Notes under the pieces: generated by a model | Database searches by the model: none | Told to the model about the DNA's origin: nothing | The model's input: only the letters and a program-made list of their open reading frames with translations | Part shown: positions 1 to 64,000 of the stretch, in pieces | How the letters are laid out: every line of letters begins with the position of its first letter | Position numbering within the stretch: position 1 is the first letter of the stretch | Origin: Candidatus Polarisedimenticolaceae bacterium | GTDB lineage: Bacteria; Acidobacteriota; Polarisedimenticolia; Polarisedimenticolales; DASRJG01 | Length of the DNA stretch: 64,000 nucleotides | Assembly (NCBI GenBank): GCA_036275915.1 | Contig: DASUCV010000022.1 | Coordinates: 124,001-188,000, forward strand | Direction of reading: 5' to 3' | Program-made: the position numbers and the translations under genes

Positions 1-1173
1 CCGGACGGCGGGCGATGGGTCCTTCCGGCAGATCGATTCGAGGAGGGAGGAGTCGTCGAGACGCGCGGCCGCGACGACGCGTACTTTCGCATCGGGATCG
101 CGGAGGGCGAGCGCCCGGACCAGCTCGGGATCGCCCGACACGTTTCCAAGGGCGACGGCACGCACCTCCGCCGACGTGTCGGAGGCCGCGATCCGGCGCA
201 GGACGGCCTGATCGGTCAGGCGGGCCGCCGCTTCGCGGCGCACCGACGGGTCGGCGTCCTTGGCGGCGATGCCGGCGAGCGCGCCTTGATCGTTCAGGCG
301 AGCGGCCGCGCGTGCCCGCACCGCGGCATCGGGATCCGACGATGCGAGGCGGGCGAGGATCGCCGGGTCGGAGAGGACGTCGGCGGCCGCCCAGCGCACC
401 TTGGCGTCGGGATCGTTCGCGAACGTGGCCGCATCGGAGAGTCTTCGCACCGCCGCCGCGCGCACGGCGCTCGTGTCCCCGCCCGCCGCGATCCCCGCGA
501 GCGCTGCCTGGTCGGCGACGTGCGCGATCGCGGCGACACGGATCCTTTCATCGGGATCGCGCAGGAGCGCGCTCGCGTCGTCGAGGCGCTCGATCGCCGC
601 GAGGCGGAGCTCCCGATCGGGGTCGCTCGCGGCGACCGACATCAGAAGAGCGCCGTCCTTGATCTTCGAGAGCGCCAGCGTCCGCACGTCGGGATCGTCG
701 ATCGCCCTCGCGACCTTGAGCAGCGCGTTCGGGTCGCGGATGAGCGGGATCGCGACCGCACGCATGTCGCCGCGCGGATCGTGGAGCGCCACGTCGATCA
801 GCCGCTCCTCGCCGCGGACCGCCGAGAGCGCGCGGAAGCGCACCGCGCGGGACGGGTCCCTGAGCGCGATCCGGGTCAGCAGGTCCTGGTCGTCGAGCTT
901 CCCGACCGCCTCCTCGCGGACGAACGCGTCCGGATCGTCGAGGGCCGCCTCGACGAGAACACGGCGGTCGGAGAGGCGTGCGATCGCGGCGCGCCTCACG
1001 ACCCAGTTCTCGTCGTGGGCCAGCGCTTCGAGGATCGCGGGATCCTGGAGGCGGCCGATCGCCTCGACCTGCGCGCTCTCGCTCGACCGGTCGTTCGCCG
1101 CACGGACGAGCGCCGGGTCGTCGCCCGAGGGCAGAAGGAGAACTCCGGCGAGGATCGCCTCGATCGTCAGCAC
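1..1173 (-). CDS. HEAT-repeat protein, C-terminus beyond window edge
   Basis: The reading frame stays open to the left edge, so the C-terminus is missing. The 391 visible codons are almost entirely tandem helical repeats of about 27-31 residues. They carry recurring cores such as DPDAAVRARAAARL and DPDAKVRWAAADVL, the DPD-x-x-VR-x-x-A pattern of HEAT/PBS-lyase-like repeats. The likely start is a GTG followed by a short hydrophobic stretch (ILAGVLLLP), perhaps a signal peptide. Such solenoids bind proteins; no enzymatic domain is visible. It lies 12 bases downstream of pirin on the same strand and may be co-transcribed. No clear Shine-Dalgarno precedes the GTG, so the start is uncertain. Confidence 0.8.
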   Translation of the reverse strand, partial: MLTIEAILAGVLLLPSGDDPALVRAANDRSSESAQVEAIGRLQDPAILEALAHDENWVVRRAAIARLSDRRVLVEAALDDPDAFVREEAVGKLDDQDLLTRIALRDPSRAVRFRALSAVRGEERLIDVALHDPRGDMRAVAIPLIRDPNALLKVARAIDDPDVRTLALSKIKDGALLMSVAASDPDRELRLAAIERLDDASALLRDPDERIRVAAIAHVADQAALAGIAAGGDTSAVRAAAVRRLSDAATFANDPDAKVRWAAADVLSDPAILARLASSDPDAAVRARAAARLNDQGALAGIAAKDADPSVRREAAARLTDQAVLRRIAASDTSAEVRAVALGNVSGDPELVRALALRDPDAKVRVVAAARLDDSSLLESICRKDPSPAVR

Positions 1174-1185
1174 GCGCGGCGGAAT

Positions 1186-2109
1186 CTACGACCGTTTCGG
1201 CGGTGCCGTGTGCTTCAAGAACGTCCCGTTCTGGAACTCGTCGAACGCCTGGCGCAACTCGTCCCTCGTGTTCATGACGATCGGGCCGTACCAGGCGACC
1301 GGCTCGCCGAGCGGCTTGCCCGACACGAGCAGGAACCGGATGCCCTTCTCGCCGGCCTGGACGGTGACCTCGTCCCCCGAGTCGAAGAGCACGAGCGAGC
1401 GGTTGTCGGCGTCGACCGGCGGCGTCGTATCGGCCCAGCCCACCGGCTCGGTCGGCACCGCGAGCGGCGACGAGGCGTTGCAGAAGCGCCCGGAACCGGC
1501 GAAGACGTAGGCGAACGCGTGGCGCGTGGTCGCGACCGGGAGGGTCTTCCGTTTCCCCGGCGGAACCGTGATGTCGAAGTAGTTGGGCTCCGCCGCGATC
1601 CCGTCGACCGGCCCTTTCGTCCCCCACAGCGTCCCGCAGATGATCCGCGCTTTCGTCCCGTCGTCGTCCGTGACATCGACGATGTCGGCCGACTTCACCT
1701 CCTGGTAGCGCGGCGAGGTCATCTTGAGCTGCGACGGGAGGTTCGCCCAGAGTTGGAACCCGTGCATGCGTCCGTGCTCGTCCCCTCGCGGCATCTCCTG
1801 GTGGATGATCCCGCTGCCTGCGGTCATCCACTGCACGTCGCCCGAGGCGATCGCCCCGCTGTTGCCGAGGCTGTCGGCGTGATCGACCTCTCCCGCGAGG
1901 ACGTAGGTGATCGTCTCGATCCCACGGTGCGGATGCCAGGGAAATCCGGCCATGTAGGCGCTCGGGTCGTCGTTGCGGAAGTCGTCGAGGAGAAGGAACG
2001 GGTCGTAGTCCGACGTCGTCCCGAAGCCGAAGGCCCGGTTGAGGTGGACGCCGGCACCCTCCATCGTCGGTTTCGACTTCACGATGCGCCTGACCGGCCG
2101 GATGGACAT
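1186..2109 (-). CDS. Pirin family protein
   Basis: 307 residues, the normal size for bacterial pirins, with two cupin halves. The N-terminal cupin has all four expected metal ligands: H59 and H61 in HPHRGIETITY, and H103 and E105 in IIHQEMP. Many bacterial pirins act as quercetinase-like dioxygenases or redox-sensitive regulators; which applies here cannot be read from sequence. The ATG (MSIRPVRRIV) was chosen because it begins the conserved family N-terminus; the frame is open further upstream but that stretch is not pirin-like. Downstream, 12 bases separate it from the HEAT-repeat gene. Confidence 0.93.
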   Translation of the reverse strand: MSIRPVRRIVKSKPTMEGAGVHLNRAFGFGTTSDYDPFLLLDDFRNDDPSAYMAGFPWHPHRGIETITYVLAGEVDHADSLGNSGAIASGDVQWMTAGSGIIHQEMPRGDEHGRMHGFQLWANLPSQLKMTSPRYQEVKSADIVDVTDDDGTKARIICGTLWGTKGPVDGIAAEPNYFDITVPPGKRKTLPVATTRHAFAYVFAGSGRFCNASSPLAVPTEPVGWADTTPPVDADNRSLVLFDSGDEVTVQAGEKGIRFLLVSGKPLGEPVAWYGPIVMNTRDELRQAFDEFQNGTFLKHTAPPKRS

Positions 2110-2160
2110 CGTCGCCTCCCGCGGGGGCCATGAGCTTATTCCGTGCGAGGATCCTGCGCC

Positions 2161-3789
2161 ATGACGTCCCGCGCGCGCGTCGCCCTCGCGGCCCTCCTCT
2201 GCGCCTATGCGGCGTGGGGCTCGCGACTCTGGCGGGAGGCGGATGACGCCTGGGAGCGGCGGGACTCGGACTACGCCTCGCTCCGCACCCTCCTCGCGTT
2301 CGACCGGGTTCCGATTCTCGACATCGAGCGGAGCCTCGACGCCGCGCTGCCGGAGGAGACGCCGGTCGCGCTCGCTCCCTCCCTCGAGAAGAACGGTGCC
2401 CTGGTCCAGCGCCTGACGGAAGGGCTCTATCCCCGGCGCATCGATCGAACGGCGGCCGACGTGCTGGCGCTCGGGCCGAACGGCGAGGTCGTGAGCCCGC
2501 GCCCGAAGGGCAAGCCGCTGCCGGTGCGTGATGCCTATTCGTTCGCGCTCGGCCTCCCGGGGCTTCTCGTCGCGGCGGGGGCGGTCTTCGGCTTCGGGCT
2601 CCTCTTGACGTCGCTCGTCCCGGCGCTCATGCGCCCGGAACGCCCGGCGCTCGCGTGGCCGGTCGCCTGGCTCGCGGGATGCGCCGCCGTCGGCGCGCTC
2701 GTCCACGTCGCGACCTGGACCCAGATCGGCGTCCCATGGTGGGCCTGGCGATTCGCAGGATGGGCCGCTTTGACGATCGTCGCGCTCCGGCGCCGGTTGC
2801 CCGCGGCCTCGCGGCCGAGCCCCGAGGCGCTGGTGCCGGCGGCGCTCGTCGCGCTGCTGCTCGTCCAGATGGCGGTGTTGCCGGTCACCGGTTGGGACGG
2901 GCGATCGATCTGGCTCTTCCACGCGAAGCAGATCTTCTTCCACGGCAAGCTGGCGCTCGCCGACCTGCGCCTCGGCGACTCCGAGTGGTCGCACCCGGTC
3001 TACCCCGCCCTCGTCCCCGCGGTCATGGCGCTCTTCGCCGGGGCGAGCCGCGTCTTCGACGAGCGCGACGCCGCGCTCGCGGTCGCTTTGATCTGGAGCG
3101 GCGCCCTCGCCGCGCTCTGGGTCCTGGCGCGGGGCGCGATGGGCCGCTGGACCGGCGCGCTCGTCACGCTGACCGCGTTCTTCGCCCTGGCGGGACTGAC
3201 GACCGATCTCTACATGGACGGGATCGTCGCGGTCCTCCTCGCGGTGACGATCCTCGCTTTCGCCGACGACGCACTCGTGCCCGTCGGCATCCTCGCCGCG
3301 GCGGCCGTCTCCCTCGTCAAGGTCGAAGGCGCCGCGGCGGCCGTCGTTCTCGCGATGACGGTGAGAAGACCGAAACCGATCCTCTTCGTTCCGGCGCTCT
3401 TGCCTCTCCTCCACGCCGTGTGGCTCCGGATGAACGGCGTCACGGAGTTCCAGGCGAGGATCGACCCCTCCGCGATCCCGTCGAAGCTCCCGGTGGTCGC
3501 GGCCGGCATCGCTTCCGTCCTCGCGCGAGGAGCGCAGGGTCAACAGCACGAGACGCAGCTCCTCCTCCGCATCGGCCTCGTCGGGCTCGCCGCCGGCGCT
3601 GCGCTCGCGGCCATGAGGATCGGTTCGTCGCTGAGGGTGCGGGTGGCGCTCGCAGGGGCCGCGCTCGTCGCGATGGCGATCGTTCTCGGCGCCGCGATGC
3701 CCCAGGACGCGCCGTGGGTCGTCACGTGGACGCTCGACCGCCTCTTGCTGCATCCTGCCCTCGCCTTCGCGATGCTGCCGTTCGTATGA
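2161..3789 (+). CDS. Polytopic membrane protein, GT-C glycosyltransferase-like
   Basis: 542 residues with an N-terminal membrane anchor (ARVALAALLCAYAAWG) and about ten further hydrophobic segments. The soluble segment after the first helices is followed by a loop with VTGWDGRSIWLFHAKQIF and DSEWSHPVYP. Acidic and aromatic loops of this kind mark GT-C enzymes that use polyprenyl-linked sugars (GT39/ArnT-like). It overlaps the next gene, a TMTC-like GT-C/TPR protein, by ATGA, so the two are translated together and probably act on the same glycan or protein substrate. The start has GAGG about 10 bases upstream; an in-frame codon at 2143 is less likely. Donor and acceptor are unknown. Confidence 0.7.
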   Translation: MTSRARVALAALLCAYAAWGSRLWREADDAWERRDSDYASLRTLLAFDRVPILDIERSLDAALPEETPVALAPSLEKNGALVQRLTEGLYPRRIDRTAADVLALGPNGEVVSPRPKGKPLPVRDAYSFALGLPGLLVAAGAVFGFGLLLTSLVPALMRPERPALAWPVAWLAGCAAVGALVHVATWTQIGVPWWAWRFAGWAALTIVALRRRLPAASRPSPEALVPAALVALLLVQMAVLPVTGWDGRSIWLFHAKQIFFHGKLALADLRLGDSEWSHPVYPALVPAVMALFAGASRVFDERDAALAVALIWSGALAALWVLARGAMGRWTGALVTLTAFFALAGLTTDLYMDGIVAVLLAVTILAFADDALVPVGILAAAAVSLVKVEGAAAAVVLAMTVRRPKPILFVPALLPLLHAVWLRMNGVTEFQARIDPSAIPSKLPVVAAGIASVLARGAQGQQHETQLLLRIGLVGLAAGAALAAMRIGSSLRVRVALAGAALVAMAIVLGAAMPQDAPWVVTWTLDRLLLHPALAFAMLPFV

Positions 3790-5459
3790 CGAAGAAGACG
3801 CAGTCCAACGTGGCGCTCCTGACGGCGCTCCTCGTCGTCGCGACGCTCGCGGTTTACGCGCAGACCGCCGGGGCGTCGTTCATCACCGCGGACGACGGCG
3901 TCTACGTCACGGCGAACCCGACCGTGCAGGCGGGACTGACCGGCCCGGGGCTGAAGTGGGCGTTCGGCTTCCGCGACGCCAACTGGATCCCGCTCACCTG
4001 GCTCTCGCTCATGCTCGACGCGACCCTCGGTGGGACCGGCCCGCGCCTCTTCCACCTGACGAACGTCCTGCTCCACCTGGCGAGTACACTGCTCCTCTTC
4101 CTGGCCCTCACGAGGATGACCGGACGCACCGGGCGCTCGTGGTGCGTGGCGCTGCTCTTCGCGGTGCACCCGCTCCACGTCGAGTCGGTCGCCTGGGTCG
4201 CCGAACGCAAGGACACGCTCTCCGGGCTCTTCTTCATGCTCGGCCTCGTCGCGTGGTCGGCGTACGTGCGGCGGCCGCGCGCCGGCCGCTACGCGCTCGC
4301 CGCGCTCGCCCTGGCCCTCGGCCTGATGGCGAAGCCGATGCTCGTCACTTTTCCGCTCGTGCTCCTCCTCCTCGACCTCTGGCCGCTGGCCCGTCCGCTC
4401 GCTCCGAAGCGGCTGCTCCTCGAAAAGCTCCCGCTCTTCGGGCTCGCGGCGATCTCGGGCGCCCTCACCGTCGCCGCGCAGAGCGGCGGGGGCACGGTGT
4501 CGGGGCTCGAAGCGATCCCGCTCTCCGAGCGCGCCGGAAACGCCGTCGTTTCCTATGCGGCCTATCTCGTGAAGGCCGTCGTTCCCACCGGCCTCGCCTT
4601 CTTCTACCCGCACCCGGGCGGCCGACTGCCGGCCTGGGAGGTCCTCGGGAGCGCCGCGCTCCTCGCCGCGATCACGATCGTCGCCTTCCGGTCGATCCGC
4701 ACGCGGCCGTATCTCGCGATCGGCTGGGCCTGGTACGCGATCATGCTCGTCCCGGTCATCGGCATCGTGCAGGTCGGCATCCAGGCGCGCGCCGACCGGT
4801 ACACCTACCTGCCGCTGATCGGAATCTTTCTTGCCGCGACGTGGGCGTTCGCGGAGCTGGCGGAGGGCCGGCTCGGCTTGCAACGCGCCGCTGCGGCCGC
4901 CGCCGGCCTCGCCCTGACGGCGGCAGCCTACGTCGAAGCCGGATACTGGCACGACAGCGTGACGCTTTATCGGCGGGCGCTCGCGGTGACGCAGGACAAC
5001 GTGGTGGCGCACAACGATCTCGGCCTCGCCCTCCTCCAGCAGAACGACCTCGAGGGAGCGATCCGCGAGAGCCGCGAGGCGATCCGCCTCGACCCCGGGC
5101 ACCCCGAGCCCGCGAACACCCTCGCGACCGCGCTCACGCGCCTCGGCCGGCCGCAGGAAGCGATCGCCGCCTACCGTACCGCCCTCGCGCACCGCCCGAG
5201 CGACGCGGTGCTCCACGGGAACCTCGGGACCGTGCTCGCCGAGACCGGCGATCTCGACGGCGCGCGCACGGAGTTTCAGACGGCGCTCCGCATCGCCCCC
5301 GACTCCTCCGACGCCCACTACAATGTCGGCATCCTGCTCGCCCGTGAAGGACGCTACGACGAAGCGATCGCCGAGCTCGTCATCGCTCAGCGCCTGAGCC
5401 CGTTCGATCCGGAGATCCGCCAGAGCCTGGACGCCGCCCGCGCCGCGTCGAGGAAGTGA
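3786..5459 (+). CDS. TMTC-like membrane O-glycosyltransferase with C-terminal TPRs
   Basis: 557 residues. The N-terminal part has about ten membrane spans and the DD pair (D36, D37 in ITADDGVY) in the first extracytoplasmic loop, which fits the catalytic acidic pair of GT-C mannosyltransferases. HPLHVESVAWVAERKD is a hallmark of the TMTC/YjbJ-like bacterial family. Residues from about 400 on form four or so tetratricopeptide repeats (for example GHPEPANTLATALTRLGR). The likely role is transfer of a lipid-linked sugar to a protein at the outer face of the inner membrane. The start ATG overlaps the stop of the preceding GT-C-like gene. Confidence 0.82.
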   Translation: MTKKTQSNVALLTALLVVATLAVYAQTAGASFITADDGVYVTANPTVQAGLTGPGLKWAFGFRDANWIPLTWLSLMLDATLGGTGPRLFHLTNVLLHLASTLLLFLALTRMTGRTGRSWCVALLFAVHPLHVESVAWVAERKDTLSGLFFMLGLVAWSAYVRRPRAGRYALAALALALGLMAKPMLVTFPLVLLLLDLWPLARPLAPKRLLLEKLPLFGLAAISGALTVAAQSGGGTVSGLEAIPLSERAGNAVVSYAAYLVKAVVPTGLAFFYPHPGGRLPAWEVLGSAALLAAITIVAFRSIRTRPYLAIGWAWYAIMLVPVIGIVQVGIQARADRYTYLPLIGIFLAATWAFAELAEGRLGLQRAAAAAAGLALTAAAYVEAGYWHDSVTLYRRALAVTQDNVVAHNDLGLALLQQNDLEGAIRESREAIRLDPGHPEPANTLATALTRLGRPQEAIAAYRTALAHRPSDAVLHGNLGTVLAETGDLDGARTEFQTALRIAPDSSDAHYNVGILLAREGRYDEAIAELVIAQRLSPFDPEIRQSLDAARAASRK

Positions 5460-5467
5460 GGAACACG

Positions 5468-5809
5468 ATGCCCGTCGCGCTTCAGACCACGCTCCTGCTC
5501 ATCGTCTCGAACGTCTTCATGACCTTCGCGTGGTACGCGCACCTGAAGTCGCTCAGCTCGAGGCCCTGGTACGTCGCCGCGCTCGTGAGCTGGGGCGTCG
5601 CGCTCTTCGAGTATCTCTTCCAGGTCCCGGCGAACCGGATCGGCCACGCGACGATGACGGTGCCGCAGCTCAAGATCCTTCAAGAGGTCATCACGCTCTC
5701 GGTCTTCGTGCCGTTCTCGCTCGTCTACCTGCGGGAGCCGATCAAGCTGGACTATCTGTGGGCGGGGCTTTGTCTCTGCGGCGCCGCCTACTTCATGTTT
5801 CGCGGCTGA
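5468..5809 (+). CDS. DUF486 (DMT family) small membrane protein
   Basis: 113 residues with four predicted membrane helices. FMTFAWYAHLK near the N-terminus and VPANRIGH in the middle are typical of DUF486, a half-size relative of drug/metabolite transporters that is believed to dimerise; substrate unknown. The ATG at 5468 has GAGGA five bases upstream; an in-frame GTG at 5456 overlapping the previous stop is possible. The gene follows the TPR glycosyltransferase closely. Its 3' end overlaps the 3' end of the convergent ferredoxin reductase by 22 bases. Confidence 0.88.
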   Translation: MPVALQTTLLLIVSNVFMTFAWYAHLKSLSSRPWYVAALVSWGVALFEYLFQVPANRIGHATMTVPQLKILQEVITLSVFVPFSLVYLREPIKLDYLWAGLCLCGAAYFMFRG

Positions 5810-6672
5810 TATTCGGCGCGGAGCGACGCGATCGTCGCCGTGTCCGCCGGGTCGAAGACGGGCTCGAGATCGTATTGCTCGAAGAAGAGGCTGGCGGCGA
5901 GGCCCTCGGGTAGGCCGAGCATCCGGCGCAGCTTGCGATCCTCCGGGACGAAGCCGCGGCGGAGGAGCGAGCGCACGCTGCCGGCGATCGTCCCGCGGAA
6001 GCCGCAGACGTACGCGACCGCGGTGTCGGGCGCGAGCGGACCGAGGCCGAGGTCGCCGTCGAGGAGCGTTTCCACGCGGCCGTTGCGGCCGGTCCACTCG
6101 GGATGCGCGTGCGGACGGCTCACCGTCGGGACGTAGCGCAGGCCGTGCTCCCGCGCGGCGCTTTCCAGCTCGTCACGGTACGCCAGCTCCTCGGGATGGC
6201 TGACGCCGTGGAGCACCGTCGTCCGCGCGAGCGCGGCCGCGTCGCCTTCGCGCACCGCGGCACGCACCATGCTGAGGAACGGCGCGAGCCCCGTGCCGGC
6301 GGCGATCAGGATCCGCCGGCGCACATCGCCGGCCGGAAGCGTGCGCGCGAGCGTGAAGCGGCCGACGATCTTCTCGCCCGCGTGCAGGCGCTCGCCCACG
6401 GGGAGCTCGAAGAGCCGGTGCGTGAGCGGGGTCTCCGTCTCGGGGTTCCGCGCGTAGCGGATGTAGAACTCGAGCCAGCGACGCTCGTCCGGCGACGACG
6501 CGATCGAGTAGGCGCGCTGGAGGTCGCCGATCCCGAGCGTCACGTATTGACCCGGCACGAACCAGCGTCCGTCCGGCGGCGCGGCATCGGGCGCGATGCG
6601 GAAGATCGCGAGCGCTGGTGCGACGTCGATCCGCTCCACGAGGCGCGCGTTCTCGGCCAGCTCCTGGGACAT
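5788..6672 (-). CDS. Ferredoxin-NADP reductase (FAD/NAD-binding oxidoreductase)
   Basis: 294 residues. The FAD-binding barrel has the RAYSIASS flavin motif (RxYS) after GQYVTLG. The NADP-binding half has GTGLAPFLSMVR and VCGF. The order and the C-terminal extension after FFEQYD fit bacterial Fpr-type ferredoxin/flavodoxin-NADP+ reductases, which move electrons between NADPH and ferredoxin in the cytosol. I chose the ATG that begins MSQELAENARLV; the longer open frame upstream is not family-like. The 3' end overlaps the DUF486 gene. No ferredoxin gene is nearby. The 219 bases upstream hold no gene. Confidence 0.9.
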   Translation of the reverse strand: MSQELAENARLVERIDVAPALAIFRIAPDAAPPDGRWFVPGQYVTLGIGDLQRAYSIASSPDERRWLEFYIRYARNPETETPLTHRLFELPVGERLHAGEKIVGRFTLARTLPAGDVRRRILIAAGTGLAPFLSMVRAAVREGDAAALARTTVLHGVSHPEELAYRDELESAAREHGLRYVPTVSRPHAHPEWTGRNGRVETLLDGDLGLGPLAPDTAVAYVCGFRGTIAGSVRSLLRRGFVPEDRKLRRMLGLPEGLAASLFFEQYDLEPVFDPADTATIASLRAEYQPRNMK

Positions 6673-6891
6673 CCTGCCGCAAGGGTACGTCAAGAAGCGC
6701 TCGCTACCGGTAGAACACGGCGATGCGGGAATTCTGGACTGCCGACAGAGACTTCCATCGGTTCCCGGGAATCGCCGTGAGAAATCCGTTCCTCGAGCGC
6801 GACGCGCACGAGACACGCGCCCGCTACTCGATCAGGGGGAGGGAGCGGCGTTCGCGCGCTCCACGACTCCGGTCGTGAAGCCTTTCGTGCC

Positions 6892-9330
6892 TCAGGGATT
6901 GCAGCCGCCGGAACCCGCCACGCGCTCCCGGTTGCCGCTGCCGAGCCCGTAGGACCCGGCAACGGGGGGATTGCCCACGGTGCCGCGGTACACGTAGAAG
7001 AACGCCTGCCCTGGAGCGGGGTCGACGCCGTCCTCGTACCCCGCCGTATCGGTGTCCCCCGAGTCGTTCTCGAGACACGTGACCGTTCCGAGATCGACGG
7101 TCGTGCCATTGAAGCCGAGATTCGCCACGTTGCCACGGATCACGTCGTACTTGATCGATTGGGGGTCGGGATCCCACGACAGGAGCGTCGGCGACGCCTT
7201 CCTCACGGTGAACTTCGGCTTCGCGGATTGGTCGGCGACGTAGAGCGACGCGCTGTGAGGGCTCAGCCCGATAAGGTCCCAACCGGTGATCGCGGTCTTC
7301 GTCCCGGTGCTGTCGAAACCGAAGGACTCGACGCCAGAATCACCGAAATCGACCCAGTCCGCCGTCGGCGCGAGAGCACTTCCGGGCCCTTGCACGCGCT
7401 CGATCGCGCCGCCGCTGACGGCGACGCGGATCAAGCCCGAGCAGGTCACGGTGTAGACCCACGCGCCGTTCCGCGTGATCCGCGGCATCGATGCATCGCA
7501 CGCCTCATGCGTCAACTGCCGTGTCGTCGCGGTGTTCGTGTCGCGCAGGAAGACTTGAAAGACGTGCCCGGGATTCTCCCCCACGATGTCGGCGTTCGAC
7601 TCCCACACGATCTTGGAGCCGTCGCCGTTGACATCGGGCCAGAGCGCGTCGTAGCTGGAGTCGCTCGTGAGCCGCTGCCGGCTCGTGCCGTCGAGCGTGA
7701 TCCGGACGATCTGGCTGCGGAGGGAAGGATTGAGCCCGTCGTCGTTGCTGGAGCTCTGGTAGACGATCCACGTCGGCGACGTCGTCGCGCTGAGCCTCGC
7801 CCTGTGGTAGATCCCGGAATGTTCGGCCGTGACCGCGGCCAGACCCGTGGCGTCCGGCTTGATCTTCAGGAGCTCCTCAGTGCTGCTGCTCTCGAAGACG
7901 ATCCACTGTCCGTCGAACCGGAATTGCGGGTCGAACGACCGAGTCCCGCTCGTGCAGTCGAACGTGAGCTGGACGGGCGAGCCGCTGGGGTTCATGCGGT
8001 AGAGCGACGGCGTGTGGCACGTGTTGGTGCCCACGAGATCGTCCTGGGTCACGAAGGCCAGCGAACCGGCGTCCGACACCGAGTAGCTGTCGTACCACGA
8101 GGACAACGCGGTCACCTGCGTCAATCCGGTGCCGTTCGCCTGAATCGTGAAGATTTGAAGGGCGTTTTGCGGATTGGCGCCCGTCAAATTGCCGGAGCAC
8201 CCGAAGAACATCCGCGTCGCGTTCGCGAGCATCGTGACCTGGTCGGCGCCGCCGTAGACGGACAGGCTCGTCAGATCCCGCTCGTCCCCGCCTGCGCCGT
8301 TGAACGTGACGAGATTCCCCTTGCCCCCGCCTTGAACGTCGAACGAGATCGTCACGAGACGGCTCCCATCGCCGGACAGCGCCGTCATGAGGAAGTATTT
8401 CGACGCGTTGGGGGTGAGGACCTGCGTATCGCTCGTTCCGTCGGTATTGATCTTGTGGATGTCGGTGTAGCCATAGAAGACCGTCGAGCCGTCGTCGGTC
8501 ATGCCGTCGAGCTGGGCCGCCGGTAAGGTCACCACGCCGGTGCCATCCCAGTTCATGACGCTCGCGTTCATCGCGAGCTTCGCTCCGTTCCCCGAAAGAG
8601 AGATGAAGGACACCCCTGCCAGCCGCTGTTGCCGGTTCGATCCGTCGGCTTCGATCGTGATCGCCCACGGTACCCCGCTCACGGGCTCGACGAACGCGAT
8701 CCTCTGGCCGTCGTCGCTGATCGCCATCATGGGATCGGGAACGACTTGCCCCGCGTTCCTGTACGCCCTCCCGAGCTGCACGAGCCCGGTCCCGTCGCGG
8801 TTCACGACGAAGATCATTTCGACGCGCTGCGGATTCGTCCCCAGAGGATCGGTATCGGCCGAGAAGAGGATGCGGTTTCCGGACCCTGAGATCCTCGCGC
8901 TGGTCACACCCTTGCCCACGAACGAGGCGTCGCTCGTGACCTGAGAAAGGCCGGTCCCGTCGGGGTGCATGACGAAGAGCTCGGCGCTCCTGTCGTTGTT
9001 GACGCCGGTGAGGTTGCCCTGCGAGACGAAGGCGATCCACTGACCGTCGTCGGTGACCGACACCGTTCGCACCCCGGCTGCGAAGCTCGTGACCTGCGTC
9101 CCGGCACCCGTAACGGGGTCGAAGCGGAAGATCTGCGGCAGGTACGCCGGGTTCGTTCCAAGCTGATTGGACGTGGTGACCACGTACACGGCGCTGCCCT
9201 TTCCGTCGACCGCCGAGTGGAAGAGCCACTCATCGGGGAGATCCTTGAGCTGCGAGAGGACTTGTGCGCGTGCGCACGTCCCGACGAACATCGCGAGCAT
9301 CACGCCGCGGAGAATGCAGCGGGGTTTCAC
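6892..9330 (-). CDS. Secreted TolB/WD40-like beta-propeller protein with shared C-terminal module
   Basis: 812 residues, beginning with a signal peptide (MLAMFVGTCARAQ ends it). Residues of about 30-690 are a long series of TolB-like blades with repeating cores such as SDDGQRIAFV, NRDGTGLVQL and DGTSRQRLTSD. Phrases like NLTGVN, DPLGTNP and DLVGTN recur at blade ends. The last 110 residues form a fibronectin-III-like module (KYDVIRGNVANL ... FFYVYRGT ... SYGLGSGNRERV ... CNP). Versions of it end four other secreted proteins in this window. No catalytic residues are recognisable; it is probably an exported or surface protein. It is monocistronic as far as can be seen. Confidence 0.82.
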   Translation of the reverse strand: MKPRCILRGVMLAMFVGTCARAQVLSQLKDLPDEWLFHSAVDGKGSAVYVVTTSNQLGTNPAYLPQIFRFDPVTGAGTQVTSFAAGVRTVSVTDDGQWIAFVSQGNLTGVNNDRSAELFVMHPDGTGLSQVTSDASFVGKGVTSARISGSGNRILFSADTDPLGTNPQRVEMIFVVNRDGTGLVQLGRAYRNAGQVVPDPMMAISDDGQRIAFVEPVSGVPWAITIEADGSNRQQRLAGVSFISLSGNGAKLAMNASVMNWDGTGVVTLPAAQLDGMTDDGSTVFYGYTDIHKINTDGTSDTQVLTPNASKYFLMTALSGDGSRLVTISFDVQGGGKGNLVTFNGAGGDERDLTSLSVYGGADQVTMLANATRMFFGCSGNLTGANPQNALQIFTIQANGTGLTQVTALSSWYDSYSVSDAGSLAFVTQDDLVGTNTCHTPSLYRMNPSGSPVQLTFDCTSGTRSFDPQFRFDGQWIVFESSSTEELLKIKPDATGLAAVTAEHSGIYHRARLSATTSPTWIVYQSSSNDDGLNPSLRSQIVRITLDGTSRQRLTSDSSYDALWPDVNGDGSKIVWESNADIVGENPGHVFQVFLRDTNTATTRQLTHEACDASMPRITRNGAWVYTVTCSGLIRVAVSGGAIERVQGPGSALAPTADWVDFGDSGVESFGFDSTGTKTAITGWDLIGLSPHSASLYVADQSAKPKFTVRKASPTLLSWDPDPQSIKYDVIRGNVANLGFNGTTVDLGTVTCLENDSGDTDTAGYEDGVDPAPGQAFFYVYRGTVGNPPVAGSYGLGSGNRERVAGSGGCNP

Positions 9331-9415
9331 GGCACTGGCCCCCCCAAAATCCGGCCCGGTTTGACCGAAGCGTACGCTCGGATACTGCGAACGACAATCC
9401 CGAACTCGCGCGATT

Positions 9416-11545
9416 TCAGCTCAGGATCAGGTCGACGGACGCCGTCCTCCGCAGCACGCGCACGACAACCTCGCCGTCGTGGTGGTCGAGGAAGAGGTCG
9501 AGCTCGCCTTCGCCGACGCGGAGGTTTCGAATCGTCAGCGCGTGCAAGAAGCTCGGCATGCGCGGCTTCGCGAGACGGATCTGGCGAGATTCGGCGTTGA
9601 TGCTCAATCCGAGCATGCCGTGGAGGAGGAGGAAGACACTCCCGGCGGCCCAAGCCTGCGGCGAGCACGCGACGGGGTAGAGGGTCGGCGCCTCCCCCGG
9701 CTGGCGCGGGAAGCCGCACATCAGCTCGGGAAGGCGGGAGACGTCGATAGCGCGGCTCGCCTCGAAGAGCGCGGTCAGGATGCGCTCACAGCCGAGCGTC
9801 TCGCCGTACCGCGCGAGTCCGATCCCGATGAGGGCGTTGTCGTGAGGCCACACGGAGCCGTTGTGGTAGGCCATCGGGTTGTAGCGCGGCGCCGAACGCG
9901 CGAGCGTCGACACGCCCCAGCCGGAGAAGTGATCGGCCGAGAGGAGCGTCTGGCTGAGAATCGAGGCGTGCTCGGGGGCGGCGATCCCGGTGAAGAGCGT
10001 GTGGCCGGCGTTCGAGCTGCGGACGCGGCAAGGTCGCTTGTCGCCGTCGAGCGCCAAGGCGTACGTTCCGAGGTCCTCCAGCCAGTACGTCTCCTGGAAG
10101 GCTCGCTTGAGCTTCTCCGCGTCGCGGGCGAGCTTCTCCGCGACGTTCGTATGACCGAGCCGCCTCGCGATCGGAGCGATCCACGCGCGGGCGGCGTAGG
10201 CGTACGCCTGGACCTCGCAGAGGGCGATCGGCCCTTCCGCGAGCGTGCCGTCCTCGTGCATGATCGAGTCTCGCGAGTCCTTCCATCCTTGGTTGTCGAG
10301 GCCGTGCGGCCCCCGCTTCCGGTACTCGATGAACCCGTCGCCGTCGAGATCGCCGGGGCCCTCCATCCACTCGATGGCGAGCTCGAGGGCCGGCCACAGA
10401 TCGCGCATGAGGTCGAGGTCGTTCGTGCGCTCGTGGTAGGCGGCAGCGAGTAGAACGAAGAGCGGCGTCGAGTCGACGCTTCCGTAGTAGCGGCCGAACG
10501 GGACCTCGCCGAGGTTCGGCATCTCGCCGGCGCGCATCTCGTGCAGGATCTTCCCCGGCTCGGCGTCGCGATCAGGATCGTCGTGCAGCGCCTGATGCGC
10601 GGCGAGGAAGCGGAGGACGCCGCGCGCCATCTCGGGTGCCAGCCACAGGACTTCGTAAGCGGTGATGAGCGCGTCGCGCCCGAACGGCGTGCAAAACCAC
10701 GGGACGCCGGCGTACGGGAATGGCCCGTACTGCGTGACGGCGGTGAGCATGGCGAGATCGGAGCGCGACCTCCGGATCCACGCGTCGAAGGCCGCCTGCG
10801 ATGCGGCAATCTCGGTGCGCCAGCGGCCGGAGGGGGCGGAGGACGGCTTGCGGAAGTGCCTGTGCTCGTGCTCCTCGATCTCGCAGTCGATCGTGAACGA
10901 GAGCGAAAGTTCGACGTCGCGCGGTAGCGTGAGGTCGTAGGCGATCGAGGTCTCGTCGGCGCGCTTCGGCTCCGTGTGGCAGACGATGCGTGTGACCCGC
11001 AGGATGCCGTCGAGCCCGTAGTAGCGCAGGCGGACCTCGTCCGTCCCGACGTCAACCGGGAGGAGCGTGCCGCGCTTTTCTCGTACTGCGCCTCTCACCT
11101 CGAAGAGGTCGACGAAGTCCGACGCGAAGCGCAGCTCGAACGGCACGACGATCGTCTCGGCGCCGTAGTTCCGGAAGGTGCAGTCGACGTGGCAGCGGCC
11201 CTCCTCGAGGCGCACGCGCCGCACGAGGTGCACGGAATGCCGCGGCATCGACCAGGCTCCCTGGTCGCGGATGTCCGGGTTCGTCAGGTGGACGATGAGC
11301 GTCCCGTCCTCTTCGTGAACGCTCGCGGACAGGAGCGCCGGACGGTGCTGCCACATCATGATCTGGAGGCGCGAGAGGAAACGCGTGCCCGCGTGGAACA
11401 GGCCATGCCGTCCGTAATGCGGCGGCAGGATGTCGCCGAGCCGGTCGAACAACGCGAAGGTGTCGCCGCGGACGGTGACGAGCGTGCGCTCGTCCATCGT
11501 GCCGCCCTCGACCTGGATTTCGTACCCCTCCGGCACGTCGATCAC
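9416..11545 (-). CDS. Amylo-alpha-1,6-glucosidase / glycogen debranching enzyme-type protein
   Basis: 709 residues. The N-terminal beta-sandwich (about 20-250) matches the GDE_N_bis type and the rest is an alpha-toroid glucosidase domain. Signatures are PWFCTPFGRDALIT, NQGWKDSRDSI and YNPMAYHNGSVWPHDNALI. Enzymes of this family hydrolyse alpha-1,6 branch glucose of glycogen or related oligosaccharides in the cytosol. The GTG start forms a GTGA overlap with the stop of the upstream glycosyltransferase; an ATG 16 codons further (MDERTLV) is an alternative. The pairing with a GT4 enzyme suggests a shared role in storage or compatible-solute glucan metabolism. Confidence 0.9.
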   Translation of the reverse strand: MIDVPEGYEIQVEGGTMDERTLVTVRGDTFALFDRLGDILPPHYGRHGLFHAGTRFLSRLQIMMWQHRPALLSASVHEEDGTLIVHLTNPDIRDQGAWSMPRHSVHLVRRVRLEEGRCHVDCTFRNYGAETIVVPFELRFASDFVDLFEVRGAVREKRGTLLPVDVGTDEVRLRYYGLDGILRVTRIVCHTEPKRADETSIAYDLTLPRDVELSLSFTIDCEIEEHEHRHFRKPSSAPSGRWRTEIAASQAAFDAWIRRSRSDLAMLTAVTQYGPFPYAGVPWFCTPFGRDALITAYEVLWLAPEMARGVLRFLAAHQALHDDPDRDAEPGKILHEMRAGEMPNLGEVPFGRYYGSVDSTPLFVLLAAAYHERTNDLDLMRDLWPALELAIEWMEGPGDLDGDGFIEYRKRGPHGLDNQGWKDSRDSIMHEDGTLAEGPIALCEVQAYAYAARAWIAPIARRLGHTNVAEKLARDAEKLKRAFQETYWLEDLGTYALALDGDKRPCRVRSSNAGHTLFTGIAAPEHASILSQTLLSADHFSGWGVSTLARSAPRYNPMAYHNGSVWPHDNALIGIGLARYGETLGCERILTALFEASRAIDVSRLPELMCGFPRQPGEAPTLYPVACSPQAWAAGSVFLLLHGMLGLSINAESRQIRLAKPRMPSFLHALTIRNLRVGEGELDLFLDHHDGEVVVRVLRRTASVDLILS

Positions 11546-12579
11546 GACACCGCCTTTTGCGCCATCACCGACTCGAACACGGCGACGTAGTCCTTCGCCA
11601 TGCGCGGGGCGGTGAATCGCCGCTCGAAGCTCTCGCGGCACGCGTCGCGCGAGATCCGGTCGAGGCGCGCCACCGCCCGCGCGGCGGCACCGATGTCGTC
11701 GACGAGGAAGCCGGTCACGCCGTGCTCGAGGACCTCCGACACCGACCCGTGCTGCCACGCGATCACCGGCGTGCCACAGGCGAGCGCCTCGATCATCGTG
11801 AGGCCGAACGGCTCGGGCCAGTCTATCGGGAACAGCATGGCGAGGGCGTTCCCGAGGAACTCGTCCTTGGCGGAGTCGTTGATCTCGCCGAGCCAGGTCA
11901 CGAGCGGGTGCGAGAGCAGCGGCTCGATCGTCTCGTGAAAGTACTGCTTGTCGGCAGGGTCGACCTTGGCCGCGATGCGCAGCGGCCTCTGGCTCCGGAT
12001 CGCGATCTCGATCGCGCGATCGACGCGCTTCTCCGGCGAGACGCGGCCGACGAACGCGAGATATCCCAGGTGCCGGGAGTGATGGCGGTAGAGATCGGAC
12101 GGCAGCCCGTGGTGCACCGTCGCCGCCCAGCGGGCGCCCTGCAGCGGCTCGCGCTGGCTGTCGGAGATCGAGACGACCCACTGCTCCCCGTACTCGTCGT
12201 AGAGGGGAACGAGGTCTTCGAGGTCGAGACGGCCGTGGAGCGTGCTGACGACGGGAACCGGCGACCGCCGCGCGAACGGGAGAGCCACCGCGTCGATGTG
12301 CGAGTGGATGACGTCGAAGTCCCGGTCGTGCCCGAAGACCTCCTCGAGCATGAGCATGTGCGGGAGCAGCGGATCCCCGCGGTAGCTCGCGCGCCGGAGC
12401 GCCTCGTGCGCGCCCGGCACGAGCCGTGCTGCGGTCTTGGAGTCGCCGCTCGCGAATAGCGTGACGTCGTGGCCCTGCGCCACGAGCTCTTCGGTCAGGT
12501 AGGAGACGACCCGCTCGGTGCCGCCGTAACCGTGAGGAGGCACGCTCTCGTAGAGCGGGGCGATCTGCGCGATCTTCAT
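11542..12579 (-). CDS. Glycosyltransferase family 4 protein
   Basis: 345 residues with the two Rossmann halves of GT-B enzymes. The N-terminus reads MKIAQIAPLYESVPP and is followed by the glycine-rich YGGTERVVSYL. The C-terminal half carries the nucleotide-sugar site, EPFGLTMIEALACGTPVIA (GT4 E-x7-E motif), and FVGRVSPEKRVDRAI. It is an inverting/retaining sugar transferase of the cytosol or membrane face; donor and acceptor are unknown. Its ATG overlaps the stop of a 14-codon remnant of an FAD enzyme, and its stop overlaps the start of the debranching enzyme. Confidence 0.88.
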   Translation of the reverse strand: MKIAQIAPLYESVPPHGYGGTERVVSYLTEELVAQGHDVTLFASGDSKTAARLVPGAHEALRRASYRGDPLLPHMLMLEEVFGHDRDFDVIHSHIDAVALPFARRSPVPVVSTLHGRLDLEDLVPLYDEYGEQWVVSISDSQREPLQGARWAATVHHGLPSDLYRHHSRHLGYLAFVGRVSPEKRVDRAIEIAIRSQRPLRIAAKVDPADKQYFHETIEPLLSHPLVTWLGEINDSAKDEFLGNALAMLFPIDWPEPFGLTMIEALACGTPVIAWQHGSVSEVLEHGVTGFLVDDIGAAARAVARLDRISRDACRESFERRFTAPRMAKDYVAVFESVMAQKAVS

Positions 12580-12620
12580 GTCAGTCCCGCGAGCCCGGCG
12601 CCGATGACGATCGTGTCCAC
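12576..12620 (-). pseudogene. 14-codon stub of an FAD/NAD-binding (Rossmann) protein
   Basis: A GTG-started frame encodes MDTIVIGAGLAGLT and then stops at a TGA that overlaps the ATG of the GT4 gene (ATGA). The peptide is exactly the beta-alpha-beta dinucleotide-binding start of amine-oxidase/phytoene-desaturase-like flavoproteins (GxGxxGL). Everything after the motif is missing. The simplest reading is that a deletion fused the 5' end of a flavoprotein gene to the glycosyltransferase, leaving the old promoter and start to drive the new gene. Chance occurrence of such a perfect N-terminus directly behind an intergenic region is possible but unlikely. Confidence 0.5.
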
Positions 12621-12650
12621 GTAACAACCCTCGGGTTTTTCCCTGATCGG

Positions 12651-12690
12651 CTGTAACGCCTGAGACGTTCCAGTAAAACGCTGTGACGCC
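12651..12690. repeat. Direct repeats CTGTRACGCC, 30 bp apart
   Basis: CTGTAACGCC at 12651-12660 and CTGTGACGCC at 12681-12690 lie in the 207-base divergent intergenic region between the FAD stub/GT4 genes and the MacAB-like operon. The 30-base spacing is close to three helical turns, so one protein dimer or two protomers could bind the same face. They may be regulator sites for either direction. No regulator gene is adjacent, so the assignment is speculative. Confidence 0.3.
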
Positions 12691-12827
12691 ATTCGCGCCA
12701 GCGCGCCTGCGGAACTAGGCTCCTCGGTATGAAGTCGGTGCGGGCGACGACGCCCTAGGCGATCCCTGCTACTCTCGAGGGTCGGACTGCGGCAAGAACC
12801 TATCCGGCCTTGGAGCGTATTAGGGAC

Positions 12828-13517
12828 ATGCTTCGTATCGCAGGGCTGAACAAGTCCTACGGGTCGGGGAGGAACCGTCTCCACGTCCTGAAATCGGTCG
12901 ATCTCTCCATCGAAGCGAACGAGATGGTCGCCGTCATGGGGTCGTCGGGCTCGGGGAAGTCGACCCTCATGAACGTCATCGGCCTCCTCGATTCTTATGA
13001 TTCAGGCACCTATCACCTCGACGGCCAGCTCATGAAGGACCTCTCGGAGACGCGCGCCGCGGTCTACCGGCGGAAGCTCATCGGCTTCGTCTTCCAGTCG
13101 TTCAACTTGATCCCGTTCAAGACCGCCGCCGAGAACGTCGCCCTGCCGCTTTACTACCAGGGCGTCGGGAGGAAGAAGCGCCTCGCGATCGCGACGCAGT
13201 ACCTCGAGCGCGTCGGCCTCGGCGCGCGCGCCGAGCACCGGCCCAGCGAGATGTCGGGGGGCGAGCAGCAGCGGGTGGCGATCTCGCGTGCGCTCGTCGC
13301 GAAGCCGAAGATCCTGCTGGCCGACGAGCCGACCGGCGCCTTGGACTCGGCGACGTCGCTCGACATCATGCGCCTCCTCCAGGAGGTCAACGCGGGAGGC
13401 GTGACGACGATCGTGGTCACGCACGAGCACGACGTCGCGGCGATGACGCAGCGCGTCATCCGCCTCAAGGACGGTCGCGTCGAGGACACGAAGTCCGAGC
13501 TGGCCGCGCATGCTTGA
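12828..13517 (+). CDS. MacB/LolD-like ABC transporter ATP-binding protein
   Basis: 229 residues, complete ATPase: Walker A GSSGSGKST, Q-loop FVFQSFNLIPFKTA, signature MSGGEQQR, Walker B ILLADEPTGALDS and switch histidine VVTHEHD. The fold and length match ATPases of MacB/LolCDE-type mechanotransmission systems rather than importers. The chosen ATG has AGGGA just upstream; an in-frame TTG at 12810 is an alternative. It heads a four-gene operon (ATPase, two permeases, HlyD-like adaptor) with 4-8 base overlaps. It would power outward movement of a peptide, lipid or small molecule across the periplasm. Confidence 0.93.
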   Translation: MLRIAGLNKSYGSGRNRLHVLKSVDLSIEANEMVAVMGSSGSGKSTLMNVIGLLDSYDSGTYHLDGQLMKDLSETRAAVYRRKLIGFVFQSFNLIPFKTAAENVALPLYYQGVGRKKRLAIATQYLERVGLGARAEHRPSEMSGGEQQRVAISRALVAKPKILLADEPTGALDSATSLDIMRLLQEVNAGGVTTIVVTHEHDVAAMTQRVIRLKDGRVEDTKSELAAHA

Positions 13518-14742
13518 TCTCGATACCTGGCAGGAGATCTGGGGCACGATCAAGGCGAACAAGCTGCGGTCGTTCCTGACCGCATTCTCGGTCGCCTGGG
13601 GGATCTTCATGCTCATCGTGCTCCTGGGCTCGGGCCAGGGGCTCGCGCACGGGATCGAGTACCAGTTCCGGGACGACGCGATCAACAGCATCTGGGTCTT
13701 CCCGGGGCAGACGAGCGTCCCCTTCAAGGGATTGGCGCCCGGGCGCCGCGTCCAGCTCACCAACGAGGACCGGAACGAGCTGAAGTCGACGGAGGGGGTC
13801 GTCGACCACATCACGTCGCGCTTCTACATCAACGGCAGCGTCCGTGTCCGCTACAAAGACGAGACGACGACCTTCGACTGTCGCTGCGTCCATCCCGACC
13901 ACCTCTACCTCGAGAACACGATCATGGTCGAGGGGCGCTTCATCAACGAGCTGGACCTGGCCGAGCACCGCAAGGTGTGCGTCATCGGCGTCCGCGTGCG
14001 GGACGCCCTCTTCAAGAAGGAGCCGCCGCTCGACAAGAACGTCGAGATCAACGGGATCGCCTTCCGCGTCGTCGGCCTCTTCGACGACGTCGGGGGCGAG
14101 AACGAGCAGGAGAAGATCTACCTGCCGATCACGACGGCGCAGCGTGCCTTCGGCGGCGCGAACCGCGTCGCGATGATCATGATGACCACGGGCGACGCGC
14201 CGCTTGCCGATACGGAGACCGCCGCGAAAGACGTCAAGCGGCGGATCGCCGGCCGGCACAGCTTCTCGGTCGACGACCCGCGCGCCCTCTTCGTCAACAA
14301 CAACAACGAGGAGTTCCAGCGCTACACCAACCTCATGGCGGGGATCCGCCTGTTCGTGTGGATCATCGGGATCGGGACGATCCTCGCCGGCGTCGTCGGC
14401 GTCAGCAACATCATGATGATCACCGTACGCGAGCGGACGCGCGAGATCGGGGTGAGGAAGGCGCTCGGCGCGACGCCGTTCTCGGTTGTCAGCCTCGTGC
14501 TCCAGGAGTCGATCCTCATCACCGCGACCGCCGGTTACTTCGGGCTCGTCCTCGGGATCGCGGCCCTCGAGCTGGCGGGGACGAAGCTCCCGGGCAGCGA
14601 CTACTTCCGGAACCCCGAGGTCGATCTCACGGTGGCGATCGAGGCGACGCTTCTCCTCATCGTCGCCGGCCTCGCCGCCGGCTTCGTCCCGGCGCGGCGG
14701 GCGGCGATGGTCCGCCCCGTCGACGCGTTGAGGAACGAATGA
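13510..14742 (+). CDS. MacB/FtsX-type ABC permease (first)
   Basis: 410 residues. One N-terminal membrane helix (FLTAFSVAWGIFMLIVLLG) precedes a periplasmic MacB-PCD-like domain of about 230 residues. Three C-terminal helices of the FtsX domain follow, with VSNIMMITVRERTREIGVRKALGATP, the cytoplasmic loop typical of the family (shown across its conserved residues RTREIGVRKALGA). The gene overlaps the ATPase by 8 bases and the second permease by ATGA. It is most similar in layout to the second permease, so the pair probably forms a heterodimer. Confidence 0.92.
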   Translation: MLDLDTWQEIWGTIKANKLRSFLTAFSVAWGIFMLIVLLGSGQGLAHGIEYQFRDDAINSIWVFPGQTSVPFKGLAPGRRVQLTNEDRNELKSTEGVVDHITSRFYINGSVRVRYKDETTTFDCRCVHPDHLYLENTIMVEGRFINELDLAEHRKVCVIGVRVRDALFKKEPPLDKNVEINGIAFRVVGLFDDVGGENEQEKIYLPITTAQRAFGGANRVAMIMMTTGDAPLADTETAAKDVKRRIAGRHSFSVDDPRALFVNNNNEEFQRYTNLMAGIRLFVWIIGIGTILAGVVGVSNIMMITVRERTREIGVRKALGATPFSVVSLVLQESILITATAGYFGLVLGIAALELAGTKLPGSDYFRNPEVDLTVAIEATLLLIVAGLAAGFVPARRAAMVRPVDALRNE

Positions 14743-16004
14743 GCTTCTTCGACGGCGACCACTGGCGCGAGATCTACGAGGCGCTCCGCGGGAACAAGAT
14801 GCGCACGTTCCTCACGGCGTTCGGCGTCTTCTGGGGCATCTTCATGCTCATGGTCATGCTCGCCTCGGGGAACGGCCTGTGGAACGGCGTCTCCGCGGGG
14901 TTCTCGGAGGAGGCGACGAACAGCGTCTTCCTCTGGACGCAGCGGACGACGAAGCCGTACCGCGGGATGGCGAGCGGCCGGCCGATCCAGTTCGACCTCG
15001 GCGATTACGCGGCGGTCAAGGGGCAGATCCGCGAGGCCGAGGCGGTCTGTCCCAGAAACCAGCTCGGCGGCTTCCGCGGCGGGAACAACGTCACGCGCGG
15101 CACGAAGGCCGGCGCCTTCTCCGTGATGGGAGACGTCCCCGAGATCGCGCGCGTCCAGGCGATCCACATCACCGGCGGGCGCTTCCTGAATCAGCTCGAT
15201 CTCGACGAGCGCCGCAAGGTCGCCGTCATCGGCACGCGGGTCAAGGAGGTCCTCTTCGGCAAGAACGAAGACCCGCTCGGCGAGATGCTCAAGATCAACG
15301 GCGTGACCTTCCGCGTCATCGGCACGTTCAAGCCGACGCGCGCCGACAACGGCGATCGCGACGAGCAGTCGCAGACGATCTTCGTCCCCTTCTCCGTCTT
15401 CCAGTCGGCGTTCAACTTCGGCGACCGGGTCGGTTGGTTCGCGCTCGTGTCGGCGCCGGGCGTTCCGGCGAGCGTCGTCGAGACGAAGACGCTCGCGCTC
15501 TTGAAGGACCGGCACCGCATCGCACCCGACGATCCGAGGGCTCTCGGCCACTACAACTCCGAGGTCGAGTTCAACAAGGTCTCGGGGCTCTTCGTCGGGA
15601 TCCGGACCCTCGTGTGGATCGTCGGGATCGGCACGCTCTCGGCCGGCGTCATCGGCGTCAGCAACATCATGCTCGTCATCGTGCGCGAGCGGACGAACGA
15701 GATCGGAATCCGGCGCGCGGTCGGCGCGACCCCGTGGACGATCAGCCTCCAGATCGTCATGGAGTCGCTCATCCTCACCGGCTTCGCGGGCTACCTCGGG
15801 CTCGTCGCCGGTGTCGCGGTCGTCGAGGGGATCGGCTCGCTCATCGCGGCGAATCCGGGCCAGTTCTTCCGCAACCCCGACGTTCCGTTCGAGAGCGCCG
15901 TCTTCACACTGGGTGTCCTCGTCGTCTCGGGGGTCCTCGCCGGCCTCATCCCCGCGCGCCGCGCGATGAAGATCAGCACCGTGGAGGCCTTGAGAGGGGT
16001 ATGA
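14739..16004 (+). CDS. MacB/FtsX-type ABC permease (second)
   Basis: 421 residues with the same architecture as its upstream neighbour: N-terminal helix (FLTAFGVFWGIFMLMVML), a large periplasmic domain and three C-terminal helices with VRERTNEIGIRRAVGATP. The two permeases share phrases across their length (LNQLDLDERRKVAVIGTRV against INELDLAEHRKVCVIGVRV), so they arose by duplication. The start overlaps the previous stop by ATGA. With the preceding ATPase and following adaptor it completes a MacAB-like tripartite inner-membrane complex; no TolC-like outer membrane factor is in the window. Confidence 0.92.
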   Translation: MSFFDGDHWREIYEALRGNKMRTFLTAFGVFWGIFMLMVMLASGNGLWNGVSAGFSEEATNSVFLWTQRTTKPYRGMASGRPIQFDLGDYAAVKGQIREAEAVCPRNQLGGFRGGNNVTRGTKAGAFSVMGDVPEIARVQAIHITGGRFLNQLDLDERRKVAVIGTRVKEVLFGKNEDPLGEMLKINGVTFRVIGTFKPTRADNGDRDEQSQTIFVPFSVFQSAFNFGDRVGWFALVSAPGVPASVVETKTLALLKDRHRIAPDDPRALGHYNSEVEFNKVSGLFVGIRTLVWIVGIGTLSAGVIGVSNIMLVIVRERTNEIGIRRAVGATPWTISLQIVMESLILTGFAGYLGLVAGVAVVEGIGSLIAANPGQFFRNPDVPFESAVFTLGVLVVSGVLAGLIPARRAMKISTVEALRGV

Positions 16005-17110
16005 AGAAGATCCTGACCGCATTCCTCGCCGTCGTCATCGTCACGCTCTTCGGCGGCACGCTGTATTACCTCTGGCACAAGGCACGGAAGGTCGAGGTCG
16101 TCTACGACACCGAGTCGCCGCAAGTGGCCGACATCGTCAAGAAGACGGTCGCGACCGGCTCCGTGATCCCGCGCAAGGAGGTCGCGGTCAAGCCGCAGGT
16201 CTCCGGCATCATCGAGACGATCCGCGTCGAGCCGGGGCAGCAGGTCAAGCGCGGCGATCTCTTGGCGACGATCCGCGTCGTCCCGAACACCGCCGCCCTC
16301 GCCGCGGCCGAGAGCCGCGTCCACCAGGCCGAACTCAGGTCCGACGACGCGGCGCGCGAGTACGCCCGCCTCGACAAGCTCGCGAAGGACGGCATCGTCT
16401 CGGACAAGGACTATCGCGCAGCCACGCTCGCGCGCGACACCGCCGTCGAGGAGCTGGCCGCTGCGAAGGACAGCCTCGAGGTCGTGAAGCGCGGGGTCGC
16501 CGCACGCGCCGGCAACGTCTCGAACACGAACGTCGTCGCGACGATCGACGGTACCGTCCTCGACGTCCCGGTCAAGGAGGGCGGCTCGGTCATCGAGACG
16601 AACACCTTCAACGACGGGACGACGATCGCGACCCTCGCCGACATGTCGGAGCTCATCTTCGAGGGGAAGGTCGACGAGAGCGAGGTCGGCAAACTCCGGC
16701 CCGGCATGGCGATCGTGCTCACGATCGGCGCCCTCGAGCCCCGCAAGTTCGACGCGACGCTCGAGTACATCGCCCCGAAGGGGGTCGACGAGAACGGCGC
16801 AATCCAGTTCAAGATTCGCGCGGCGGTCAGGCAGACCGCGGACGCCGTGATCCGCGCCAACTACTCCGCGAACGCCGACATCGTTCTCGACCGCCGCGAC
16901 AAGGTGCTCGCGGTCAAGGAGAGCCTTCTCCAGTTCGACAAGGACCAGCCCTACGTCGAGGTCGAGACCGGCCCGCAGAAGTTCGAGCGCCGCAAGCTGA
17001 AGACCGGCCTCAGCGACGGCGTCACGATCGAGGTGCTCGAGGGCTTGACCAAGGACGACAAGCTCAAGGCGGGCGTCCATCAGGCGAGCCCGGGGGCTGC
17101 GAACTCCTAA
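16001..17110 (+). CDS. MacA/HlyD-like periplasmic adaptor protein
   Basis: 369 residues with one N-terminal membrane anchor (LTAFLAVVIVTLFGGTLYYLW). The usual membrane-fusion-protein order follows: a lipoyl half (VSGIIETIRVEPGQQVKRGDLL), an alpha-hairpin with AAESRVHQAELRSDDA, the second lipoyl half (TIDGTVLDVPVKEGGSV) and beta-barrel and membrane-proximal domains. It couples the permease pair to an outer membrane channel. The start overlaps the second permease by ATGA. The next gene starts 33 bases downstream, so read-through into the GcvT-Rieske cluster is possible. Confidence 0.92.
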   Translation: MKKILTAFLAVVIVTLFGGTLYYLWHKARKVEVVYDTESPQVADIVKKTVATGSVIPRKEVAVKPQVSGIIETIRVEPGQQVKRGDLLATIRVVPNTAALAAAESRVHQAELRSDDAAREYARLDKLAKDGIVSDKDYRAATLARDTAVEELAAAKDSLEVVKRGVAARAGNVSNTNVVATIDGTVLDVPVKEGGSVIETNTFNDGTTIATLADMSELIFEGKVDESEVGKLRPGMAIVLTIGALEPRKFDATLEYIAPKGVDENGAIQFKIRAAVRQTADAVIRANYSANADIVLDRRDKVLAVKESLLQFDKDQPYVEVETGPQKFERRKLKTGLSDGVTIEVLEGLTKDDKLKAGVHQASPGAANS

Positions 17111-17127
17111 CAGGTTCACTCTTCCCG

Positions 17128-17133
17128 TATACT
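17128..17133 (+). promoter_or_regulatory. Possible -10 box (TATACT) before the GcvT-like gene
   Basis: TATACT ends 10 bases before the ATG at 17144, and no Shine-Dalgarno sequence lies between them. If used, the transcript would start within a few bases of the ATG and be nearly leaderless. No good -35 match is visible 17 bases upstream, so confidence is low. Confidence 0.3.
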
Positions 17134-17143
17134 TCGCGGCCCC

Positions 17144-18328
17144 ATGCTGAAGAAGTCGCCGTTCCACGAGCGGACCGCGCCCCTCGTTCGCGCCCAGACG
17201 TGGCGCCGCTGGGCCGGCTATCAGATGGCGAGTGCGTACGATCCGCACCCGGATCGCGAGTACGCGGCCGTCCGCAACGCGGCGGCGCTCTTCGACGTGT
17301 CGCCGCTCCACAAGTACGTGATCGGCGGCAAGGACGCGGCGCGCCTCTTGGACCGCCTGATCACGCGCGACGTCACCAAGCTGAAGACCGGCCAGGTCTA
17401 CTACACGCCGTGGTGCGACGCGGCCGGCAAGGTCGTCGACGACGGGACGCTGTCGCGGCTCACGGCGTCGACCTACCGGCTCACGAGCGCCGACTCTTCG
17501 GTGCGCTGGCTGACCATGAATGCGGTCGGGATGGACGTCAGCCTCGAGGACACCACGGAGACGACGGCGACCCTGGCGCTCCAGGGACCTCTCTCCCGGG
17601 CGATCCTGTCCCAGCTCTCCCCCGACGTCGCCAGCCTCAAGTACTTCCGCCTCGTGTCGACGACGGTCGCGGGGACCCCGGTCACGATCTCGCGCACCGG
17701 GTACACCGGCGACCTCGGCTACGAGATCTGGGTCGATGCGAAGAGCGCGATCCCGCTCTGGGACGCCCTCATTGAAGCCGGGACGCCGTACGGGATCGTG
17801 CCCGCCGGCATCTGGGCGCTCGACATCGCGCGGATCGAGGCCGGGCTCATCATGCTCGACGTCGATTACTTCTCGTCCCACCACGCGCTCATCGAGTCGC
17901 GGAAATCGTCGCCGTTCGAGATCAACCTCGGGTGGGCGGTCTCCGCCGCGAAGGGGCCGTACAACGGCCGCCGGGCGCTCGCGGCCGAGCGCGCGCGCGG
18001 CGCCGCGTGGGGGTTCGTCGGGCTCGAGATCGATTGGCCGTCGTTCGAGAAGCTCTTTCACGCGCAACACCTGCCGCCGCAGATCTCGAACGTCGCGTGG
18101 CGCGTTTCCGTTCCCGTCTATGCCGGCGGGACCCAGGCGGGGTACGCGACGAGCGGCTGCTGGTCGCCGATCCTCAAGAAGCCGCTCGCGCTCGCCCACC
18201 TCGAGAAGCCGCATTTCGCTCCGGGCACCAGGGTCGAGATCGAGGTGACGGTCGAACACGTGAGGAAGCGCGCGCAGGCGACCGTCCGCGCGCTCCCGTT
18301 CTTCGACCCTGAAAGGAAGAAGGCGTGA
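17144..18328 (+). CDS. GcvT-like aminomethyltransferase family protein
   Basis: 394 residues resembling the glycine-cleavage T-protein/DmdA family: LFDVSPLHKYVIGGKDAARLLDRL, YTPWCDAAGKVVDDGT, ISRTGYTGDLGYEIWV and the C-terminal barrel with GTQAGYATSGCWSP. These enzymes move a one-carbon unit from a substrate to tetrahydrofolate. No other glycine cleavage gene is present, so a dedicated demethylase partner is more likely than glycine degradation. It leads a four-gene coupled cluster: its stop overlaps the GTG of a PYROXD2-like flavoenzyme, and a Rieske oxygenase ends the set. Confidence 0.88.
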   Translation: MLKKSPFHERTAPLVRAQTWRRWAGYQMASAYDPHPDREYAAVRNAAALFDVSPLHKYVIGGKDAARLLDRLITRDVTKLKTGQVYYTPWCDAAGKVVDDGTLSRLTASTYRLTSADSSVRWLTMNAVGMDVSLEDTTETTATLALQGPLSRAILSQLSPDVASLKYFRLVSTTVAGTPVTISRTGYTGDLGYEIWVDAKSAIPLWDALIEAGTPYGIVPAGIWALDIARIEAGLIMLDVDYFSSHHALIESRKSSPFEINLGWAVSAAKGPYNGRRALAAERARGAAWGFVGLEIDWPSFEKLFHAQHLPPQISNVAWRVSVPVYAGGTQAGYATSGCWSPILKKPLALAHLEKPHFAPGTRVEIEVTVEHVRKRAQATVRALPFFDPERKKA

Positions 18329-19908
18329 GCGGCGAGCGCTGGGATGCCGTCGTCATCGGAGGCGGGCACAACGGGCTCGTCACCGCGGCCTATCTCGCGC
18401 GCGCGGGGCGGAAGACGCTCGTCCTCGAGAAGCGGCCGCTCGTCGGCGGCGCGGCGGTCACGGAAGAGGTCTTCCCCGGGTTCAAGTTCTCCGTCTTCTC
18501 GTACGTCGTCAGCCTGCTGCGGCCCGAGATCATCCGCGAGCTGGACCTTCCGAGCCACGGCCTCCAGATCCTGCCGCTCGAGAGCACGGTCACGCCGCTC
18601 GACAACGGCGACTACCTCGCCGGATGGGCCGACCCCGACGAGACGCGGGAGGAGCTCCGGCGTCACTCGCCGAAGGACGCCGACGCGGCCGCGATCTTCG
18701 GCCATCTCATGCACCACATGGCGATGGCGGTGAAGCCGATCCTCGGCATGATCCCGCCGGACCCCACGTCGCTGTCGCCGCGCGACCTCATGGGCCTCCT
18801 GAAGCTCGGGCGCCACTTCAACGATCTCGGCCGCGAGAAGTTCCACGCGCTCCACAAGCTCATGACGATGTCGAGCGCCGACTACCTCGACGAGTGGTTC
18901 GAGTTCGACGCGCTGAAGGCGACGAAGTCGGCCAGCGGCATCATCGGCACGTTCCTCGGGCCGAGGTCGCCGGGCTCCGCGTACGTTCTCCTCCACCACT
19001 ACATGGGCGAGATCGACGGCGCCTTCCGCGCGTGGGGGTTCCAGAAGGGCGGCACCGGGGCGATCAGCGAGTCGATCGCATCGGCGGCGAAGTCGTTCGG
19101 CGCGACGATTCGCACCGATGCCGCCGTGAAGGAGGTCATCGTCGTCAGCGGCCGCGCGACGGGCGTCGCCCTCGAGTCCGGCGAGGAGATCCCCGCGAAG
19201 CTCGTCGTCTCGGGGCTCGATCCGCGCCTCACCTTCACGAAGCTCGTCGATCCGCGCGGCCTCCCCGAAGATCTCGTCGACGGGATCCGGCGCTACAAGT
19301 TCCGCGGCTCGTCGGGGAAGGTCAACCTCGCGCTCTCCGGTCTCCCGAGCTTCACCTGCATGCCCGGGATGGGCCCGCACCTTCGCGGCGCGATCTCGAT
19401 CAGCCCGAGCCTCGACTATCTCGAGCGCGCCTACGACGACGCGAAGTACGGCGAGTTCTCACGCCACCCGTACATGGATTGCATCTTCCCGTCGATGATC
19501 GACCCGGGCATGGCGCCGCCGGGGCGCCACGTCATGAGCATCTTCGTCCAGTACGCGCCGTTCAACTTGAATGGCGGATGGAACGCCGAGAAGCGCGAGG
19601 CGTTCGGCGACGCGGTCGTCGCCACGCTCTCCCGGTACGCGCCGGACCTCCCGTCGAAGATCCTCCACCGGCAGGTCCTCACGCCCGACGACATCGAGCG
19701 GATGACCGGCCTCACCGAGGGAAACATCTTCCAGGGCGAGCTCGCGCTTCAGCAGCTCTTCTTCCTCCGCCCGGTGCCGCAGTGGGCGAAGTATCGAACG
19801 CCGATCGACGGCTACTGGCAGTGCGGCGCGGGCACGCACCCGGGCGGCGGGATCATGGGCGCGTCCGGACGCTTGGCCGCGCTCGAGATGCTGGGGGCGG
19901 CTCGATGA
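18325..19908 (+). CDS. PYROXD2/phytoene-desaturase-like FAD-dependent oxidoreductase (first)
   Basis: 527 residues. The N-terminus has the FAD-binding IGGGHNGLVTAAYLARAG with the downstream VLEKRPLVGGAAVTEE. The C-terminus has GYWQCGAGTHPGGGIMGASG, the typical closing FAD contact of the family. PYROXD2-like proteins belong to the amine oxidase superfamily; substrates are mostly unknown. The GTG start overlaps the GcvT-like stop (GTGA). It is a distant paralogue of the next gene. Context suggests oxidation of a methylated amine intermediate, but this is inference. Confidence 0.88.
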   Translation: MSGERWDAVVIGGGHNGLVTAAYLARAGRKTLVLEKRPLVGGAAVTEEVFPGFKFSVFSYVVSLLRPEIIRELDLPSHGLQILPLESTVTPLDNGDYLAGWADPDETREELRRHSPKDADAAAIFGHLMHHMAMAVKPILGMIPPDPTSLSPRDLMGLLKLGRHFNDLGREKFHALHKLMTMSSADYLDEWFEFDALKATKSASGIIGTFLGPRSPGSAYVLLHHYMGEIDGAFRAWGFQKGGTGAISESIASAAKSFGATIRTDAAVKEVIVVSGRATGVALESGEEIPAKLVVSGLDPRLTFTKLVDPRGLPEDLVDGIRRYKFRGSSGKVNLALSGLPSFTCMPGMGPHLRGAISISPSLDYLERAYDDAKYGEFSRHPYMDCIFPSMIDPGMAPPGRHVMSIFVQYAPFNLNGGWNAEKREAFGDAVVATLSRYAPDLPSKILHRQVLTPDDIERMTGLTEGNIFQGELALQQLFFLRPVPQWAKYRTPIDGYWQCGAGTHPGGGIMGASGRLAALEMLGAAR

Positions 19909-21494
19909 GGACCTCCGCTCTCGACGCCATCGTCATCGGTGCCGGCGCCAACGGCCTCGTCGCGGCGAGCCGCCTCGCGAAGGCCGGACGCCGGGTCGTC
20001 GTCCTCGACGCGGCCCCGGCCGCCGGCGGCCAGAGCCGTCTCCTCGATTTCGCGCCCGGTTACCGGGCGGCGCCGCTCGGCATCGATCCCGGCTGGGCTC
20101 CTCCCGGCATCGTGACCGCGCTCGGGCTCACCGGCCTCGAGCCTCTCGAGCACGACACGCCCCTCACCGTGCCGACGGGCGCCGGGGCGTTCCTCACGCT
20201 CTCACGCGATGCGGGCACGGCAGCGGCGGCGATCGCCTCGCATTCCAAGGCCGACGCCGAGAAGTGGCCCGCGTTCACGTCGCGCCTTCATCAGCTCGCC
20301 GGGTTTCTCTCGGTCCTCTATCAGTCGCCGGCGCCCGACGTCGGAGTCGCGTCGCTCGGCGAGGTGCTGCCGCTCCTGGGCTTGGGGCGCAAGTTCCGCG
20401 CGCTGGGACGCGTCGGGATGATCGAGTTCCTCCGCACGCTTCCCCTCTCGGTGCAAGAGCTGGCCGACGATTGGTTCGAGTGCGGGCCGCTCAAGGCGGC
20501 GATCGCCACCGCCGGAATCCAGGATCTCCGCCAGGGGCCGCGTTCCGGCGGCACCGGCTTCGTCCTGCTCCATCATCTCGTCGGAGCGCCAGAAGGCTCG
20601 GTGCGCGGACGCGTGCCGTTCCGTGCCGGCCCCGGCGCGTTCACCGCGAGCGCGGGCGCCTCGGCGGCGCGCTTCGGCGTGACGATTCGCACCGGTGCGC
20701 GAGTCGCGCGGATCGACGTCCGTGACGACGCGGTCGCGAGCGTGGTCCTCGAAGGCGGTGAGGAGATCGCGGCGAAGCAGGTCCTCTCGACGGCCGACCC
20801 GGCGCGCACCTTCCTCGAGTGGGTCGACCCGGTGTGGCTCGACCCCGAGTTCGTGCGCACGATCGGGAACATCCGGCACCGGGGCTGCACCGCCTACGTC
20901 CTCTTCGCGCTCGAGGCGCTGCCCGAGTTCCCGGGGCTCGTCTCGCGGGGCGCCCTCGGCGGCACCGTGTCGCTCACCGGCGACGCCGCGGCGCTCGAGC
21001 GTGCGGCCGACGCGGCGAAGTACGGAGAAGTCTCTCCGAAGCCTCACGTCGAGCTGCACGTGCCGACGGTGCACTGGCCCGATCTCGCTCCGGCCGGACG
21101 TCACGTCCTCGTCGCGCGCCTCCAGTACGCGCCTCACGCGCTCCGGAGCGGCGATTGGGACCCCGAGCGCCGCGAGGCGCTCGCGCGCACGGTGATCGGA
21201 GCGATCGACCGCATCTACCCGGGCTTCGCGTCGCGGATCGTCCGTCACACGGCCCTGACACCGAAGGACCTCGACGAGCAGCTCGGTCTCCACGAAGGGT
21301 CCGCGTCGCAGGGCGAGCTGGCACTCGACCAAATTCTGTTCATGCGCCCGGTTCCGGGCTGGGGCCGGCACGCGACGCCGATCGACGGACTCTTCCTCGG
21401 CGGCTGCGGAACGCACCCGGGCCCCGGCATCCTCGGCGGCGCGGGTTGGCTCGCGGCAGGGCGCATGCTCGAGGAGAATCGGAGACCGGCTTGA
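19905..21494 (+). CDS. PYROXD2-like FAD-dependent oxidoreductase (second)
   Basis: 529 residues, same family and length as the preceding gene: IGAGANGLVAASRLAKAG at the start, DGLFLGGCGTHPGPGILGGA at the end, and shared middle motifs (EGSASQGELALDQILFMRPVP against EGNIFQGELALQQLFFLRPVP, compared over their central residues). Identity between the two is moderate, so the duplication is old and each probably has its own substrate or they form a heterodimer. The ATG overlaps the previous stop, and its stop overlaps the TTG of the Rieske gene. Confidence 0.88.
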   Translation: MRTSALDAIVIGAGANGLVAASRLAKAGRRVVVLDAAPAAGGQSRLLDFAPGYRAAPLGIDPGWAPPGIVTALGLTGLEPLEHDTPLTVPTGAGAFLTLSRDAGTAAAAIASHSKADAEKWPAFTSRLHQLAGFLSVLYQSPAPDVGVASLGEVLPLLGLGRKFRALGRVGMIEFLRTLPLSVQELADDWFECGPLKAAIATAGIQDLRQGPRSGGTGFVLLHHLVGAPEGSVRGRVPFRAGPGAFTASAGASAARFGVTIRTGARVARIDVRDDAVASVVLEGGEEIAAKQVLSTADPARTFLEWVDPVWLDPEFVRTIGNIRHRGCTAYVLFALEALPEFPGLVSRGALGGTVSLTGDAAALERAADAAKYGEVSPKPHVELHVPTVHWPDLAPAGRHVLVARLQYAPHALRSGDWDPERREALARTVIGAIDRIYPGFASRIVRHTALTPKDLDEQLGLHEGSASQGELALDQILFMRPVPGWGRHATPIDGLFLGGCGTHPGPGILGGAGWLAAGRMLEENRRPA

Positions 21495-22597
21495 GGGACA
21501 ACGCCCTGCGGGACGAGCTCGCGAGATTCGACCCGGCGATCCCGATCGAATCGGCGTGGACCCCGCCGGCGTCGTGGTATTCCGACCCCGCGATGCTCGC
21601 GCTCGAGCGCACGGCGGTCTTCCAGCAGAGCTGGCAGGCGGTCGGGCGGGTGGACCAGGTCGCGAAACGCGGCGACTACTTCACCGGTTGCCTCCTCGAT
21701 CTTCCTTACGTCGTCCTTCGTGACGACCAGGGCATCCTGCGAGGGTTCCATAACGTCTGCCGCCATCACGCGGCCGAGGTGTGCAGCGGCGAAGGCCGGC
21801 TCGGCGAGCTGTCGTGCCCGTATCACGGCTGGACCTACCGCCTGGATGGCCGGCTCGCGCGCGCGCCTCGCCTCGGACGGAACGACGTCTTCGATCGCGA
21901 TCGCTTCTCGCTGAAGCCCGCCGGCGTCGTGTCGTGGGGACCGCTCGTCTTCCTCCATCTCGGCGACGACCCGCCGCCGTTCGAACCGCCGCTCGCCGAG
22001 CTGAAACGCCGTCTCGACGCGATGGGAACGAGCGGGCTCTCGTTCGTCGCGCGGCGCACCTACGACCTCCGCTGCAACTGGAAGGTCTACGTCGACAACT
22101 ACCTCGACGGCGGCTACCACGTCGCGGTCCTTCACCAGGCGCTCGCGGGGCAGCTCGACCTCGACACCTACCTCACGGAGATCATGGACCGCGTGTCGAT
22201 CCAGTCCGTCCGCTCGCCGGAAACCGCGCCGGGCGAGGGCGGAGGCGACTTCGCCGAGCGAATCGGTTCGGAGGCGCTCTACGCCTTCATCTACCCGAAC
22301 GTCATGTTGAACCGATACGGCCCGATCCTCGACACGAACTGGGTCGTCCCGACGGGCGCCGGTACCTGCCGCGTGATCTTCGACTACTTCTTCCTCGACC
22401 CGAAGGATGACGACTTCATCGCCCGAAGCATCGCCGCGAGCCACCGCGTCCAGGAAGAGGACGTCTCGATCTGCGAGTCGGTGCAGCGCGGCCTGGGCTC
22501 GCCCGCCTACGATCGCGGCATCTACGCGCCGAAGATCGAGATCGCGGCGTACGAGTTCCACAAGCTGCTGGCCGCGGATCTCAAGAGGGGACAGTAA
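21491..22597 (+). CDS. Choline-monooxygenase/GbcA-like Rieske non-haem iron oxygenase
   Basis: 368 residues. Rieske cluster ligands are C90, H92, C109 and H112 (CRH and CPYH). The mononuclear iron site is in NYLDGGYHVAVLH, giving H210 and H215. NVMLNRYGPILDTNWV and CESVQRGLGSPAYDRG are characteristic of the choline monooxygenase/glycine betaine demethylase branch rather than aromatic dioxygenases. The likely reaction is hydroxylation of an N-methyl group, with reductase supplied elsewhere. The start is a TTG overlapping the previous stop (TTGA). The last four codons (KRGQ) and stop lie inside a GGGACAGTA palindrome. Confidence 0.88.
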   Translation: MRDNALRDELARFDPAIPIESAWTPPASWYSDPAMLALERTAVFQQSWQAVGRVDQVAKRGDYFTGCLLDLPYVVLRDDQGILRGFHNVCRHHAAEVCSGEGRLGELSCPYHGWTYRLDGRLARAPRLGRNDVFDRDRFSLKPAGVVSWGPLVFLHLGDDPPPFEPPLAELKRRLDAMGTSGLSFVARRTYDLRCNWKVYVDNYLDGGYHVAVLHQALAGQLDLDTYLTEIMDRVSIQSVRSPETAPGEGGGDFAERIGSEALYAFIYPNVMLNRYGPILDTNWVVPTGAGTCRVIFDYFFLDPKDDDFIARSIAASHRVQEEDVSICESVQRGLGSPAYDRGIYAPKIEIAAYEFHKLLAADLKRGQ

Positions 22598-22612
22598 CCT
22601 GGCTACTGTCCC
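22588..22612. repeat. GGGACAG palindrome between convergent genes
   Basis: Arms GGGACAGTA (22588-22596) and TACTGTCCC (22604-22612) form a perfect 9-bp stem with a 7-base loop. It contains the stop codon of the Rieske gene and ends one base before the stop of phosphoketolase. Related palindromes with GGGGACA ends lie at 38844, 42880 and 61368. It may serve as a bidirectional terminator; there is no long T-tract. REP-like origin is inference. Confidence 0.7.
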
Positions 22613-25006
22613 TTACCCCGGCCAGGTCCAGTTCTCGAGCTCGGGCTTGTCGATCCCGTTCTCGTACGCGTAGGACTGGCAGTCCTTCTGCAGCGCGGCG
22701 AGCTCATCGAGCGCCTTCATTCCGATCTCGCGGAGTTTCGGTGTGCGCTTGATGACGTCCATCGCGAGGCTGAAGCGATCGATGTTGTTCTGGATCGCGA
22801 GGTCGAGCGGGGTGTTGATGCTCCCCCGCTCCTTGTAGCCGCGCACGTGGAAGTTGTCGTGGTTCGTGCGGCGGTAGGCGAGCCGGTGAATCAGATAGGG
22901 GTAGCCGTGGAAGTTGAAGATCACCGGCTTGTCCTTCGTGAAGATCGCGTCGAACGCCTCGTCGCTGAGGCCGTGCGGGTGCTCGCTCTCCGGGACGAGG
23001 CGATAGAGATCGACCACGTTGACGAACCGAATGGCCAGGTCGGGGAAGTACCCGCGAAGCATCACGACCGCGGCGAGCGCTTCCTGCGTCGGCACGTCGC
23101 CGCACGAGGCGAGCACGACGTCGGGCTCCCGGTCGCCGCCGGTCGAGGCCGCCTTCCAGATGCCGATGCCGTTCCGGCAGTGCAGGGCCGCCTCGTCGAT
23201 CGACAGGAACTGAAGATGCTTCTGCTTGTCGCACACGATGACGTTGACGTAGTTCGTGCTGCGCAGGCAGTGGTCCGCGACCGAGAGCAAGCAGTTCGCA
23301 TCGGGCGGGAGATAGATGCGGCAGACTTCCGGGCTCTTGTTGACGACGACGTCGAGGAAGCCGGGATCCTGGTGGGTGAAGCCGTTGTGGTCCTGGCGCC
23401 ACACCGTCGAAGTGATGAGGAGGTTGAGCGACGACACCGGCGCGCGCCACGCGAGCTGGCGGCAGGTGTGCAGCCACTTCGCGTGCTGGTTGAACATCGA
23501 GTCGATGACGTGGACGAACGCCTCGTACGTCGACAGGAAGCCGTGGCGGCCGGTGAGGAGGTAGCCCTCGAGCCACCCTTCGAGCGTGTGCTCGGAGAGC
23601 ATCTCGAGGACGCGCCCGTCGGGAGCCAGCTCGCCGTCGACGGTGTCCTCGGGAACGTACTCTTCGAGCCAGAGCTTCTTCGTCACGTCGTAGAGAGCGC
23701 TCAGCTTGTTCGAGGTCGTTTCGTCGGGGCCGAAGACGCGGAACGTGGTCATGTTCCGCTTCATCACGTCGGCGAGAAACGTCCCGAGCGGCTGCGTGTT
23801 GCTCACGAGCTTCTTCCCGGCCTCGGGGACGTCCACGGCGTGATCGCGGAAGTCGGGCATCGTGAGCGGCTTCCGTAGAACGCCGCCGTTCGCGTGCGGG
23901 TTCGCGCTCATCCGGCGCGTGCCTTTCGGGGCGAGCGCCTGCAGCTCGGGAACCAGCCGCCCCTTCTGGTCGAACAGCTCCTCCGGCCGGTAGCTCCGGA
24001 GCCACGCCTCGAGCTGAGCCAGGTGCTCGGGGTTGTCCCGCACGCCCTGGAGCGGGACCTGATGCGCGCGCCAGCGTCCCTCGACCCTGTTGCCGTCGAC
24101 TTCCTTAGGGCCCGTCCACCCCTTCGGGCTTCGGAGGACGATCATCGGCCACGTCGCGCGCGCGGCGCGGCGCCCCGCACGCGCGGACTCTTGAATCGAC
24201 CGGATGTCGAGAACGGCGGCCTCCATCGCGTCGGCCATCGCGCGGTGCATCGGCTCGGGCTCGCTCCCCTCGACGAAGCGGGGCGACCAGCCGTAGCCTT
24301 CGAGAAGCTGCGCGAGCTCCGCGCGCGGAATCCGCGCAAGGATGGTCGGATTGTCGATCTTGTAGCCGTTCAGGTGGAGGATCGGAAGGACGGCGCCGTC
24401 GCGCACGGGGCTCAGGAACTTGCTCGAGTGCCACGACGTCGCGAGCGGACCGGTCTCCGCCTCGCCGTCACCGACCGCCACCGCGACGAGGAGGTCGGGG
24501 TTGTCGAAGGCGGCGCCGAACGCGTGCGAGAGGCTGTAGCCCAGCTCACCGCCCTCGTGGATCGATCCCGGCGTCTCCGGCGTGCAGTGGCTACCGATGC
24601 CTCCGGGGAAGGAGAACTCCTTGAAGAATCGTTCGAGCCCCGCCACGTCCCGGCTCTTCTCGGGGTAGACCTCGGAGTACGTCCCCTCGAGATACGCGGG
24701 TCCGAGAACGCCGGGCGCGCCGTGCCCCGGCCCCGCGAGGAAGATCGCGTTCAGGTCGTACTTCACGATCAGCCGGTTGAGGTGGATGACCATGAAGCTC
24801 AAGCCCGGGCTCGAGCCCCAGTGTCCGAGCAGGCGCCGCTTGACGTGCAGGGCCGTGAGCGGCTCGCGCAGGAGCGGGTTCGATCTCAGGTAGATCATCC
24901 CGGCGGCCAGGTAGTTGCACGCGCGCCAGTAGGCGTCGATCGATTTGACCTCGTCGTCTCTCAAAGGGGTTGCGGTGTTCTCGTCGCGGAGCCTTGCGGT
25001 GCTCAT
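22613..25006 (-). CDS. xfp: Phosphoketolase (xylulose-5-P/fructose-6-P)
   Basis: 797 residues, the standard length. Thiamine diphosphate enzyme motifs are all present: [58 protein letters not shown] and [15 protein letters not shown]. The C-terminal half has [13 protein letters not shown]. It splits xylulose-5-phosphate or fructose-6-phosphate with phosphate into acetyl phosphate and a triose or erythrose phosphate in the cytosol. No acetate kinase or phosphotransacetylase is adjacent. The ATG is preceded by GAGGAG. It is convergent with the Rieske gene and divergent from the VWFA gene. Confidence 0.96.
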
Positions 25007-25070
25007 CGGGACTCCTCGGTAGTGGAATGGGAACCAGTGTAAGCTCCCCGGCCATTTCGGGGGGTCGCGC

Positions 25071-26924
25071 ATGAGACGCGTTGCGGCCGTTGCCGGTGTT
25101 CTCGTCGTCTTGTCGTCGCCCGCCGGCGCTCCGCACGCAGCGCCTCCTCCCAAACCGCCGGGGCTCGAAGAGAAGGTGCAGGTGACCTTGGTCCAGGTCG
25201 ACGCGCTCGTCGTCGATGCCGCCGGCAAGACGGTCCCCGGCCTGACGAAGGCCGATTTCGCGATGAAGATCGGCGGCCGTGACGTGAAGGTCGATACCGT
25301 CGACCTCGTCTGCCCGATCGGCGGCGCCGCCGACCCGGCACCCCTGAAGCGGGGCGAGCCGCTCCCCGCGCCGCTCGGGGCGGGAATCAAGCGGCGCATC
25401 GTGCTCGCCTTCGACTACACCTTCCTCGAGACGACGATGCGGGGCCAGATCCTCGACGCGGCGGCCGCAGTGCTTCGCGCCGTCAAGCCTCCCGAGGAGG
25501 AGGTCATGATCGTCGCGCTCACCGACGAGGTCCGCGTCGAGCAGAAGTTCACGACCGACGTTCGCCTCCTCGTCGGCGCGCTCGCGCGGATGAAGCACGA
25601 TGCGACCCTCGCGTTCCGCGATTACCCGCTCGGCGTCTCCGGGCGAACGTACTTCGAGAACATCACGACCTTGATGGACGTCCTCGGCTCGTACGACGGG
25701 TCGAAAGGCGTCGTCTTCTTCTCGCAGGCGGGGATCGTCGGGTCGGCGATGCAGGATCTGTACTACAACGAGGTCGGCGCGCACGCCGCCGCGGCGCGCG
25801 GCGTCATCTATCCGGCGAAGCCCAACCTCCTCGATGCCGGAGGGCAGTCCGATGCGCTCGTCCGTCTCGCCAACACGACCGGAGGCCGGATGCAGTTCTT
25901 CGGGAACGACCTCTCCGTCCCGTACCGCCGCGCCCAGCGCGACCTCCTCTGCCGCTACACGATCGGCGCGTACGTCGATCCTTCGGAGACACGCGATCCG
26001 CAGACGCTCACGGTGAGTCTCCTGAACAAGCCCGGGCTCTCGATCCGGGCTCCCGAGCAGATGCAGATCTTCTCGGAGGACGCGAAGCAGGCCGCCCGCA
26101 TCGGCGCCGCCTACGTCGATCCCGCTCCGTTCGAGCGCCCGGTGGTGCGCGCCTTCGGCTTCTCGGCGACGCCGGCAGGGCGTGATAGCTGGGACACGAT
26201 CCTCGCCGTGAGCTGGCCGTCGTCCTTCAAGGGCCCGGGCGCGGACGTCGACGTCAAGGCCGCGGTGCGCCGCGACAACAAGACGGTCGGCGAGTACGCA
26301 CGGCGCATCCACGTCGAGGCACCGGCGGGCGGAGCGGCGACGCGGCCGGTCACGATCCTCGGCGATACGAAGCTCGCGAGCGGCTCGTACGACCTCGACG
26401 TCGTGCTCACCGACGCGTCCGGCGGCGAGATCGTCGCGGCGACGACCGACTTCGTCGTGCCTATGGTCGTTCCCGACGCGCTGATCCTGCGCGGACCGGT
26501 CATGGGGAAGGTCGTTCCCGGTGGACAATTCCTCCGCGCGGATCCGAAGGACGATCCGGAAAAGACACGACTGGGCAAGACGCTCGGCGCCGGCAACGGA
26601 TTCGAGCCGCTCTTCGTGCAGGAGATCGATCCGGGCGACAAGCTGCTCTTCTACTGGAGCGCCTGCGTCTACAAGGGCGAGACCGTTCCCGGCGACCTGC
26701 GCGTGAGCCGCACCTTCTTCGACGCCACCGGCGAGGTCGTGAGAGCCCTCGACCCGCTGCCGCTCGAGCTCGAGAGCCGCGGCAAAGGCGTGGCGTGCCA
26801 GGACATGCTCGAAAACGTAACCGGAGGCACGCTCAAGACGGGCGACTACCGGCTCGACGTGACGGTCACCCACGCCAACGGCGATGTGGTGACGAGAGGG
26901 ACGACGCCCCTCAACGTGCGGTGA
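25071..26924 (+). CDS. VWFA-related Acidobacterial domain protein
   Basis: 617 residues with a signal peptide ending near [35 protein letters not shown] is the start typical of the VWFA-related Acidobacterial family (positions about 38-65). It is followed by a VWA-like fold ([13 protein letters not shown] ... [12 protein letters not shown]). The C-terminal 250 residues look like beta-sandwich domains ([14 protein letters not shown]). These are extracytoplasmic proteins of unknown function that are abundant in Acidobacteria, so the gene supports the taxonomic guess. It is divergent from phosphoketolase across 64 bases and followed by a terminator-like hairpin. Confidence 0.85.
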
Positions 26925-26937
26925 CGGGAAAGACTTG

Positions 26938-26968
26938 GTTGCCGCGGCGGTGAAAGCGCGGCAACTTT
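26938..26968 (+). terminator. Terminator-like hairpin after the VWFA gene
   Basis: GTTGCCGCG (26938-26946) and CGCGGCAAC (26957-26965) pair perfectly around a 10-base loop and are followed by TTT. It lies 14 bases after the VWFA stop and 28 bases before the next start, so it could limit read-through into the sugar dehydrogenase pair. The T-tract is short. Confidence 0.5.
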
Positions 26969-26995
26969 ATGGGTCTGCTTCTCGAGGGCCGACCG

Positions 26996-28651
26996 ATGAG
27001 CCGTCCCGTCCGCACCTTGATTACGCTTTCGTTCGTTTTCATTCTCGCTCGCCACGCCGATGCGCAGAATTGCGTGGGTGTGGCGAAAGTCTCCAATACG
27101 GCCCTCGCCCGCGCGACGGTGGCAACCGGGCTGGGCGGCGGGACCGGCGGCCCCCTCTTCGTGACCGCCCCTCCGGGAGACAAGAGCCGGATCTTCATCG
27201 TCGGTCAGGGCGGCCTCATCCGGCAGCTCGCGCGCGGCGCGGCGCCCACCGCCTGGACCGTCTTCCTCGACATCAGCGCGCGCCTCACGCACGCCGGCGA
27301 TGAGCAGGGTCTCCTCGGTCTCGCGTTCGATCCGAACTTCGCGACGAACGGTTTTTTCTACGTTTATTACACGCGCCTCTCCGACGGAAACGACATGCTC
27401 TCGCGCTTCCGGACGCTCGACGGCACGCCAAACACCGTCGGCGACCCGGCGAGCGAGACGGTCCTCTACCGCATCGTCGACACCGAGGACAATCACAACG
27501 GCGGCTGGCTCAGCTTCGGTCCCGACGGCTTCCTGTACATCGGTGAGGGGGACGGCGGCGGCGGCGGCGACCAGCACGGCACCTGCGGGAACGGCCAGAA
27601 CACCTCCACGATGCTCGGCAAGATCCTTCGCATCGATCCGAACGGAATCGCCGGGAACCCACCCGACTGCGGGCTCGACGCGGGGCCCTACACGATTCCG
27701 GCGAGCAATCCGCTCGCGGACGGCCACGGCGGCAACTGCGACGAGATCTTCGCGTACGGCCTCAGGAACCCGTGGCGCAACTCGTTCGACGCATCGAACG
27801 GCGACATCTACGTCGCCGACGTCGGGCAGGGGTGCTGGGAAGAAGTCGACTGGATCCCCGTGGGAACCAGCGGACAGAACTTCGGATGGAGGAACTTCGA
27901 AGGGTCGCACTGCTACAACCCGTCGCAGGGGTGCTCGGCCACCAGCTCGGCCGCCGACGGCTGCGCCCCCGCCTGCAACGATCCCGCTCCCTCCGGAGAT
28001 CCGATCCCGAACGGCACGCACCTTCCCATCTACAACTACTCGTCGAGCGTGAACCCGCAGTGCGCGATCACCGGCGGCTACGTCTACCGCGGCTGCCGCA
28101 TGACGAACTTCCAGGGCAAGTACTTCTACGGCGACTACTGCGCCGGAATCGTCCAGAGCTTCATCCCGGGGAGCGGCGTCCCGAACACGTTCGAGACGTG
28201 GGCCGGGATCAGCTCGGGAATGTCGAACAGCTTGACGAGCTTCGGCACCGACGCTCAGGGCGAGATCTACTTCTGCGACCGCAAAGGGACCGTCTACATG
28301 ATCCTGCCGCCGCTCACCGACGTGGAGGTTTCCGGAGAAGGGGCGGCCGACCAGCTCCGGCTCGACAAGAGCGGCGCCTGGACCTGGGAGGACATCAACT
28401 TCACGAGCCGCCAACTGACCACCTCCTACCACGTCTATCGCGCGAACGTTGCGGACGACGTCTTCAACGCGGGCGAGGTGTTCGACTGCGTCTTCCAGAC
28501 GACGGGCACGACGTGGCCCGCGGGAGGCGATCCGGCGTCGCCCGCCCCCAACAGCTTCTTCGCCTACGTCGTGACGGCATTGAACGGCGCCACACAATCG
28601 AGCCCCGGCGGAACACCCGTGCGCACGCTCGGCGCCGCCTCGTGCCCGTGA
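26996..28651 (+). CDS. Secreted PQQ-dependent sugar (aldose/sorbosone) dehydrogenase, copy 1
   Basis: 551 residues with a signal peptide (LITLSFVFILARHADAQ). The propeller shows the soluble glucose dehydrogenase/sorbosone dehydrogenase pattern: DEQGLLGLAFDPNF, EDNHNGGWLSFGPDGFLYI and YGLRNPWRNSFD. Such enzymes oxidise sugars or other alcohols in the periplasm using PQQ, although many family members are untested. Residues from about 450 form the C-terminal module (SYHVYRANV ... FFAYVVTALNG ... ASCP) shared with other secreted proteins here. I chose the ATG of MSRPVRT because it gives a standard signal peptide; an in-frame ATG lies nine codons upstream. Confidence 0.87.
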   Translation: MSRPVRTLITLSFVFILARHADAQNCVGVAKVSNTALARATVATGLGGGTGGPLFVTAPPGDKSRIFIVGQGGLIRQLARGAAPTAWTVFLDISARLTHAGDEQGLLGLAFDPNFATNGFFYVYYTRLSDGNDMLSRFRTLDGTPNTVGDPASETVLYRIVDTEDNHNGGWLSFGPDGFLYIGEGDGGGGGDQHGTCGNGQNTSTMLGKILRIDPNGIAGNPPDCGLDAGPYTIPASNPLADGHGGNCDEIFAYGLRNPWRNSFDASNGDIYVADVGQGCWEEVDWIPVGTSGQNFGWRNFEGSHCYNPSQGCSATSSAADGCAPACNDPAPSGDPIPNGTHLPIYNYSSSVNPQCAITGGYVYRGCRMTNFQGKYFYGDYCAGIVQSFIPGSGVPNTFETWAGISSGMSNSLTSFGTDAQGEIYFCDRKGTVYMILPPLTDVEVSGEGAADQLRLDKSGAWTWEDINFTSRQLTTSYHVYRANVADDVFNAGEVFDCVFQTTGTTWPAGGDPASPAPNSFFAYVVTALNGATQSSPGGTPVRTLGAASCP

Positions 28652-28732
28652 TGGGGTCCGTTCCCGTTCTTTGAATCGCGGAAGCCTCGTCGGTCCGCTT
28701 CTTGCTCTGACCGCGAGACAAGAGGTGAGGCG

Positions 28733-30379
28733 ATGAATCATCCCACCCGTTTGGTGCTCGCGGTTTCGTTCGCCTTCATTCTTGTTCGCAGCGCCGATGC
28801 GCAAAACTGCTCGGGTGTGGCGAAAGTCGCCAACACAAATTTGAGCCGCGTCGCAGTCGCGACAGGGCTCGGATCCGGTACGAGCGGGCCGCTCTTCGTT
28901 ACGGCGCCACCGGACGACACCGGCCGGATCTTCATCGTGCTGCAGGGCGGCACGATCCGTCAGCTCGCACGCGGGGCGGCGCCCACCGCTTCCACCCTCT
29001 TCCTCGACATCGGCGCGCGCCTCACGCACGTTGGTGACGAACAGGGGCTTCTCGGGCTCGCGTTCGATCCGAACTTCGCGGCCAACGCCTTCTTCTACGT
29101 CTACTACACGCGCGCCGTCGACGGCCACGAGATCCTGTCTCGATTCCGCACGCTCGACGGCACGCCGAACACCGCCGGCGATCCGGCGAGCGAGACCGTC
29201 CTCTTGCGCATCGACGACACCGAGGACAATCACAACGGCGGCTGGCTGAGCTTCGGTCCGGACGGCTTCCTCTACATCTCGGTCGGTGATGGGGGCGGCG
29301 GCGGCGACCAGCACGGCGCCTGCGGCAACGCTCAGAGCAAGACGACGATCAAGGGCAAGCTCCTGCGCATCGACCCGACGGGCAGGGTCGGCACTCCCCC
29401 GGACTGCGGTCTCGACCCGGGGCCGTACACCATCCCTCCCGGCAATCCCTTCGCCGACGGCTCCGGCGGCAACTGCGACGAGATCTTCGCGTACGGTTTG
29501 AGAAACCCATGGCGCGATTCGTTCGACCCGGCGAACGGCGACCTCTTCGTCGGCGACGTCGGTCAGAACTGCTGGGAAGAGGTCGACTGGATCCCCGCGG
29601 GGACGAACGGCCAGAACTTCGGCTGGCGGAACTTCGAGGGACTCCACTGTTACGACTCGGCGGCGGGGTGCAACGCGACGAGCTCCGCGGATGCGTGTGC
29701 ACCGACTTGCAGCGATCCTGCGCCGGGCGGGCATCCGATTCCGAACGGCACGACGCTTCCGATCTACGACTATTCCTCGAGCGTCAACCCGCAGTGCGCG
29801 ATCACCGGCGGCTACGTCTACCGCGGATGCCGGATGACGAACTTTGAGGGGAAGTACTTCTATGGCGACTACTGCGCCGGCACGATCCTGAGCTTCGTGC
29901 CGAACGGCGGGGTGCCGAACACGTTCCAGGACTGGTCGTCGCAGGTGGGCGGCGGGGCGATCACGAGCTTCGGCACCGACGGTCAAGGGGAGCTGTACTT
30001 CTGCGACCGTGCGGGCACCGTCTACATGCTCCTGCCGCCGCTCACCGACACGGAGGTCTCGGGAGACGGCGCGGGGGCTCCGTTCTTGCTCGACAAGACG
30101 GGGGCGTGGAGCTGGGAGAACGTCACCTACGCGAATCGCCAGCCGACGACGTCGTACCACGTCTACCGCGCGAACGTCTCCGACGGTGTCTTCCACGCGG
30201 GCGAGGTGTTCGAATGCGTCTTCCAGACGACGGGGACGACGTGGCCCGCCGGGGGCGACACGATGACGCCGGCCCCGGGCGGCTACTTTGCCTACTTGGT
30301 CACGGCGATGAACGGCGCCGTGCAGTCGAGCCCGGGAGGAACACCGACGCGAACCTTGGGCACGGCGGCGTGCCCGTAG
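28733..30379 (+). CDS. Secreted PQQ-dependent sugar dehydrogenase, copy 2
   Basis: 548 residues; a close tandem paralogue of the preceding gene along its whole length, including signal peptide (LAVSFAFILVRSADAQ), propeller motifs (EDNHNGGWLSFGPDGFLYI, YGLRNPWRDSFD) and the C-terminal module ending TAACP. The start has GAGGTGAGG just upstream. The copies differ in loops near NPSQGCSATSS/DSAAGCNATSS, which may alter specificity. An 81-base spacer without an obvious terminator separates them. The stop lies one base from the convergent stop of the E1-like gene. Confidence 0.87.
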   Translation: MNHPTRLVLAVSFAFILVRSADAQNCSGVAKVANTNLSRVAVATGLGSGTSGPLFVTAPPDDTGRIFIVLQGGTIRQLARGAAPTASTLFLDIGARLTHVGDEQGLLGLAFDPNFAANAFFYVYYTRAVDGHEILSRFRTLDGTPNTAGDPASETVLLRIDDTEDNHNGGWLSFGPDGFLYISVGDGGGGGDQHGACGNAQSKTTIKGKLLRIDPTGRVGTPPDCGLDPGPYTIPPGNPFADGSGGNCDEIFAYGLRNPWRDSFDPANGDLFVGDVGQNCWEEVDWIPAGTNGQNFGWRNFEGLHCYDSAAGCNATSSADACAPTCSDPAPGGHPIPNGTTLPIYDYSSSVNPQCAITGGYVYRGCRMTNFEGKYFYGDYCAGTILSFVPNGGVPNTFQDWSSQVGGGAITSFGTDGQGELYFCDRAGTVYMLLPPLTDTEVSGDGAGAPFLLDKTGAWSWENVTYANRQPTTSYHVYRANVSDGVFHAGEVFECVFQTTGTTWPAGGDTMTPAPGGYFAYLVTAMNGAVQSSPGGTPTRTLGTAACP

Positions 30380-30380
30380 C

Positions 30381-31529
30381 TCAGTAGCGCGGCATCGTCG
30401 GATCGATCCGCGCCGCCCACGCGTCCTGTCCGCCCGAGAGCACCTGGAGGCGCTTGAACCCGGCCTGCCGGAGGATCTGGTACGCCTGCACGCTCCGGAT
30501 GCCGTGGTGGCAGGAGAGCGTGTAGGTCTCCGTCATGTCCAGCTCGTGCATCCGCGCCGGCAGCTCGCTCAGGGGAAAGAGCGTCGCGCCGGGAATCCGA
30601 GCGATCTGCCACTCGTGGGGCTCGCGCACGTCCAGGAGCTGGAACCTCTCCCCCGCCTCGCGGCGCGCGCGCAGCTCGTCGACCGAGAGGGTCGGCAGCC
30701 CCGTCAGCTCCGGCTCGATCTCCTCGCCGCGGATCCCGCAGAATTCCTCGTAGTCGATCGGCGACGTGATGGAGGGCGACGCGCCGCAGACGACGCAGGC
30801 AGGGTCCTTCTTCACCGAAAGCTCGCGGAATTCGAACGCGAGCGCGTCGAAGAGCACGAGCCGGCCGACGAGCGGGTCGCCGTTCCCGAGGATGAGCTTG
30901 ATGACCTCGAGCGCCTGGAACGATCCGACGATCCCGGGGAGCACGCCGAGCACGCCGCCTTCGGCGCACGAAGGCACCATCCCCGGCGGCGGGGGCTCGG
31001 GGAAGAGGCAGCGGTAGCAGGGCCCGCGCTTCGCGTCGAAAATGCTGACCTGCCCCTCGAAGCGGAAGATGCTCGCGTAGACGTTCGGCTTCCCCGCGAA
31101 GACGCACGCGTCGTTGACGAGGTACCGCGTCGGGAAGTTGTCGGTGCCGTCCGCGACGACGTCGTACGGACGCACGATCTCCATGACGTTCGCGCTCGAG
31201 AGGCGCACCGGGTGCGGCACGATCGTGATCGACGGGTTCAGGCCGCGGAGGCGCTCCGTCGCCGCCTCGAGCTTCGGCCGGCCGACGTCCGCGGTCGCAT
31301 AGAGGATCTGCCGCTGGATGTTCGTGAGATCGACGGCATCGAACTCGACGAGGCCGATCGTCCCGACCCCCGCGGCCGCGAGGTAGAGCGTCAGCGGCGA
31401 CCCGAGCCCGCCCGCGCCGACGCAGAGCACCTTCGCGTCCTTCAGCTTGAGCTGTCCTTCGAGCGTCACCTCCGGCATCACCAGATGCCGGCTGTAGCGG
31501 AGGAACTCGTCGCGGGTGAGGGATGACAT
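30381..31529 (-). CDS. moeB: MoeB/ThiF-type E1-like adenylyltransferase with rhodanese domain
   Basis: 382 residues. The E1 half has VGAGGLGSPLTLYLAAAGVG for nucleotide binding, DLTNIQRQILY, ADGTDNFPTRYLVND and a zinc site (CYRC with CVVC). The C-terminal rhodanese domain has LLDVREPHEWQIARIPGA and the active-site loop CHHGIRS. Such MoeZ-like proteins adenylate and then thiolate the C-terminal Gly-Gly of MoaD/ThiS/CysO-type sulfur carriers. A Gly-Gly protein is encoded at 42582 in this window. The start ATG (MSSLTRDEFLRYSRH) is the conserved family N-terminus. It lies eight bases behind two LolA-like genes. Confidence 0.92.
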   Translation of the reverse strand: MSSLTRDEFLRYSRHLVMPEVTLEGQLKLKDAKVLCVGAGGLGSPLTLYLAAAGVGTIGLVEFDAVDLTNIQRQILYATADVGRPKLEAATERLRGLNPSITIVPHPVRLSSANVMEIVRPYDVVADGTDNFPTRYLVNDACVFAGKPNVYASIFRFEGQVSIFDAKRGPCYRCLFPEPPPPGMVPSCAEGGVLGVLPGIVGSFQALEVIKLILGNGDPLVGRLVLFDALAFEFRELSVKKDPACVVCGASPSITSPIDYEEFCGIRGEEIEPELTGLPTLSVDELRARREAGERFQLLDVREPHEWQIARIPGATLFPLSELPARMHELDMTETYTLSCHHGIRSVQAYQILRQAGFKRLQVLSGGQDAWAARIDPTMPRY

Positions 31530-31537
31530 CGAAGGAG

Positions 31538-32218
31538 CTACTTCGCTTCCGGAACTCCCGGCGCGAGCTTGGCGTCGTCGATCTTCTCGTTGAACGCCGG
31601 CTCGAAGTCGACCGTCCTGCGCGTGCGCGTGGTTTCGCTCACGATCAGCTCCTCGACACGACGGATGAGGAGCGATTTCTTGTCGATCCACAACGTACGC
31701 TCGTTCGTCGCGAACTTGCCGGACACCTTGAAGCACTCGTGGCCAAAGGCCGCTTCGGCGCCGAGCGACATCGATTCCATCTTCGCGAGCCCCCAGCTCT
31801 CGACCTCGCCGGAGAGGAGGAGCGACGGGATCATCGCCGAGGCACCGTTCGACACCGACGGCGTGGCGGCCGATTCGACCCCGGCTTCGAAGGTCACGTC
31901 GGATCGGACGCCGGGGACGCGGCTCGACCAGTGATGCGTCCCATGCCCGTCGCGCCAGACGATGAAATGGAACGGGCTACCCTTGAGGCTGGACCCGGCG
32001 CACTCGAAACGAAACCTGTCCGGCCGGACGAACTCGGTCGTGAACGACGTCGTGGTGGCGATCGAGCCCGATTCGCCCTCGAACGCGACCGTGATCTTCC
32101 CCGAGTCGTGGTAGGTGGCGCACCCCGCGTAAGCGTGGGCGGTCGCCTCGAGAACGTCTTGGGCGGTCTTCGGCTCCGCCGTGGCCGCGGCGACCAGCAT
32201 CAGGATGGAGGCGATCAC
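31538..32218 (-). CDS. LolA/DUF2092-like exported protein (second of pair)
   Basis: 226 residues with a hydrophobic N-terminus (ASILMLVAAATA) that looks like a signal peptide. The rest is beta-rich, with the layout of LolA-like lipoprotein carriers and DUF2092: DVLEATAHAYAGCATYHDSG, RPDRFRFEC and TLWIDKKSLLIRRVEE. It is a paralogue of its upstream neighbour (both have a FRF strand after RP and a W-x-D/A-x(3)-LIRR segment near the end). The GTG start overlaps the neighbour's stop (GTGA). Probable periplasmic lipid-binding or carrier function, inferred from fold only. Confidence 0.65.
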   Translation of the reverse strand: MIASILMLVAAATAEPKTAQDVLEATAHAYAGCATYHDSGKITVAFEGESGSIATTTSFTTEFVRPDRFRFECAGSSLKGSPFHFIVWRDGHGTHHWSSRVPGVRSDVTFEAGVESAATPSVSNGASAMIPSLLLSGEVESWGLAKMESMSLGAEAAFGHECFKVSGKFATNERTLWIDKKSLLIRRVEELIVSETTRTRRTVDFEPAFNEKIDDAKLAPGVPEAK

Positions 32219-32946
32219 CGGGCCGCGAACTCCGGAAGCGCGAGGCGCGTCTCCTCGACGTCGCCGCCGAGAACCGGATGGTACGTCGTGATCCGCTCGG
32301 TCTCGGTCTGGCTATTGTGCGACCGCTCCTCGATGCGCCGGATGAGCTGCGTCGACTGCGCGACCCAGATGATCCGGTCGATGCCGGGCGCCTCGCCTTC
32401 GATCCGGTAGCAGACGTCCCCGTCCAGCGTCCCGTCGTCGAGCCGCTTCAGCTCCGTCATGGTGTCGAGCCCGTAGCCGAACACCTCCGTCGGCATGAGC
32501 AGCGACGCCACGGTGTGCGACGCGCGGTCGGAGATCGCGGGCCGGGCCGCGAGCGTCACCGCGTAGTTGAACGATTGGTCGGTCACGAAGATCGGCTGAC
32601 GGCTCGACCAGTGCCCCATCTTCTCGCCGTCGCGCCAGATGAGGTAGCGCTCGTCCTGCTGCCGCGGATCACCCTGGCAGATGAAGCGGAACCGCCCGGG
32701 GCGCTCGTACGCCGTCGAGAAAGTTTTGGACGTGGTCAGGACCGTGCGCTCGTGGAGGGTGTACGTGATGGCGATGGTGCCGTCATCCTCGTACGAGCGG
32801 GCGTCGGCGTACGTCTTCTGGACTCGGCTCAAGATGTCCCGTGCGGCGGGATCGCTGGAATCCTGCGCGCCGGCCGGGGCCACAGGGACGAGCGCGGCGA
32901 CGGCCAGCAGAGTGACGGAGATCAGGCGAATGGACGGCATCGGCAT
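32215..32946 (-). CDS. LolA/DUF2092-like exported protein (first of pair)
   Basis: 243 residues with a clear signal peptide (LISVTLLAVAALVPVAPAGAQ). DILSRVQKTYADARSYEDDG, RPGRFRFICQG and IIWVAQSTQLIRRIEER match the same LolA-like/DUF2092 pattern as the next gene. GGGGAGG lies seven bases before the ATG, a strong ribosome binding site. It starts a three-gene operon ending in the MoeB-like gene. No outer membrane lipoprotein receptor or LolCDE set is beside it, so canonical LolA function is doubtful. Confidence 0.65.
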   Translation of the reverse strand: MPMPSIRLISVTLLAVAALVPVAPAGAQDSSDPAARDILSRVQKTYADARSYEDDGTIAITYTLHERTVLTTSKTFSTAYERPGRFRFICQGDPRQQDERYLIWRDGEKMGHWSSRQPIFVTDQSFNYAVTLAARPAISDRASHTVASLLMPTEVFGYGLDTMTELKRLDDGTLDGDVCYRIEGEAPGIDRIIWVAQSTQLIRRIEERSHNSQTETERITTYHPVLGGDVEETRLALPEFAAR

Positions 32947-33009
32947 CGGAGATCCTCCCCAGGGTCGTGCGGCTCTTCGAGCTTAAAGGCGCACCGTCAC
33001 CGCGTCAAA

Positions 33010-33255
33010 TCAGCGGCGGGCCGCCGGCTCCGGCGGATCGCCGTTCTCCAGCCCTTCGCTCGGCTCCTTCCGCCGCTCCTCGAGGACGACCCTCTTCGAC
33101 GGCTCGACCATCGCCTGGATCTCCAGGAACGCGGTGCCGAGGGCGCCCGACCCGCCGCGATGCCGCTCGCCGCGCCCCTCCGATCGCTCGAGGAGGCGGT
33201 GAGCCCCGTAGAGCACGGCGGCGAGGAAGGCGACGACGAGCGCGAGCGTGATCAT
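33010..33255 (-). CDS. Small membrane-anchored hypothetical protein
   Basis: 81 residues. An N-terminal membrane helix (MITLALVVAFLAAVLYGAH) is followed by a charged tail rich in Glu and Arg with no recognised domain. It is the last gene of a five-gene operon and its ATG overlaps the stop of the previous small gene (ATGA). That coupling and the credible helix make it real, but the function is unknown. Confidence 0.6.
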   Translation of the reverse strand: MITLALVVAFLAAVLYGAHRLLERSEGRGERHRGGSGALGTAFLEIQAMVEPSKRVVLEERRKEPSEGLENGDPPEPAARR

Positions 33256-33569
33256 GCGTCGACGGCGTCGGGCTCCGGGCGTACGGCGAGGACGTCGGCC
33301 AGATACTCCGCTTCGTTGCTTCGCGAACGCGCCTCGTCGCGCGCCGCAGCGACGTTCGACGACGTCGCCGAGGTCTTCTGCCAGAGCGTGGCCCGCTGCT
33401 CGCAGAGCCCGACGCATCGCCGCCGCTCCCGCGCGACCTCCGCTTCGACGACCGCTTCGAGACGCTCGAGCACCGCGGCCTTCGTCGACGCCGGCGATCC
33501 GGCGAGCACGTCGCCGAGGGCGGCCTGGAGCGCGGTCAGGATCCTCCGCCCTCGGTCTCTCGAGATCAC
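33252..33569 (-). CDS. Small hypothetical protein, helical
   Basis: 105 residues with no recognised family. The sequence is Ala/Glu/Arg rich and probably helical throughout (KAAVLERLEAVVEAEVARER), with a CVGLCEQRATLWQ segment carrying two Cys. The GTG start overlaps the stop of the ACT-domain gene (GTGA) and its stop overlaps the next ATG. Position in the overlap chain is the main evidence that it is translated. Confidence 0.55.
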   Translation of the reverse strand: MISRDRGRRILTALQAALGDVLAGSPASTKAAVLERLEAVVEAEVARERRRCVGLCEQRATLWQKTSATSSNVAAARDEARSRSNEAEYLADVLAVRPEPDAVDA

Positions 33570-33958
33570 GCGCGTCCTCCGCGATGGATGGTGTGCCCTG
33601 CACCCTCGAGCACGCGAAGAGCGTGCTCCAACCGGACGCCCCTGACAAGGAGGTAGTCGGTGTCGAACGTCGAGATCGCGAAGATCGGGATGTTCGCCTC
33701 CGCGAGCGGCGACGCCAACGACGCGAGGATTCCGGTCGCGTCGAACGGAAGATTGCCGTTCACCTTGATGCAGCACCATCCGCGCTCGCATCGACCGGTC
33801 TCCGGCGCGACGGAGCCGGGGCAGACGATCGACAGCTCGTCGGCGGTCCGCACGATCGCGACGAACGCCGTGGAGAGAAGAGACGGCGGCACCGGCGCGT
33901 CCGGATCCAGGCGGCAGACCGCGTAGAGGCCAGGGAGGACGGCGAGGTCGAGGCTCAA
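33566..33958 (-). CDS. ACT-domain protein (COG3603-like)
   Basis: 130 residues. Two ACT-like halves are visible: an N-terminal YAVCRLDPDAPVP ... ELSIVCP and a C-terminal IPIFAISTFDTDYLLVRGVRLEHALRVL, typical of the small stand-alone ACT proteins related to CASTOR/aspartate kinase regulatory domains. These are thought to bind amino acids; the ligand is unknown. The TTG start overlaps the stop of the preceding gene (TTGA), a start choice forced by the overlap because no ATG or GTG is nearby. Confidence 0.75.
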   Translation of the reverse strand: MSLDLAVLPGLYAVCRLDPDAPVPPSLLSTAFVAIVRTADELSIVCPGSVAPETGRCERGWCCIKVNGNLPFDATGILASLASPLAEANIPIFAISTFDTDYLLVRGVRLEHALRVLEGAGHTIHRGGRA

Positions 33959-34692
33959 CGTCCGTGGAGCTGGCGGTCGTAATCGGCCGCGTCGAAGTGC
34001 CCTTGCGAGTCGGCGATGAGACCGTCCGGACCGATCGTCCACTCCTCGTAGCCGCTGATCTTCACGCTCCGGCCCGTTCCCCCCGGTCCGGTGTTCGTCC
34101 CGGTCAAGGTCCAGCGGTACTCGGCCGTGGGGCCGTGACGCTCGAGGCGATCCATCCGGACGGCCATGTCGGGAAACGCGGTCATGAAGCCCCGCGCGGC
34201 CTCCGTGATCGCCGCCCGGCCGACGGCAGGCTTGCCGCCGTTGATCGTGAGCGATCCGTCGTTCGCGAAAAACGAGGCCACCTGCGCCGGGTCCTGACTG
34301 CACCATGCAGCGGTGTAACGGGTGGCAAACGCGTGCAGGTCCCGGGGGTCCAAAGAGCTTCCCGTCAGCCCTTGCGCGAAGAAATGGGTCAGTGCCGCAG
34401 CGAACGCGGTGCCGACGACGAGGACGATCCAGCGGCGCCGCGGCCACGAGGTCTGGAGACCCGAGAACTGGACGAACAGGTCGACGGCATACGCCGCGCA
34501 ATAGGCGACGTTGGCCAGAACGGCGAGGATGAACGCGCCGAGCAGGTTGTCGGTGGCCAGGAGGCTCTTGGACGCGGGCAGGCCGATCACGAAGTGCACC
34601 GCGACGACGGCGAGCAGAACCGCGTTGTAAACGAGCCGGCGAGGCTCCCAGTACCGCAACGCGTCGGCGGCGATGTCGCGGAACCGGCTCAT
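33955..34692 (-). CDS. Membrane protein with C-terminal SnoaL/NTF2-like domain
   Basis: 245 residues. The first 115 or so contain three to four membrane helices (VYNAVLLAVVAVHFVIG, LGAFILAVLANVAYCAAYA, WIVLVVGTAFAAALTHF). Residues from about 120 form a SnoaL-like cone fold (FATRYTAAWCSQDPAQVASFF ... AEYRWTLTGTNTGPGG ... ISGYEEWTIGPDGLI, key residues given). SnoaL domains are mostly cytosolic or secreted binding/isomerase folds, so attachment to a membrane domain is uncommon. ATGA overlap with the methyltransferase upstream and TTGA overlap with the ACT gene downstream. Confidence 0.72.
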   Translation of the reverse strand: MSRFRDIAADALRYWEPRRLVYNAVLLAVVAVHFVIGLPASKSLLATDNLLGAFILAVLANVAYCAAYAVDLFVQFSGLQTSWPRRRWIVLVVGTAFAAALTHFFAQGLTGSSLDPRDLHAFATRYTAAWCSQDPAQVASFFANDGSLTINGGKPAVGRAAITEAARGFMTAFPDMAVRMDRLERHGPTAEYRWTLTGTNTGPGGTGRSVKISGYEEWTIGPDGLIADSQGHFDAADYDRQLHGR

Positions 34693-35372
34693 CGCGCGGG
34701 CGCGCGCCCCACCGCGCACATCCATCCCTTCAGTTTGTGGTGATCGATCTCGATCTTCTCGAACCCCGCCTGGCTCAGCAGCTCGCGGTGCCTCTCGAGG
34801 GTCATGTACTTGGCTCCCAGTAGCTTCATCGGAATCGCGACGAGAAAGCTGAGCGTCTGCCCCCGGAATGTCTCCGCGATCACGACGAGGGTGCCCCCGG
34901 GCTTCAGAACCCGCCGGATCTCGCCAAGATCCCGGACGAGGTCGGGCCAATAGTAGTGGGTCTCGACCGCGGTCACGAGGTCGAACGTCGCGTCTGGAAA
35001 CGGCAGCTTCGACACGGTGCCCGATTGGATCTCGACTCGCCCATTGCCGATCAGCTCGGCGTTCTCGGTTCTCGCCGTCGCGACGCTCGCGGCGGAGTAG
35101 TCGATCCCATCGACGTGACCCTGCGGCGCCATCCCCGCGAGCGTCCGGACGGTCCGGCCTCCGCCGCATCCGACGTCGAGGATCGTGAACGCGGGGCCGA
35201 TCGTGACGTGGCTCAGGCCCCAGCGTGTCACGCCCGCGTGGCGGACGTTCATGCTGTTCGCGATCATCCGGCCGAGCGGCGACCACGGCCGCCGGCACTG
35301 GCTCGCGACGACGATGATGGCCGCCGACGCGACGACGATCGACAGGACCGTGTGAAGGCTCGGGCTCACCAT
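34689..35372 (-). CDS. Class I SAM-dependent methyltransferase, membrane-anchored
   Basis: 227 residues. An N-terminal hydrophobic segment (LHTVLSIVVASAAIIVVA) precedes the Rossmann methyltransferase core: motif I ILDVGCGGGRTV, acidic VDGIDYSAASV and LPFPDATFDLVTAVETHYYW with the post-motif VLKPGGTLVVIAE. It resembles UbiE/phospholipid-type methyltransferases; the substrate is unknown. It opens a five-gene coupled operon. An AGAGGA lies immediately before the ATG at 35372, so the following GTG could be the true start instead. Confidence 0.85.
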   Translation of the reverse strand: MVSPSLHTVLSIVVASAAIIVVASQCRRPWSPLGRMIANSMNVRHAGVTRWGLSHVTIGPAFTILDVGCGGGRTVRTLAGMAPQGHVDGIDYSAASVATARTENAELIGNGRVEIQSGTVSKLPFPDATFDLVTAVETHYYWPDLVRDLGEIRRVLKPGGTLVVIAETFRGQTLSFLVAIPMKLLGAKYMTLERHRELLSQAGFEKIEIDHHKLKGWMCAVGRAPAR

Positions 35373-35471
35373 TCCTCTTCGGTGACTCCAACCTTCGAGC
35401 ACCGTTATGCGTAAGAGTATCCCTGGGCCGCAGGGGCAACTGCGCGCGGCCCATCGACCGAGGAGGTTCTC

Positions 35472-38400
35472 GTGAGGACTTTCGCATTGCGTTCGATCAT
35501 CCTGCTCACGCTCGTCGCCGTTTTGGGTGTGACCGTCGCCCATGCGGAGGCGGCGTACATCCGGTTCCCGGATCTCAACGGCAACCGCGTCGTCTTCTGC
35601 GCCGAGGGCGACCTCTGGTCGGTCTCGGACAGCGGCGGTGTCGCCAGACGCTTGACGAACCACGTGGGGAACGAGTTCTACCCGCACTGGTCGCCGGACG
35701 GGAAGTGGATCGCCTTCACCGGCGAGTACGACGGCAACTCCGACGTCTACCTGATCCCGGCCGAAGGCGGCGAGCCGCGCCGCCTCACGTGGCACCCCGG
35801 AGCCGAGATCGTGCTGGGGTGGACCCCGGACGGCAGCAAGATCCTCTACCGGAGCACCGGCGAGACTCCCTACCGGTCGTCCGCGATCTACGCGATCTCG
35901 CGCGACGGCGGCGACCCCACGATGCTGCCGCTCGGCTACGCCGAGCGGATCGCGATCGATCCGGCGACCGGGAAGTACGCATTCTCGCGCAAGAGCTGGG
36001 AGAACGCGACGTGGAAGCGGTATCGCGGCGGGACCGCGCCCGACATCTGGGTCGGCGACCCGGCGAAGGCCGACTTCAAGAAGGTGACGAGCTTCGACGG
36101 TGTGAACGCGTACCCGATGTGGCACGGCGGCCGGATCTACTTCCTCTCCGATCCCGGCGGCACGATGAACCTCTGGTCGATCAAGGCCGACGGCTCCGAC
36201 CGGAAGCGTGAGACCGATTTCAAGGACTGGGACGCGCGGCAGCCGGCGATCGCTCCCGACGGCCGGATCGTGTTCACGCTCCAGGCCGATCTCCACATCT
36301 TCGATCCGAAGTCGGGCACCGTGAAGAAGGTCGACGTCGACGTCCCCAGCGACCGCGTGCTCACCCGTCAGCGCTATCCCGACGCCGGCCAGTACGTGAC
36401 GTCGTTCGATCTTTCCCCTGACGGGAGCCGCCTCGCGATCACGGCGCGCGGCGAGATCTTCTCGGTGCCGGCGAAGCCGGGCGTCACGATCCCGATCACG
36501 CGCGGCAGCGGAGCGCGAGAGAGCTACGGGCGGTTCTCCGGCGACGGCAAGAAGATCATCTACGTCACCGACGCCACGGGCGAAGAAGAGATCCGCAGCA
36601 TCGACGCGTGGGACCGCGAGCCGGCGAAGACGGTCGAGCCGGCGCGCGCCACCGGCTGGCACTTCGGGCCGAAGGCGTCCCCCGACGGCAAGTGGCTCGC
36701 CTACGGCGACCAGACCCAATCGCTCTACGTCATGCCGGCGGAAGGCGGCGAGCGCAAGGTCGTCGACAAGAGCCCGCTCGCCGAGATCAACGATTACACC
36801 TGGAGCGCCGACGGCCGCTGGCTCGCCTACACGAAGGTGATGGACAACGGCTACACGGCGATCAACGTGTACGACACGGTCTCGGGCGTCGCGACGACGC
36901 TCGGGAACGGAACGACGAACGACAACTCGCCGGCATGGGACCCGAAAGGCCGCTGGCTCTACTTCGTCAGCGAGCGGACGACGAATCCGCTCCTCGGGCA
37001 GCGCGACTTCGACGTCATCGAGGCGAAGAACAGCAAGCTCTACCTCGCCATCCTGAAGAAGGACGGCAACGACCCGATGGCGAACCTCGAGGGGATGCCG
37101 CCGGACGAGGCGAAGAAAGACGACAAGAAGGACGAAGCGAAGGCCGACGAGAAGAAGGGCGGCGACAAGAAGGACGCCGACAAGAAGGACGAGAAGAAGG
37201 CCGAGCCGGTGGATATCGACGTGGCGGGCGTCTTCTCGCGCGTCGTCGAGCTGAAGGTGCCGGTCGGGAACTACTCGAACCTCGCGGCCACCGACAAGAC
37301 GCTGTTCTACGTCTCGCACCCCGTGCAGGGAATGGTCGAGGACGGTGGCGACGACAGCCCGGACGGAACGCTCATGGCGTTCGACCTCGACAAGAAGGAC
37401 AGCAAGACGTTCGTCGAGGGTATCGGCGGCTACGTCCTCGCGAAGGACGGAAAGCTCGCGATCCAGAAGAAGCGCGGCGAGATCTTCGTCGTCGATGCGG
37501 GCTCGCCCCCCGGAGGCGAGCTGGGCAAGGGCAAGGTCGACCTGTCCGACTGCGTCATCAACCTCGATCCGCGCGAGGAATGGAAGCAGATCTATCAGGA
37601 AGCCTACCGGTTCGAGCGCGACTTCTACTGGGACAACGGGATGGGCGGTCTCGACTGGAAGGCGATGCGGGACAAGTACCAGACCCTGCTCCCCCGCGTG
37701 GCGACGCGCTCCGACCTCCGCGATCTCATCGGCGAGCTGATCGGAGAGCTCGGGACGTCGCACACCTACGTCTCCGGCGGCGATCCCGGCTCGCAGGCGA
37801 AGCAGGTCGGGACGGGGCTCCTCGGCGGGGATTTCACGCGTGAGGGCGACGTCTACAAGATCAACCGCATCTACCGGGCCGACCCCGCGGACAACGTGCG
37901 CTCCTCGCTCGAAGAGCCCGGAGTCGGCGTCAAGGAGGGCGACTACATCCTGGCCATCGACCACCGCCCGTTCGAGAAGGGCAAGTCGTTCTACGCCGCG
38001 CTCGAAGGGCGCGCGGGCAAGGAAGTCGTCCTCACCGTCGGCTCCTCCGCTTCGAAGGAAGGCTCGCGCGACGTCGTCGTGAAGGCCATGGACAGCGACA
38101 AGCGCCTCCGCTACTGCGACTGGGTGCGCATGAACCGCGAGTACGTCGCGAAGAAGACCGACGGCAAGATCGGCTACATCCACCTTCCCGACATGGGACG
38201 GGACGGCCTCGTCGCCTTCGAGACCTGGTTCTACCCGCAGCTCAAGAAGGAGGGGATGGTCGTCGACGTCCGCTGGAACGGCGGAGGCTTCGTGAGCCAG
38301 CTCGTCGTCGAGCGCATGCGCCGCGACCTCATCAGCTTCGACCGCTCGCGCGGCGGCGGTGTCGAGACCTACCCGCAGCGCGTTCTCAACGGGCCGTTCG

Positions 38401-38837
38401 TCGTCCTCACGAACGAGCACGCCGGCTCCGACGGCGACATCTTCCCGGCGGCGGTCCAGCTCGAGCACCTCGCCCCGGTCATCGGGATGCGGTCGTGGGG
38501 CGGCGTCGTCGGCATCCGCGGCGACAAGCCGACCGTGGACGGCGGCATGCTCACCCAGCCCGAGTTCGCGTGGTGGGATCCGAAGCAGGGGTGGGGGCTC
38601 GAGAATCGCGGCGTGATCCCCGACATCGAGGTGCAGAACCTGCCGCAAGACCTCGCGAAGGGAATCGACACGCAGCTCGACCGGGCGATCGCGGAGGTCA
38701 TGAAGCTCCGCGACGCGCATCCGCCGGTCAAACCCAAGTTCGACCCGATCCGCGACCGGAGCCGCAAGGCGTTCGAGCGCGAGAACCCCAACATCAAGAC
38801 CGACGTTCCCGAGATGAAGGGAACCGGGACCCAGTAG
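35472..38837 (+). CDS. Tricorn protease homologue (S41 family)
   Basis: 1121 residues with a signal peptide (SIILLTLVAVLGVTVAHA). The order is a six- then seven-bladed propeller (WSPDGKWIAF, SPDGSRLAI, ASPDGKWLAY), the C1 helical domain, a PDZ-like region and the S41 catalytic domain. Catalytic candidates are the His of GTSHTYV (about residue 763) and the nucleophilic Ser of AGSDGD (about 985). Tricorn degrades oligopeptides released by other proteases; the signal peptide places this one outside the inner membrane. A lysine/aspartate-rich linker interrupts the second propeller at about 547-578. The GTG start has AGGAGG six bases upstream. Confidence 0.94.
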   Translation: MRTFALRSIILLTLVAVLGVTVAHAEAAYIRFPDLNGNRVVFCAEGDLWSVSDSGGVARRLTNHVGNEFYPHWSPDGKWIAFTGEYDGNSDVYLIPAEGGEPRRLTWHPGAEIVLGWTPDGSKILYRSTGETPYRSSAIYAISRDGGDPTMLPLGYAERIAIDPATGKYAFSRKSWENATWKRYRGGTAPDIWVGDPAKADFKKVTSFDGVNAYPMWHGGRIYFLSDPGGTMNLWSIKADGSDRKRETDFKDWDARQPAIAPDGRIVFTLQADLHIFDPKSGTVKKVDVDVPSDRVLTRQRYPDAGQYVTSFDLSPDGSRLAITARGEIFSVPAKPGVTIPITRGSGARESYGRFSGDGKKIIYVTDATGEEEIRSIDAWDREPAKTVEPARATGWHFGPKASPDGKWLAYGDQTQSLYVMPAEGGERKVVDKSPLAEINDYTWSADGRWLAYTKVMDNGYTAINVYDTVSGVATTLGNGTTNDNSPAWDPKGRWLYFVSERTTNPLLGQRDFDVIEAKNSKLYLAILKKDGNDPMANLEGMPPDEAKKDDKKDEAKADEKKGGDKKDADKKDEKKAEPVDIDVAGVFSRVVELKVPVGNYSNLAATDKTLFYVSHPVQGMVEDGGDDSPDGTLMAFDLDKKDSKTFVEGIGGYVLAKDGKLAIQKKRGEIFVVDAGSPPGGELGKGKVDLSDCVINLDPREEWKQIYQEAYRFERDFYWDNGMGGLDWKAMRDKYQTLLPRVATRSDLRDLIGELIGELGTSHTYVSGGDPGSQAKQVGTGLLGGDFTREGDVYKINRIYRADPADNVRSSLEEPGVGVKEGDYILAIDHRPFEKGKSFYAALEGRAGKEVVLTVGSSASKEGSRDVVVKAMDSDKRLRYCDWVRMNREYVAKKTDGKIGYIHLPDMGRDGLVAFETWFYPQLKKEGMVVDVRWNGGGFVSQLVVERMRRDLISFDRSRGGGVETYPQRVLNGPFVVLTNEHAGSDGDIFPAAVQLEHLAPVIGMRSWGGVVGIRGDKPTVDGGMLTQPEFAWWDPKQGWGLENRGVIPDIEVQNLPQDLAKGIDTQLDRAIAEVMKLRDAHPPVKPKFDPIRDRSRKAFERENPNIKTDVPEMKGTGTQ

Positions 38838-38843
38838 TCGCGT

Positions 38844-38928
38844 GGGGACATTCTGCTTTTTCTTCTAAAAGCAAAGGGGCCGCGGCAAGCGGCCCCTTTG
38901 CTTTTAGAAGAAAAAGCAGGATGTCCCC
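38844..38928. repeat. Long GGGGACA palindrome (40-bp stem)
   Basis: Arms 38844-38883 and 38889-38928 are inverted copies with a single T/G mismatch, around the 5-base loop GGCAA. The ends are GGGGACA and TGTCCCC, as in the other palindromes at 22588, 42880 and 61368. It fills the gap between the convergent tricorn stop (38837) and the next gene's stop (38930). The stem is long enough to stop transcription both ways or to be cut by RNase III; no transposase is nearby. Confidence 0.85.
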
Positions 38929-38929
38929 A

Positions 38930-40048
38930 TTACGGCGGACAAGGGGTGATCGTCTGCACAGGCTGGCAGACGGTCGCGCCCGGCGGACGCTCGCCGCTCG
39001 TCGCGAAGCCGTAGCTCCCCTCCTCGGCGTCGTTCATCGGAACGACGAGGTAGTAGTCGCTCCCCGCCGCGGGCGTCACCTCCTCGGTGAGCGCCGGCGG
39101 GCTGTCATGGCACTTCTTCGCGGTGTGGCTGAAGAACGAGCCGATCGTGCCCTCGTAGATCCCGTAATCCGTCGCGCCGTCGGAGCAGCTTCCCGTCCAA
39201 GTGAGCGTGAGGTCGCCGGGCGTGATCGTCGACTTGTCGACGTGGAGCGTCGGCGGGATGCGGCCGGGGTTCGCCGCCGCGGCGAAGTCGTCGACGACGC
39301 TCGATGCGGGCCACGAGACGAGCGTGTCGAACGGGGCGAAGGAGACGCCATCCCAGGACACGAGGGTCCCGCGGAGGTACGTCGCCGCGCCGATCGTCGT
39401 CGGGACGTCGAAGGCGAGGACGATCTTCCCGCCGATCCGGTCGGCACCCACGACGTTCGTGGATGCAGGAAGTCCCGCCGCCGAGGCGTCGAACGCCAGG
39501 ACCGGAGCGCCGAGCGCCCACGCGGCGCAGCCGGGCACGCCGGTCGGTTTGAAGCGGACGAGATCGCCCGGGCCAAACGTGGTGGCGCCGATCGTCGTCG
39601 GGACGTCGAAGCTGACGACGAGGTTGCCGGTGTCGCCCCCCTCGAGATAGATCGCGTCGACGTTCGATCCGTCGGGGATCCCCACCGACGCGCCGCAGAA
39701 GAAGAACGAGTACGTCGCCGCGCTGTCGCGGCGGATGACGTCCCGCGGGTCCGCGGGCGTGGCAAGGGCGCCCCCGAGGTTATTGTGTGCCTCGACCGAG
39801 AAGAGCCAGTTCCCCGGCTTGTCCATCTTCTCGAGGGCGTCGACCATCGGATTCCCCGGGATCGTGAAGACCGGTGCCGGCGTGTAGAGCCCGGCCCCGT
39901 AGTGAATGACGTCCGCGGCGGTGAACACCGCGGGCCCTCCTCCAGGATTGTTCGTCGGCACATCGGGCACGAACCCGATGGGGACGGCGGCCGCGGCCGC
40001 GGAGAACGCCGCGACGACGGCCGCTGAAACCGCAAGGTGTTTGAGCAT
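38930..40048 (-). CDS. Secreted hypothetical protein with shared C-terminal module
   Basis: 372 residues, signal peptide (LAVSAAVVAAFSAAAAAVP). The middle has two similar segments containing FDVPTTIGATTFGPGDLVRF and FDVPTTIGAATYLRGTLVSW, an internal duplication of about 70 residues. The last 110 residues are the fibronectin-III-like module found in other secreted proteins of the window (DYGIYEGTIGSF ... DYYLVVPMND ... GSYGFATSGERP ... CPP). No enzyme family recognised. It probably shares an operon with the beta-helix gene upstream (11-base gap), and its stop abuts the 40-bp palindrome. Confidence 0.75.
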   Translation of the reverse strand: MLKHLAVSAAVVAAFSAAAAAVPIGFVPDVPTNNPGGGPAVFTAADVIHYGAGLYTPAPVFTIPGNPMVDALEKMDKPGNWLFSVEAHNNLGGALATPADPRDVIRRDSAATYSFFFCGASVGIPDGSNVDAIYLEGGDTGNLVVSFDVPTTIGATTFGPGDLVRFKPTGVPGCAAWALGAPVLAFDASAAGLPASTNVVGADRIGGKIVLAFDVPTTIGAATYLRGTLVSWDGVSFAPFDTLVSWPASSVVDDFAAAANPGRIPPTLHVDKSTITPGDLTLTWTGSCSDGATDYGIYEGTIGSFFSHTAKKCHDSPPALTEEVTPAAGSDYYLVVPMNDAEEGSYGFATSGERPPGATVCQPVQTITPCPP

Positions 40049-40059
40049 GGCGCCTCCGC

Positions 40060-41193
40060 TCAGAAGATCGGAGGTCCGGGAATCAGGTTGCCGCTCGAAC
40101 TGGTGTTCGGCGTGCCGCAGGCGGCCGCGGTGTTGCACGAGTTCGGGCCGGAGGCGCCTGCACCGAAGACGGCGCAGGCGCCGCAGAACGCCGGGAAGAC
40201 GGCCCCTGTGTTCCCGCGCGCCGTGTTGCGCCCGAAGGTGTTCGAGCACGCCGCGGGGCCGCAGTAGTGGATCCCGATCCCGGAGTTCGCGTTCGTCACG
40301 TTCGTCTCGGCGACGTTCTCCGGGCTCTCGATCATGATCCCGCTGCCGCCGCTGGGGAGCGCGCCGGTGCCCGACCCCGTCGCGACGTTGTGGAGCAGGA
40401 AGTTGTCGCTGCTCCCCGGATCCAGGTGGATCCCGTTCCCTCCCGCCGTCCGGATCACGTTGTCGAGGAGCTTGTTCCCCTTGGAGGCGATGAGGTTGAT
40501 CCCATCGGACTTCGACTTCTCGATCGTGTTCTCGGAGAGCAGCGAGCCGCCGCAGGAGGCGAGCGCGATCCCCGTTCCGGGAAACGCGCCGCCCGCCCCC
40601 GTGCCGGGCTCTTCGATGCGATTGTTCGTGATCGCGACGCTCGAGCAATTGGTCGTGACGACGATCGCCGCCGAGGTCTTGCGCAAGAGGTTGCTCTCGA
40701 TCGATCCGTGCTTGGTGAACGCCGGCCCGTCCCACGAGATGCCCTCGGCCGCGGTGTCGGTGATCTCGTTCCAGCGGAGCGCCGCGCCCTCGACATCGCC
40801 GAGGTGAATGCCCGCCCCGGCCGGATCGTGGATCTTGACGCCTTCGATGTCGACCTTGCGCGTCGGGCCCGGGACGTCGATGCCGACGGCTCCGCCCATG
40901 AGCACGCCGTTCCGGATCGAGGTGTGATCGCTGCCCCCGGCGACGCTGATGACCGGCGACCCCGCGGCGCCGGTGATCGTGAAGCCGTTGAGATCGAGAT
41001 CGACGTTCGGCGCGCCTATGACGATGACGGCTCCGCCACCACCCGCGATGTTCCGGGTCACGATGTACTTTCCGTCGGCCGCGAGAACGGTCCCGGGGGC
41101 CCAGACCGGGATCCTCCCTTCCGCGGCGAGGGCAGCCCCTGTGAGGACAGTGAACACGAGAAGGATCGAGACGCGGACGAGTCTTCGCTGCAT
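40060..41193 (-). CDS. Secreted right-handed parallel beta-helix protein
   Basis: 377 residues with a signal peptide ([16 protein letters not shown]). [20 protein letters not shown] is the classic start of pectate-lyase-like/NosD-type right-handed helices. Rungs then follow with Asn ladders ([62 protein letters not shown]). No catalytic triad can be assigned, so carbohydrate binding or lyase activity is unproven. GGAGG precedes the ATG of MQRRLVRVS; the frame continues upstream but without a signal-like start. It has no C-terminal module, unlike its neighbour. Confidence 0.83.
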
Positions 41194-41437
41194 GGATGCC
41201 TCCCTCGGGAGCGCAAGCAGCCTCTCGCCGCGGTACGCCGGCAATGACGCTGCCAGCGACCCCCCACAGTCGTTGTTGGCTCGGGTCCGTGCGGACCGAC
41301 GGGCGAGTTCTACGCTTTTCGGGATGCCGGTTCCATCGTGAATCGGCGAGGCCTCGCCATCCGTTCGGATGCGGTTCGACGGCTCCGACAATAGTTAGAT
41401 CCAAACAGCAAGCGCCGCGCTCGAAGCCTTCACCGCT

Positions 41438-41443
41438 TATACT
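41438..41443 (+). promoter_or_regulatory. Possible -10 box (TATACT) before the BNR propeller gene
   Basis: TATACT lies 26 bases before the ATG at 41470, with the ribosome binding site GGGAGG in between. The 276-base region 41194-41469 holds no gene, and this is the only promoter-like element I can see there. The expected -35 position is GC-rich and unconvincing. Confidence 0.3.
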
Positions 41444-41469
41444 CAGCGGTCCACGGGAGGACAGATCAC

Positions 41470-42585
41470 ATGAGCGGTATTCGCGTGTTGGTCGGCACAC
41501 GGAAGGGTGCGTTCATCATCACGGGCGACGGCAAGCGCGACAAGTGGGACGTGCAGGGCCCTTTCTTCGCGGGATGGGAGATGTACCACCTGAAGGGCTC
41601 GCCCGCCGATCCGAACCGCATCTACGCGTCGCAGACGAGCGGCTGGTTCGGACAGCAAGTGCAGCGGTCGGACGACGGCGGGAAGAACTGGGAGCCGGTC
41701 GGGAACCAGTTCACCTACGAGGGCACGACGGGCACGCACCAGTGGTACGACGGCACGCCGCACCCGTGGGAGTTCAAGCGCGTCTGGCACCTCGAGCCTT
41801 CGCTCACGGACCCGGACACCGTCCTCGCCGGCGTCGAGGACGCCGCGATCTTCAAGTCGACCGACGCGGGGAAGACGTGGAAGGAGCTGCCGGGCTTGAG
41901 AGGTCACGGCACCGGCTCGCAGTGGATGCCCGGCGCCGGCGGCATGGGCCTTCATACGATCCTGCTCGATCCGGGGAATCCGAACCGCATCTTCATCGCG
42001 ATCTCCGCGGCGGGAGCGTTCCGCAGCGACGACGCCGGAAGCTCCTGGCGTCCGATCAACAAGGGGCTCGTGTCGAACTTCATGCCGAACCCGACCGCCG
42101 AGGTCGGCCACTGCGTCCACCGGATCGCGCTCCACCCGAAGCGGCCCGACACGCTCTACATGCAGAAGCACTGGGACGTGATGCGCAGCGACGACGGCGG
42201 CAACCAGTGGCACGAGGTCAGCGGCAACCTGCCGACCGACTTCGGCTTCGTCGTCGACGTCCACGCGCACGAGCCCGAGACGATCTACGTCGTCCCGATC
42301 AAGAGCGACGGGGAGCACTTCCCGCTCGACGGGAAGCTCCAGGTCTACCGCAGCAAGACCGGCGGGAACGAGTGGCAAGCGTTGACCAAGGGCCTGCCGC
42401 AGAAGAACTGCTACGTGAACGTCCTGCGCGACGCGATGGCGATCGACGGCCTCGACCCGTGCGGCGTCTACTTCGGCACGACCGGCGGACAGGTCTACGT
42501 CTCCGCCGACGCCGGCGACAGCTGGGCCCCGATCGTGCGCGACCTTCCCGCCGTCCTGTCGGTCGAGGTGCAGACCCTCTCATGA
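41470..42585 (+). CDS. BNR/sialidase-like beta-propeller protein
   Basis: 371 residues, no signal peptide, so probably cytosolic. Asp-box-like BNR repeats are evident: [47 protein letters not shown] and [12 protein letters not shown]. The sialidase active-site arginine triad and catalytic Tyr are not recognisable, so enzymatic activity as a sialidase is doubtful despite frequent annotation as such. GGGAGG precedes the ATG. The stop overlaps the ATG of a MoaD/ThiS-like gene, indicating a joint function. Confidence 0.85.
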
Positions 42586-42878
42586 TTCACGTCGTGGTGC
42601 CGGCGCCGCTGCGCCGGCTCGCGCGCATCGAAGGCGAGATCGTGCTCGAGGTGGCGGGCCCGGTGACCCAATGCACCGTGCTCGACGCGCTCGAGGCGCG
42701 CTACCCCTCGCTCAAGGGCACGACGCGCGACCATGTCACGAAGAAGCGCCGCGCGTTCATCCGCTTCTTCGCGTGCGGCGAGGACCTCTCGAACGAAGCG
42801 ATCGACGCGCCGCTCCCCGACGCCGTCGCGCGCGGCGACGAGCCCTACCTCGTCGTCGGCGCCATCGCCGGCGGCTGA
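42582..42878 (+). CDS. MoaD/ThiS family ubiquitin-like protein
   Basis: 98 residues, beta-grasp type: [16 protein letters not shown], a helix in [14 protein letters not shown] and an ending VVGAIAGG. The C-terminal Gly-Gly is the feature needed for adenylation and thiocarboxylation by a MoeB/ThiF-type E1, and such an E1 is encoded at 30381. No molybdopterin or thiamine genes are adjacent; instead it is coupled by ATGA to a BNR propeller gene. The role may be sulfur transfer or protein conjugation, unknown. A 27-bp palindrome starts just after its stop. Confidence 0.88.
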
Positions 42879-42879
42879 T

Positions 42880-42941
42880 TTTCAGAGGGGACAGCTTCCG
42901 AAACTCGCACTTCAGAGTTTCGGAAGCTGTCCCCTCTGAAA
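42880..42941. repeat. GGGGACAGCTTC palindrome (27-bp perfect stem)
   Basis: Arms 42880-42906 and 42915-42941 are exact inverted copies around an 8-base loop, and contain GAGGGGACAGCTTCCGAAAC. A further TGTCCCC copy follows at 42950-42956 (within GGTGCCTGTCCCC). It lies between the end of the MoaD-like gene and the convergent lyase gene. The arm is shared almost base for base with the element at 61368, which shows that this is a dispersed family. Confidence 0.85.
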
Positions 42942-42990
42942 TCGGTGCCTGTCCCCTTATTTCAACCGCTCGACGCGCGCGAGCGCGGGA

Positions 42991-44652
42991 TCATTCGGCC
43001 TCGAGGACGAACCCGCCGCTGCACGGGGCCGCCCCGTAGTCGAGCACGATCTGCCGCGCCCGCTGCTCGACCCCGAAGTCGGGCCAGTACGGCGCATCGA
43101 CGACCGTCACGGCCGCGGCGGTCCTGAGGCGCACGCGCACTCCGTCTCCCACGATGAGATGGTCGCCGCCGGCTCGAGCGAGGTCGAGCCCCGGGGCGAG
43201 GAGCAGGCGCGCGACCGCAGCCTGCCCCGCTCCGCCCGCCACGCGGTCCTCGACCGCGATCACGTGCGACCGCACGTCGAAACGGCGGACATGGCGGGGG
43301 CCGCCGGCGAGCTCGGCGTAGCCATCATGCGATCCTTCGAGCACGAACCCCAGGGCTCGACGCTCGTAGAGCCCGACGGTGACGCGCGGCCGCCGCGCCA
43401 CGCGGAACGCGCTCCAGAACTCGGCCTGGTCGCCGCCGTCGAGCGTCACCGTGTTGTGCGCGGCGGTGCTCCTCGATCTCGCCCGATCGGGCCCCACCGC
43501 ATATTCCAAGACGCCCGTATCCACGACGACGCGCCGTCCACCCACCGACCATTCGAACGAGAGCACGTCGCCGTGCGCGTGCGCGGGCAGATGGTCGGGA
43601 CCGATCGGACCGCAATCGACGAGCGCAAGCTCGCCCGCGCCGCGGAGGCCAAAGTATCCCGCCGCCGGAAGATCGAAGAGCGGCCTCGCCACGATCGCCG
43701 TGCCGAGCTGCCGCGCGATCGCATCCAGAACGGTGGACGGCGCGTAGGCCATGTGCAGGCCGCCGTCGTTGAAGAGGCTCGACAGGCCGTCGGGATGCGT
43801 CGTGTCGGCGAGCGCCTGCCCCGCGCGCCCGAGCGCCGCGGCGAGCGAGTCCTTCCCGAGCCCTTCCGGATGCACGGTCCAGCACTCGACGAGGTCGGCC
43901 GTGACCTGCGCGTGGTAGGCGGGGCTTCGCTCGAAGTGGAGCCCGTCCGGCAGCAACTGCTCGGGAAGCTCACGCGCGAGCACCTTCATGCCCAAGGCAC
44001 TCCAGCGCACCGCGGCCTCGCCCGTGAAGAACCGTCCCGCCCAGAGGAGCGCTTTCACGTTCTTCAGGAGATGGTTGCCGCCGATGTCGGTCTCGAGGTT
44101 CCGCTCGAGGAACGCGAGCTGCCGTGCGAGCGACCCGATGAGGCGCCTCCCGAACGGCGATGCGGCATCGGGGCGTCGTGCGGCCCACTGCTGCATCCAG
44201 ACGACCGACCGGATCGAGACCGCGAACGAGTTCCAGTCCGACGTCCAGTAGCGCGGGCCGTACGGCGGGTTGCGCTCGATCCAGTCGTCGACGATCGCCG
44301 CGAACGCCGCGTCGTCGACCGCTTCGAGGAACTCCATGTAGTGCAGCGTGAGCCGGGCGAGAGGCGTGCCGTGAGGCCAATCGAAGTCGCGCCAGACGAT
44401 CGGCGGCGTCAACGCGTGCGCATGGCTCAGGAAGCGCGCCTGCCAGCGGCCGTTCTCGCGGGTCGCCAGCTCCGTGCGCGCCGGGAAGACGGGCGTTGGA
44501 AGGTCGGGTGCCAGCGCAGGAGCCTCGGCGAGCCGGCCGCCGAGCGGAAGGCGCTCGGCGACGCGGCGCTTCGCCGTGAGACCGAGCCGCCTGACGAGCT
44601 GCCTCGCGCGCGTGTGGCGGACGCTCTCGAACATCCATCGCGCGCGGCTCAT
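42991..44652 (-). CDS. Heparinase II/III family polysaccharide lyase-like protein
   Basis: 553 residues without a signal peptide. The N-terminal alpha-toroid domain has WTSDWNSFAVSIRSVVW, LETDIGGNHLLKNVKAL and FERSPAYHAQVTADLVEC. The C-terminal beta-sandwich has HAHGDVLSFEWSVGGRRVVVD and STAAHNTVTLDGGDQAEFW. The pattern is that of the bacterial heparinase II/III-like family, whose members cleave uronic acid polysaccharides, often near capsule or exopolysaccharide genes. Here no glycan cluster flanks it, so the substrate is open. Convergent with the MoaD-like gene. Confidence 0.87.
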   Translation of the reverse strand: MSRARWMFESVRHTRARQLVRRLGLTAKRRVAERLPLGGRLAEAPALAPDLPTPVFPARTELATRENGRWQARFLSHAHALTPPIVWRDFDWPHGTPLARLTLHYMEFLEAVDDAAFAAIVDDWIERNPPYGPRYWTSDWNSFAVSIRSVVWMQQWAARRPDAASPFGRRLIGSLARQLAFLERNLETDIGGNHLLKNVKALLWAGRFFTGEAAVRWSALGMKVLARELPEQLLPDGLHFERSPAYHAQVTADLVECWTVHPEGLGKDSLAAALGRAGQALADTTHPDGLSSLFNDGGLHMAYAPSTVLDAIARQLGTAIVARPLFDLPAAGYFGLRGAGELALVDCGPIGPDHLPAHAHGDVLSFEWSVGGRRVVVDTGVLEYAVGPDRARSRSTAAHNTVTLDGGDQAEFWSAFRVARRPRVTVGLYERRALGFVLEGSHDGYAELAGGPRHVRRFDVRSHVIAVEDRVAGGAGQAAVARLLLAPGLDLARAGGDHLIVGDGVRVRLRTAAAVTVVDAPYWPDFGVEQRARQIVLDYGAAPCSGGFVLEAE

Positions 44653-44674
44653 GCGCTCGTGAGACTAGCAGAAG

Positions 44675-45415
44675 CTATGCGCCGGCCGACTTCAGAAGGA
44701 ACGCCTGCCATCCACGCTCGAACTCTTCGGGAGTCACGTGAAGAACGGCGCTCGTGTCGCCATTTTTCCGGATGAGGTCGCGCAGGGCGCGGATGCCCCA
44801 ATGCTTCACGATGTAGTCGCCGATCGTGTAGCCGACCTCGTAGATCCGCGTGTCGTTCAAGCGGTTCAGCTCGGCGAGCGACGGCGGCTTCCGGTCCATG
44901 AGATAGGGGATGCTCGAGAGGTCGGCGTTCTGCCCCGCTTCGTAGACGGAGACCGCCTCCCAGAGCCAACGCGGGTGATTCGCGAAGTCGGGATTCATGT
45001 GCAGGGTGACCGTGTGGACGAACTCGTGGACGACGTCCTTCATCCGGCGGTTGTAAGGCCCCCACTCGGCGAGGTTCGGTGACATGCAGTGGATCGCCCT
45101 CTCCGAGGTCACGAGGCCGTACGCCCACGCCGGGACGAAGCCGATGATCGGGCGCGCCGCGTCTTCCATCGAAGCGTGATCGAGATAGAAGGTGACGTCG
45201 ACGCGCGGCATGTCGTGAACGTCAAGGGAGTCGAGGACCGTGAGGCGCCCTCGCTCGAGATTGCGTGCCGTGTCGTAGATCGACTCCGCGTCGATCGCGA
45301 AGTAGTGGAAGGTGAAATTGCGCGTCCGCAGCTCGCCCGGGGCCGCGGCTCGGACCGCGAGCGTCAGGGCGAGGACGAGGGCGATCCGCATCCCGCTGCG
45401 CATGCCGACGATCAT
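44675..45415 (-). CDS. Exported peptidase MA-like zinc metallopeptidase
   Basis: 246 residues with an N-terminal signal sequence (MRIALVLALTLAVRAAA). HEFVH in the middle is a gluzincin-like HExxH zinc motif, and EAVSVYEAGQN downstream supplies the third ligand Glu, as in peptidase MA/DUF2268-type proteins. It likely acts in the periplasm; substrate unknown. I used the ATG one base after the stop of the LamG gene (TGACATG), which suggests coupling. In-frame ATGs at 45403 and 45391 are equally good for the signal peptide. Confidence 0.75.
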   Translation of the reverse strand: MIVGMRSGMRIALVLALTLAVRAAAPGELRTRNFTFHYFAIDAESIYDTARNLERGRLTVLDSLDVHDMPRVDVTFYLDHASMEDAARPIIGFVPAWAYGLVTSERAIHCMSPNLAEWGPYNRRMKDVVHEFVHTVTLHMNPDFANHPRWLWEAVSVYEAGQNADLSSIPYLMDRKPPSLAELNRLNDTRIYEVGYTIGDYIVKHWGIRALRDLIRKNGDTSAVLHVTPEEFERGWQAFLLKSAGA

Positions 45416-45416
45416 G

Positions 45417-47219
45417 TCACGGACAGGCGCTGCTCGTTCTCTCGGTTCCCCCGGTTTGGAAGCCGTAGCTTCCCGCGCCGCACGAGTTGTTCCCGTGGAA
45501 GAGATAGTAAAACCCGTGCCCCGCTGCGGGGACGTTCGCATCCGGCCCCCAGGGCAGCTCCGCGAGCGAGTCGGTGCCGCCGAGCGCGGCCTTGCACTGC
45601 CCCGCGCTCCCCGCGCCGTAGAGATCCCGTACCTCCGCCGCGGTGAGGGCACGGTTCCAGATCTGGACCTCGTCGATCTGCCCTCTCCAGTTGGACCCGC
45701 CCCCGACGTACTGGCCGATGTAGACCGGGAGGCTCACCGCCCCCGGCGCCGTGAACGCGTCGGAGGCGACCGGGCTGCCGTCGACGTACAGGGTGCCGGT
45801 CGTGCCGTCATACGTGCCGACGACGAATTGCCAGCGGTCGGGGACGATCGTTCCCCCCTGCGCGGCCCCGTACGGCGCGACGGCGTTGTGAACGATGAAC
45901 TTGTATTCGGTGCCGGTGCTGTCCGCCCCGAGCTCGAACGACGAGCCGAAGTTGTTCTCGACGATGCGGCGGTAAGCGCCTTGAATGACGACGTCCGACA
46001 CCACCCACGCCGCGACGCTGAAGGTGGTCGGCACCGCGACGCCCGACGGGGTCCGCACGCGGGCGGCGACGCCGTCGAGGTGGAACCCCTGAAGGACGGC
46101 GCCGGGACCCACGGTGGCACCGTTCTCGAGCACCCCGTTGACGCCGCCGACGAGCGCGTTCGCGTTGCCGTCACCGGGCCACCAGTCGATCAGGCCGGAG
46201 GGAGGCGGCGTGCAGCGCGCGAAGCATTGCTGGATGCCCGATGGAACGGGAAGCTCGTTCAAGTTCCCTCGGATGATGTCGTAGGTTGTCGCCGGCCCGT
46301 CGATCCCCTCCTCCGCGCACCAGTCCATCCGATGCTTCGAATCGAACACGAGCCCGGGATAGTCCCCGGGCTTCGCGAACGTCTGCGCGTCGGCGGGGGC
46401 GCAATCGCACGCGTCTCCGATCCCGTCGGCATCTGTGTCTAACTGCGAGCCGTTGGCGACGAACGGGCAGTTGTCTTCGAAATCCTTGCGGCCGTCGCCG
46501 TCGGAGTCTCCCTTGCACAATCTATGACCCCGCGCGCTGACGAGCTGGCGGATCTCGCAGCTCGTGAGCGCCCGCCCGAAGACGATCGGCTCGTCGATCG
46601 TGCCGTCGAAGTACCCCTGGAACGCATTGATGCCGTTGTCGTCGGCGCCGATGATGAGGGGGTTCGAGTCGTAAGGGATCGGGTTCACCGGCCCGTTCGC
46701 GGTCGCGACGATCGCGCCGTCGACGTAGAGGCGGATGAGGTTGCCGTCCCACGTGACCGCCGTATGAAAGAAGCGTCCGGTGGGCAGCGCCGTCGGCGCG
46801 ACCGCCTCGGCGATGCCGAAGCTGCCGCCGTGCAACACCCCTCCGGAGAGCCACAGGCAGTAGGAATCCACGGTCCCGGTCCCGTCCTGCTTGCAAATGA
46901 CGGCGTCTTCTGAGGGGAGCGTGTCCATCTGGATCCACGCCGCCAAGGTGAAGTGTTGAGGGCGCAGGCTGGGAGCGTCCGCGATGTCGACGCGGTCGTT
47001 GACCCCGTCGAGGACGAACGCCTGCCCGTCGACCCCCGGCCCGAACGCGATCCCGTTCATGAGGGCGCCGTTGTTGGCGTTCGACGTCAGGTCGTTGCCG
47101 TCCCCCTCGCCCGGCCACCAGCCCACCGCACCCTTCGGAAGCTGGTCGCAGGTCTGGGCGAGCGCCGCGGCCGGAAAGACGGCCAGGGCCGCAGCGAGGC
47201 ACACGCGCGCGACATGCAT
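45417..47219 (-). CDS. Secreted protein with two LamG domains, one nested in the C-terminal module
   Basis: 600 residues, signal peptide ([17 protein letters not shown]). The first LamG/concanavalin domain covers about 28-230 ([15 protein letters not shown] ... [12 protein letters not shown]). A calcium-binding thrombospondin-3-like stretch follows ([31 protein letters not shown]). The shared fibronectin-like module begins at about 300 ([14 protein letters not shown]) but is interrupted at about 336 by a second LamG domain ([15 protein letters not shown] ... [11 protein letters not shown]). It resumes at about 546 and ends [18 protein letters not shown] ... ACP. Probably binds glycans or proteins outside the cell. 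Confidence 0.85.
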
Positions 47220-47273
47220 GGATCCACCCCCACCGGCACCGACCCCTTGTCGTACGGCGGCCGGATCGCTCCG

Positions 47274-48323
47274 TCAAGTCCTTGCGGACAGGAACGCGGT
47301 CGATTCCGTCCCCAGTCGCCGTCCCACCGCCTCGGCGATGCGCCGCCAGGTCGGGACAGCGCCGGCGAAACACGGGAGCGTGAGGCTCTGACGGCCGTCC
47401 GAAAGCGCCCGGTCCGGATCGGGGTGGACCTCGACGAGGAGCCCGTCGCTTCCCGCCGCGATCGCGGCGCGAGCGAGCGCATCGACCAGCTCGCGCCGCC
47501 CGGCGGCGTGAGACGGGTCGACGATCACGGGAAGGTGCGAGCGCGCGCGGAGCACCGGCACCGCGCTGACGTCGAGCGTGTTGCGCGTCGCGGTCTCGAA
47601 GGTCCGGATGCCGCGCTCGCAGAGCACGACGCGCGGGTTGCCGTTCGCGACCACGTACTCCGCCGCGAGGAGCAGCTCGTCGAGCGTGCCCATGTGGGAG
47701 CGCTTGAGGAGGACCGGCCGCGGCTGGCGGCCGCATGCCGCGAGCAGGCGGAAGTTCTGCATGTTGCGCGCGCCGATCTGGAGCATGTCGGCCCAGCGCG
47801 CGACGAGCTCGACATCCTCGGTGGCGACGACTTCGCTGACCACGGGCAGGCCGGTCTCCTCGCGCGCGACGGCGAGCAGGCGGAGTGCCGTCTCGCCGAG
47901 CCCCTGAAAGCCGTAGGGCGAGGTGCGCGGCTTGAAGGCGCCGCCGCGGAGCAGGCGCGCACCCGCCGCGCGGACGCCGCGGGCCGCGGCGACGATCTGC
48001 TCCTCGGACTCGACCGAGCAAGGGCCCGCGATGACGACGACCTCGTCGCCGCCGATCGTGACCCCCGCCACTTTCACGGTCGAGGTCTCCGGGTGGTGCT
48101 CGCGGGAGACGAGCGCGTACGGCGGGACGTCGCGCCGCGTCTCGCGCACGCCGGGCCACGACGCCAGGCGCGACGCGAGATCGTCGTCGCACGGGCCGAG
48201 CACGCCGACGATCGTCTCGCCGTCGAGCGTGCCGACGCTCACGCGGTGCCCTTCGGACTCGAGGAAGCGGACGATGTCGGCCTTCTCCTTGAGCGACACG
48301 CCGCGCGCGAGGATCGCGATCAT
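47274..48323 (-). CDS. aroF: 3-deoxy-7-phosphoheptulonate (DAHP) synthase
   Basis: 349 residues. The N-terminal 80 residues are a ferredoxin-like regulatory domain ([18 protein letters not shown]) as in the Thermotoga-type AroF. The barrel has [47 protein letters not shown] and the metal-binding CERGIRTFE. It condenses phosphoenolpyruvate with erythrose-4-phosphate, the first step towards chorismate. It is the last gene of the trp operon and its ATG overlaps the trpA stop, so it falls under the same attenuator. The regulatory domain probably adds feedback by aromatic amino acids. Confidence 0.95.
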
Positions 48324-49057
48324 GCGAGGACCCCCCGGAGGAACGCCGCCGGCTCGTCGCCGCGCTCGATCGCCTCGATGAGCGCCGAGCCGACGACGAC
48401 GCCGTCGGCCGGCGGAGCGACCGCGTGGACGTCCTCGCGCGTGCGGACGCCGAACCCGGCGAGGACCGGGCACCGCGCCGCCGCGCGGACGCGGGCCAGA
48501 TAGCCCCGCGCGCCGGAGAGATCGGCATCGCCGCGCCCCGTCGTGCCGTTGATCGCGACCGCGTATACGAACCCCTCGGCTTCGGCGGCGATCGCCGCCG
48601 CGCGCTCGGGGTCGGTGGCCGGAGACACGAACGAGATCAGGGCGATCCCTCGCTCGGCGAGGGGCCCGGCGAGGAGGTCCCGCTCCTCGCGCGGAAGATC
48701 GGGGACGATCACCCCGTCGATCCCGTCGAGGCGGTCGACGCCGTGCGCGAGCAGCGGGTTCAGATAGCTCATGAGCAGGATCGGCACCGTCGCACCGCGC
48801 ACCGCCTCCAGGATCGAGGCGATCGTGACCCCTGCCTCGAGCGCCGCGCGGCTCGCGCGCTGGATCGTCACGCCGTCGGCCATCGGATCGGTGAACGGCA
48901 CGCCGATCTCGACGACGTCCGCGACGCCGGCGACCTCGTCGAGGTGCCGGCGGAAGGACTCCCGGCCCGGATAACCCGCGGTGAGGAATGCGGCGAGCGC
49001 CGGCCGTCCGGACACTTCCCGCAGCGCCGCCTCGATCCGCAAGGCTCCCGCCGTCAT
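48320..49057 (-). CDS. trpA: Tryptophan synthase alpha chain
   Basis: 245 residues, slightly shorter than the usual 265. Catalytic Glu is in [14 protein letters not shown] and catalytic Asp in [11 protein letters not shown]; the phosphate-binding loops are [10 protein letters not shown] and [10 protein letters not shown]. It cleaves indole-3-glycerol phosphate and passes indole to TrpB through the alpha2-beta2 tunnel. The start ATG overlaps the trpB stop and the stop overlaps aroF, so the three are translationally coupled. Confidence 0.96.
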
Positions 49058-50226
49058 GCGTCCAGGTCCTTGTCGCCGCGTCCCGACACACCGACCACGA
49101 GAAGCGCGCCCGGCCTCGCCGCAGCGAGGCGGCGCGCACCCGCGAGCGCGTGCGCCGACTCGAGCGCCGGCAAGACCCCTTCGAGACGGCAGCAGAGGTC
49201 GAGCGCGCCCTGCGCCTCGCGATCCCCGATCGCCTCGTAACGGACGCGCCCCGCCGCGGCGAGCGCGGCGTGCTCGGGACCGACGCCGGGGTAGTCGAGG
49301 CCCGGCGCGATCGAATGCGCATCGACGATCTGACCGAACTCGTCCTGAAGCACGAGCGAGCGGGCGCCGTGGAGCACGCCGGGCGTTCCCCTCGTGCACG
49401 TCGCGGCATGCTCGCCGGGCGCTGCGCCGCGCCCTCCGGCCTCGTAGCCGTGGAGCGCGACGCCCTCGTCGCCGAGGAACCCGTGGAAGAGCCCGATCGC
49501 GTTCGAACCGCCGCCGACGCACGCCGCCACCGCGTCCGGCAGGCGGCCGCGGGCGGCGAGGATCTGCGCGCGCGCCTCGTTCCCGATGACCGACTGGAAG
49601 GCCCGCACGAGCCACGGGTAGGGATGCGGGCCGACGACCGACCCGATGAGGTAGTAGAGGCCGTCGGGATCGCCGACCCAAGCCCTCATCGCCTCGTCGA
49701 TCGCGGCGCGCAGGGTGCGGTCGCCCGACGCGACCGGCACGAGCTCCGCGCCGAAGCGCTCGATCCGCGCCGCGTTCGCGCGTTGTCGAAGGACGTCGTC
49801 GGTACCCATGTAGACGCGGCACGGAAGCCCGGCCCGCGCGCAGGCGGCCGCGACGGCGACGCCGTGCTGGCCCGCGCCGGTCTCGGCGACGACGCGCGCG
49901 GCGCCGAGACGCCGGGCGAGGAGCACCTGCCCGACGGCGTTGTTGATCTTGTGCGCGCCGGTGTGGCAGAGATCCTCGCGCTTGAGCCAGATCTCAGCAC
50001 CGAAGGACTCGGAGAGTCGATCGGCGCGCCCGAGCGGGGTCGGCCGCCCCACCCAGTCTCGAAGCGCCGCGTCGAGGGACGCCTGGAACGCCGGATCGGC
50101 CAGCGCCGCCGTCGCCTCGCGATCGAGGCGCCGGAGCGCGGCGACGAGCGTCTCCGGAACGAACGCGCCCCCGAATTCGCCGTAACGCCCGCGCGGTCCG
50201 GGATGCGCCGGGAGCAGAACGCTCAT
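49054..50226 (-). CDS. trpB: Tryptophan synthase beta chain
   Basis: 390 residues. The PLP lysine lies in [18 protein letters not shown]; the catalytic region is [12 protein letters not shown] and the phosphate loop [10 protein letters not shown]. It condenses indole with serine to give tryptophan. It is the TrpB1 type that partners TrpA. The start ATG overlaps the trpC stop directly; the trpF gene that often sits between trpC and trpB in other operons is absent. Confidence 0.97.
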
Positions 50227-51059
50227 CCTCGCGCCTCCCGGACGAGCCGCGTCTCGCGTCCCGCGTCGATCATCGCCGCGAGCCTCGGCCCAGGATCGGG
50301 ATCGCGCATGAGCGCCGTGCCGGCGAGGACGGCGCGGCAGCCCGCCGCCGCGGCGCGCGCGGCGTCGAACGGCGTTCCCGCCCCGCTCTCGGCGACGACG
50401 ATCGCGCGCGATGCGGCCCGCGGCGCGAGGCGCTCCCACCGGCGCTCATCGACCTCGAGCGTCTCGAGGTCGCGGGCGTTGATCCCGACGAGCGCCGGAG
50501 CCTCCGCCGCCTCGGCGGCCACGACGGCACGCTCGAGCTCGGTCTCGTCGAACGCCTCGACGAGCGCGAAGAGGGAGAAGCGCCAAGCCGCGTCGAGCAT
50601 CTCGCCGAGCGCCCCGCCGGGGAGGAGGCGCACGATGAGGAGCACGCCGGCCGCTCCACGATCGCGCGCCTCGGCGACCTGGTAGGGATCGACGAGGAAG
50701 TCCTTGCGGATCACCGGGATCGTCGTGGCGAGCGCCAGGCCCTCGAGGAGGAGGAGCGACCCGCCGAACGCCGACGGCTCGGTGAGCACGGAGATCGCTG
50801 CGGCGCCGGCGCCGGCGTACCGGCGCGCTCGCGCGATGAGCGCGTCGCCGCCGCCCGGGCCGACCGGAGCGAGCGGCCCCGCCGACGGGCTCGCCGGCTT
50901 GATCTCCGCGATCACGTCGAAGCGCGGGTGAAGGCGCAGCGGCGGCGGTAGCGGGCGCAGGCTCGCGCGGCGGACGAGCTGCGATTCGCTCAAGCGCCCG
51001 CGCGCCTCGACCACGCGCGCACGGCTGCCCGCCGCCATCCGTGAGAGGAAGTCACGCAT
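50223..51059 (-). CDS. trpC: Indole-3-glycerol phosphate synthase
   Basis: 278 residues, single-function length. Barrel motifs: VIAEIKPASPSAGP with the catalytic Lys, ISVLTEPSAFGGS, PVIRKDFLVDPYQV, VGINARDLETLEVD and VAESGAG. It closes the ring of the anthranilate-derived ribulose phosphate to indole-glycerol phosphate. No phosphoribosylanthranilate isomerase domain is fused to it. The start overlaps the end of trpD by eight bases. Confidence 0.96.
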   Translation of the reverse strand: MRDFLSRMAAGSRARVVEARGRLSESQLVRRASLRPLPPPLRLHPRFDVIAEIKPASPSAGPLAPVGPGGGDALIARARRYAGAGAAAISVLTEPSAFGGSLLLLEGLALATTIPVIRKDFLVDPYQVAEARDRGAAGVLLIVRLLPGGALGEMLDAAWRFSLFALVEAFDETELERAVVAAEAAEAPALVGINARDLETLEVDERRWERLAPRAASRAIVVAESGAGTPFDAARAAAAGCRAVLAGTALMRDPDPGPRLAAMIDAGRETRLVREARG

Positions 51060-52050
51060 CGTGCCTCCATGCGGCGAGCCGCGTCAGGAGCGCGGAGGCG
51101 CTCCCGTCGTCGATCGCCGCCGCCGCGAGGGGAACCGAGTCGTCGTGGCCCGAGACCTCGAGCGCCAGCGCCGCGCCGAGGACGAGCGCGTCGCGATGCG
51201 GACCCCTCTCGCCGGAGAGCGCGCGCCGCAACGCGAGCGCATTGAACGAGGCATCGCCTCCCCGAAGATCGCCCGGAGCGCAGCGGGGAAAGCCCGCGGC
51301 GAGCGGATCGCGCTCGGTGCGCTCGATCCGGCCTGCGCTCACGTCGTAGAGGACGAACGGTCCGATCGGCGTCGGCTCGTCCCACGCCGCAGCCCCGTGC
51401 ACGACGAAGACGCGACGGAACGGCAGATCCGCCGCGACCTCGGCGATGAGACGCGCCGCCGCCGGCGTCGCGGCACCGATCAGCGCGTACGCCGGACCGG
51501 CCGGATTGCAGAGCGGACCCAGCAGGTTGAAGACGGTGCGCGTCCCGAGCGCCCGGCGCACCGGGCCGACGCCCGCGAGCGCGGGATGGAACGACGGCGC
51601 GTGGAGAAACGTGAACCCGGTCGCCTCGAAGAGCGATCGTGCGGCCGCCTCCCCGTCCGGCAGCGGCACGCCGAGCGCGGCGAGGACGTCCGCCGCGCCC
51701 GAGCGTCCCGACACCGCGCCGCTCCCGTGCTTGGCGACCGGCGCCCCGGCCGCCGCGGCGAGGAGCGCGGCGCCGGTCGAGAGGTTGAAGCTCCGCGCGT
51801 GATCGCCGCCGGTGCCGACGACGTCGACGAGATCCGCGTCGCCGAGATCGCAGCGGCTCATCGACGCTCGCATCGCCCGCGCGAGCCCGCGAAGCTCGCT
51901 GGCCGACTCCCCCTTCGTGCGAAGCGCCGCGAGGTAAGCGCCGGCGAGCGCCGCCGACGTTCCCGGGCTCGCGAGCGCGGCGAAGAGGTCGCCCGCCTCC
52001 GCCTCGTCGAGGTCGGAGGCCGCCATGAGGCGCTCGAGGATCGGGGTCAT
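51052..52050 (-). CDS. trpD: Anthranilate phosphoribosyltransferase
   Basis: 332 residues. Conserved PRPP and anthranilate sites: DVVGTGGDHARSFNLSTGAALLAAA, KHGSGAVSGRSGAADVL (only key residues matter: GTGGD and KHGS) and FNLLGPLCNPAGP. It attaches phosphoribose to anthranilate. Its ATG overlaps the trpG stop (ATGA) and its 3' end overlaps trpC by eight bases. Confidence 0.96.
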   Translation of the reverse strand: MTPILERLMAASDLDEAEAGDLFAALASPGTSAALAGAYLAALRTKGESASELRGLARAMRASMSRCDLGDADLVDVVGTGGDHARSFNLSTGAALLAAAAGAPVAKHGSGAVSGRSGAADVLAALGVPLPDGEAAARSLFEATGFTFLHAPSFHPALAGVGPVRRALGTRTVFNLLGPLCNPAGPAYALIGAATPAAARLIAEVAADLPFRRVFVVHGAAAWDEPTPIGPFVLYDVSAGRIERTERDPLAAGFPRCAPGDLRGGDASFNALALRRALSGERGPHRDALVLGAALALEVSGHDDSVPLAAAAIDDGSASALLTRLAAWRHDA

Positions 52051-52628
52051 GCGCGGCCCAGGTCGAGGAAGTTCGCGAGCAAGGTCGCCCCTTCGGGCGT
52101 CAGCACGCTCTCGGGGTGGAACTGAACCCCCTCCACCGGAAGGCTCGCATGGCGGAGGCCCATGACCTCCCCCGCCGAGGTGTACGCGCTCACGGCGAGC
52201 TCGGAGGGCAGGCCTTCCTCGGAGACGGCGAGGGAGTGATAGCGCCCTCCCGCGAACGGGTTCGCGAGCCCTTCGTAGAGGGTGCGGCCGTCGTGGTAGA
52301 CCGGCGACGCCTGTCCGTGGACCACCTCGGGGGCATGGACGACGCGTCCGCCGAACAGGAGCGCCAGCGCCTGATGCCCGAGGCAGACGCCGAGCGTCGG
52401 TACGCGAGGAACGAGCGCCTCGAGGATCGCGAGCGTGGCACCCGCCGACTCCGGCCGCCCCGGGCCGGGCGAGACGACGAGGTGCGAAGGACCGAGATCG
52501 ACCGCTTCCGCGGCACCGATCGCGTCGTTGCGACGAACGTCGACCGAGGCGCCGAGACCGAGAAACGCCTGCGCAAGGTTCCACGTGAACGAGTCGTAGT
52601 TGTCGACGATCAGAACGTGGGCGCGCAT
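52047..52628 (-). CDS. trpG: Anthranilate synthase component II (glutamine amidotransferase)
   Basis: 193 residues. Class I amidotransferase triad: nucleophilic Cys in GVCLGHQAL, His and Glu in VQFHPESVL; oxyanion region SPGPGRP and an N-terminal LIVDNYDSFTWNLAQ. It supplies ammonia to TrpE. The start lies 19 bases inside the trpE 3' end, an unusually long overlap in this operon. It could also serve as PabA for folate synthesis, as in many bacteria. Confidence 0.96.
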   Translation of the reverse strand: MRAHVLIVDNYDSFTWNLAQAFLGLGASVDVRRNDAIGAAEAVDLGPSHLVVSPGPGRPESAGATLAILEALVPRVPTLGVCLGHQALALLFGGRVVHAPEVVHGQASPVYHDGRTLYEGLANPFAGGRYHSLAVSEEGLPSELAVSAYTSAGEVMGLRHASLPVEGVQFHPESVLTPEGATLLANFLDLGRA

Positions 52629-53989
52629 GCCGCCTCCTCGAGCGAGAGCGCCGCCCGCATGATCGCGGCCTTCGCGAGGATCTCGTCGTGCTCGCGCTCC
52701 GGCACGCTCCCCGCGACGATCCCGGCACCGGCCTGGAACGAGACCTCGCCCTCGTGGAACGCGAGGGTTCGGATCGTGATCGCCTGATCGAGCGCGCCGC
52801 CGTGGCCGAAGTAGCCGACCGTGCCCGCGTAGAACCCTCGCGGCTGCGGCTCGATCGCCTCGATCAGCTCCATCGCCCGCACCTTCGGCGCGCCGGTGAC
52901 CGTCCCCGCGGGAAACGCCGAGGCGAAGAGATCGAAGGCGTCGGCGTCCGGCCGCAGGACCCCGCTCACGCCGGAGACGAGGTGCATGACGTGGCTGTAG
53001 CGCTCGACGATCCGCGACGGATCGACGCGGATCGTCCCCGGCGTCGCGACGCGCCCGAGATCGTTCCTGGCGAGATCGACGAGCATGACGTGCTCGGCCG
53101 CCTCCTTGGGATCCGCGAGCAGATCGTCCTCGAGCGTCCGGTCGGCCGCGGCCCCGGCACCGCGCGGCCGGGTCCCGGCGATCGGCCGGAGCGAGGCGAC
53201 GCGGCCCTCGAGCTTGACGAGCGCCTCGGGGGAGCTGCCCGCGAGCGAGGTGTCGCCGAACTTCAGGAAGAACGTGTACGGCGAAGGATTGACGCGGCGG
53301 AGGATCCGGTAGACCTCGAACGGATCGCCGTCGAACGGCCCGCGGAAGCACGACGAGAGGACGATCTGGAACACCTCGCCGTCGCGGATCGCGCGCTGTG
53401 CCGTGCGCACGGCGTCGAGGAACGCCGGTCGATCGACGCTCGGCACCGGCTCCGCACGCAATCCTCCGGGGCGCCTCTCGGGGATGCCGCCGTGGAGCGC
53501 GCGCACGATCTCCTTCCTGAGGGCGGCGCGCTCGGCGGCGGGCCCGGCATGACGGAGCGCGGCCCGCCGCGTGACGTGGTCGAAGACGAGAACGGAGCGC
53601 GGGGCGAGGAGGAGAGCATCCGGACCGTTCCCCGATGCGGGGAGGCGCTCGAGTCTCCTCGTCGCGCCGTAACCGATCGCGCCGACGAGCCCTCCCGCGA
53701 ACGGGAGGGCGACCGGCTCGTCGTCCACGAAGCGCGGGGCGCGAGCGAGCGCTGCGCGGAGCCGGTCGAGAAAGGCGGCGGGCGCCGGGGACGATAGCGG
53801 ATCGCTCGTCGGGGGTGTGACGAGACGGATCTCTTCGGCATCGCCGAATCCCAGGAACGAGTACCGTCCGAGACGCTCGCCGCCCTCCACGCTTTCCAAT
53901 AGAAACCGGGGACAAAGGGGGGACAGCTTCAAGAACGCCGATACCGGCGTGTCGAGATCGGCCGGAATGTCGAACGTCCTGAAGTCCAT
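52610..53989 (-). CDS. trpE: Anthranilate synthase component I
   Basis: 459 residues. Chorismate-binding core: PIAGTRPRGAG, VDLARNDLGRV, FPAGTVTGAPKVRAMELI and QAGAGIVAGSVPE. The N-terminal FLLESVEGG carries the LLES element of the tryptophan feedback site. It makes anthranilate from chorismate with ammonia from TrpG. GGAGG lies five bases before the ATG (MDFRTFDIPAD). The attenuator hairpin ends 24 bases upstream. Codons for residues 20-28 include a 12-base word shared with the dispersed palindromes of the window. Confidence 0.96.
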   Translation of the reverse strand: MDFRTFDIPADLDTPVSAFLKLSPLCPRFLLESVEGGERLGRYSFLGFGDAEEIRLVTPPTSDPLSSPAPAAFLDRLRAALARAPRFVDDEPVALPFAGGLVGAIGYGATRRLERLPASGNGPDALLLAPRSVLVFDHVTRRAALRHAGPAAERAALRKEIVRALHGGIPERRPGGLRAEPVPSVDRPAFLDAVRTAQRAIRDGEVFQIVLSSCFRGPFDGDPFEVYRILRRVNPSPYTFFLKFGDTSLAGSSPEALVKLEGRVASLRPIAGTRPRGAGAAADRTLEDDLLADPKEAAEHVMLVDLARNDLGRVATPGTIRVDPSRIVERYSHVMHLVSGVSGVLRPDADAFDLFASAFPAGTVTGAPKVRAMELIEAIEPQPRGFYAGTVGYFGHGGALDQAITIRTLAFHEGEVSFQAGAGIVAGSVPEREHDEILAKAAIMRAALSLEEAACAPTF

Positions 53990-54012
53990 GGAGCCTCCGA
54001 AGCGCTGAAAAC

Positions 54013-54044
54013 AAAAAAGCCCACCTCCCTCGCGGGAAGTGGGC
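54013..54044 (-). terminator. trp attenuator terminator hairpin
   Basis: Read on the minus strand, an 11-bp stem (54044-54034 pairing with 54029-54019, one G-U pair) closes a GCGA tetraloop and is followed by six T residues (54018-54013). It lies between the leader peptide stop and trpE. The 3' arm contains GGGAGGTGG, also found inside the leader coding region at 54084-54092. The upstream copy can therefore capture the terminator's 5' arm and form an antiterminator. Confidence 0.9.
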
Positions 54045-54072
54045 CGGTTGGAATCGTCCTTTGAAGAAGACC

Positions 54073-54138
54073 CTAGTCCGTCGCCACCTCCCGGAGGCTC
54101 GCGTACCACCACCACGCGTAACGGATCGAGGTCGTCAT
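54073..54138 (-). CDS. trpL: trp operon leader peptide
   Basis: A 21-codon frame starting with ATG (MTTSIRYAWWWY) and ending in TAG. Codons 9-11 (54114-54106) are three consecutive TGG Trp codons. It precedes a terminator hairpin and trpE, the classic arrangement for ribosome-mediated attenuation. When Trp-tRNA is scarce the ribosome would stall on these codons and leave GGGAGGTGG (54092-54084) free to pair with the terminator's 5' arm. The Shine-Dalgarno is weak (GGTAAG). Confidence 0.88.
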   Translation of the reverse strand: MTTSIRYAWWWYASLREVATD

Positions 54139-54148
54139 CTCGCTTACC

Positions 54149-54177
54149 GTTCTACTTCGGTGATCGTGTGGGCGCAA
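54149..54177 (-). promoter_or_regulatory. Candidate trp operon promoter
   Basis: On the minus strand TTGCGC (54177-54172) and TAGAAC (54154-54149) are separated by 17 bases, the standard sigma-70 spacing, with the leader ATG 10 bases further on. The leader would therefore be very short upstream of the peptide. Both hexamers deviate from consensus, so confidence is limited. Confidence 0.35.
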
Positions 54178-54296
54178 GTGAAATCTTCGTCGAGTGCGGA
54201 GTGGGGGGACGGATTGGGAGAGAAGAACGGCGATGTCCCTCCGGACGGTGGAGAGAAAAGGACCGCGAGTTCGACGCGGAGTCGTGTTGGAAAAGC

Positions 54297-54866
54297 CTAT
54301 TGATGCAGCAACTTGCTCAGGCTCGACGCCCTCGCCAAGATCGCCTGAACCGAGTGGGCGGAGCCGTCGGCCGAAGCAGTCTCGGTAACGACGACCGCCA
54401 CGTCGCAGATTCCATCGCGCCACACCGTGGTGCGCCGGCGCTGGCCCGTCTTGTCGTCGCCCGGCATGGGCCCGTCGCCGTCGGAGAATGGATCGCCGAA
54501 ACGGTCGTGGAGCTCCGCGCGCAGAGCGTCCGCGGTTTTCGCCGTATAGACGACCTCCCACTTCGCGAGGCCGATCGGCTCGACGACCAAGACCCCGCTG
54601 AATTTTCCCGGCTCGACGACCTGCGCCTGTCCTTCGACTTGAATCGTGGCTGAACGGACGGCGAGGATCTCATTCTGGCTCATGCCCAGGCGGTAGCCGT
54701 CGAGCGTCCACTTGGTGCAATCGATCTTGTCCGATCGCAGGACCATCCCGATCGGCGCGGGAGGAGGAGGGGCGTCGGAGCCGGCGGAGGCCAACGTCCA
54801 CACCATGACGCCCAGGACTGCGATGACCCCACGGTGGCCGCGAGCTTGTTGGTCGGCTCTTCGCAT
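54297..54866 (-). CDS. Secreted hypothetical protein
   Basis: 189 residues; N-terminal signal-like stretch GVIAVLGVMVWTLASAG followed by a Pro-rich linker (DAPPPPAPIG). The mature part has KWTLDGYRLGMSQNEILAVR, a segment like those in small secreted proteins that begin a beta-alpha repeat, and two Cys (IDCTKW, GICDVAV) that could form a disulfide. No family recognised. It is transcribed in the same direction as the trp operon, with the trp promoter region downstream of it, and is probably monocistronic. Confidence 0.65.
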   Translation of the reverse strand: MRRADQQARGHRGVIAVLGVMVWTLASAGSDAPPPPAPIGMVLRSDKIDCTKWTLDGYRLGMSQNEILAVRSATIQVEGQAQVVEPGKFSGVLVVEPIGLAKWEVVYTAKTADALRAELHDRFGDPFSDGDGPMPGDDKTGQRRRTTVWRDGICDVAVVVTETASADGSAHSVQAILARASSLSKLLHQ

Positions 54867-55027
54867 GACGCACCCCCGGAACGACTTGCGCCACCTGTCG
54901 ATGTCCACAATCGGCGTGCGTGGGTGCGGTGTCAAGCCCCGGAAACTAGCGTGTTTCTTCCCAGGAACTTCGCGCATCGGGCAGCGGCGGCGAGCGCGGC
55001 CACCCACAAGCTTGCGGCCACCGAGCG

Positions 55028-57172
55028 TCAGGCGGCTCCGAGCTGCGACCAGGCGTAGAAGAGGCCGAAAGCCAAGCTCAGGAACCCCGCCGCGACGCGG
55101 ATCGCACGGTTCAATCCGGGGCGCGCCGCCGTCGCGGCGAACGGCACGCTGATCGCCACGCTCATGAGCGCCATCCCCCCGATCGAGCCGATTCCAAAGA
55201 CGAGCAGGTATCCGAGGCCGAGCAGCGGCGAGTGGATCTGCGCGAGCACGAGCAGCGTGAGGGCGGCGGAGCCCGCGAGGCCGTGCATCATCCCGACGGC
55301 GAGAGGCTTGAGGCCGGGCCGGCGAAGCGCGTGGACATGGCCGTCTGCCGCGAGGCCGGGAGCGTGTTCGTGCTCCGGCTCGTGGAAGTGGAGATGGCGG
55401 TGCGTCTTCTCGCCGTGGACGTGGAGGTGGACGTGGGCATCGGTCCGCGCACGGAGAGCGAGCGCGAGCGCACGTCCGCCGAGGACGATGATCATCACCG
55501 CGACGGCGAGCTCGAGGATGCGCGCGACGGGCTCCGGAATGACGACGTTCAGGCCGAGGACGAGGAGGCCGGCGGCGAGGATCGAGACGGTGTGCCCCGT
55601 TCCCCAGAGGGCGCCCGTGCGGACCGCGGCGCGCCAGCCCGCGCGCTCGCTGACGATCGCGCTGACGGCGGCGATGTGGTCGGCCTCGGTCGCATGGCGG
55701 AGGCCGAAGAGGAGGCCGAGCCCGAGGATGCCGACGACCGTTCCGGAGATCGCGCGCTCGGGCGAAGCGAAGAGCGCCGCGATCGGCGGCGGGATCGACT
55801 TCAGAGCGACGCCGATCCCGAGGAGGGCGATCGCCACCGCCGAGATCCGTCCGAGCCTCGCCGTCACACGTCCTCCGCCGTCGAACCGGTCGAACACCGA
55901 TCGCGCGTAAACCATCGTGAGCCCCACCGCGACGAGCACCGCCGCGAGCCCCAGGCTGAACGCGCCGATGAGCGCCATCCCGAACAGTACACGGTGGAAG
56001 GCGATTGCGGACAGCAATACCACGATCGCCGAGGGACACGGAACGATGCCGCCGGAGATCCCCAGCGCCAGGAGGCCGCGCCACGTCAGCCTGTCCGGCA
56101 CCCGATGGTCGTGATCGCCGTGTCCCCCGTGGTCATGGCCATGGCCGTGGTGGTGGCCGTGGCCGAGGCGCCGGGCGAGGAGGCCGAGCCCCATCGCGGT
56201 CACGATGAGACCCGACGTGAAACCCAACCAGGGGTAGAGACTCTCGGGTACGAAGTACCGCGACAGCACGAGCGTGAGACCTCCGAGCGCGAAGACGCCG
56301 GCGGTATGCGTGACGGTGACGATGAGGCCGAGCGCCACCGCGTGACGCGCCGCCCCGCGCTGGCCGACGAGGTAGGCGCCCACGACGGTCTTGCCGTGCC
56401 CCGGCGAGAGCGCGTGCGCCCCGCCCCAGAACAGCGCGGCGGCGAACGCCGCGAGCATGAGGCCCGCGCTGCCGCCGGCGCCGGGGCCGATGAGCGCAGC
56501 GAACCGATCCTGGGCCTTCGCGCCGCCGCCGGCCGTTCCGGCGTCCGGAAGCGGAGATGCCTTGCCCTCGGCGCGTGCGGTCGCGGCCTCGACGCCGGCG
56601 AGCAGGGTCGCTTCGGCGCCGTTGATCCGCGGGGGAGTCTGCAGGAGATCTTGCGGGTACGACGTCAATCGCGCGCTCCTGTCGCGACCCGGCACCGTCG
56701 CGCCGGTGAGCGCCATCCCCTCGCCGCTCCACGCGACGACCTCACGCCACCCCGCGCGACCGTCGAAGTTGTCGTCACGGAAGACGACCGGCGAGCCACC
56801 CGCGGGGACACGGTCGATCGCCGCCTCGTAGGTGACGTCGAGACGCATCGTGCGCAAGCCACCGGCGCCCGGGGCGACGCGCACGGCGGCGTCCTCTGCG
56901 CTCAGCACGCGCTCGCTGCCGCCGATCGTCAGGTGCAATCCCGGCGCGAAGCGCACCGCCAGGCGACCCGCTTCGTCTGCCGGCACCGCACCGTCGCCGA
57001 TCTCCTGGAACGTCGGGATCTCGGCGAGATCGACGGCATAACGGATCCGGAGGCTCGAGGCCGCGGGCTCGATCGCGGCCCATCGGTTGATCGAGAAGTT
57101 CCCCAGCGGGTGGGCCGAGACGGCCGAGCACGCGGCGAACGCGACGAGAGCGGCGGCGACCTTGAGCTTCAT
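55028..57172 (-). CDS. Fused nickel/cobalt transporter: NicO/RcnA-like plus HoxN/UreH-like
   Basis: 714 residues, about twice the length of single transporters. After a signal sequence and a soluble domain of about 200 residues (HPLGNFSINRWAAIEP start, as in HupE/NicO-linked exoproteins) comes a first transporter unit. It has HALSPGHGKTVVGAYLVGQ (about 255), a His-rich loop (GHGHHHGHGHDHGGHGDHDH) and GISGGIVPCPSAIVVL (about 376). A second unit follows with GLRHATEADHIAAVSAIV (about 494), the HX4DH metal motif of NiCoT permeases, and another His-rich loop (HVHLHVHGEKTHRHLHFH). Probably moves Ni2+ or Co2+; direction uncertain. Confidence 0.85.
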   Translation of the reverse strand: MKLKVAAALVAFAACSAVSAHPLGNFSINRWAAIEPAASSLRIRYAVDLAEIPTFQEIGDGAVPADEAGRLAVRFAPGLHLTIGGSERVLSAEDAAVRVAPGAGGLRTMRLDVTYEAAIDRVPAGGSPVVFRDDNFDGRAGWREVVAWSGEGMALTGATVPGRDRSARLTSYPQDLLQTPPRINGAEATLLAGVEAATARAEGKASPLPDAGTAGGGAKAQDRFAALIGPGAGGSAGLMLAAFAAALFWGGAHALSPGHGKTVVGAYLVGQRGAARHAVALGLIVTVTHTAGVFALGGLTLVLSRYFVPESLYPWLGFTSGLIVTAMGLGLLARRLGHGHHHGHGHDHGGHGDHDHRVPDRLTWRGLLALGISGGIVPCPSAIVVLLSAIAFHRVLFGMALIGAFSLGLAAVLVAVGLTMVYARSVFDRFDGGGRVTARLGRISAVAIALLGIGVALKSIPPPIAALFASPERAISGTVVGILGLGLLFGLRHATEADHIAAVSAIVSERAGWRAAVRTGALWGTGHTVSILAAGLLVLGLNVVIPEPVARILELAVAVMIIVLGGRALALALRARTDAHVHLHVHGEKTHRHLHFHEPEHEHAPGLAADGHVHALRRPGLKPLAVGMMHGLAGSAALTLLVLAQIHSPLLGLGYLLVFGIGSIGGMALMSVAISVPFAATAARPGLNRAIRVAAGFLSLAFGLFYAWSQLGAA

Positions 57173-58347
57173 GAGATCTCCCGGAGCGTGCGGCGGGCGA
57201 CCTCCGCACCGGACGGGTCGAATCGAGCGTTGAGGCGTAGGGCGTGGGCGAGATCGCGCCTCGCTTCGGCGCGATCGCCGGCGGCGTTCGCGATCATCCC
57301 CGCGTGGAAGAAGAGGCGCGCGTCCTCGGTGCCGAGCTTCAGCGCCTCCGACATCGTCTCGCGAGCGCGCGCCAGGTGCCCTGCCTTGAAGGCGCACCAC
57401 GCGACGGCGTCGTATCCGTAGATGTCGTGACGCGAGACGAGCGAGCGCTCGGCGACGCCGAGAGCGGCTTCGACGTCGTGGCCGCGATCGGCGTCGATCA
57501 TCGCGATCTGCCGATCTTCCCGAAGCCGCTTCGTCGCTTCGACGAGTGCTAATGCCGCTCGAGCTTCGTCGGCGCGCCCGCGGCGCTCGAGGAGCGTGGC
57601 GAGCTCCGCAGCGACGAGCGGCGAGGGCAGGATCTCGAGAGACCGGCGATCGAGAGCGATCGCCCGCTCGTCGTGATCGAGCGCGGCCTCGTCGCGGGCG
57701 AGACCGGCGAGGGCCCACGGCGCCTGCGGTGCGAGCGCCACCGCCGCGCCGTGGTCCGCCGCGGCCTCGGAGAGCCCACCCCGTGCGAAGCGCAGGTCGC
57801 CGCGCTGCGAGAGATACCAGGCGCGCTCTGCCGGGCCGGCGGCGACCGCGGCGTCGAGCGCGCGGCTCATGAGCTCGATCGCGCCGTCGTTGTCTCCGGT
57901 CAGCTCGCGGAAGTAGGCGCCGCGGGCGTAGGAGGCGCTGTCGGGCCTGAGATCGATCATCTTCTGGAACGCCGTCTCGGCGCCGGCGTAGTCCCCCGTC
58001 TCGACGAGCGCGTCCCCGAGCGCGCCGAAGTTGAAGGGATCGTCGGGCCGCACCGCCTGCGCACGGCGCGCCGCCTGGGCCGCCTCGGCGAAGCGGTGCT
58101 CACCGCCGTAGATCCATCCGCGCAAGCGCAGCGCGTCGTAGTGCGCCGGGTCGATCTCGAGAGCACGGTCGCACGCCTCTTCGGCCCGGCGGTAGAGGGC
58201 GACGTCGCCCTTGAGGCGTGCCTCGTTCATGAGCGAAGCGGCCGCGGCCGTCAAGACGTCGGGGCTCGTCTCCCGGCGGGGGTTGGGAGACACGCTCGGA
58301 ACGAGCGCTAGAGCCCCGGACGCCAGGACGGCCGCGGCCCACCTCAT
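57169..58347 (-). CDS. Tetratricopeptide repeat protein, exported
   Basis: 392 residues with a signal-like N-terminus (AAAVLASGALALVPSVS). About eight TPRs run through the sequence (ACDRALEIDPAHYDALRLRGW, ALGDALVETGDYAGAETAFQ). It provides protein-protein contacts. It is coupled by ATGA to the DUF4331 gene upstream and to the nickel transporter downstream, so the three products likely work together at the cell envelope. Confidence 0.85.
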   Translation of the reverse strand: MRWAAAVLASGALALVPSVSPNPRRETSPDVLTAAAASLMNEARLKGDVALYRRAEEACDRALEIDPAHYDALRLRGWIYGGEHRFAEAAQAARRAQAVRPDDPFNFGALGDALVETGDYAGAETAFQKMIDLRPDSASYARGAYFRELTGDNDGAIELMSRALDAAVAAGPAERAWYLSQRGDLRFARGGLSEAAADHGAAVALAPQAPWALAGLARDEAALDHDERAIALDRRSLEILPSPLVAAELATLLERRGRADEARAALALVEATKRLREDRQIAMIDADRGHDVEAALGVAERSLVSRHDIYGYDAVAWCAFKAGHLARARETMSEALKLGTEDARLFFHAGMIANAAGDRAEARRDLAHALRLNARFDPSGAEVARRTLREIS

Positions 58348-59852
58348 GGCGCCGGCTCCATCGGGTCGTGGTGCTGCCGGTTGCGTCCGTCGAACGGCTC
58401 GGGGAGGAACGGGAAGTACGGCGTGATTCCCTTCTCGTTGACGTTGACGCCGTCGCCGACGTTGTTCGCGATGTAGTTGGGCCCGCCGGCGACGCGCACG
58501 ACGAGATCGGTCACGTCGTCGTTCGGCCGTCTCCCGTTCGGGAATCCGGCGCCGTCGGGCGTCGCGGTCCCCGACGCGTCGTGCGCCAGCGGGCCGAGGC
58601 GCTTGATCTGCGCGGGCGGCGTCGGAGGTACGGTGAGATTGAGCCGTAGCAGCTCGGCGAACGGTCCGATGTTCGGGCTCGGGTTCTGGCCCGCGTACTT
58701 CGTCAGGAGCTGGACGATGTCCTCGCGCGGGTTCGGCGGCACCGGCACGCCGGAGACGAGCTGGAGCGCTCCGGCGACGGCGAGATCGCGGTAGTAAGGC
58801 AGGAACTGCGCTTCGTCCTCGGGCGCGGTCTGGTTCCAGAGGTCCTTGAAGCCGATCGGGATGATCAGCTCGTTGACGAGCGGGTTCCCCATCCGCGAGA
58901 CCTGCTTCCACGAGCTGACGTTCTTCGAAGCAGCGCCGGTGCGGCGGATCGAGACGCCCTGTCGCGAGGTCGTCGCGTAGGCGCCGATCGTCCCGTTCGC
59001 GGAGGTCGCGGGCAGGCCGTCTTTCGTGATGCGGCGGATCGGCACCTCGATCGCGATCGTGTTGATGTTGAATCCACTGAAGCTGTTCACGCCGAACGCG
59101 TCGTGCGCGTCGTCGGCGTCTTCGGCGTTGGTGAGAACGGGAAGAGGACGTCCGCCCGGGGGAGGCGGCGTCTCGGTCCTGAGGTTGAGCGTGTCGAAGA
59201 CGGCGCCGAGGTCGATGGCGAACGTCTCCGCCCGCTGGCCGGCGAAGACGCGCGCGCCGGCCGATGCGTCGGTGAAGACCCCCTTCATGGCGAGCGCTTC
59301 GTAGTCGGGCGTCGTGCGCGGACCGATGTTCGACGGGACCGCGGAGAGCAGCTGCCCCTCGAAGAGCTTCGTGCGCGTGACGCAGTGCGCTCCGATCTTG
59401 CACGGCCGCACCTCGGTCACCGTGTAGCGCTGCTTCCGCGAGAGTCCCTCGCTCCCCTCGCCCTCGAGCGCCGTCACCGGCGGCAGCGCGAGCGTCGCGA
59501 TGAACTGGTTCGGCGAGACCGTCTCGGTCGTGAAGCGAACCTCGTAAGAGACGTCGTCGACGCCGTCCTTGTCGTTGTCGATGTGGATCGCGTAGAGGAC
59601 GGTGTCGTCGAAGGCGTAGTAATTGGGCCCCGCCGACGGCTCCTGACCGGGGATCACGTTCAGGATGAACGTGACCTTACGGTCGGCGGGTGCGCGGCCC
59701 AGGTTGGCGTCGTCGTAGCTGACGAACGCGTAGAAGTCGGTGATGTCCGCCGCGGGGTCGAGCGTCATGAGCGGCGCCTCGCGGTGGCTGGCGGCGCGCG
59801 CCGCGAGCGATGCCGTGAGCGCCAAGCCCAGACCGAAGACTTTCATTCTCAT
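58344..59852 (-). CDS. DUF4331 family secreted protein
   Basis: 502 residues with signal peptide (LGLALTASLAARA) directly followed by SHREAPLMTLDPAADITDFYAFVS, the diagnostic start of DUF4331 (key residues SHREAP and DxTDxYAF). IDNDKDGVDDVSYEVRF could bind calcium. Function unknown; family members are widespread in secreted proteomes. GAGGAGG lies seven bases before the ATG. It heads a three-gene operon (DUF4331, TPR, nickel transporter) that diverges from an ECF sigma factor; five heptamer repeats sit in its 5' leader. Confidence 0.88.
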   Translation of the reverse strand: MRMKVFGLGLALTASLAARAASHREAPLMTLDPAADITDFYAFVSYDDANLGRAPADRKVTFILNVIPGQEPSAGPNYYAFDDTVLYAIHIDNDKDGVDDVSYEVRFTTETVSPNQFIATLALPPVTALEGEGSEGLSRKQRYTVTEVRPCKIGAHCVTRTKLFEGQLLSAVPSNIGPRTTPDYEALAMKGVFTDASAGARVFAGQRAETFAIDLGAVFDTLNLRTETPPPPGGRPLPVLTNAEDADDAHDAFGVNSFSGFNINTIAIEVPIRRITKDGLPATSANGTIGAYATTSRQGVSIRRTGAASKNVSSWKQVSRMGNPLVNELIIPIGFKDLWNQTAPEDEAQFLPYYRDLAVAGALQLVSGVPVPPNPREDIVQLLTKYAGQNPSPNIGPFAELLRLNLTVPPTPPAQIKRLGPLAHDASGTATPDGAGFPNGRRPNDDVTDLVVRVAGGPNYIANNVGDGVNVNEKGITPYFPFLPEPFDGRNRQHHDPMEPAP

Positions 59853-59870
59853 GCAAGTGCCTCCTCGGAA

Positions 59871-59905
59871 GTTCACAGTTCACAGTTCAAAGTTGATGGT
59901 TCACA
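59871..59905. repeat. Five tandem heptamers GTTCACA
   Basis: Units GTTCACA, GTTCACA, GTTCAAA, GTTGATG and GTTCACA run head to tail with no spacer, 18 bases upstream of the DUF4331 start in its 5' leader. The base composition (about 40% GC) contrasts with the surroundings. It may be a slipped-strand repeat that alters leader length or an AT-rich regulator site. Confidence 0.8.
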
Positions 59906-59910
59906 GTCAC

Positions 59911-59987
59911 TACGACGCGATTGGGCCGATCGGATTGCGAGCGGGGTAAGATGCGCGCCGAAATCCGATCGGGGCCTTGGCGTCGTA
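59911..59987. promoter_or_regulatory. Interrupted inverted repeat in sigma factor/DUF4331 divergent region
   Basis: TACGACGC (59911-59918) and CCGATCGGATT (59926-59936) are mirrored by AATCCGATCGG (59962-59972) and GCGTCGTA (59980-59987), so two nested arms face each other across a 25-base centre. The centre contains TAAGAT (59946-59951), a possible -10 box for the sigma factor gene 52 bases downstream. The symmetry suggests operator sites or a small mobile palindrome. Confidence 0.55.
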
Positions 59988-60002
59988 GGACCTGAAGACG
60001 AG

Positions 60003-60569
60003 ATGGCGAAGGACGCGGAGACCGAGGACGGGGGGCTCCTGACGCGCATCGTCGCGCGCGATCCGGAGGCGCTCGCCACCCTGTACGACCGCTACCGCGG
60101 TGTCGTGATGGCGTTCGCCCTCCGGGTGCTCCGCGATCGCGCGGAAGCGGAGGAGGCCTTGGTCGACGTGTTCCACCAGGTCTGGCGACAGGCGGATTCG
60201 TTCGACTCGGGGCGCGGCAGCGTCGCCGCCTGGCTCATGACCCTCTGCCGGAGCCGCGCCGTCGATCGTCTGCGGCAGCGCGTGCGGCGGCAGGCGGTCG
60301 AGGCGGGCGACGGTGCGCTCGCCGCGATGCCGTCGACCGGCAATCGCCCGGACGCCGCCGCGGAGTCGAGCCTCGTCAAGCGCCGAGTCATGAAAGCGCT
60401 CGGGGTTCTGAGCGCGGGGCAGCGAGAGGCGATCGAGCTTGCGTACTACGAGGGGATGTCACACTCCGAGATCGCAAAGCAGCTCGGGGAGCCGCTGGGC
60501 ACCGTGAAGACGAGGATCCGTCAGGGAATGTCAGCGCTGCGCGCTTCGTTGAGCGCGCACGAGGGATGA
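60003..60569 (+). CDS. ECF RNA polymerase sigma factor (SigK-like)
   Basis: 188 residues. Region 2 is ALATLYDRYRGVVMAFALRV with AEEALVDVFHQVWRQ; region 4 is LSAGQREAIELAYYEG with the helix-turn-helix SHSEIAKQLGEPLGTVKTRI. The long region 2-4 linker and neighbouring RskA-like anti-sigma gene fit the SigK group of ECF factors. It probably controls its own operon and the divergent DUF4331-TPR-transporter genes, an inference from position. The ATG lies 22 bases before the anti-sigma reading frame's partner on the same transcript. Confidence 0.93.
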   Translation: MAKDAETEDGGLLTRIVARDPEALATLYDRYRGVVMAFALRVLRDRAEAEEALVDVFHQVWRQADSFDSGRGSVAAWLMTLCRSRAVDRLRQRVRRQAVEAGDGALAAMPSTGNRPDAAAESSLVKRRVMKALGVLSAGQREAIELAYYEGMSHSEIAKQLGEPLGTVKTRIRQGMSALRASLSAHEG

Positions 60570-60591
60570 CGTGGACGAGACGAGGGGCGGC

Positions 60592-61365
60592 ATGAACGGG
60601 CGGTGCCGGGAGTTCGACGAGCTCCTGCCCCTCCGTGTGCTCGGCGGCCTCGAGTCCGACGAGGCGGCGCGCCTCGAAAAGCATCTCGCCTCGGGCTGCC
60701 CGCACTGTACCGCGGAGCTCGCGGCCTTGAGCGAGTCGCTGAACCTGATGCCGCTCGCCCTCCCCGAGGTCACGCCCTCGGAGTCGGCGAAGGCGCGGCT
60801 CATGGCCCGCGTCCGCAGCGAGGCGCCACCCCGTGCTAGCTCCTCCGGCTCGTGGTGGCGGCTCGCGGCCGCGGTTGCGGCCGCCGCCATCCTCGCCGCC
60901 TACGTCGGGGGAGCCTACGTTGCGCGCCGGAGCGCCGCGGTCGTCGCCGATCTTCATGCACGCCTCGACCGGCAGGCCGCGGAGCTCGTCGATCTGCGCC
61001 GGCAGATCGTCCAGACGAAAGACTCGATCCGCATGGCGAGCGCGCCCGGCGTCCACGTCTTCGACCTCGCCGGCCAGAAGGGGGCCGAGCAGGCGTCGGC
61101 GCGCGTCTTCTGGGATCCGAAGGGCGAGACCTGGCAGCTCTACGCGGCGAGCCTTCCGGCGCCGCCGGCGGGGAAGACGTATCAGCTCTGGCTGATCACG
61201 CCGACGCGGAAGATCAGCGCCGGCACGTTCGGGCCGACGGAAGGGGCCGGCGCGATCCGCGTTCCCGCCGACGCGGGCACGGTCGTCGCCGCGGCGGTCA
61301 CCGACGAGCCGGCGGGCGGCTCGCCGCAGCCGACCGGCTCGATCCTCCTGCTCGGGAAGCTCTGA
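60592..61365 (+). CDS. RskA-like membrane anti-sigma factor
   Basis: 257 residues. The N-terminal anti-sigma domain has REFDELLPLRVLGGLE and a zinc-finger-like HLASGCPHC. One membrane helix follows (WWRLAAAVAAAAILAAYVGG), then a short coiled coil (LHARLDRQAAELVDLRRQI) and the RskA C-terminal domain (YQLWLITPTRKISAGTFGP ... VVAAAVTDEPAGG). It holds the sigma factor at the membrane until a periplasmic signal triggers proteolysis. An in-frame GTG at 60571 is the alternative start; the ATG at 60592 with AGGGG upstream gives the usual family N-terminus. Confidence 0.9.
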   Translation: MNGRCREFDELLPLRVLGGLESDEAARLEKHLASGCPHCTAELAALSESLNLMPLALPEVTPSESAKARLMARVRSEAPPRASSSGSWWRLAAAVAAAAILAAYVGGAYVARRSAAVVADLHARLDRQAAELVDLRRQIVQTKDSIRMASAPGVHVFDLAGQKGAEQASARVFWDPKGETWQLYAASLPAPPAGKTYQLWLITPTRKISAGTFGPTEGAGAIRVPADAGTVVAAAVTDEPAGGSPQPTGSILLLGKL

Positions 61366-61367
61366 GC

Positions 61368-61429
61368 AGAGGGGACCGAAACTAGACCCGGGACAGTAAC
61401 CAGGTTTAGTTTCGGAAGCTGTCCCCTCT
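61368..61429. repeat. Composite GGGGACAG palindrome between convergent genes
   Basis: Arms AGAGGGGAC plus CGAAACTA (61368-61384) face TAGTTTCG plus GTCCCCTCT (61407-61414, 61421-61429); the right arm has six extra bases (GAAGCT). The arm is the same as that of the 42880 element. The loop contains GGGACAGTAACC (61390-61401), identical to the left half of the 22588 element. It fills the space between the anti-sigma stop and the sensor kinase stop. Confidence 0.8.
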
Positions 61430-63789
61430 TACTCTTTCGCGAGCGTACGGGAGACGACCGACGACAGGCGCCCGAAGTCGTACGGCTTCGAGAGGAAGCC
61501 CGTCATCCCCTCGTCGAGCAGCTCCTGCGCCGCGATGTTGAAGCCGTAACCGGTGCAGAGCACCGTGCGCACGTCGGGGTTCAGCGCCTTGAGCGCGCGG
61601 AAGCACTCGCGCCCGCCCATCCGTGGCATGACGAGGTCGATGAGGATCAGGTCGATCTCGGCGGCGTGGCGCTCGTAGTACTCGACCGCATCCTGTCCGT
61701 CGAAGGCGGTCGCGACGTCGTACCCCAGCTCGCGCAGGAGGTCGGCGGTCACGTCGCGCACCGCTTCCTCGTCGTCGACCACGAGGATGCGTCCGTGCCC
61801 GCGCACCCCGTCGTCGGCCGCTGCGGCGGTCTCGGCGAGGGCGCAGGCACCGCGCGGCAGCAGGATCTCGACCGTCGTCCCCGCTCCGACCGCGCTTTCG
61901 ACGCGGATGCCGCCGCCGTGGTTCTGCACGATGCCGTAGACCATCGCGAGGCCCATGCCGGTGCCCTTGTCGCGGTCCTTCGTCGTGAAGAACGGCTCGA
62001 AGATGCGGCCGACGATCTCCGCCGGGATCCCGCAACCGGTGTCCGAGATCCTGAGGCGCCAGTGCGGACCCGGCTGCGTCCCCGGATACCTCTCGGCGCG
62101 CTCCCCGTCGAGCATCGTCTCGTCGATCGCGAACGCCAGCTCGCCCCCGTCCGGCATCGCATCGCGCGCGTTGACCGCAAGGTTCAAGATGACCTGCTCG
62201 ATCTGAGAAGGATCGCCGCTGACGATCGGGGAAACACCGCCCGGGACATGGCGGATCCGGATCCGCTTGTCGATCGTGCGGCTCAGGAGCTCCAAGACCT
62301 CGCGGATCGTCGCGTCGAGATCGACGGCGACGGTCTGGTTCTTTCCCTTGCGCGCGAAGCCGAGGAGCTGGCGCGTGAGCGCGGCGCCGCGCTGCGCCGC
62401 CTTCTCGATCACCTCCGCGGCCCGCGTCACCGACTCCCCGGACTCGACGCCCCGCTTCAGGAGCGCGGTGTAGCCGAGGATCGCGGTGAGCATGTTGTTG
62501 AAGTCGTGGGCGACGCCGCCGGCGAGCGTGCCGATCGCCTCGAGCTTCTGCGACTGGCGGAGCTGCTCCTCGCTCAGCCGGAGGCGCTCCTCCGCGCACT
62601 TCCGCTCGGAGAGGTCGCGGATGTAGCCGGTGTAGACCGGCGGGCCGACGATGGGAACGCGCGTGATCGCGACTTCGACGGGGAATTCGCCGCCGTCCTT
62701 GCGGAGCGCCATCGTCTCGATCCGCCGCCCGATGACGTCCGCGGGGCCGTTGCCGATTCGGGCGATGAGCCTGTCGAGCGGCCTGTCGATTGCCTCGTCA
62801 CGGCTCCAGCCGAACATCTCTTCGGCGGCCGGGTTGAACTCGGTGACGAGACCGTCGTGGCTCATCCCGATCACCGCGTCGAGCGCGGTGCGGACGACGG
62901 CGTCCTTCCGGGCCTCGCTCTGCTTGAGCGCCTCCTCGGCCGCCTTGCGGTCGGTGAGGTCGATCGCGGCGCCGATCGTGCCCACGATCTGGCGGCCGGC
63001 GTCGTAGAGCGGCTCGACGTGGGAGTGGAACGTCCGTCCCTTCCAGTCCATCTCGTAGGTGGAGGGCTCGCCGCCGAGCGCGCGGAGGTGCGTCGCGATC
63101 GGAAGAGCGCGAGGATCGCCGGTACCGAAGTACTCTTGGAGCGTCTTGCCGACGACCTCGTTCGCCTTCAGCTCGAGGTGGCCGAGCCCCGCGCCGACCG
63201 ACGAGGTGAAGCGCAGGTCGCGGTCGGTCGACCAGAGGATGGCGGGCATCTGGCTGACGAGGACGCGGAGCCTCCCCTCGCTCTCGCGGATGAGCTGCTC
63301 CGAGCGGCGCAGCACGGTGAGGTCGGAGATGTCCTGCACCATGACCATCGTCTGGTCGACCTCGCCGCGCGGCGAGAGGACCGGCATCGACGTCGCGTAG
63401 AGCGTTCGATTTCCCTCGTCGCCGGGCTTCGCCATCTCGTGGTGCGCGACGGTGCGCGTGCGGAACGTCGACGCCGCGGGGCAATCGGCGCAGGTGGCCG
63501 CGGAGCCGCAGAGGACCTCATGACAGGCCTTCCCGACCATCGCCGCCGGCGTCACGCAGCCGGCGCGTCCCTCGGAGGCGACCGCGTTCGCCCACACGAC
63601 GCACAGCGATGGATCGAAGACGAGGAACCCCGCGTCGGTGTGGTTGACGACCGCCGACAGCTTCTGCCGCTCGCGCTCGAGGACGCGGATCTGCCCGTCG
63701 AGCATACGAACCCAACGTTCGTAGTGCTGGAGGCGCCGGAGCAGCTCTCCGTCGGACTTCGTGGTCTCGGGGGACGACGGCGAGGCCAT
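61429..63789 (-). CDS. Hybrid PAS sensor histidine kinase with receiver domain
   Basis: 786 residues, no membrane helix, so cytosolic. Order: short coiled coil, PAS1 (about 45-165, containing the Cys cluster [15 protein letters not shown]), PAS2 (170-285), PAS3 (290-405, [13 protein letters not shown]), HisKA with [14 protein letters not shown], HATPase with [14 protein letters not shown] and [13 protein letters not shown], and a receiver domain with [10 protein letters not shown], the phospho-acceptor Asp in [11 protein letters not shown] and the Lys of LSKPYD. The input is unknown; the Cys cluster could bind metal or sense redox. An 11-base gap separates it from a GAF protein gene upstream, so they likely share a transcript. 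Confidence 0.93.
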
Positions 63790-63800
63790 GGAGCGGGCGG

Positions 63801-64000
63801 CTAGACCTTGCCCCGGGCGTGGGCCATCTCGGCGCGCTCGTGCTGCGCGTAGACCTGCGCGAGCCAGTCGGCGACGCGCTCGACGCGCAGGACGGCGGCG
63901 TGATCGAACGCGTCGTGCTCGTGGCTATCGATGTCGATCTGTCCGAAGATCCGGTCGCCCTGCCGGATGAGGACGACGAGCTCCGACTTCGTCGACGTGG
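63801..64000 (-). CDS. GAF-domain protein, 3' end only
   Basis: The frame is open at the right window edge, leaving 65 C-terminal residues. SELVVLIRQGDRIFGQIDID is the last strand pair of a GAF fold, as in free-methionine-R-sulfoxide reductase-like or stand-alone GAF sensors; the catalytic region is outside the window. A helical tail follows (ADWLAQVYAQHERAEM). It precedes the hybrid sensor kinase by 11 bases and may feed it a signal. Confidence 0.7.
   Translation of the reverse strand, partial: TSTKSELVVLIRQGDRIFGQIDIDSHEHDAFDHAAVLRVERVADWLAQVYAQHERAEMAHARGKV

Follow-up and report, generated by a model that had tools for sequence, protein, structure and literature searches.

A probable ribosome-mediated tryptophan attenuator ahead of an acidobacterial trpEGDCBA-aroF operon, and its likely kin in other phyla

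The DNA analysed here is a stretch of 64,000 nucleotides (the window) from a contig of Candidatus Polarisedimenticolaceae bacterium, an organism that the original prediction, made from the letters alone, had correctly called a probable acidobacterium. Its minus strand carries a run of seven genes, trpE-G-D-C-B-A-aroF, in which neighbours overlap by 4 to 19 bases (Table 1). The gene trpF is missing from the run, and two PRAI matches are found on other contigs of the genome. In the window trpC and trpB overlap directly (50223-50226); relatives have enough space at this point to accommodate a gene. Given that aroF is the last of the seven overlapping genes, a switch ahead of trpE should also cover it, as had been proposed.

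Table 1. Features of the trp leader region and the operon behind it (window coordinates; all on the minus strand)
Feature	Coordinates	Strand	Basis or remark
Candidate sigma70-type promoter, TTGCGC (54177-54172), 17-nt spacer, TAGAAC (54154-54149)	54149-54177	-	score 4.7
Leader peptide gene MTTSIRYAWWWYASLREVATD, 21 codons	54073-54138	-	ATG 54138-54136, stop TAG 54075-54073
Sensor: three tandem Trp codons, TGGTGGTGG, codons 9-11	54106-54114	-	sequence; also in relatives
Candidate segment 1, pairing with about 54090-54082	54094-54103	-	predicted fold
Segment 2, GGGAGGTGG, within the leader gene	54084-54092	-	sequence, fold, covariation
Segment 3, GCCCACTTCCC, terminator 5' arm	54034-54044	-	fold, covariation
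Segment 4, GGGAGGTGGGC, terminator 3' arm	54019-54029	-	fold, covariation
Terminator T6 tract, TTTTTT	54013-54018	-	sequence
trpE, anthranilate synthase component I	52610-53989	-	PF04715 + PF00425
trpG	52047-52628	-	PF00117
trpD	51052-52050	-	PF00591 + PF02885
trpC	50223-51059	-	PF00218
trpB	49054-50226	-	PF00291; named from place and sequence
trpA	48320-49057	-	PF00290
aroF-type DAHP synthase, final gene of the run	47274-48323	-	PF00793

The leader of 21 codons, the three Trp codons and the terminator with its T6 tract were all located where the original prediction had put them. The terminator loop between segments 3 and 4 is GCGA, and the T tract ends 23 nt from the trpE start codon (53989). 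Segment 3 is common to the antiterminator (2:3) and the terminator (3:4). The exact second copy of the terminator 3'-arm word that had been claimed within the leader gene is also present, as segment 2, and follows the last Trp codon at a distance of 13 nt. Three features expected of an attenuator are assembled in one place: a tandem-Trp reading frame before the first gene, an intrinsic terminator, and an antiterminator that shares an arm with it.

Several of these elements stand out from chance within the window. The word TGGTGGTGG occurs twice where 0.09 occurrences are expected, and the terminator stretch has a predicted fold of -26.7 kcal/mol (z -4.15) that was equalled in 1 of 200 shuffles. 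GGGAGGTGG has two exact copies only on both strands of the whole window, a copy number that is in itself unremarkable (two or more copies in 11 of 100 shuffles), so that it is the placing of the copies that counts. When the 3' arm is removed, the leader copy and the terminator 5' arm are predicted to pair over 10 pairs, which bears out the claim that the copy is able to pair with this arm and that the two helices exclude one another. The stability of the antiterminator fold is within chance (z -1.39, or 0.03 for a longer stretch), and the same is true of the segment 1 fold in the window (z -0.8).

The arrangement recurs in relatives of the operon. The 400 nt upstream of trpE were searched for a leader reading frame 8-45 codons long that encodes WW or WxW, followed by a terminator-like hairpin; this rule was drawn up once the same loci had been given a first, looser inspection. 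Such a combination was found at 73 of 88 close loci (TrpE of at least 430 bits, the window's own locus and two same-contig pairs included), at 2 of 22 loci with TrpE below 430 bits, in 1 of 880 shuffled upstream regions, and at 2 of 1155 control starts from these same loci, both of which are trpE itself read on the opposite strand. The control starts, here and for the promoter test below (870), were taken from long ORFs on either strand, as the first start codon of each, and spurious ORFs are among them. The combination of Trp leader and terminator exceeds chance; the 73 loci are related and so cannot be counted as independent cases. Of the 15 close loci that fail the rule, several appear by eye to be short only of the T tract. 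In 65 of the 73 loci segment 2 pairing begins 8-14 nt past the last Trp codon, and in 43 of the 73 the predicted 2:3 pairing ranks fifth or better against 100 shuffles (mean z -2.0). A 1:2 hairpin like that of E. coli is weak in relatives, with a mean z of -1.0 and a rank of five or better in 15 of 73 loci. A near-constant word, TAGCTGAGC, with no apparent role, lies between the leader stop and the terminator in L037, L041, L056, L065, L086 and other gammaproteobacterial loci.

Covariation across related genomes, which had been suggested as a check, was seen in both helices in an alignment of 33 loci chosen for diversity (A1). In the terminator helix 96.1% of cells are paired, with two-sided changes somewhere in 6 of 10 pairs; in the antiterminator helix 83.3% are paired, with such changes in 5 of 8 pairs. 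For either helix, the observed percentage paired, number of double-changed cells and covariation score were reached by 0 of 500 shuffles, which ignore relatedness, so that related sequences may exceed them without structure. Sliding the partners against one another lowers pairing to 44-57% in the terminator and to 48-66% in the antiterminator. Support for the antiterminator is the weaker of the two, because a slide of +3 (62.3% paired) keeps 4 double-changed pairs and yields 14 pair types against the 11 observed; the antiterminator's counts of changed pairs and of types are reached by 5 and 12 of 500 shuffles respectively. In the fixed register, the antiterminator column pair 35-101 is unpaired in 20 of 33 sequences; many gammaproteobacterial leaders pair there with one bulged A. 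Taken together with the 73 close loci, these changes mean that the Trp codons and hairpins are kept in relatives, and the non-conservation that the original prediction had named as its undoing did not occur.

The leader gene appears to begin almost at its promoter. In the window the candidate promoter ends 10 nt before the leader ATG, which would leave a 5' UTR of a few nucleotides if transcription starts at the usual distance. This promoter is weak by itself, since its score lies under our cut-off of 5.5 and is matched by 8 of 100 shuffles, and a stricter consensus scan returned no promoter; the scoring used approximate E. coli sigma70 -35/-10 frequencies. Across the family, 65 of 72 leaders have a -35/-10 pair scoring at least 5.5 whose end lies 6-12 nt upstream of the leader ATG (6-7 nt in 47 of them), and 3 of 870 control starts have such a promoter at 5-12 nt. 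Pseudomonadota contribute 50 of the 72 leaders and 48 of these pass; 17 of the 22 others pass as well, mostly at 9-10 nt. The window's own leader is among the seven below the cut, right in position and weak in score. Shine-Dalgarno-like words were found ahead of 6 leaders among 73, vs 24 for trpE, whose starts are approximate. Promoters this near the ATG in most of the leaders (65 of 72) make it probable that the mRNA is leaderless; with transcription starting at the usual distance it would begin at, or a few nucleotides from, the ATG, as is reported for S. meliloti trpL (PMC7298713).

Sequence and comparison show the parts in their order, with two competing helices, and show them to be conserved; they lend themselves to a familiar scheme. 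RNA polymerase would initiate just upstream of the leader ATG and be trailed by a ribosome. What such a ribosome covers would depend on footprint size, both for the stalled ribosome that would leave segment 2 free and for the one at the TAG that would mask it. When charged tRNA-Trp is scarce, the ribosome would stall at codons 9-11 and leave segment 2 free, as the 13-nt spacing and the usual footprint suggest; segment 2 would then pair with segment 3, no terminator would form, and the operon would be transcribed. When Trp is plentiful, the ribosome would reach the TAG and mask segment 2, so that segments 3 and 4 could form the terminator. Stalling, the response to Trp and the actual start site are what we infer from this layout. 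Order, spacing, conservation and the covariation of both helices support the classic trp attenuator that had been predicted, and the element can be taken with a probability of roughly 0.93 as an attenuator through which ribosomes control transcription of the trpEGDCBA-aroF operon.

Conceivably, the leader RNA has a second role in trans once it is terminated, like rnTrpL of S. meliloti and its peptide, and attenuation would be half its job. The leader family looks leaderless, as S. meliloti trpL is (PMC7298713), and one genome of the window's class has a second leader copy with no trp gene found behind it; the orphan copy is a single case, however, and may be a matter of decay or assembly, and we consider a second role of this kind unlikely. 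The orphan (L127, G018:C119, 1444-1605) comprises a Trp leader, MAEMLIATQILVTGLAAAGWWWWTRRATEVTPEGI, with segments 2-4, and no trp gene was found in the 3 kb examined; the ORF behind it runs the opposite way, and the same genome has a normal leader at trpE. In other bacteria, trp operons are governed by TRAP, by a Trp T-box or by repressors, and the leader peptide could be a relic in an operon under one of these. This is very improbable here, where TRAP (PF02081), the T-box (RF00230) and TrpR (PF01371) gave no match in a genome that is 98.36% complete, with control genomes positive, and where none of the Rfam families scored up to its gathering threshold in the window. A regulator of an unfamiliar kind may still act here. 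A same-strand ORF does end at 54297, about 160 nt before the leader, and intergenic terminators are frequent. That the hairpin merely terminates this ORF, with a Trp-rich reading frame beside it by chance, is nevertheless very improbable, given a Trp leader and terminator before trpE in 73 of 88 close loci, two competing helices that covary, and a promoter directly upstream of 65 of 72 leaders.

The attenuator belongs to an operon type with a wide distribution. Leaders of this type accompany a TrpE clade and a whole-pathway operon that occur, judged by record titles, in five phyla, a pattern that fits joint transfer of operon and switch. In the TrpE tree the window's protein groups with others in a clade that takes in 45 of the 84 rows (SH-aLRT 100, with a long stem) and holds Pseudomonadota, Actinomycetota, Planctomycetota, Myxococcota, Gemmatimonadota and Eisenbacteria, phyla being assigned from the titles of metagenome bins, together with eight genomes of the window's class, among them its own. 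The only other sampled genome of the window's family (G001) has its TrpE outside the clade, and no leader was found there. By the leader rule, a leader is present at 50 of 55 loci in Pseudomonadota, 5 of 8 in Actinomycetota, 4 of 8 in Planctomycetota, 1 of 1 in Gemmatimonadota, 0 of 2 in Myxococcota and 0 of 1 in Eisenbacteria; WWWW leaders without a T tract are found at the Eisenbacteria locus and at one Myxococcota locus. Forcing 44 sampled acidobacterial TrpE rows into a single group, with three outlying rows set aside, is rejected (AU p 0.00038). The order trpE-G-D-C-B-A is found in 61 of 78 named loci, while 16 run off the available sequence early and one (L076) has trpG elsewhere; aroF follows trpA in 12 of the 78, as in the window. 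A further locus, L098 (SMXW01000094.1), is titled Acidobacteria and its TrpE groups with an Acidimicrobiia row, perhaps because the bin is mislabelled.

The TrpE tree, the AU rejection and the shared gene order point to a history that leader and operon have in common and that departs from that of the species, on a set of loci chosen by likeness to the window's TrpE and a tree of TrpE only, built by a quick method. Since the same switch and gene set recur in distant phyla, the switch is suggested to travel with the operon. We infer passage of the two between phyla as a whole, and such a transfer, in whichever direction, is likely.

Trp leaders in Acidobacteriota are of more than one kind. A covariance model of the window-type leader (R1) matches 16 of 41 genomes of the class at E <= 0.01, with trpE behind 10 of the matches and trpB behind one; nine of the 10 trpE-linked matches are sequences from which the model was built. 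Five other class matches (G019, G034, G026, G032 and G016; E 2.1e-4 to 7.1e-3) were set aside as probably chance, the window's operon genes being absent nearby. In 396 genomes of the phylum, R1 gave 19 matches at E <= 1e-4 under strict filters, nine of them model sequences. Among the ten that are not, trpE lies near five and a TrpB-like gene near one, two are near an aroD-like gene with no trpE in the stretch examined, and two have a Cys-codon leader followed by a cysteine synthase-like gene.

A search that started from TrpE found the leader-terminator combination upstream of trpE in 49 of 97 acidobacterial loci, an unpruned count in which some may be chance (e.g. L177, with a poor leader), and in 0 of 97 on the antisense strand. 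The distance to trpE is within 352 nt for 27 of the 49 units, 1.69-1.92 kb for 13 and in between for nine. An aroD-like gene, by partial matches a type I 3-dehydroquinate dehydratase, separates leader and trpE in 15 of the 49, namely all 13 far loci and two of the nine intermediate ones. The segments of many of these units (CCTCTTCAG, CCCGACC and others) are unlike the window's CCCACTTCC, and the units may for this reason be separate inventions or strongly diverged. The idea that the attenuator is confined to the widely spread TrpE clade was dropped, given that unlike units precede other acidobacterial trpE or aroD-like genes. Trp leader-terminator units are common in Acidobacteriota, and the copy in the window belongs to the cross-phylum type of leader and operon.

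Some of the loci met along the way deserve mention for themselves. A Trp leader precedes an aroD-like 3-dehydroquinate dehydratase gene in L133, L134 and L137 (G349, G066 and G329) and in 13 further loci; trpE follows the aroD-like gene in L134 and in these 13 loci. In L130 and L136 (G334 and G327), both picked up by the trp model, the leaders MCCCPWPRSGSPAVAFVS and MAMCCCRRTWDGSPAVAFVS have, by eye, three Cys codons and are followed by a terminator and a cysteine synthase-like gene (tested for L130), which makes them a candidate cysteine attenuator in Acidobacteriota. A leader-terminator unit with a single Trp codon in its leader stands before trpB in L121 (G023:C70), and one with a WWW leader stands before a TrpB-like gene in L131 (G274:C137).

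A broader proposal, for which we would put the chances a little short of even, is that the leaderless attenuator and the whole-pathway operon form a self-contained unit that may have moved among at least five phyla, as it could do because a switch of this kind calls for RNA polymerase, ribosomes and tRNA-Trp alone and for no host regulator. In Acidobacteriota the unit would stand beside several unlike attenuators, some of them before aroD-trpE, so that attenuation would have been acquired or rebuilt repeatedly and would be one of the main forms of Trp control there. The cross-phylum family is a clean case in which to ask whether a protein-free switch moves along with its operon and functions straight away once it is in a new host. 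It also raises the question of how usual leaderless leader genes are in switches of this sort.

A recognisable unit is present at about half of the trpE loci studied in Acidobacteriota, and the Rfam trp leader model scores below its cut-off: RF00513 had no match in the window's genome, with the E. coli control positive, and its best score over 12 loci searched at E up to 1 was 25.3 bits (L077), the gathering score being 41 bits. An sRNA match in the Rfam search of these 12 loci (E up to 1) was judged to be chance. Trp attenuation in Acidobacteria or Planctomycetes was not found described in the literature searched. Older comparative studies of attenuation include that by Lopatovskaya and colleagues from 2010, cited in PMC4833913. 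The mechanism is already known; its distribution is apparently undescribed within the literature searched, and priority is uncertain. A survey from 2010 lists predicted attenuators in Acidobacteria with almost no assigned function (PMC2965389).

Three known systems invite comparison. The E. coli trpL attenuator has a short tandem-Trp leader and an antiterminator and terminator with a common arm, placed before trpE. The window has a like leader, like shared-arm helices and the same position relative to trpE as this system (Rfam RF00513, Trp_leader). Unlike in E. coli, the window's candidate promoter leaves no space for a Shine-Dalgarno site, TrpR was not found in the genome, and the operon is without trpF and has aroF at its end.

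The trpL-trpE(G) attenuator of S. meliloti (rnTrpL/peTrpL) likewise has a Trp-codon leader. Its RNA starts with the ATG and its operon is not under transcription repression (PMC7298713). Of the three trp operons of S. meliloti, trpE(G) alone is attenuated, whereas the window has a seven-gene run. C. glutamicum has leader peptides for trp, leuA, ilvBNC and aroF. Its trp leader has three consecutive Trp residues, like the window's, and its ilvBNC leader peptide is made without a ribosome binding site, according to a title cited in PMC4046766. In that source, aroF of C. glutamicum has a Phe-Tyr-Phe leader of its own, whereas aroF in the window ends a run that would be controlled by Trp.
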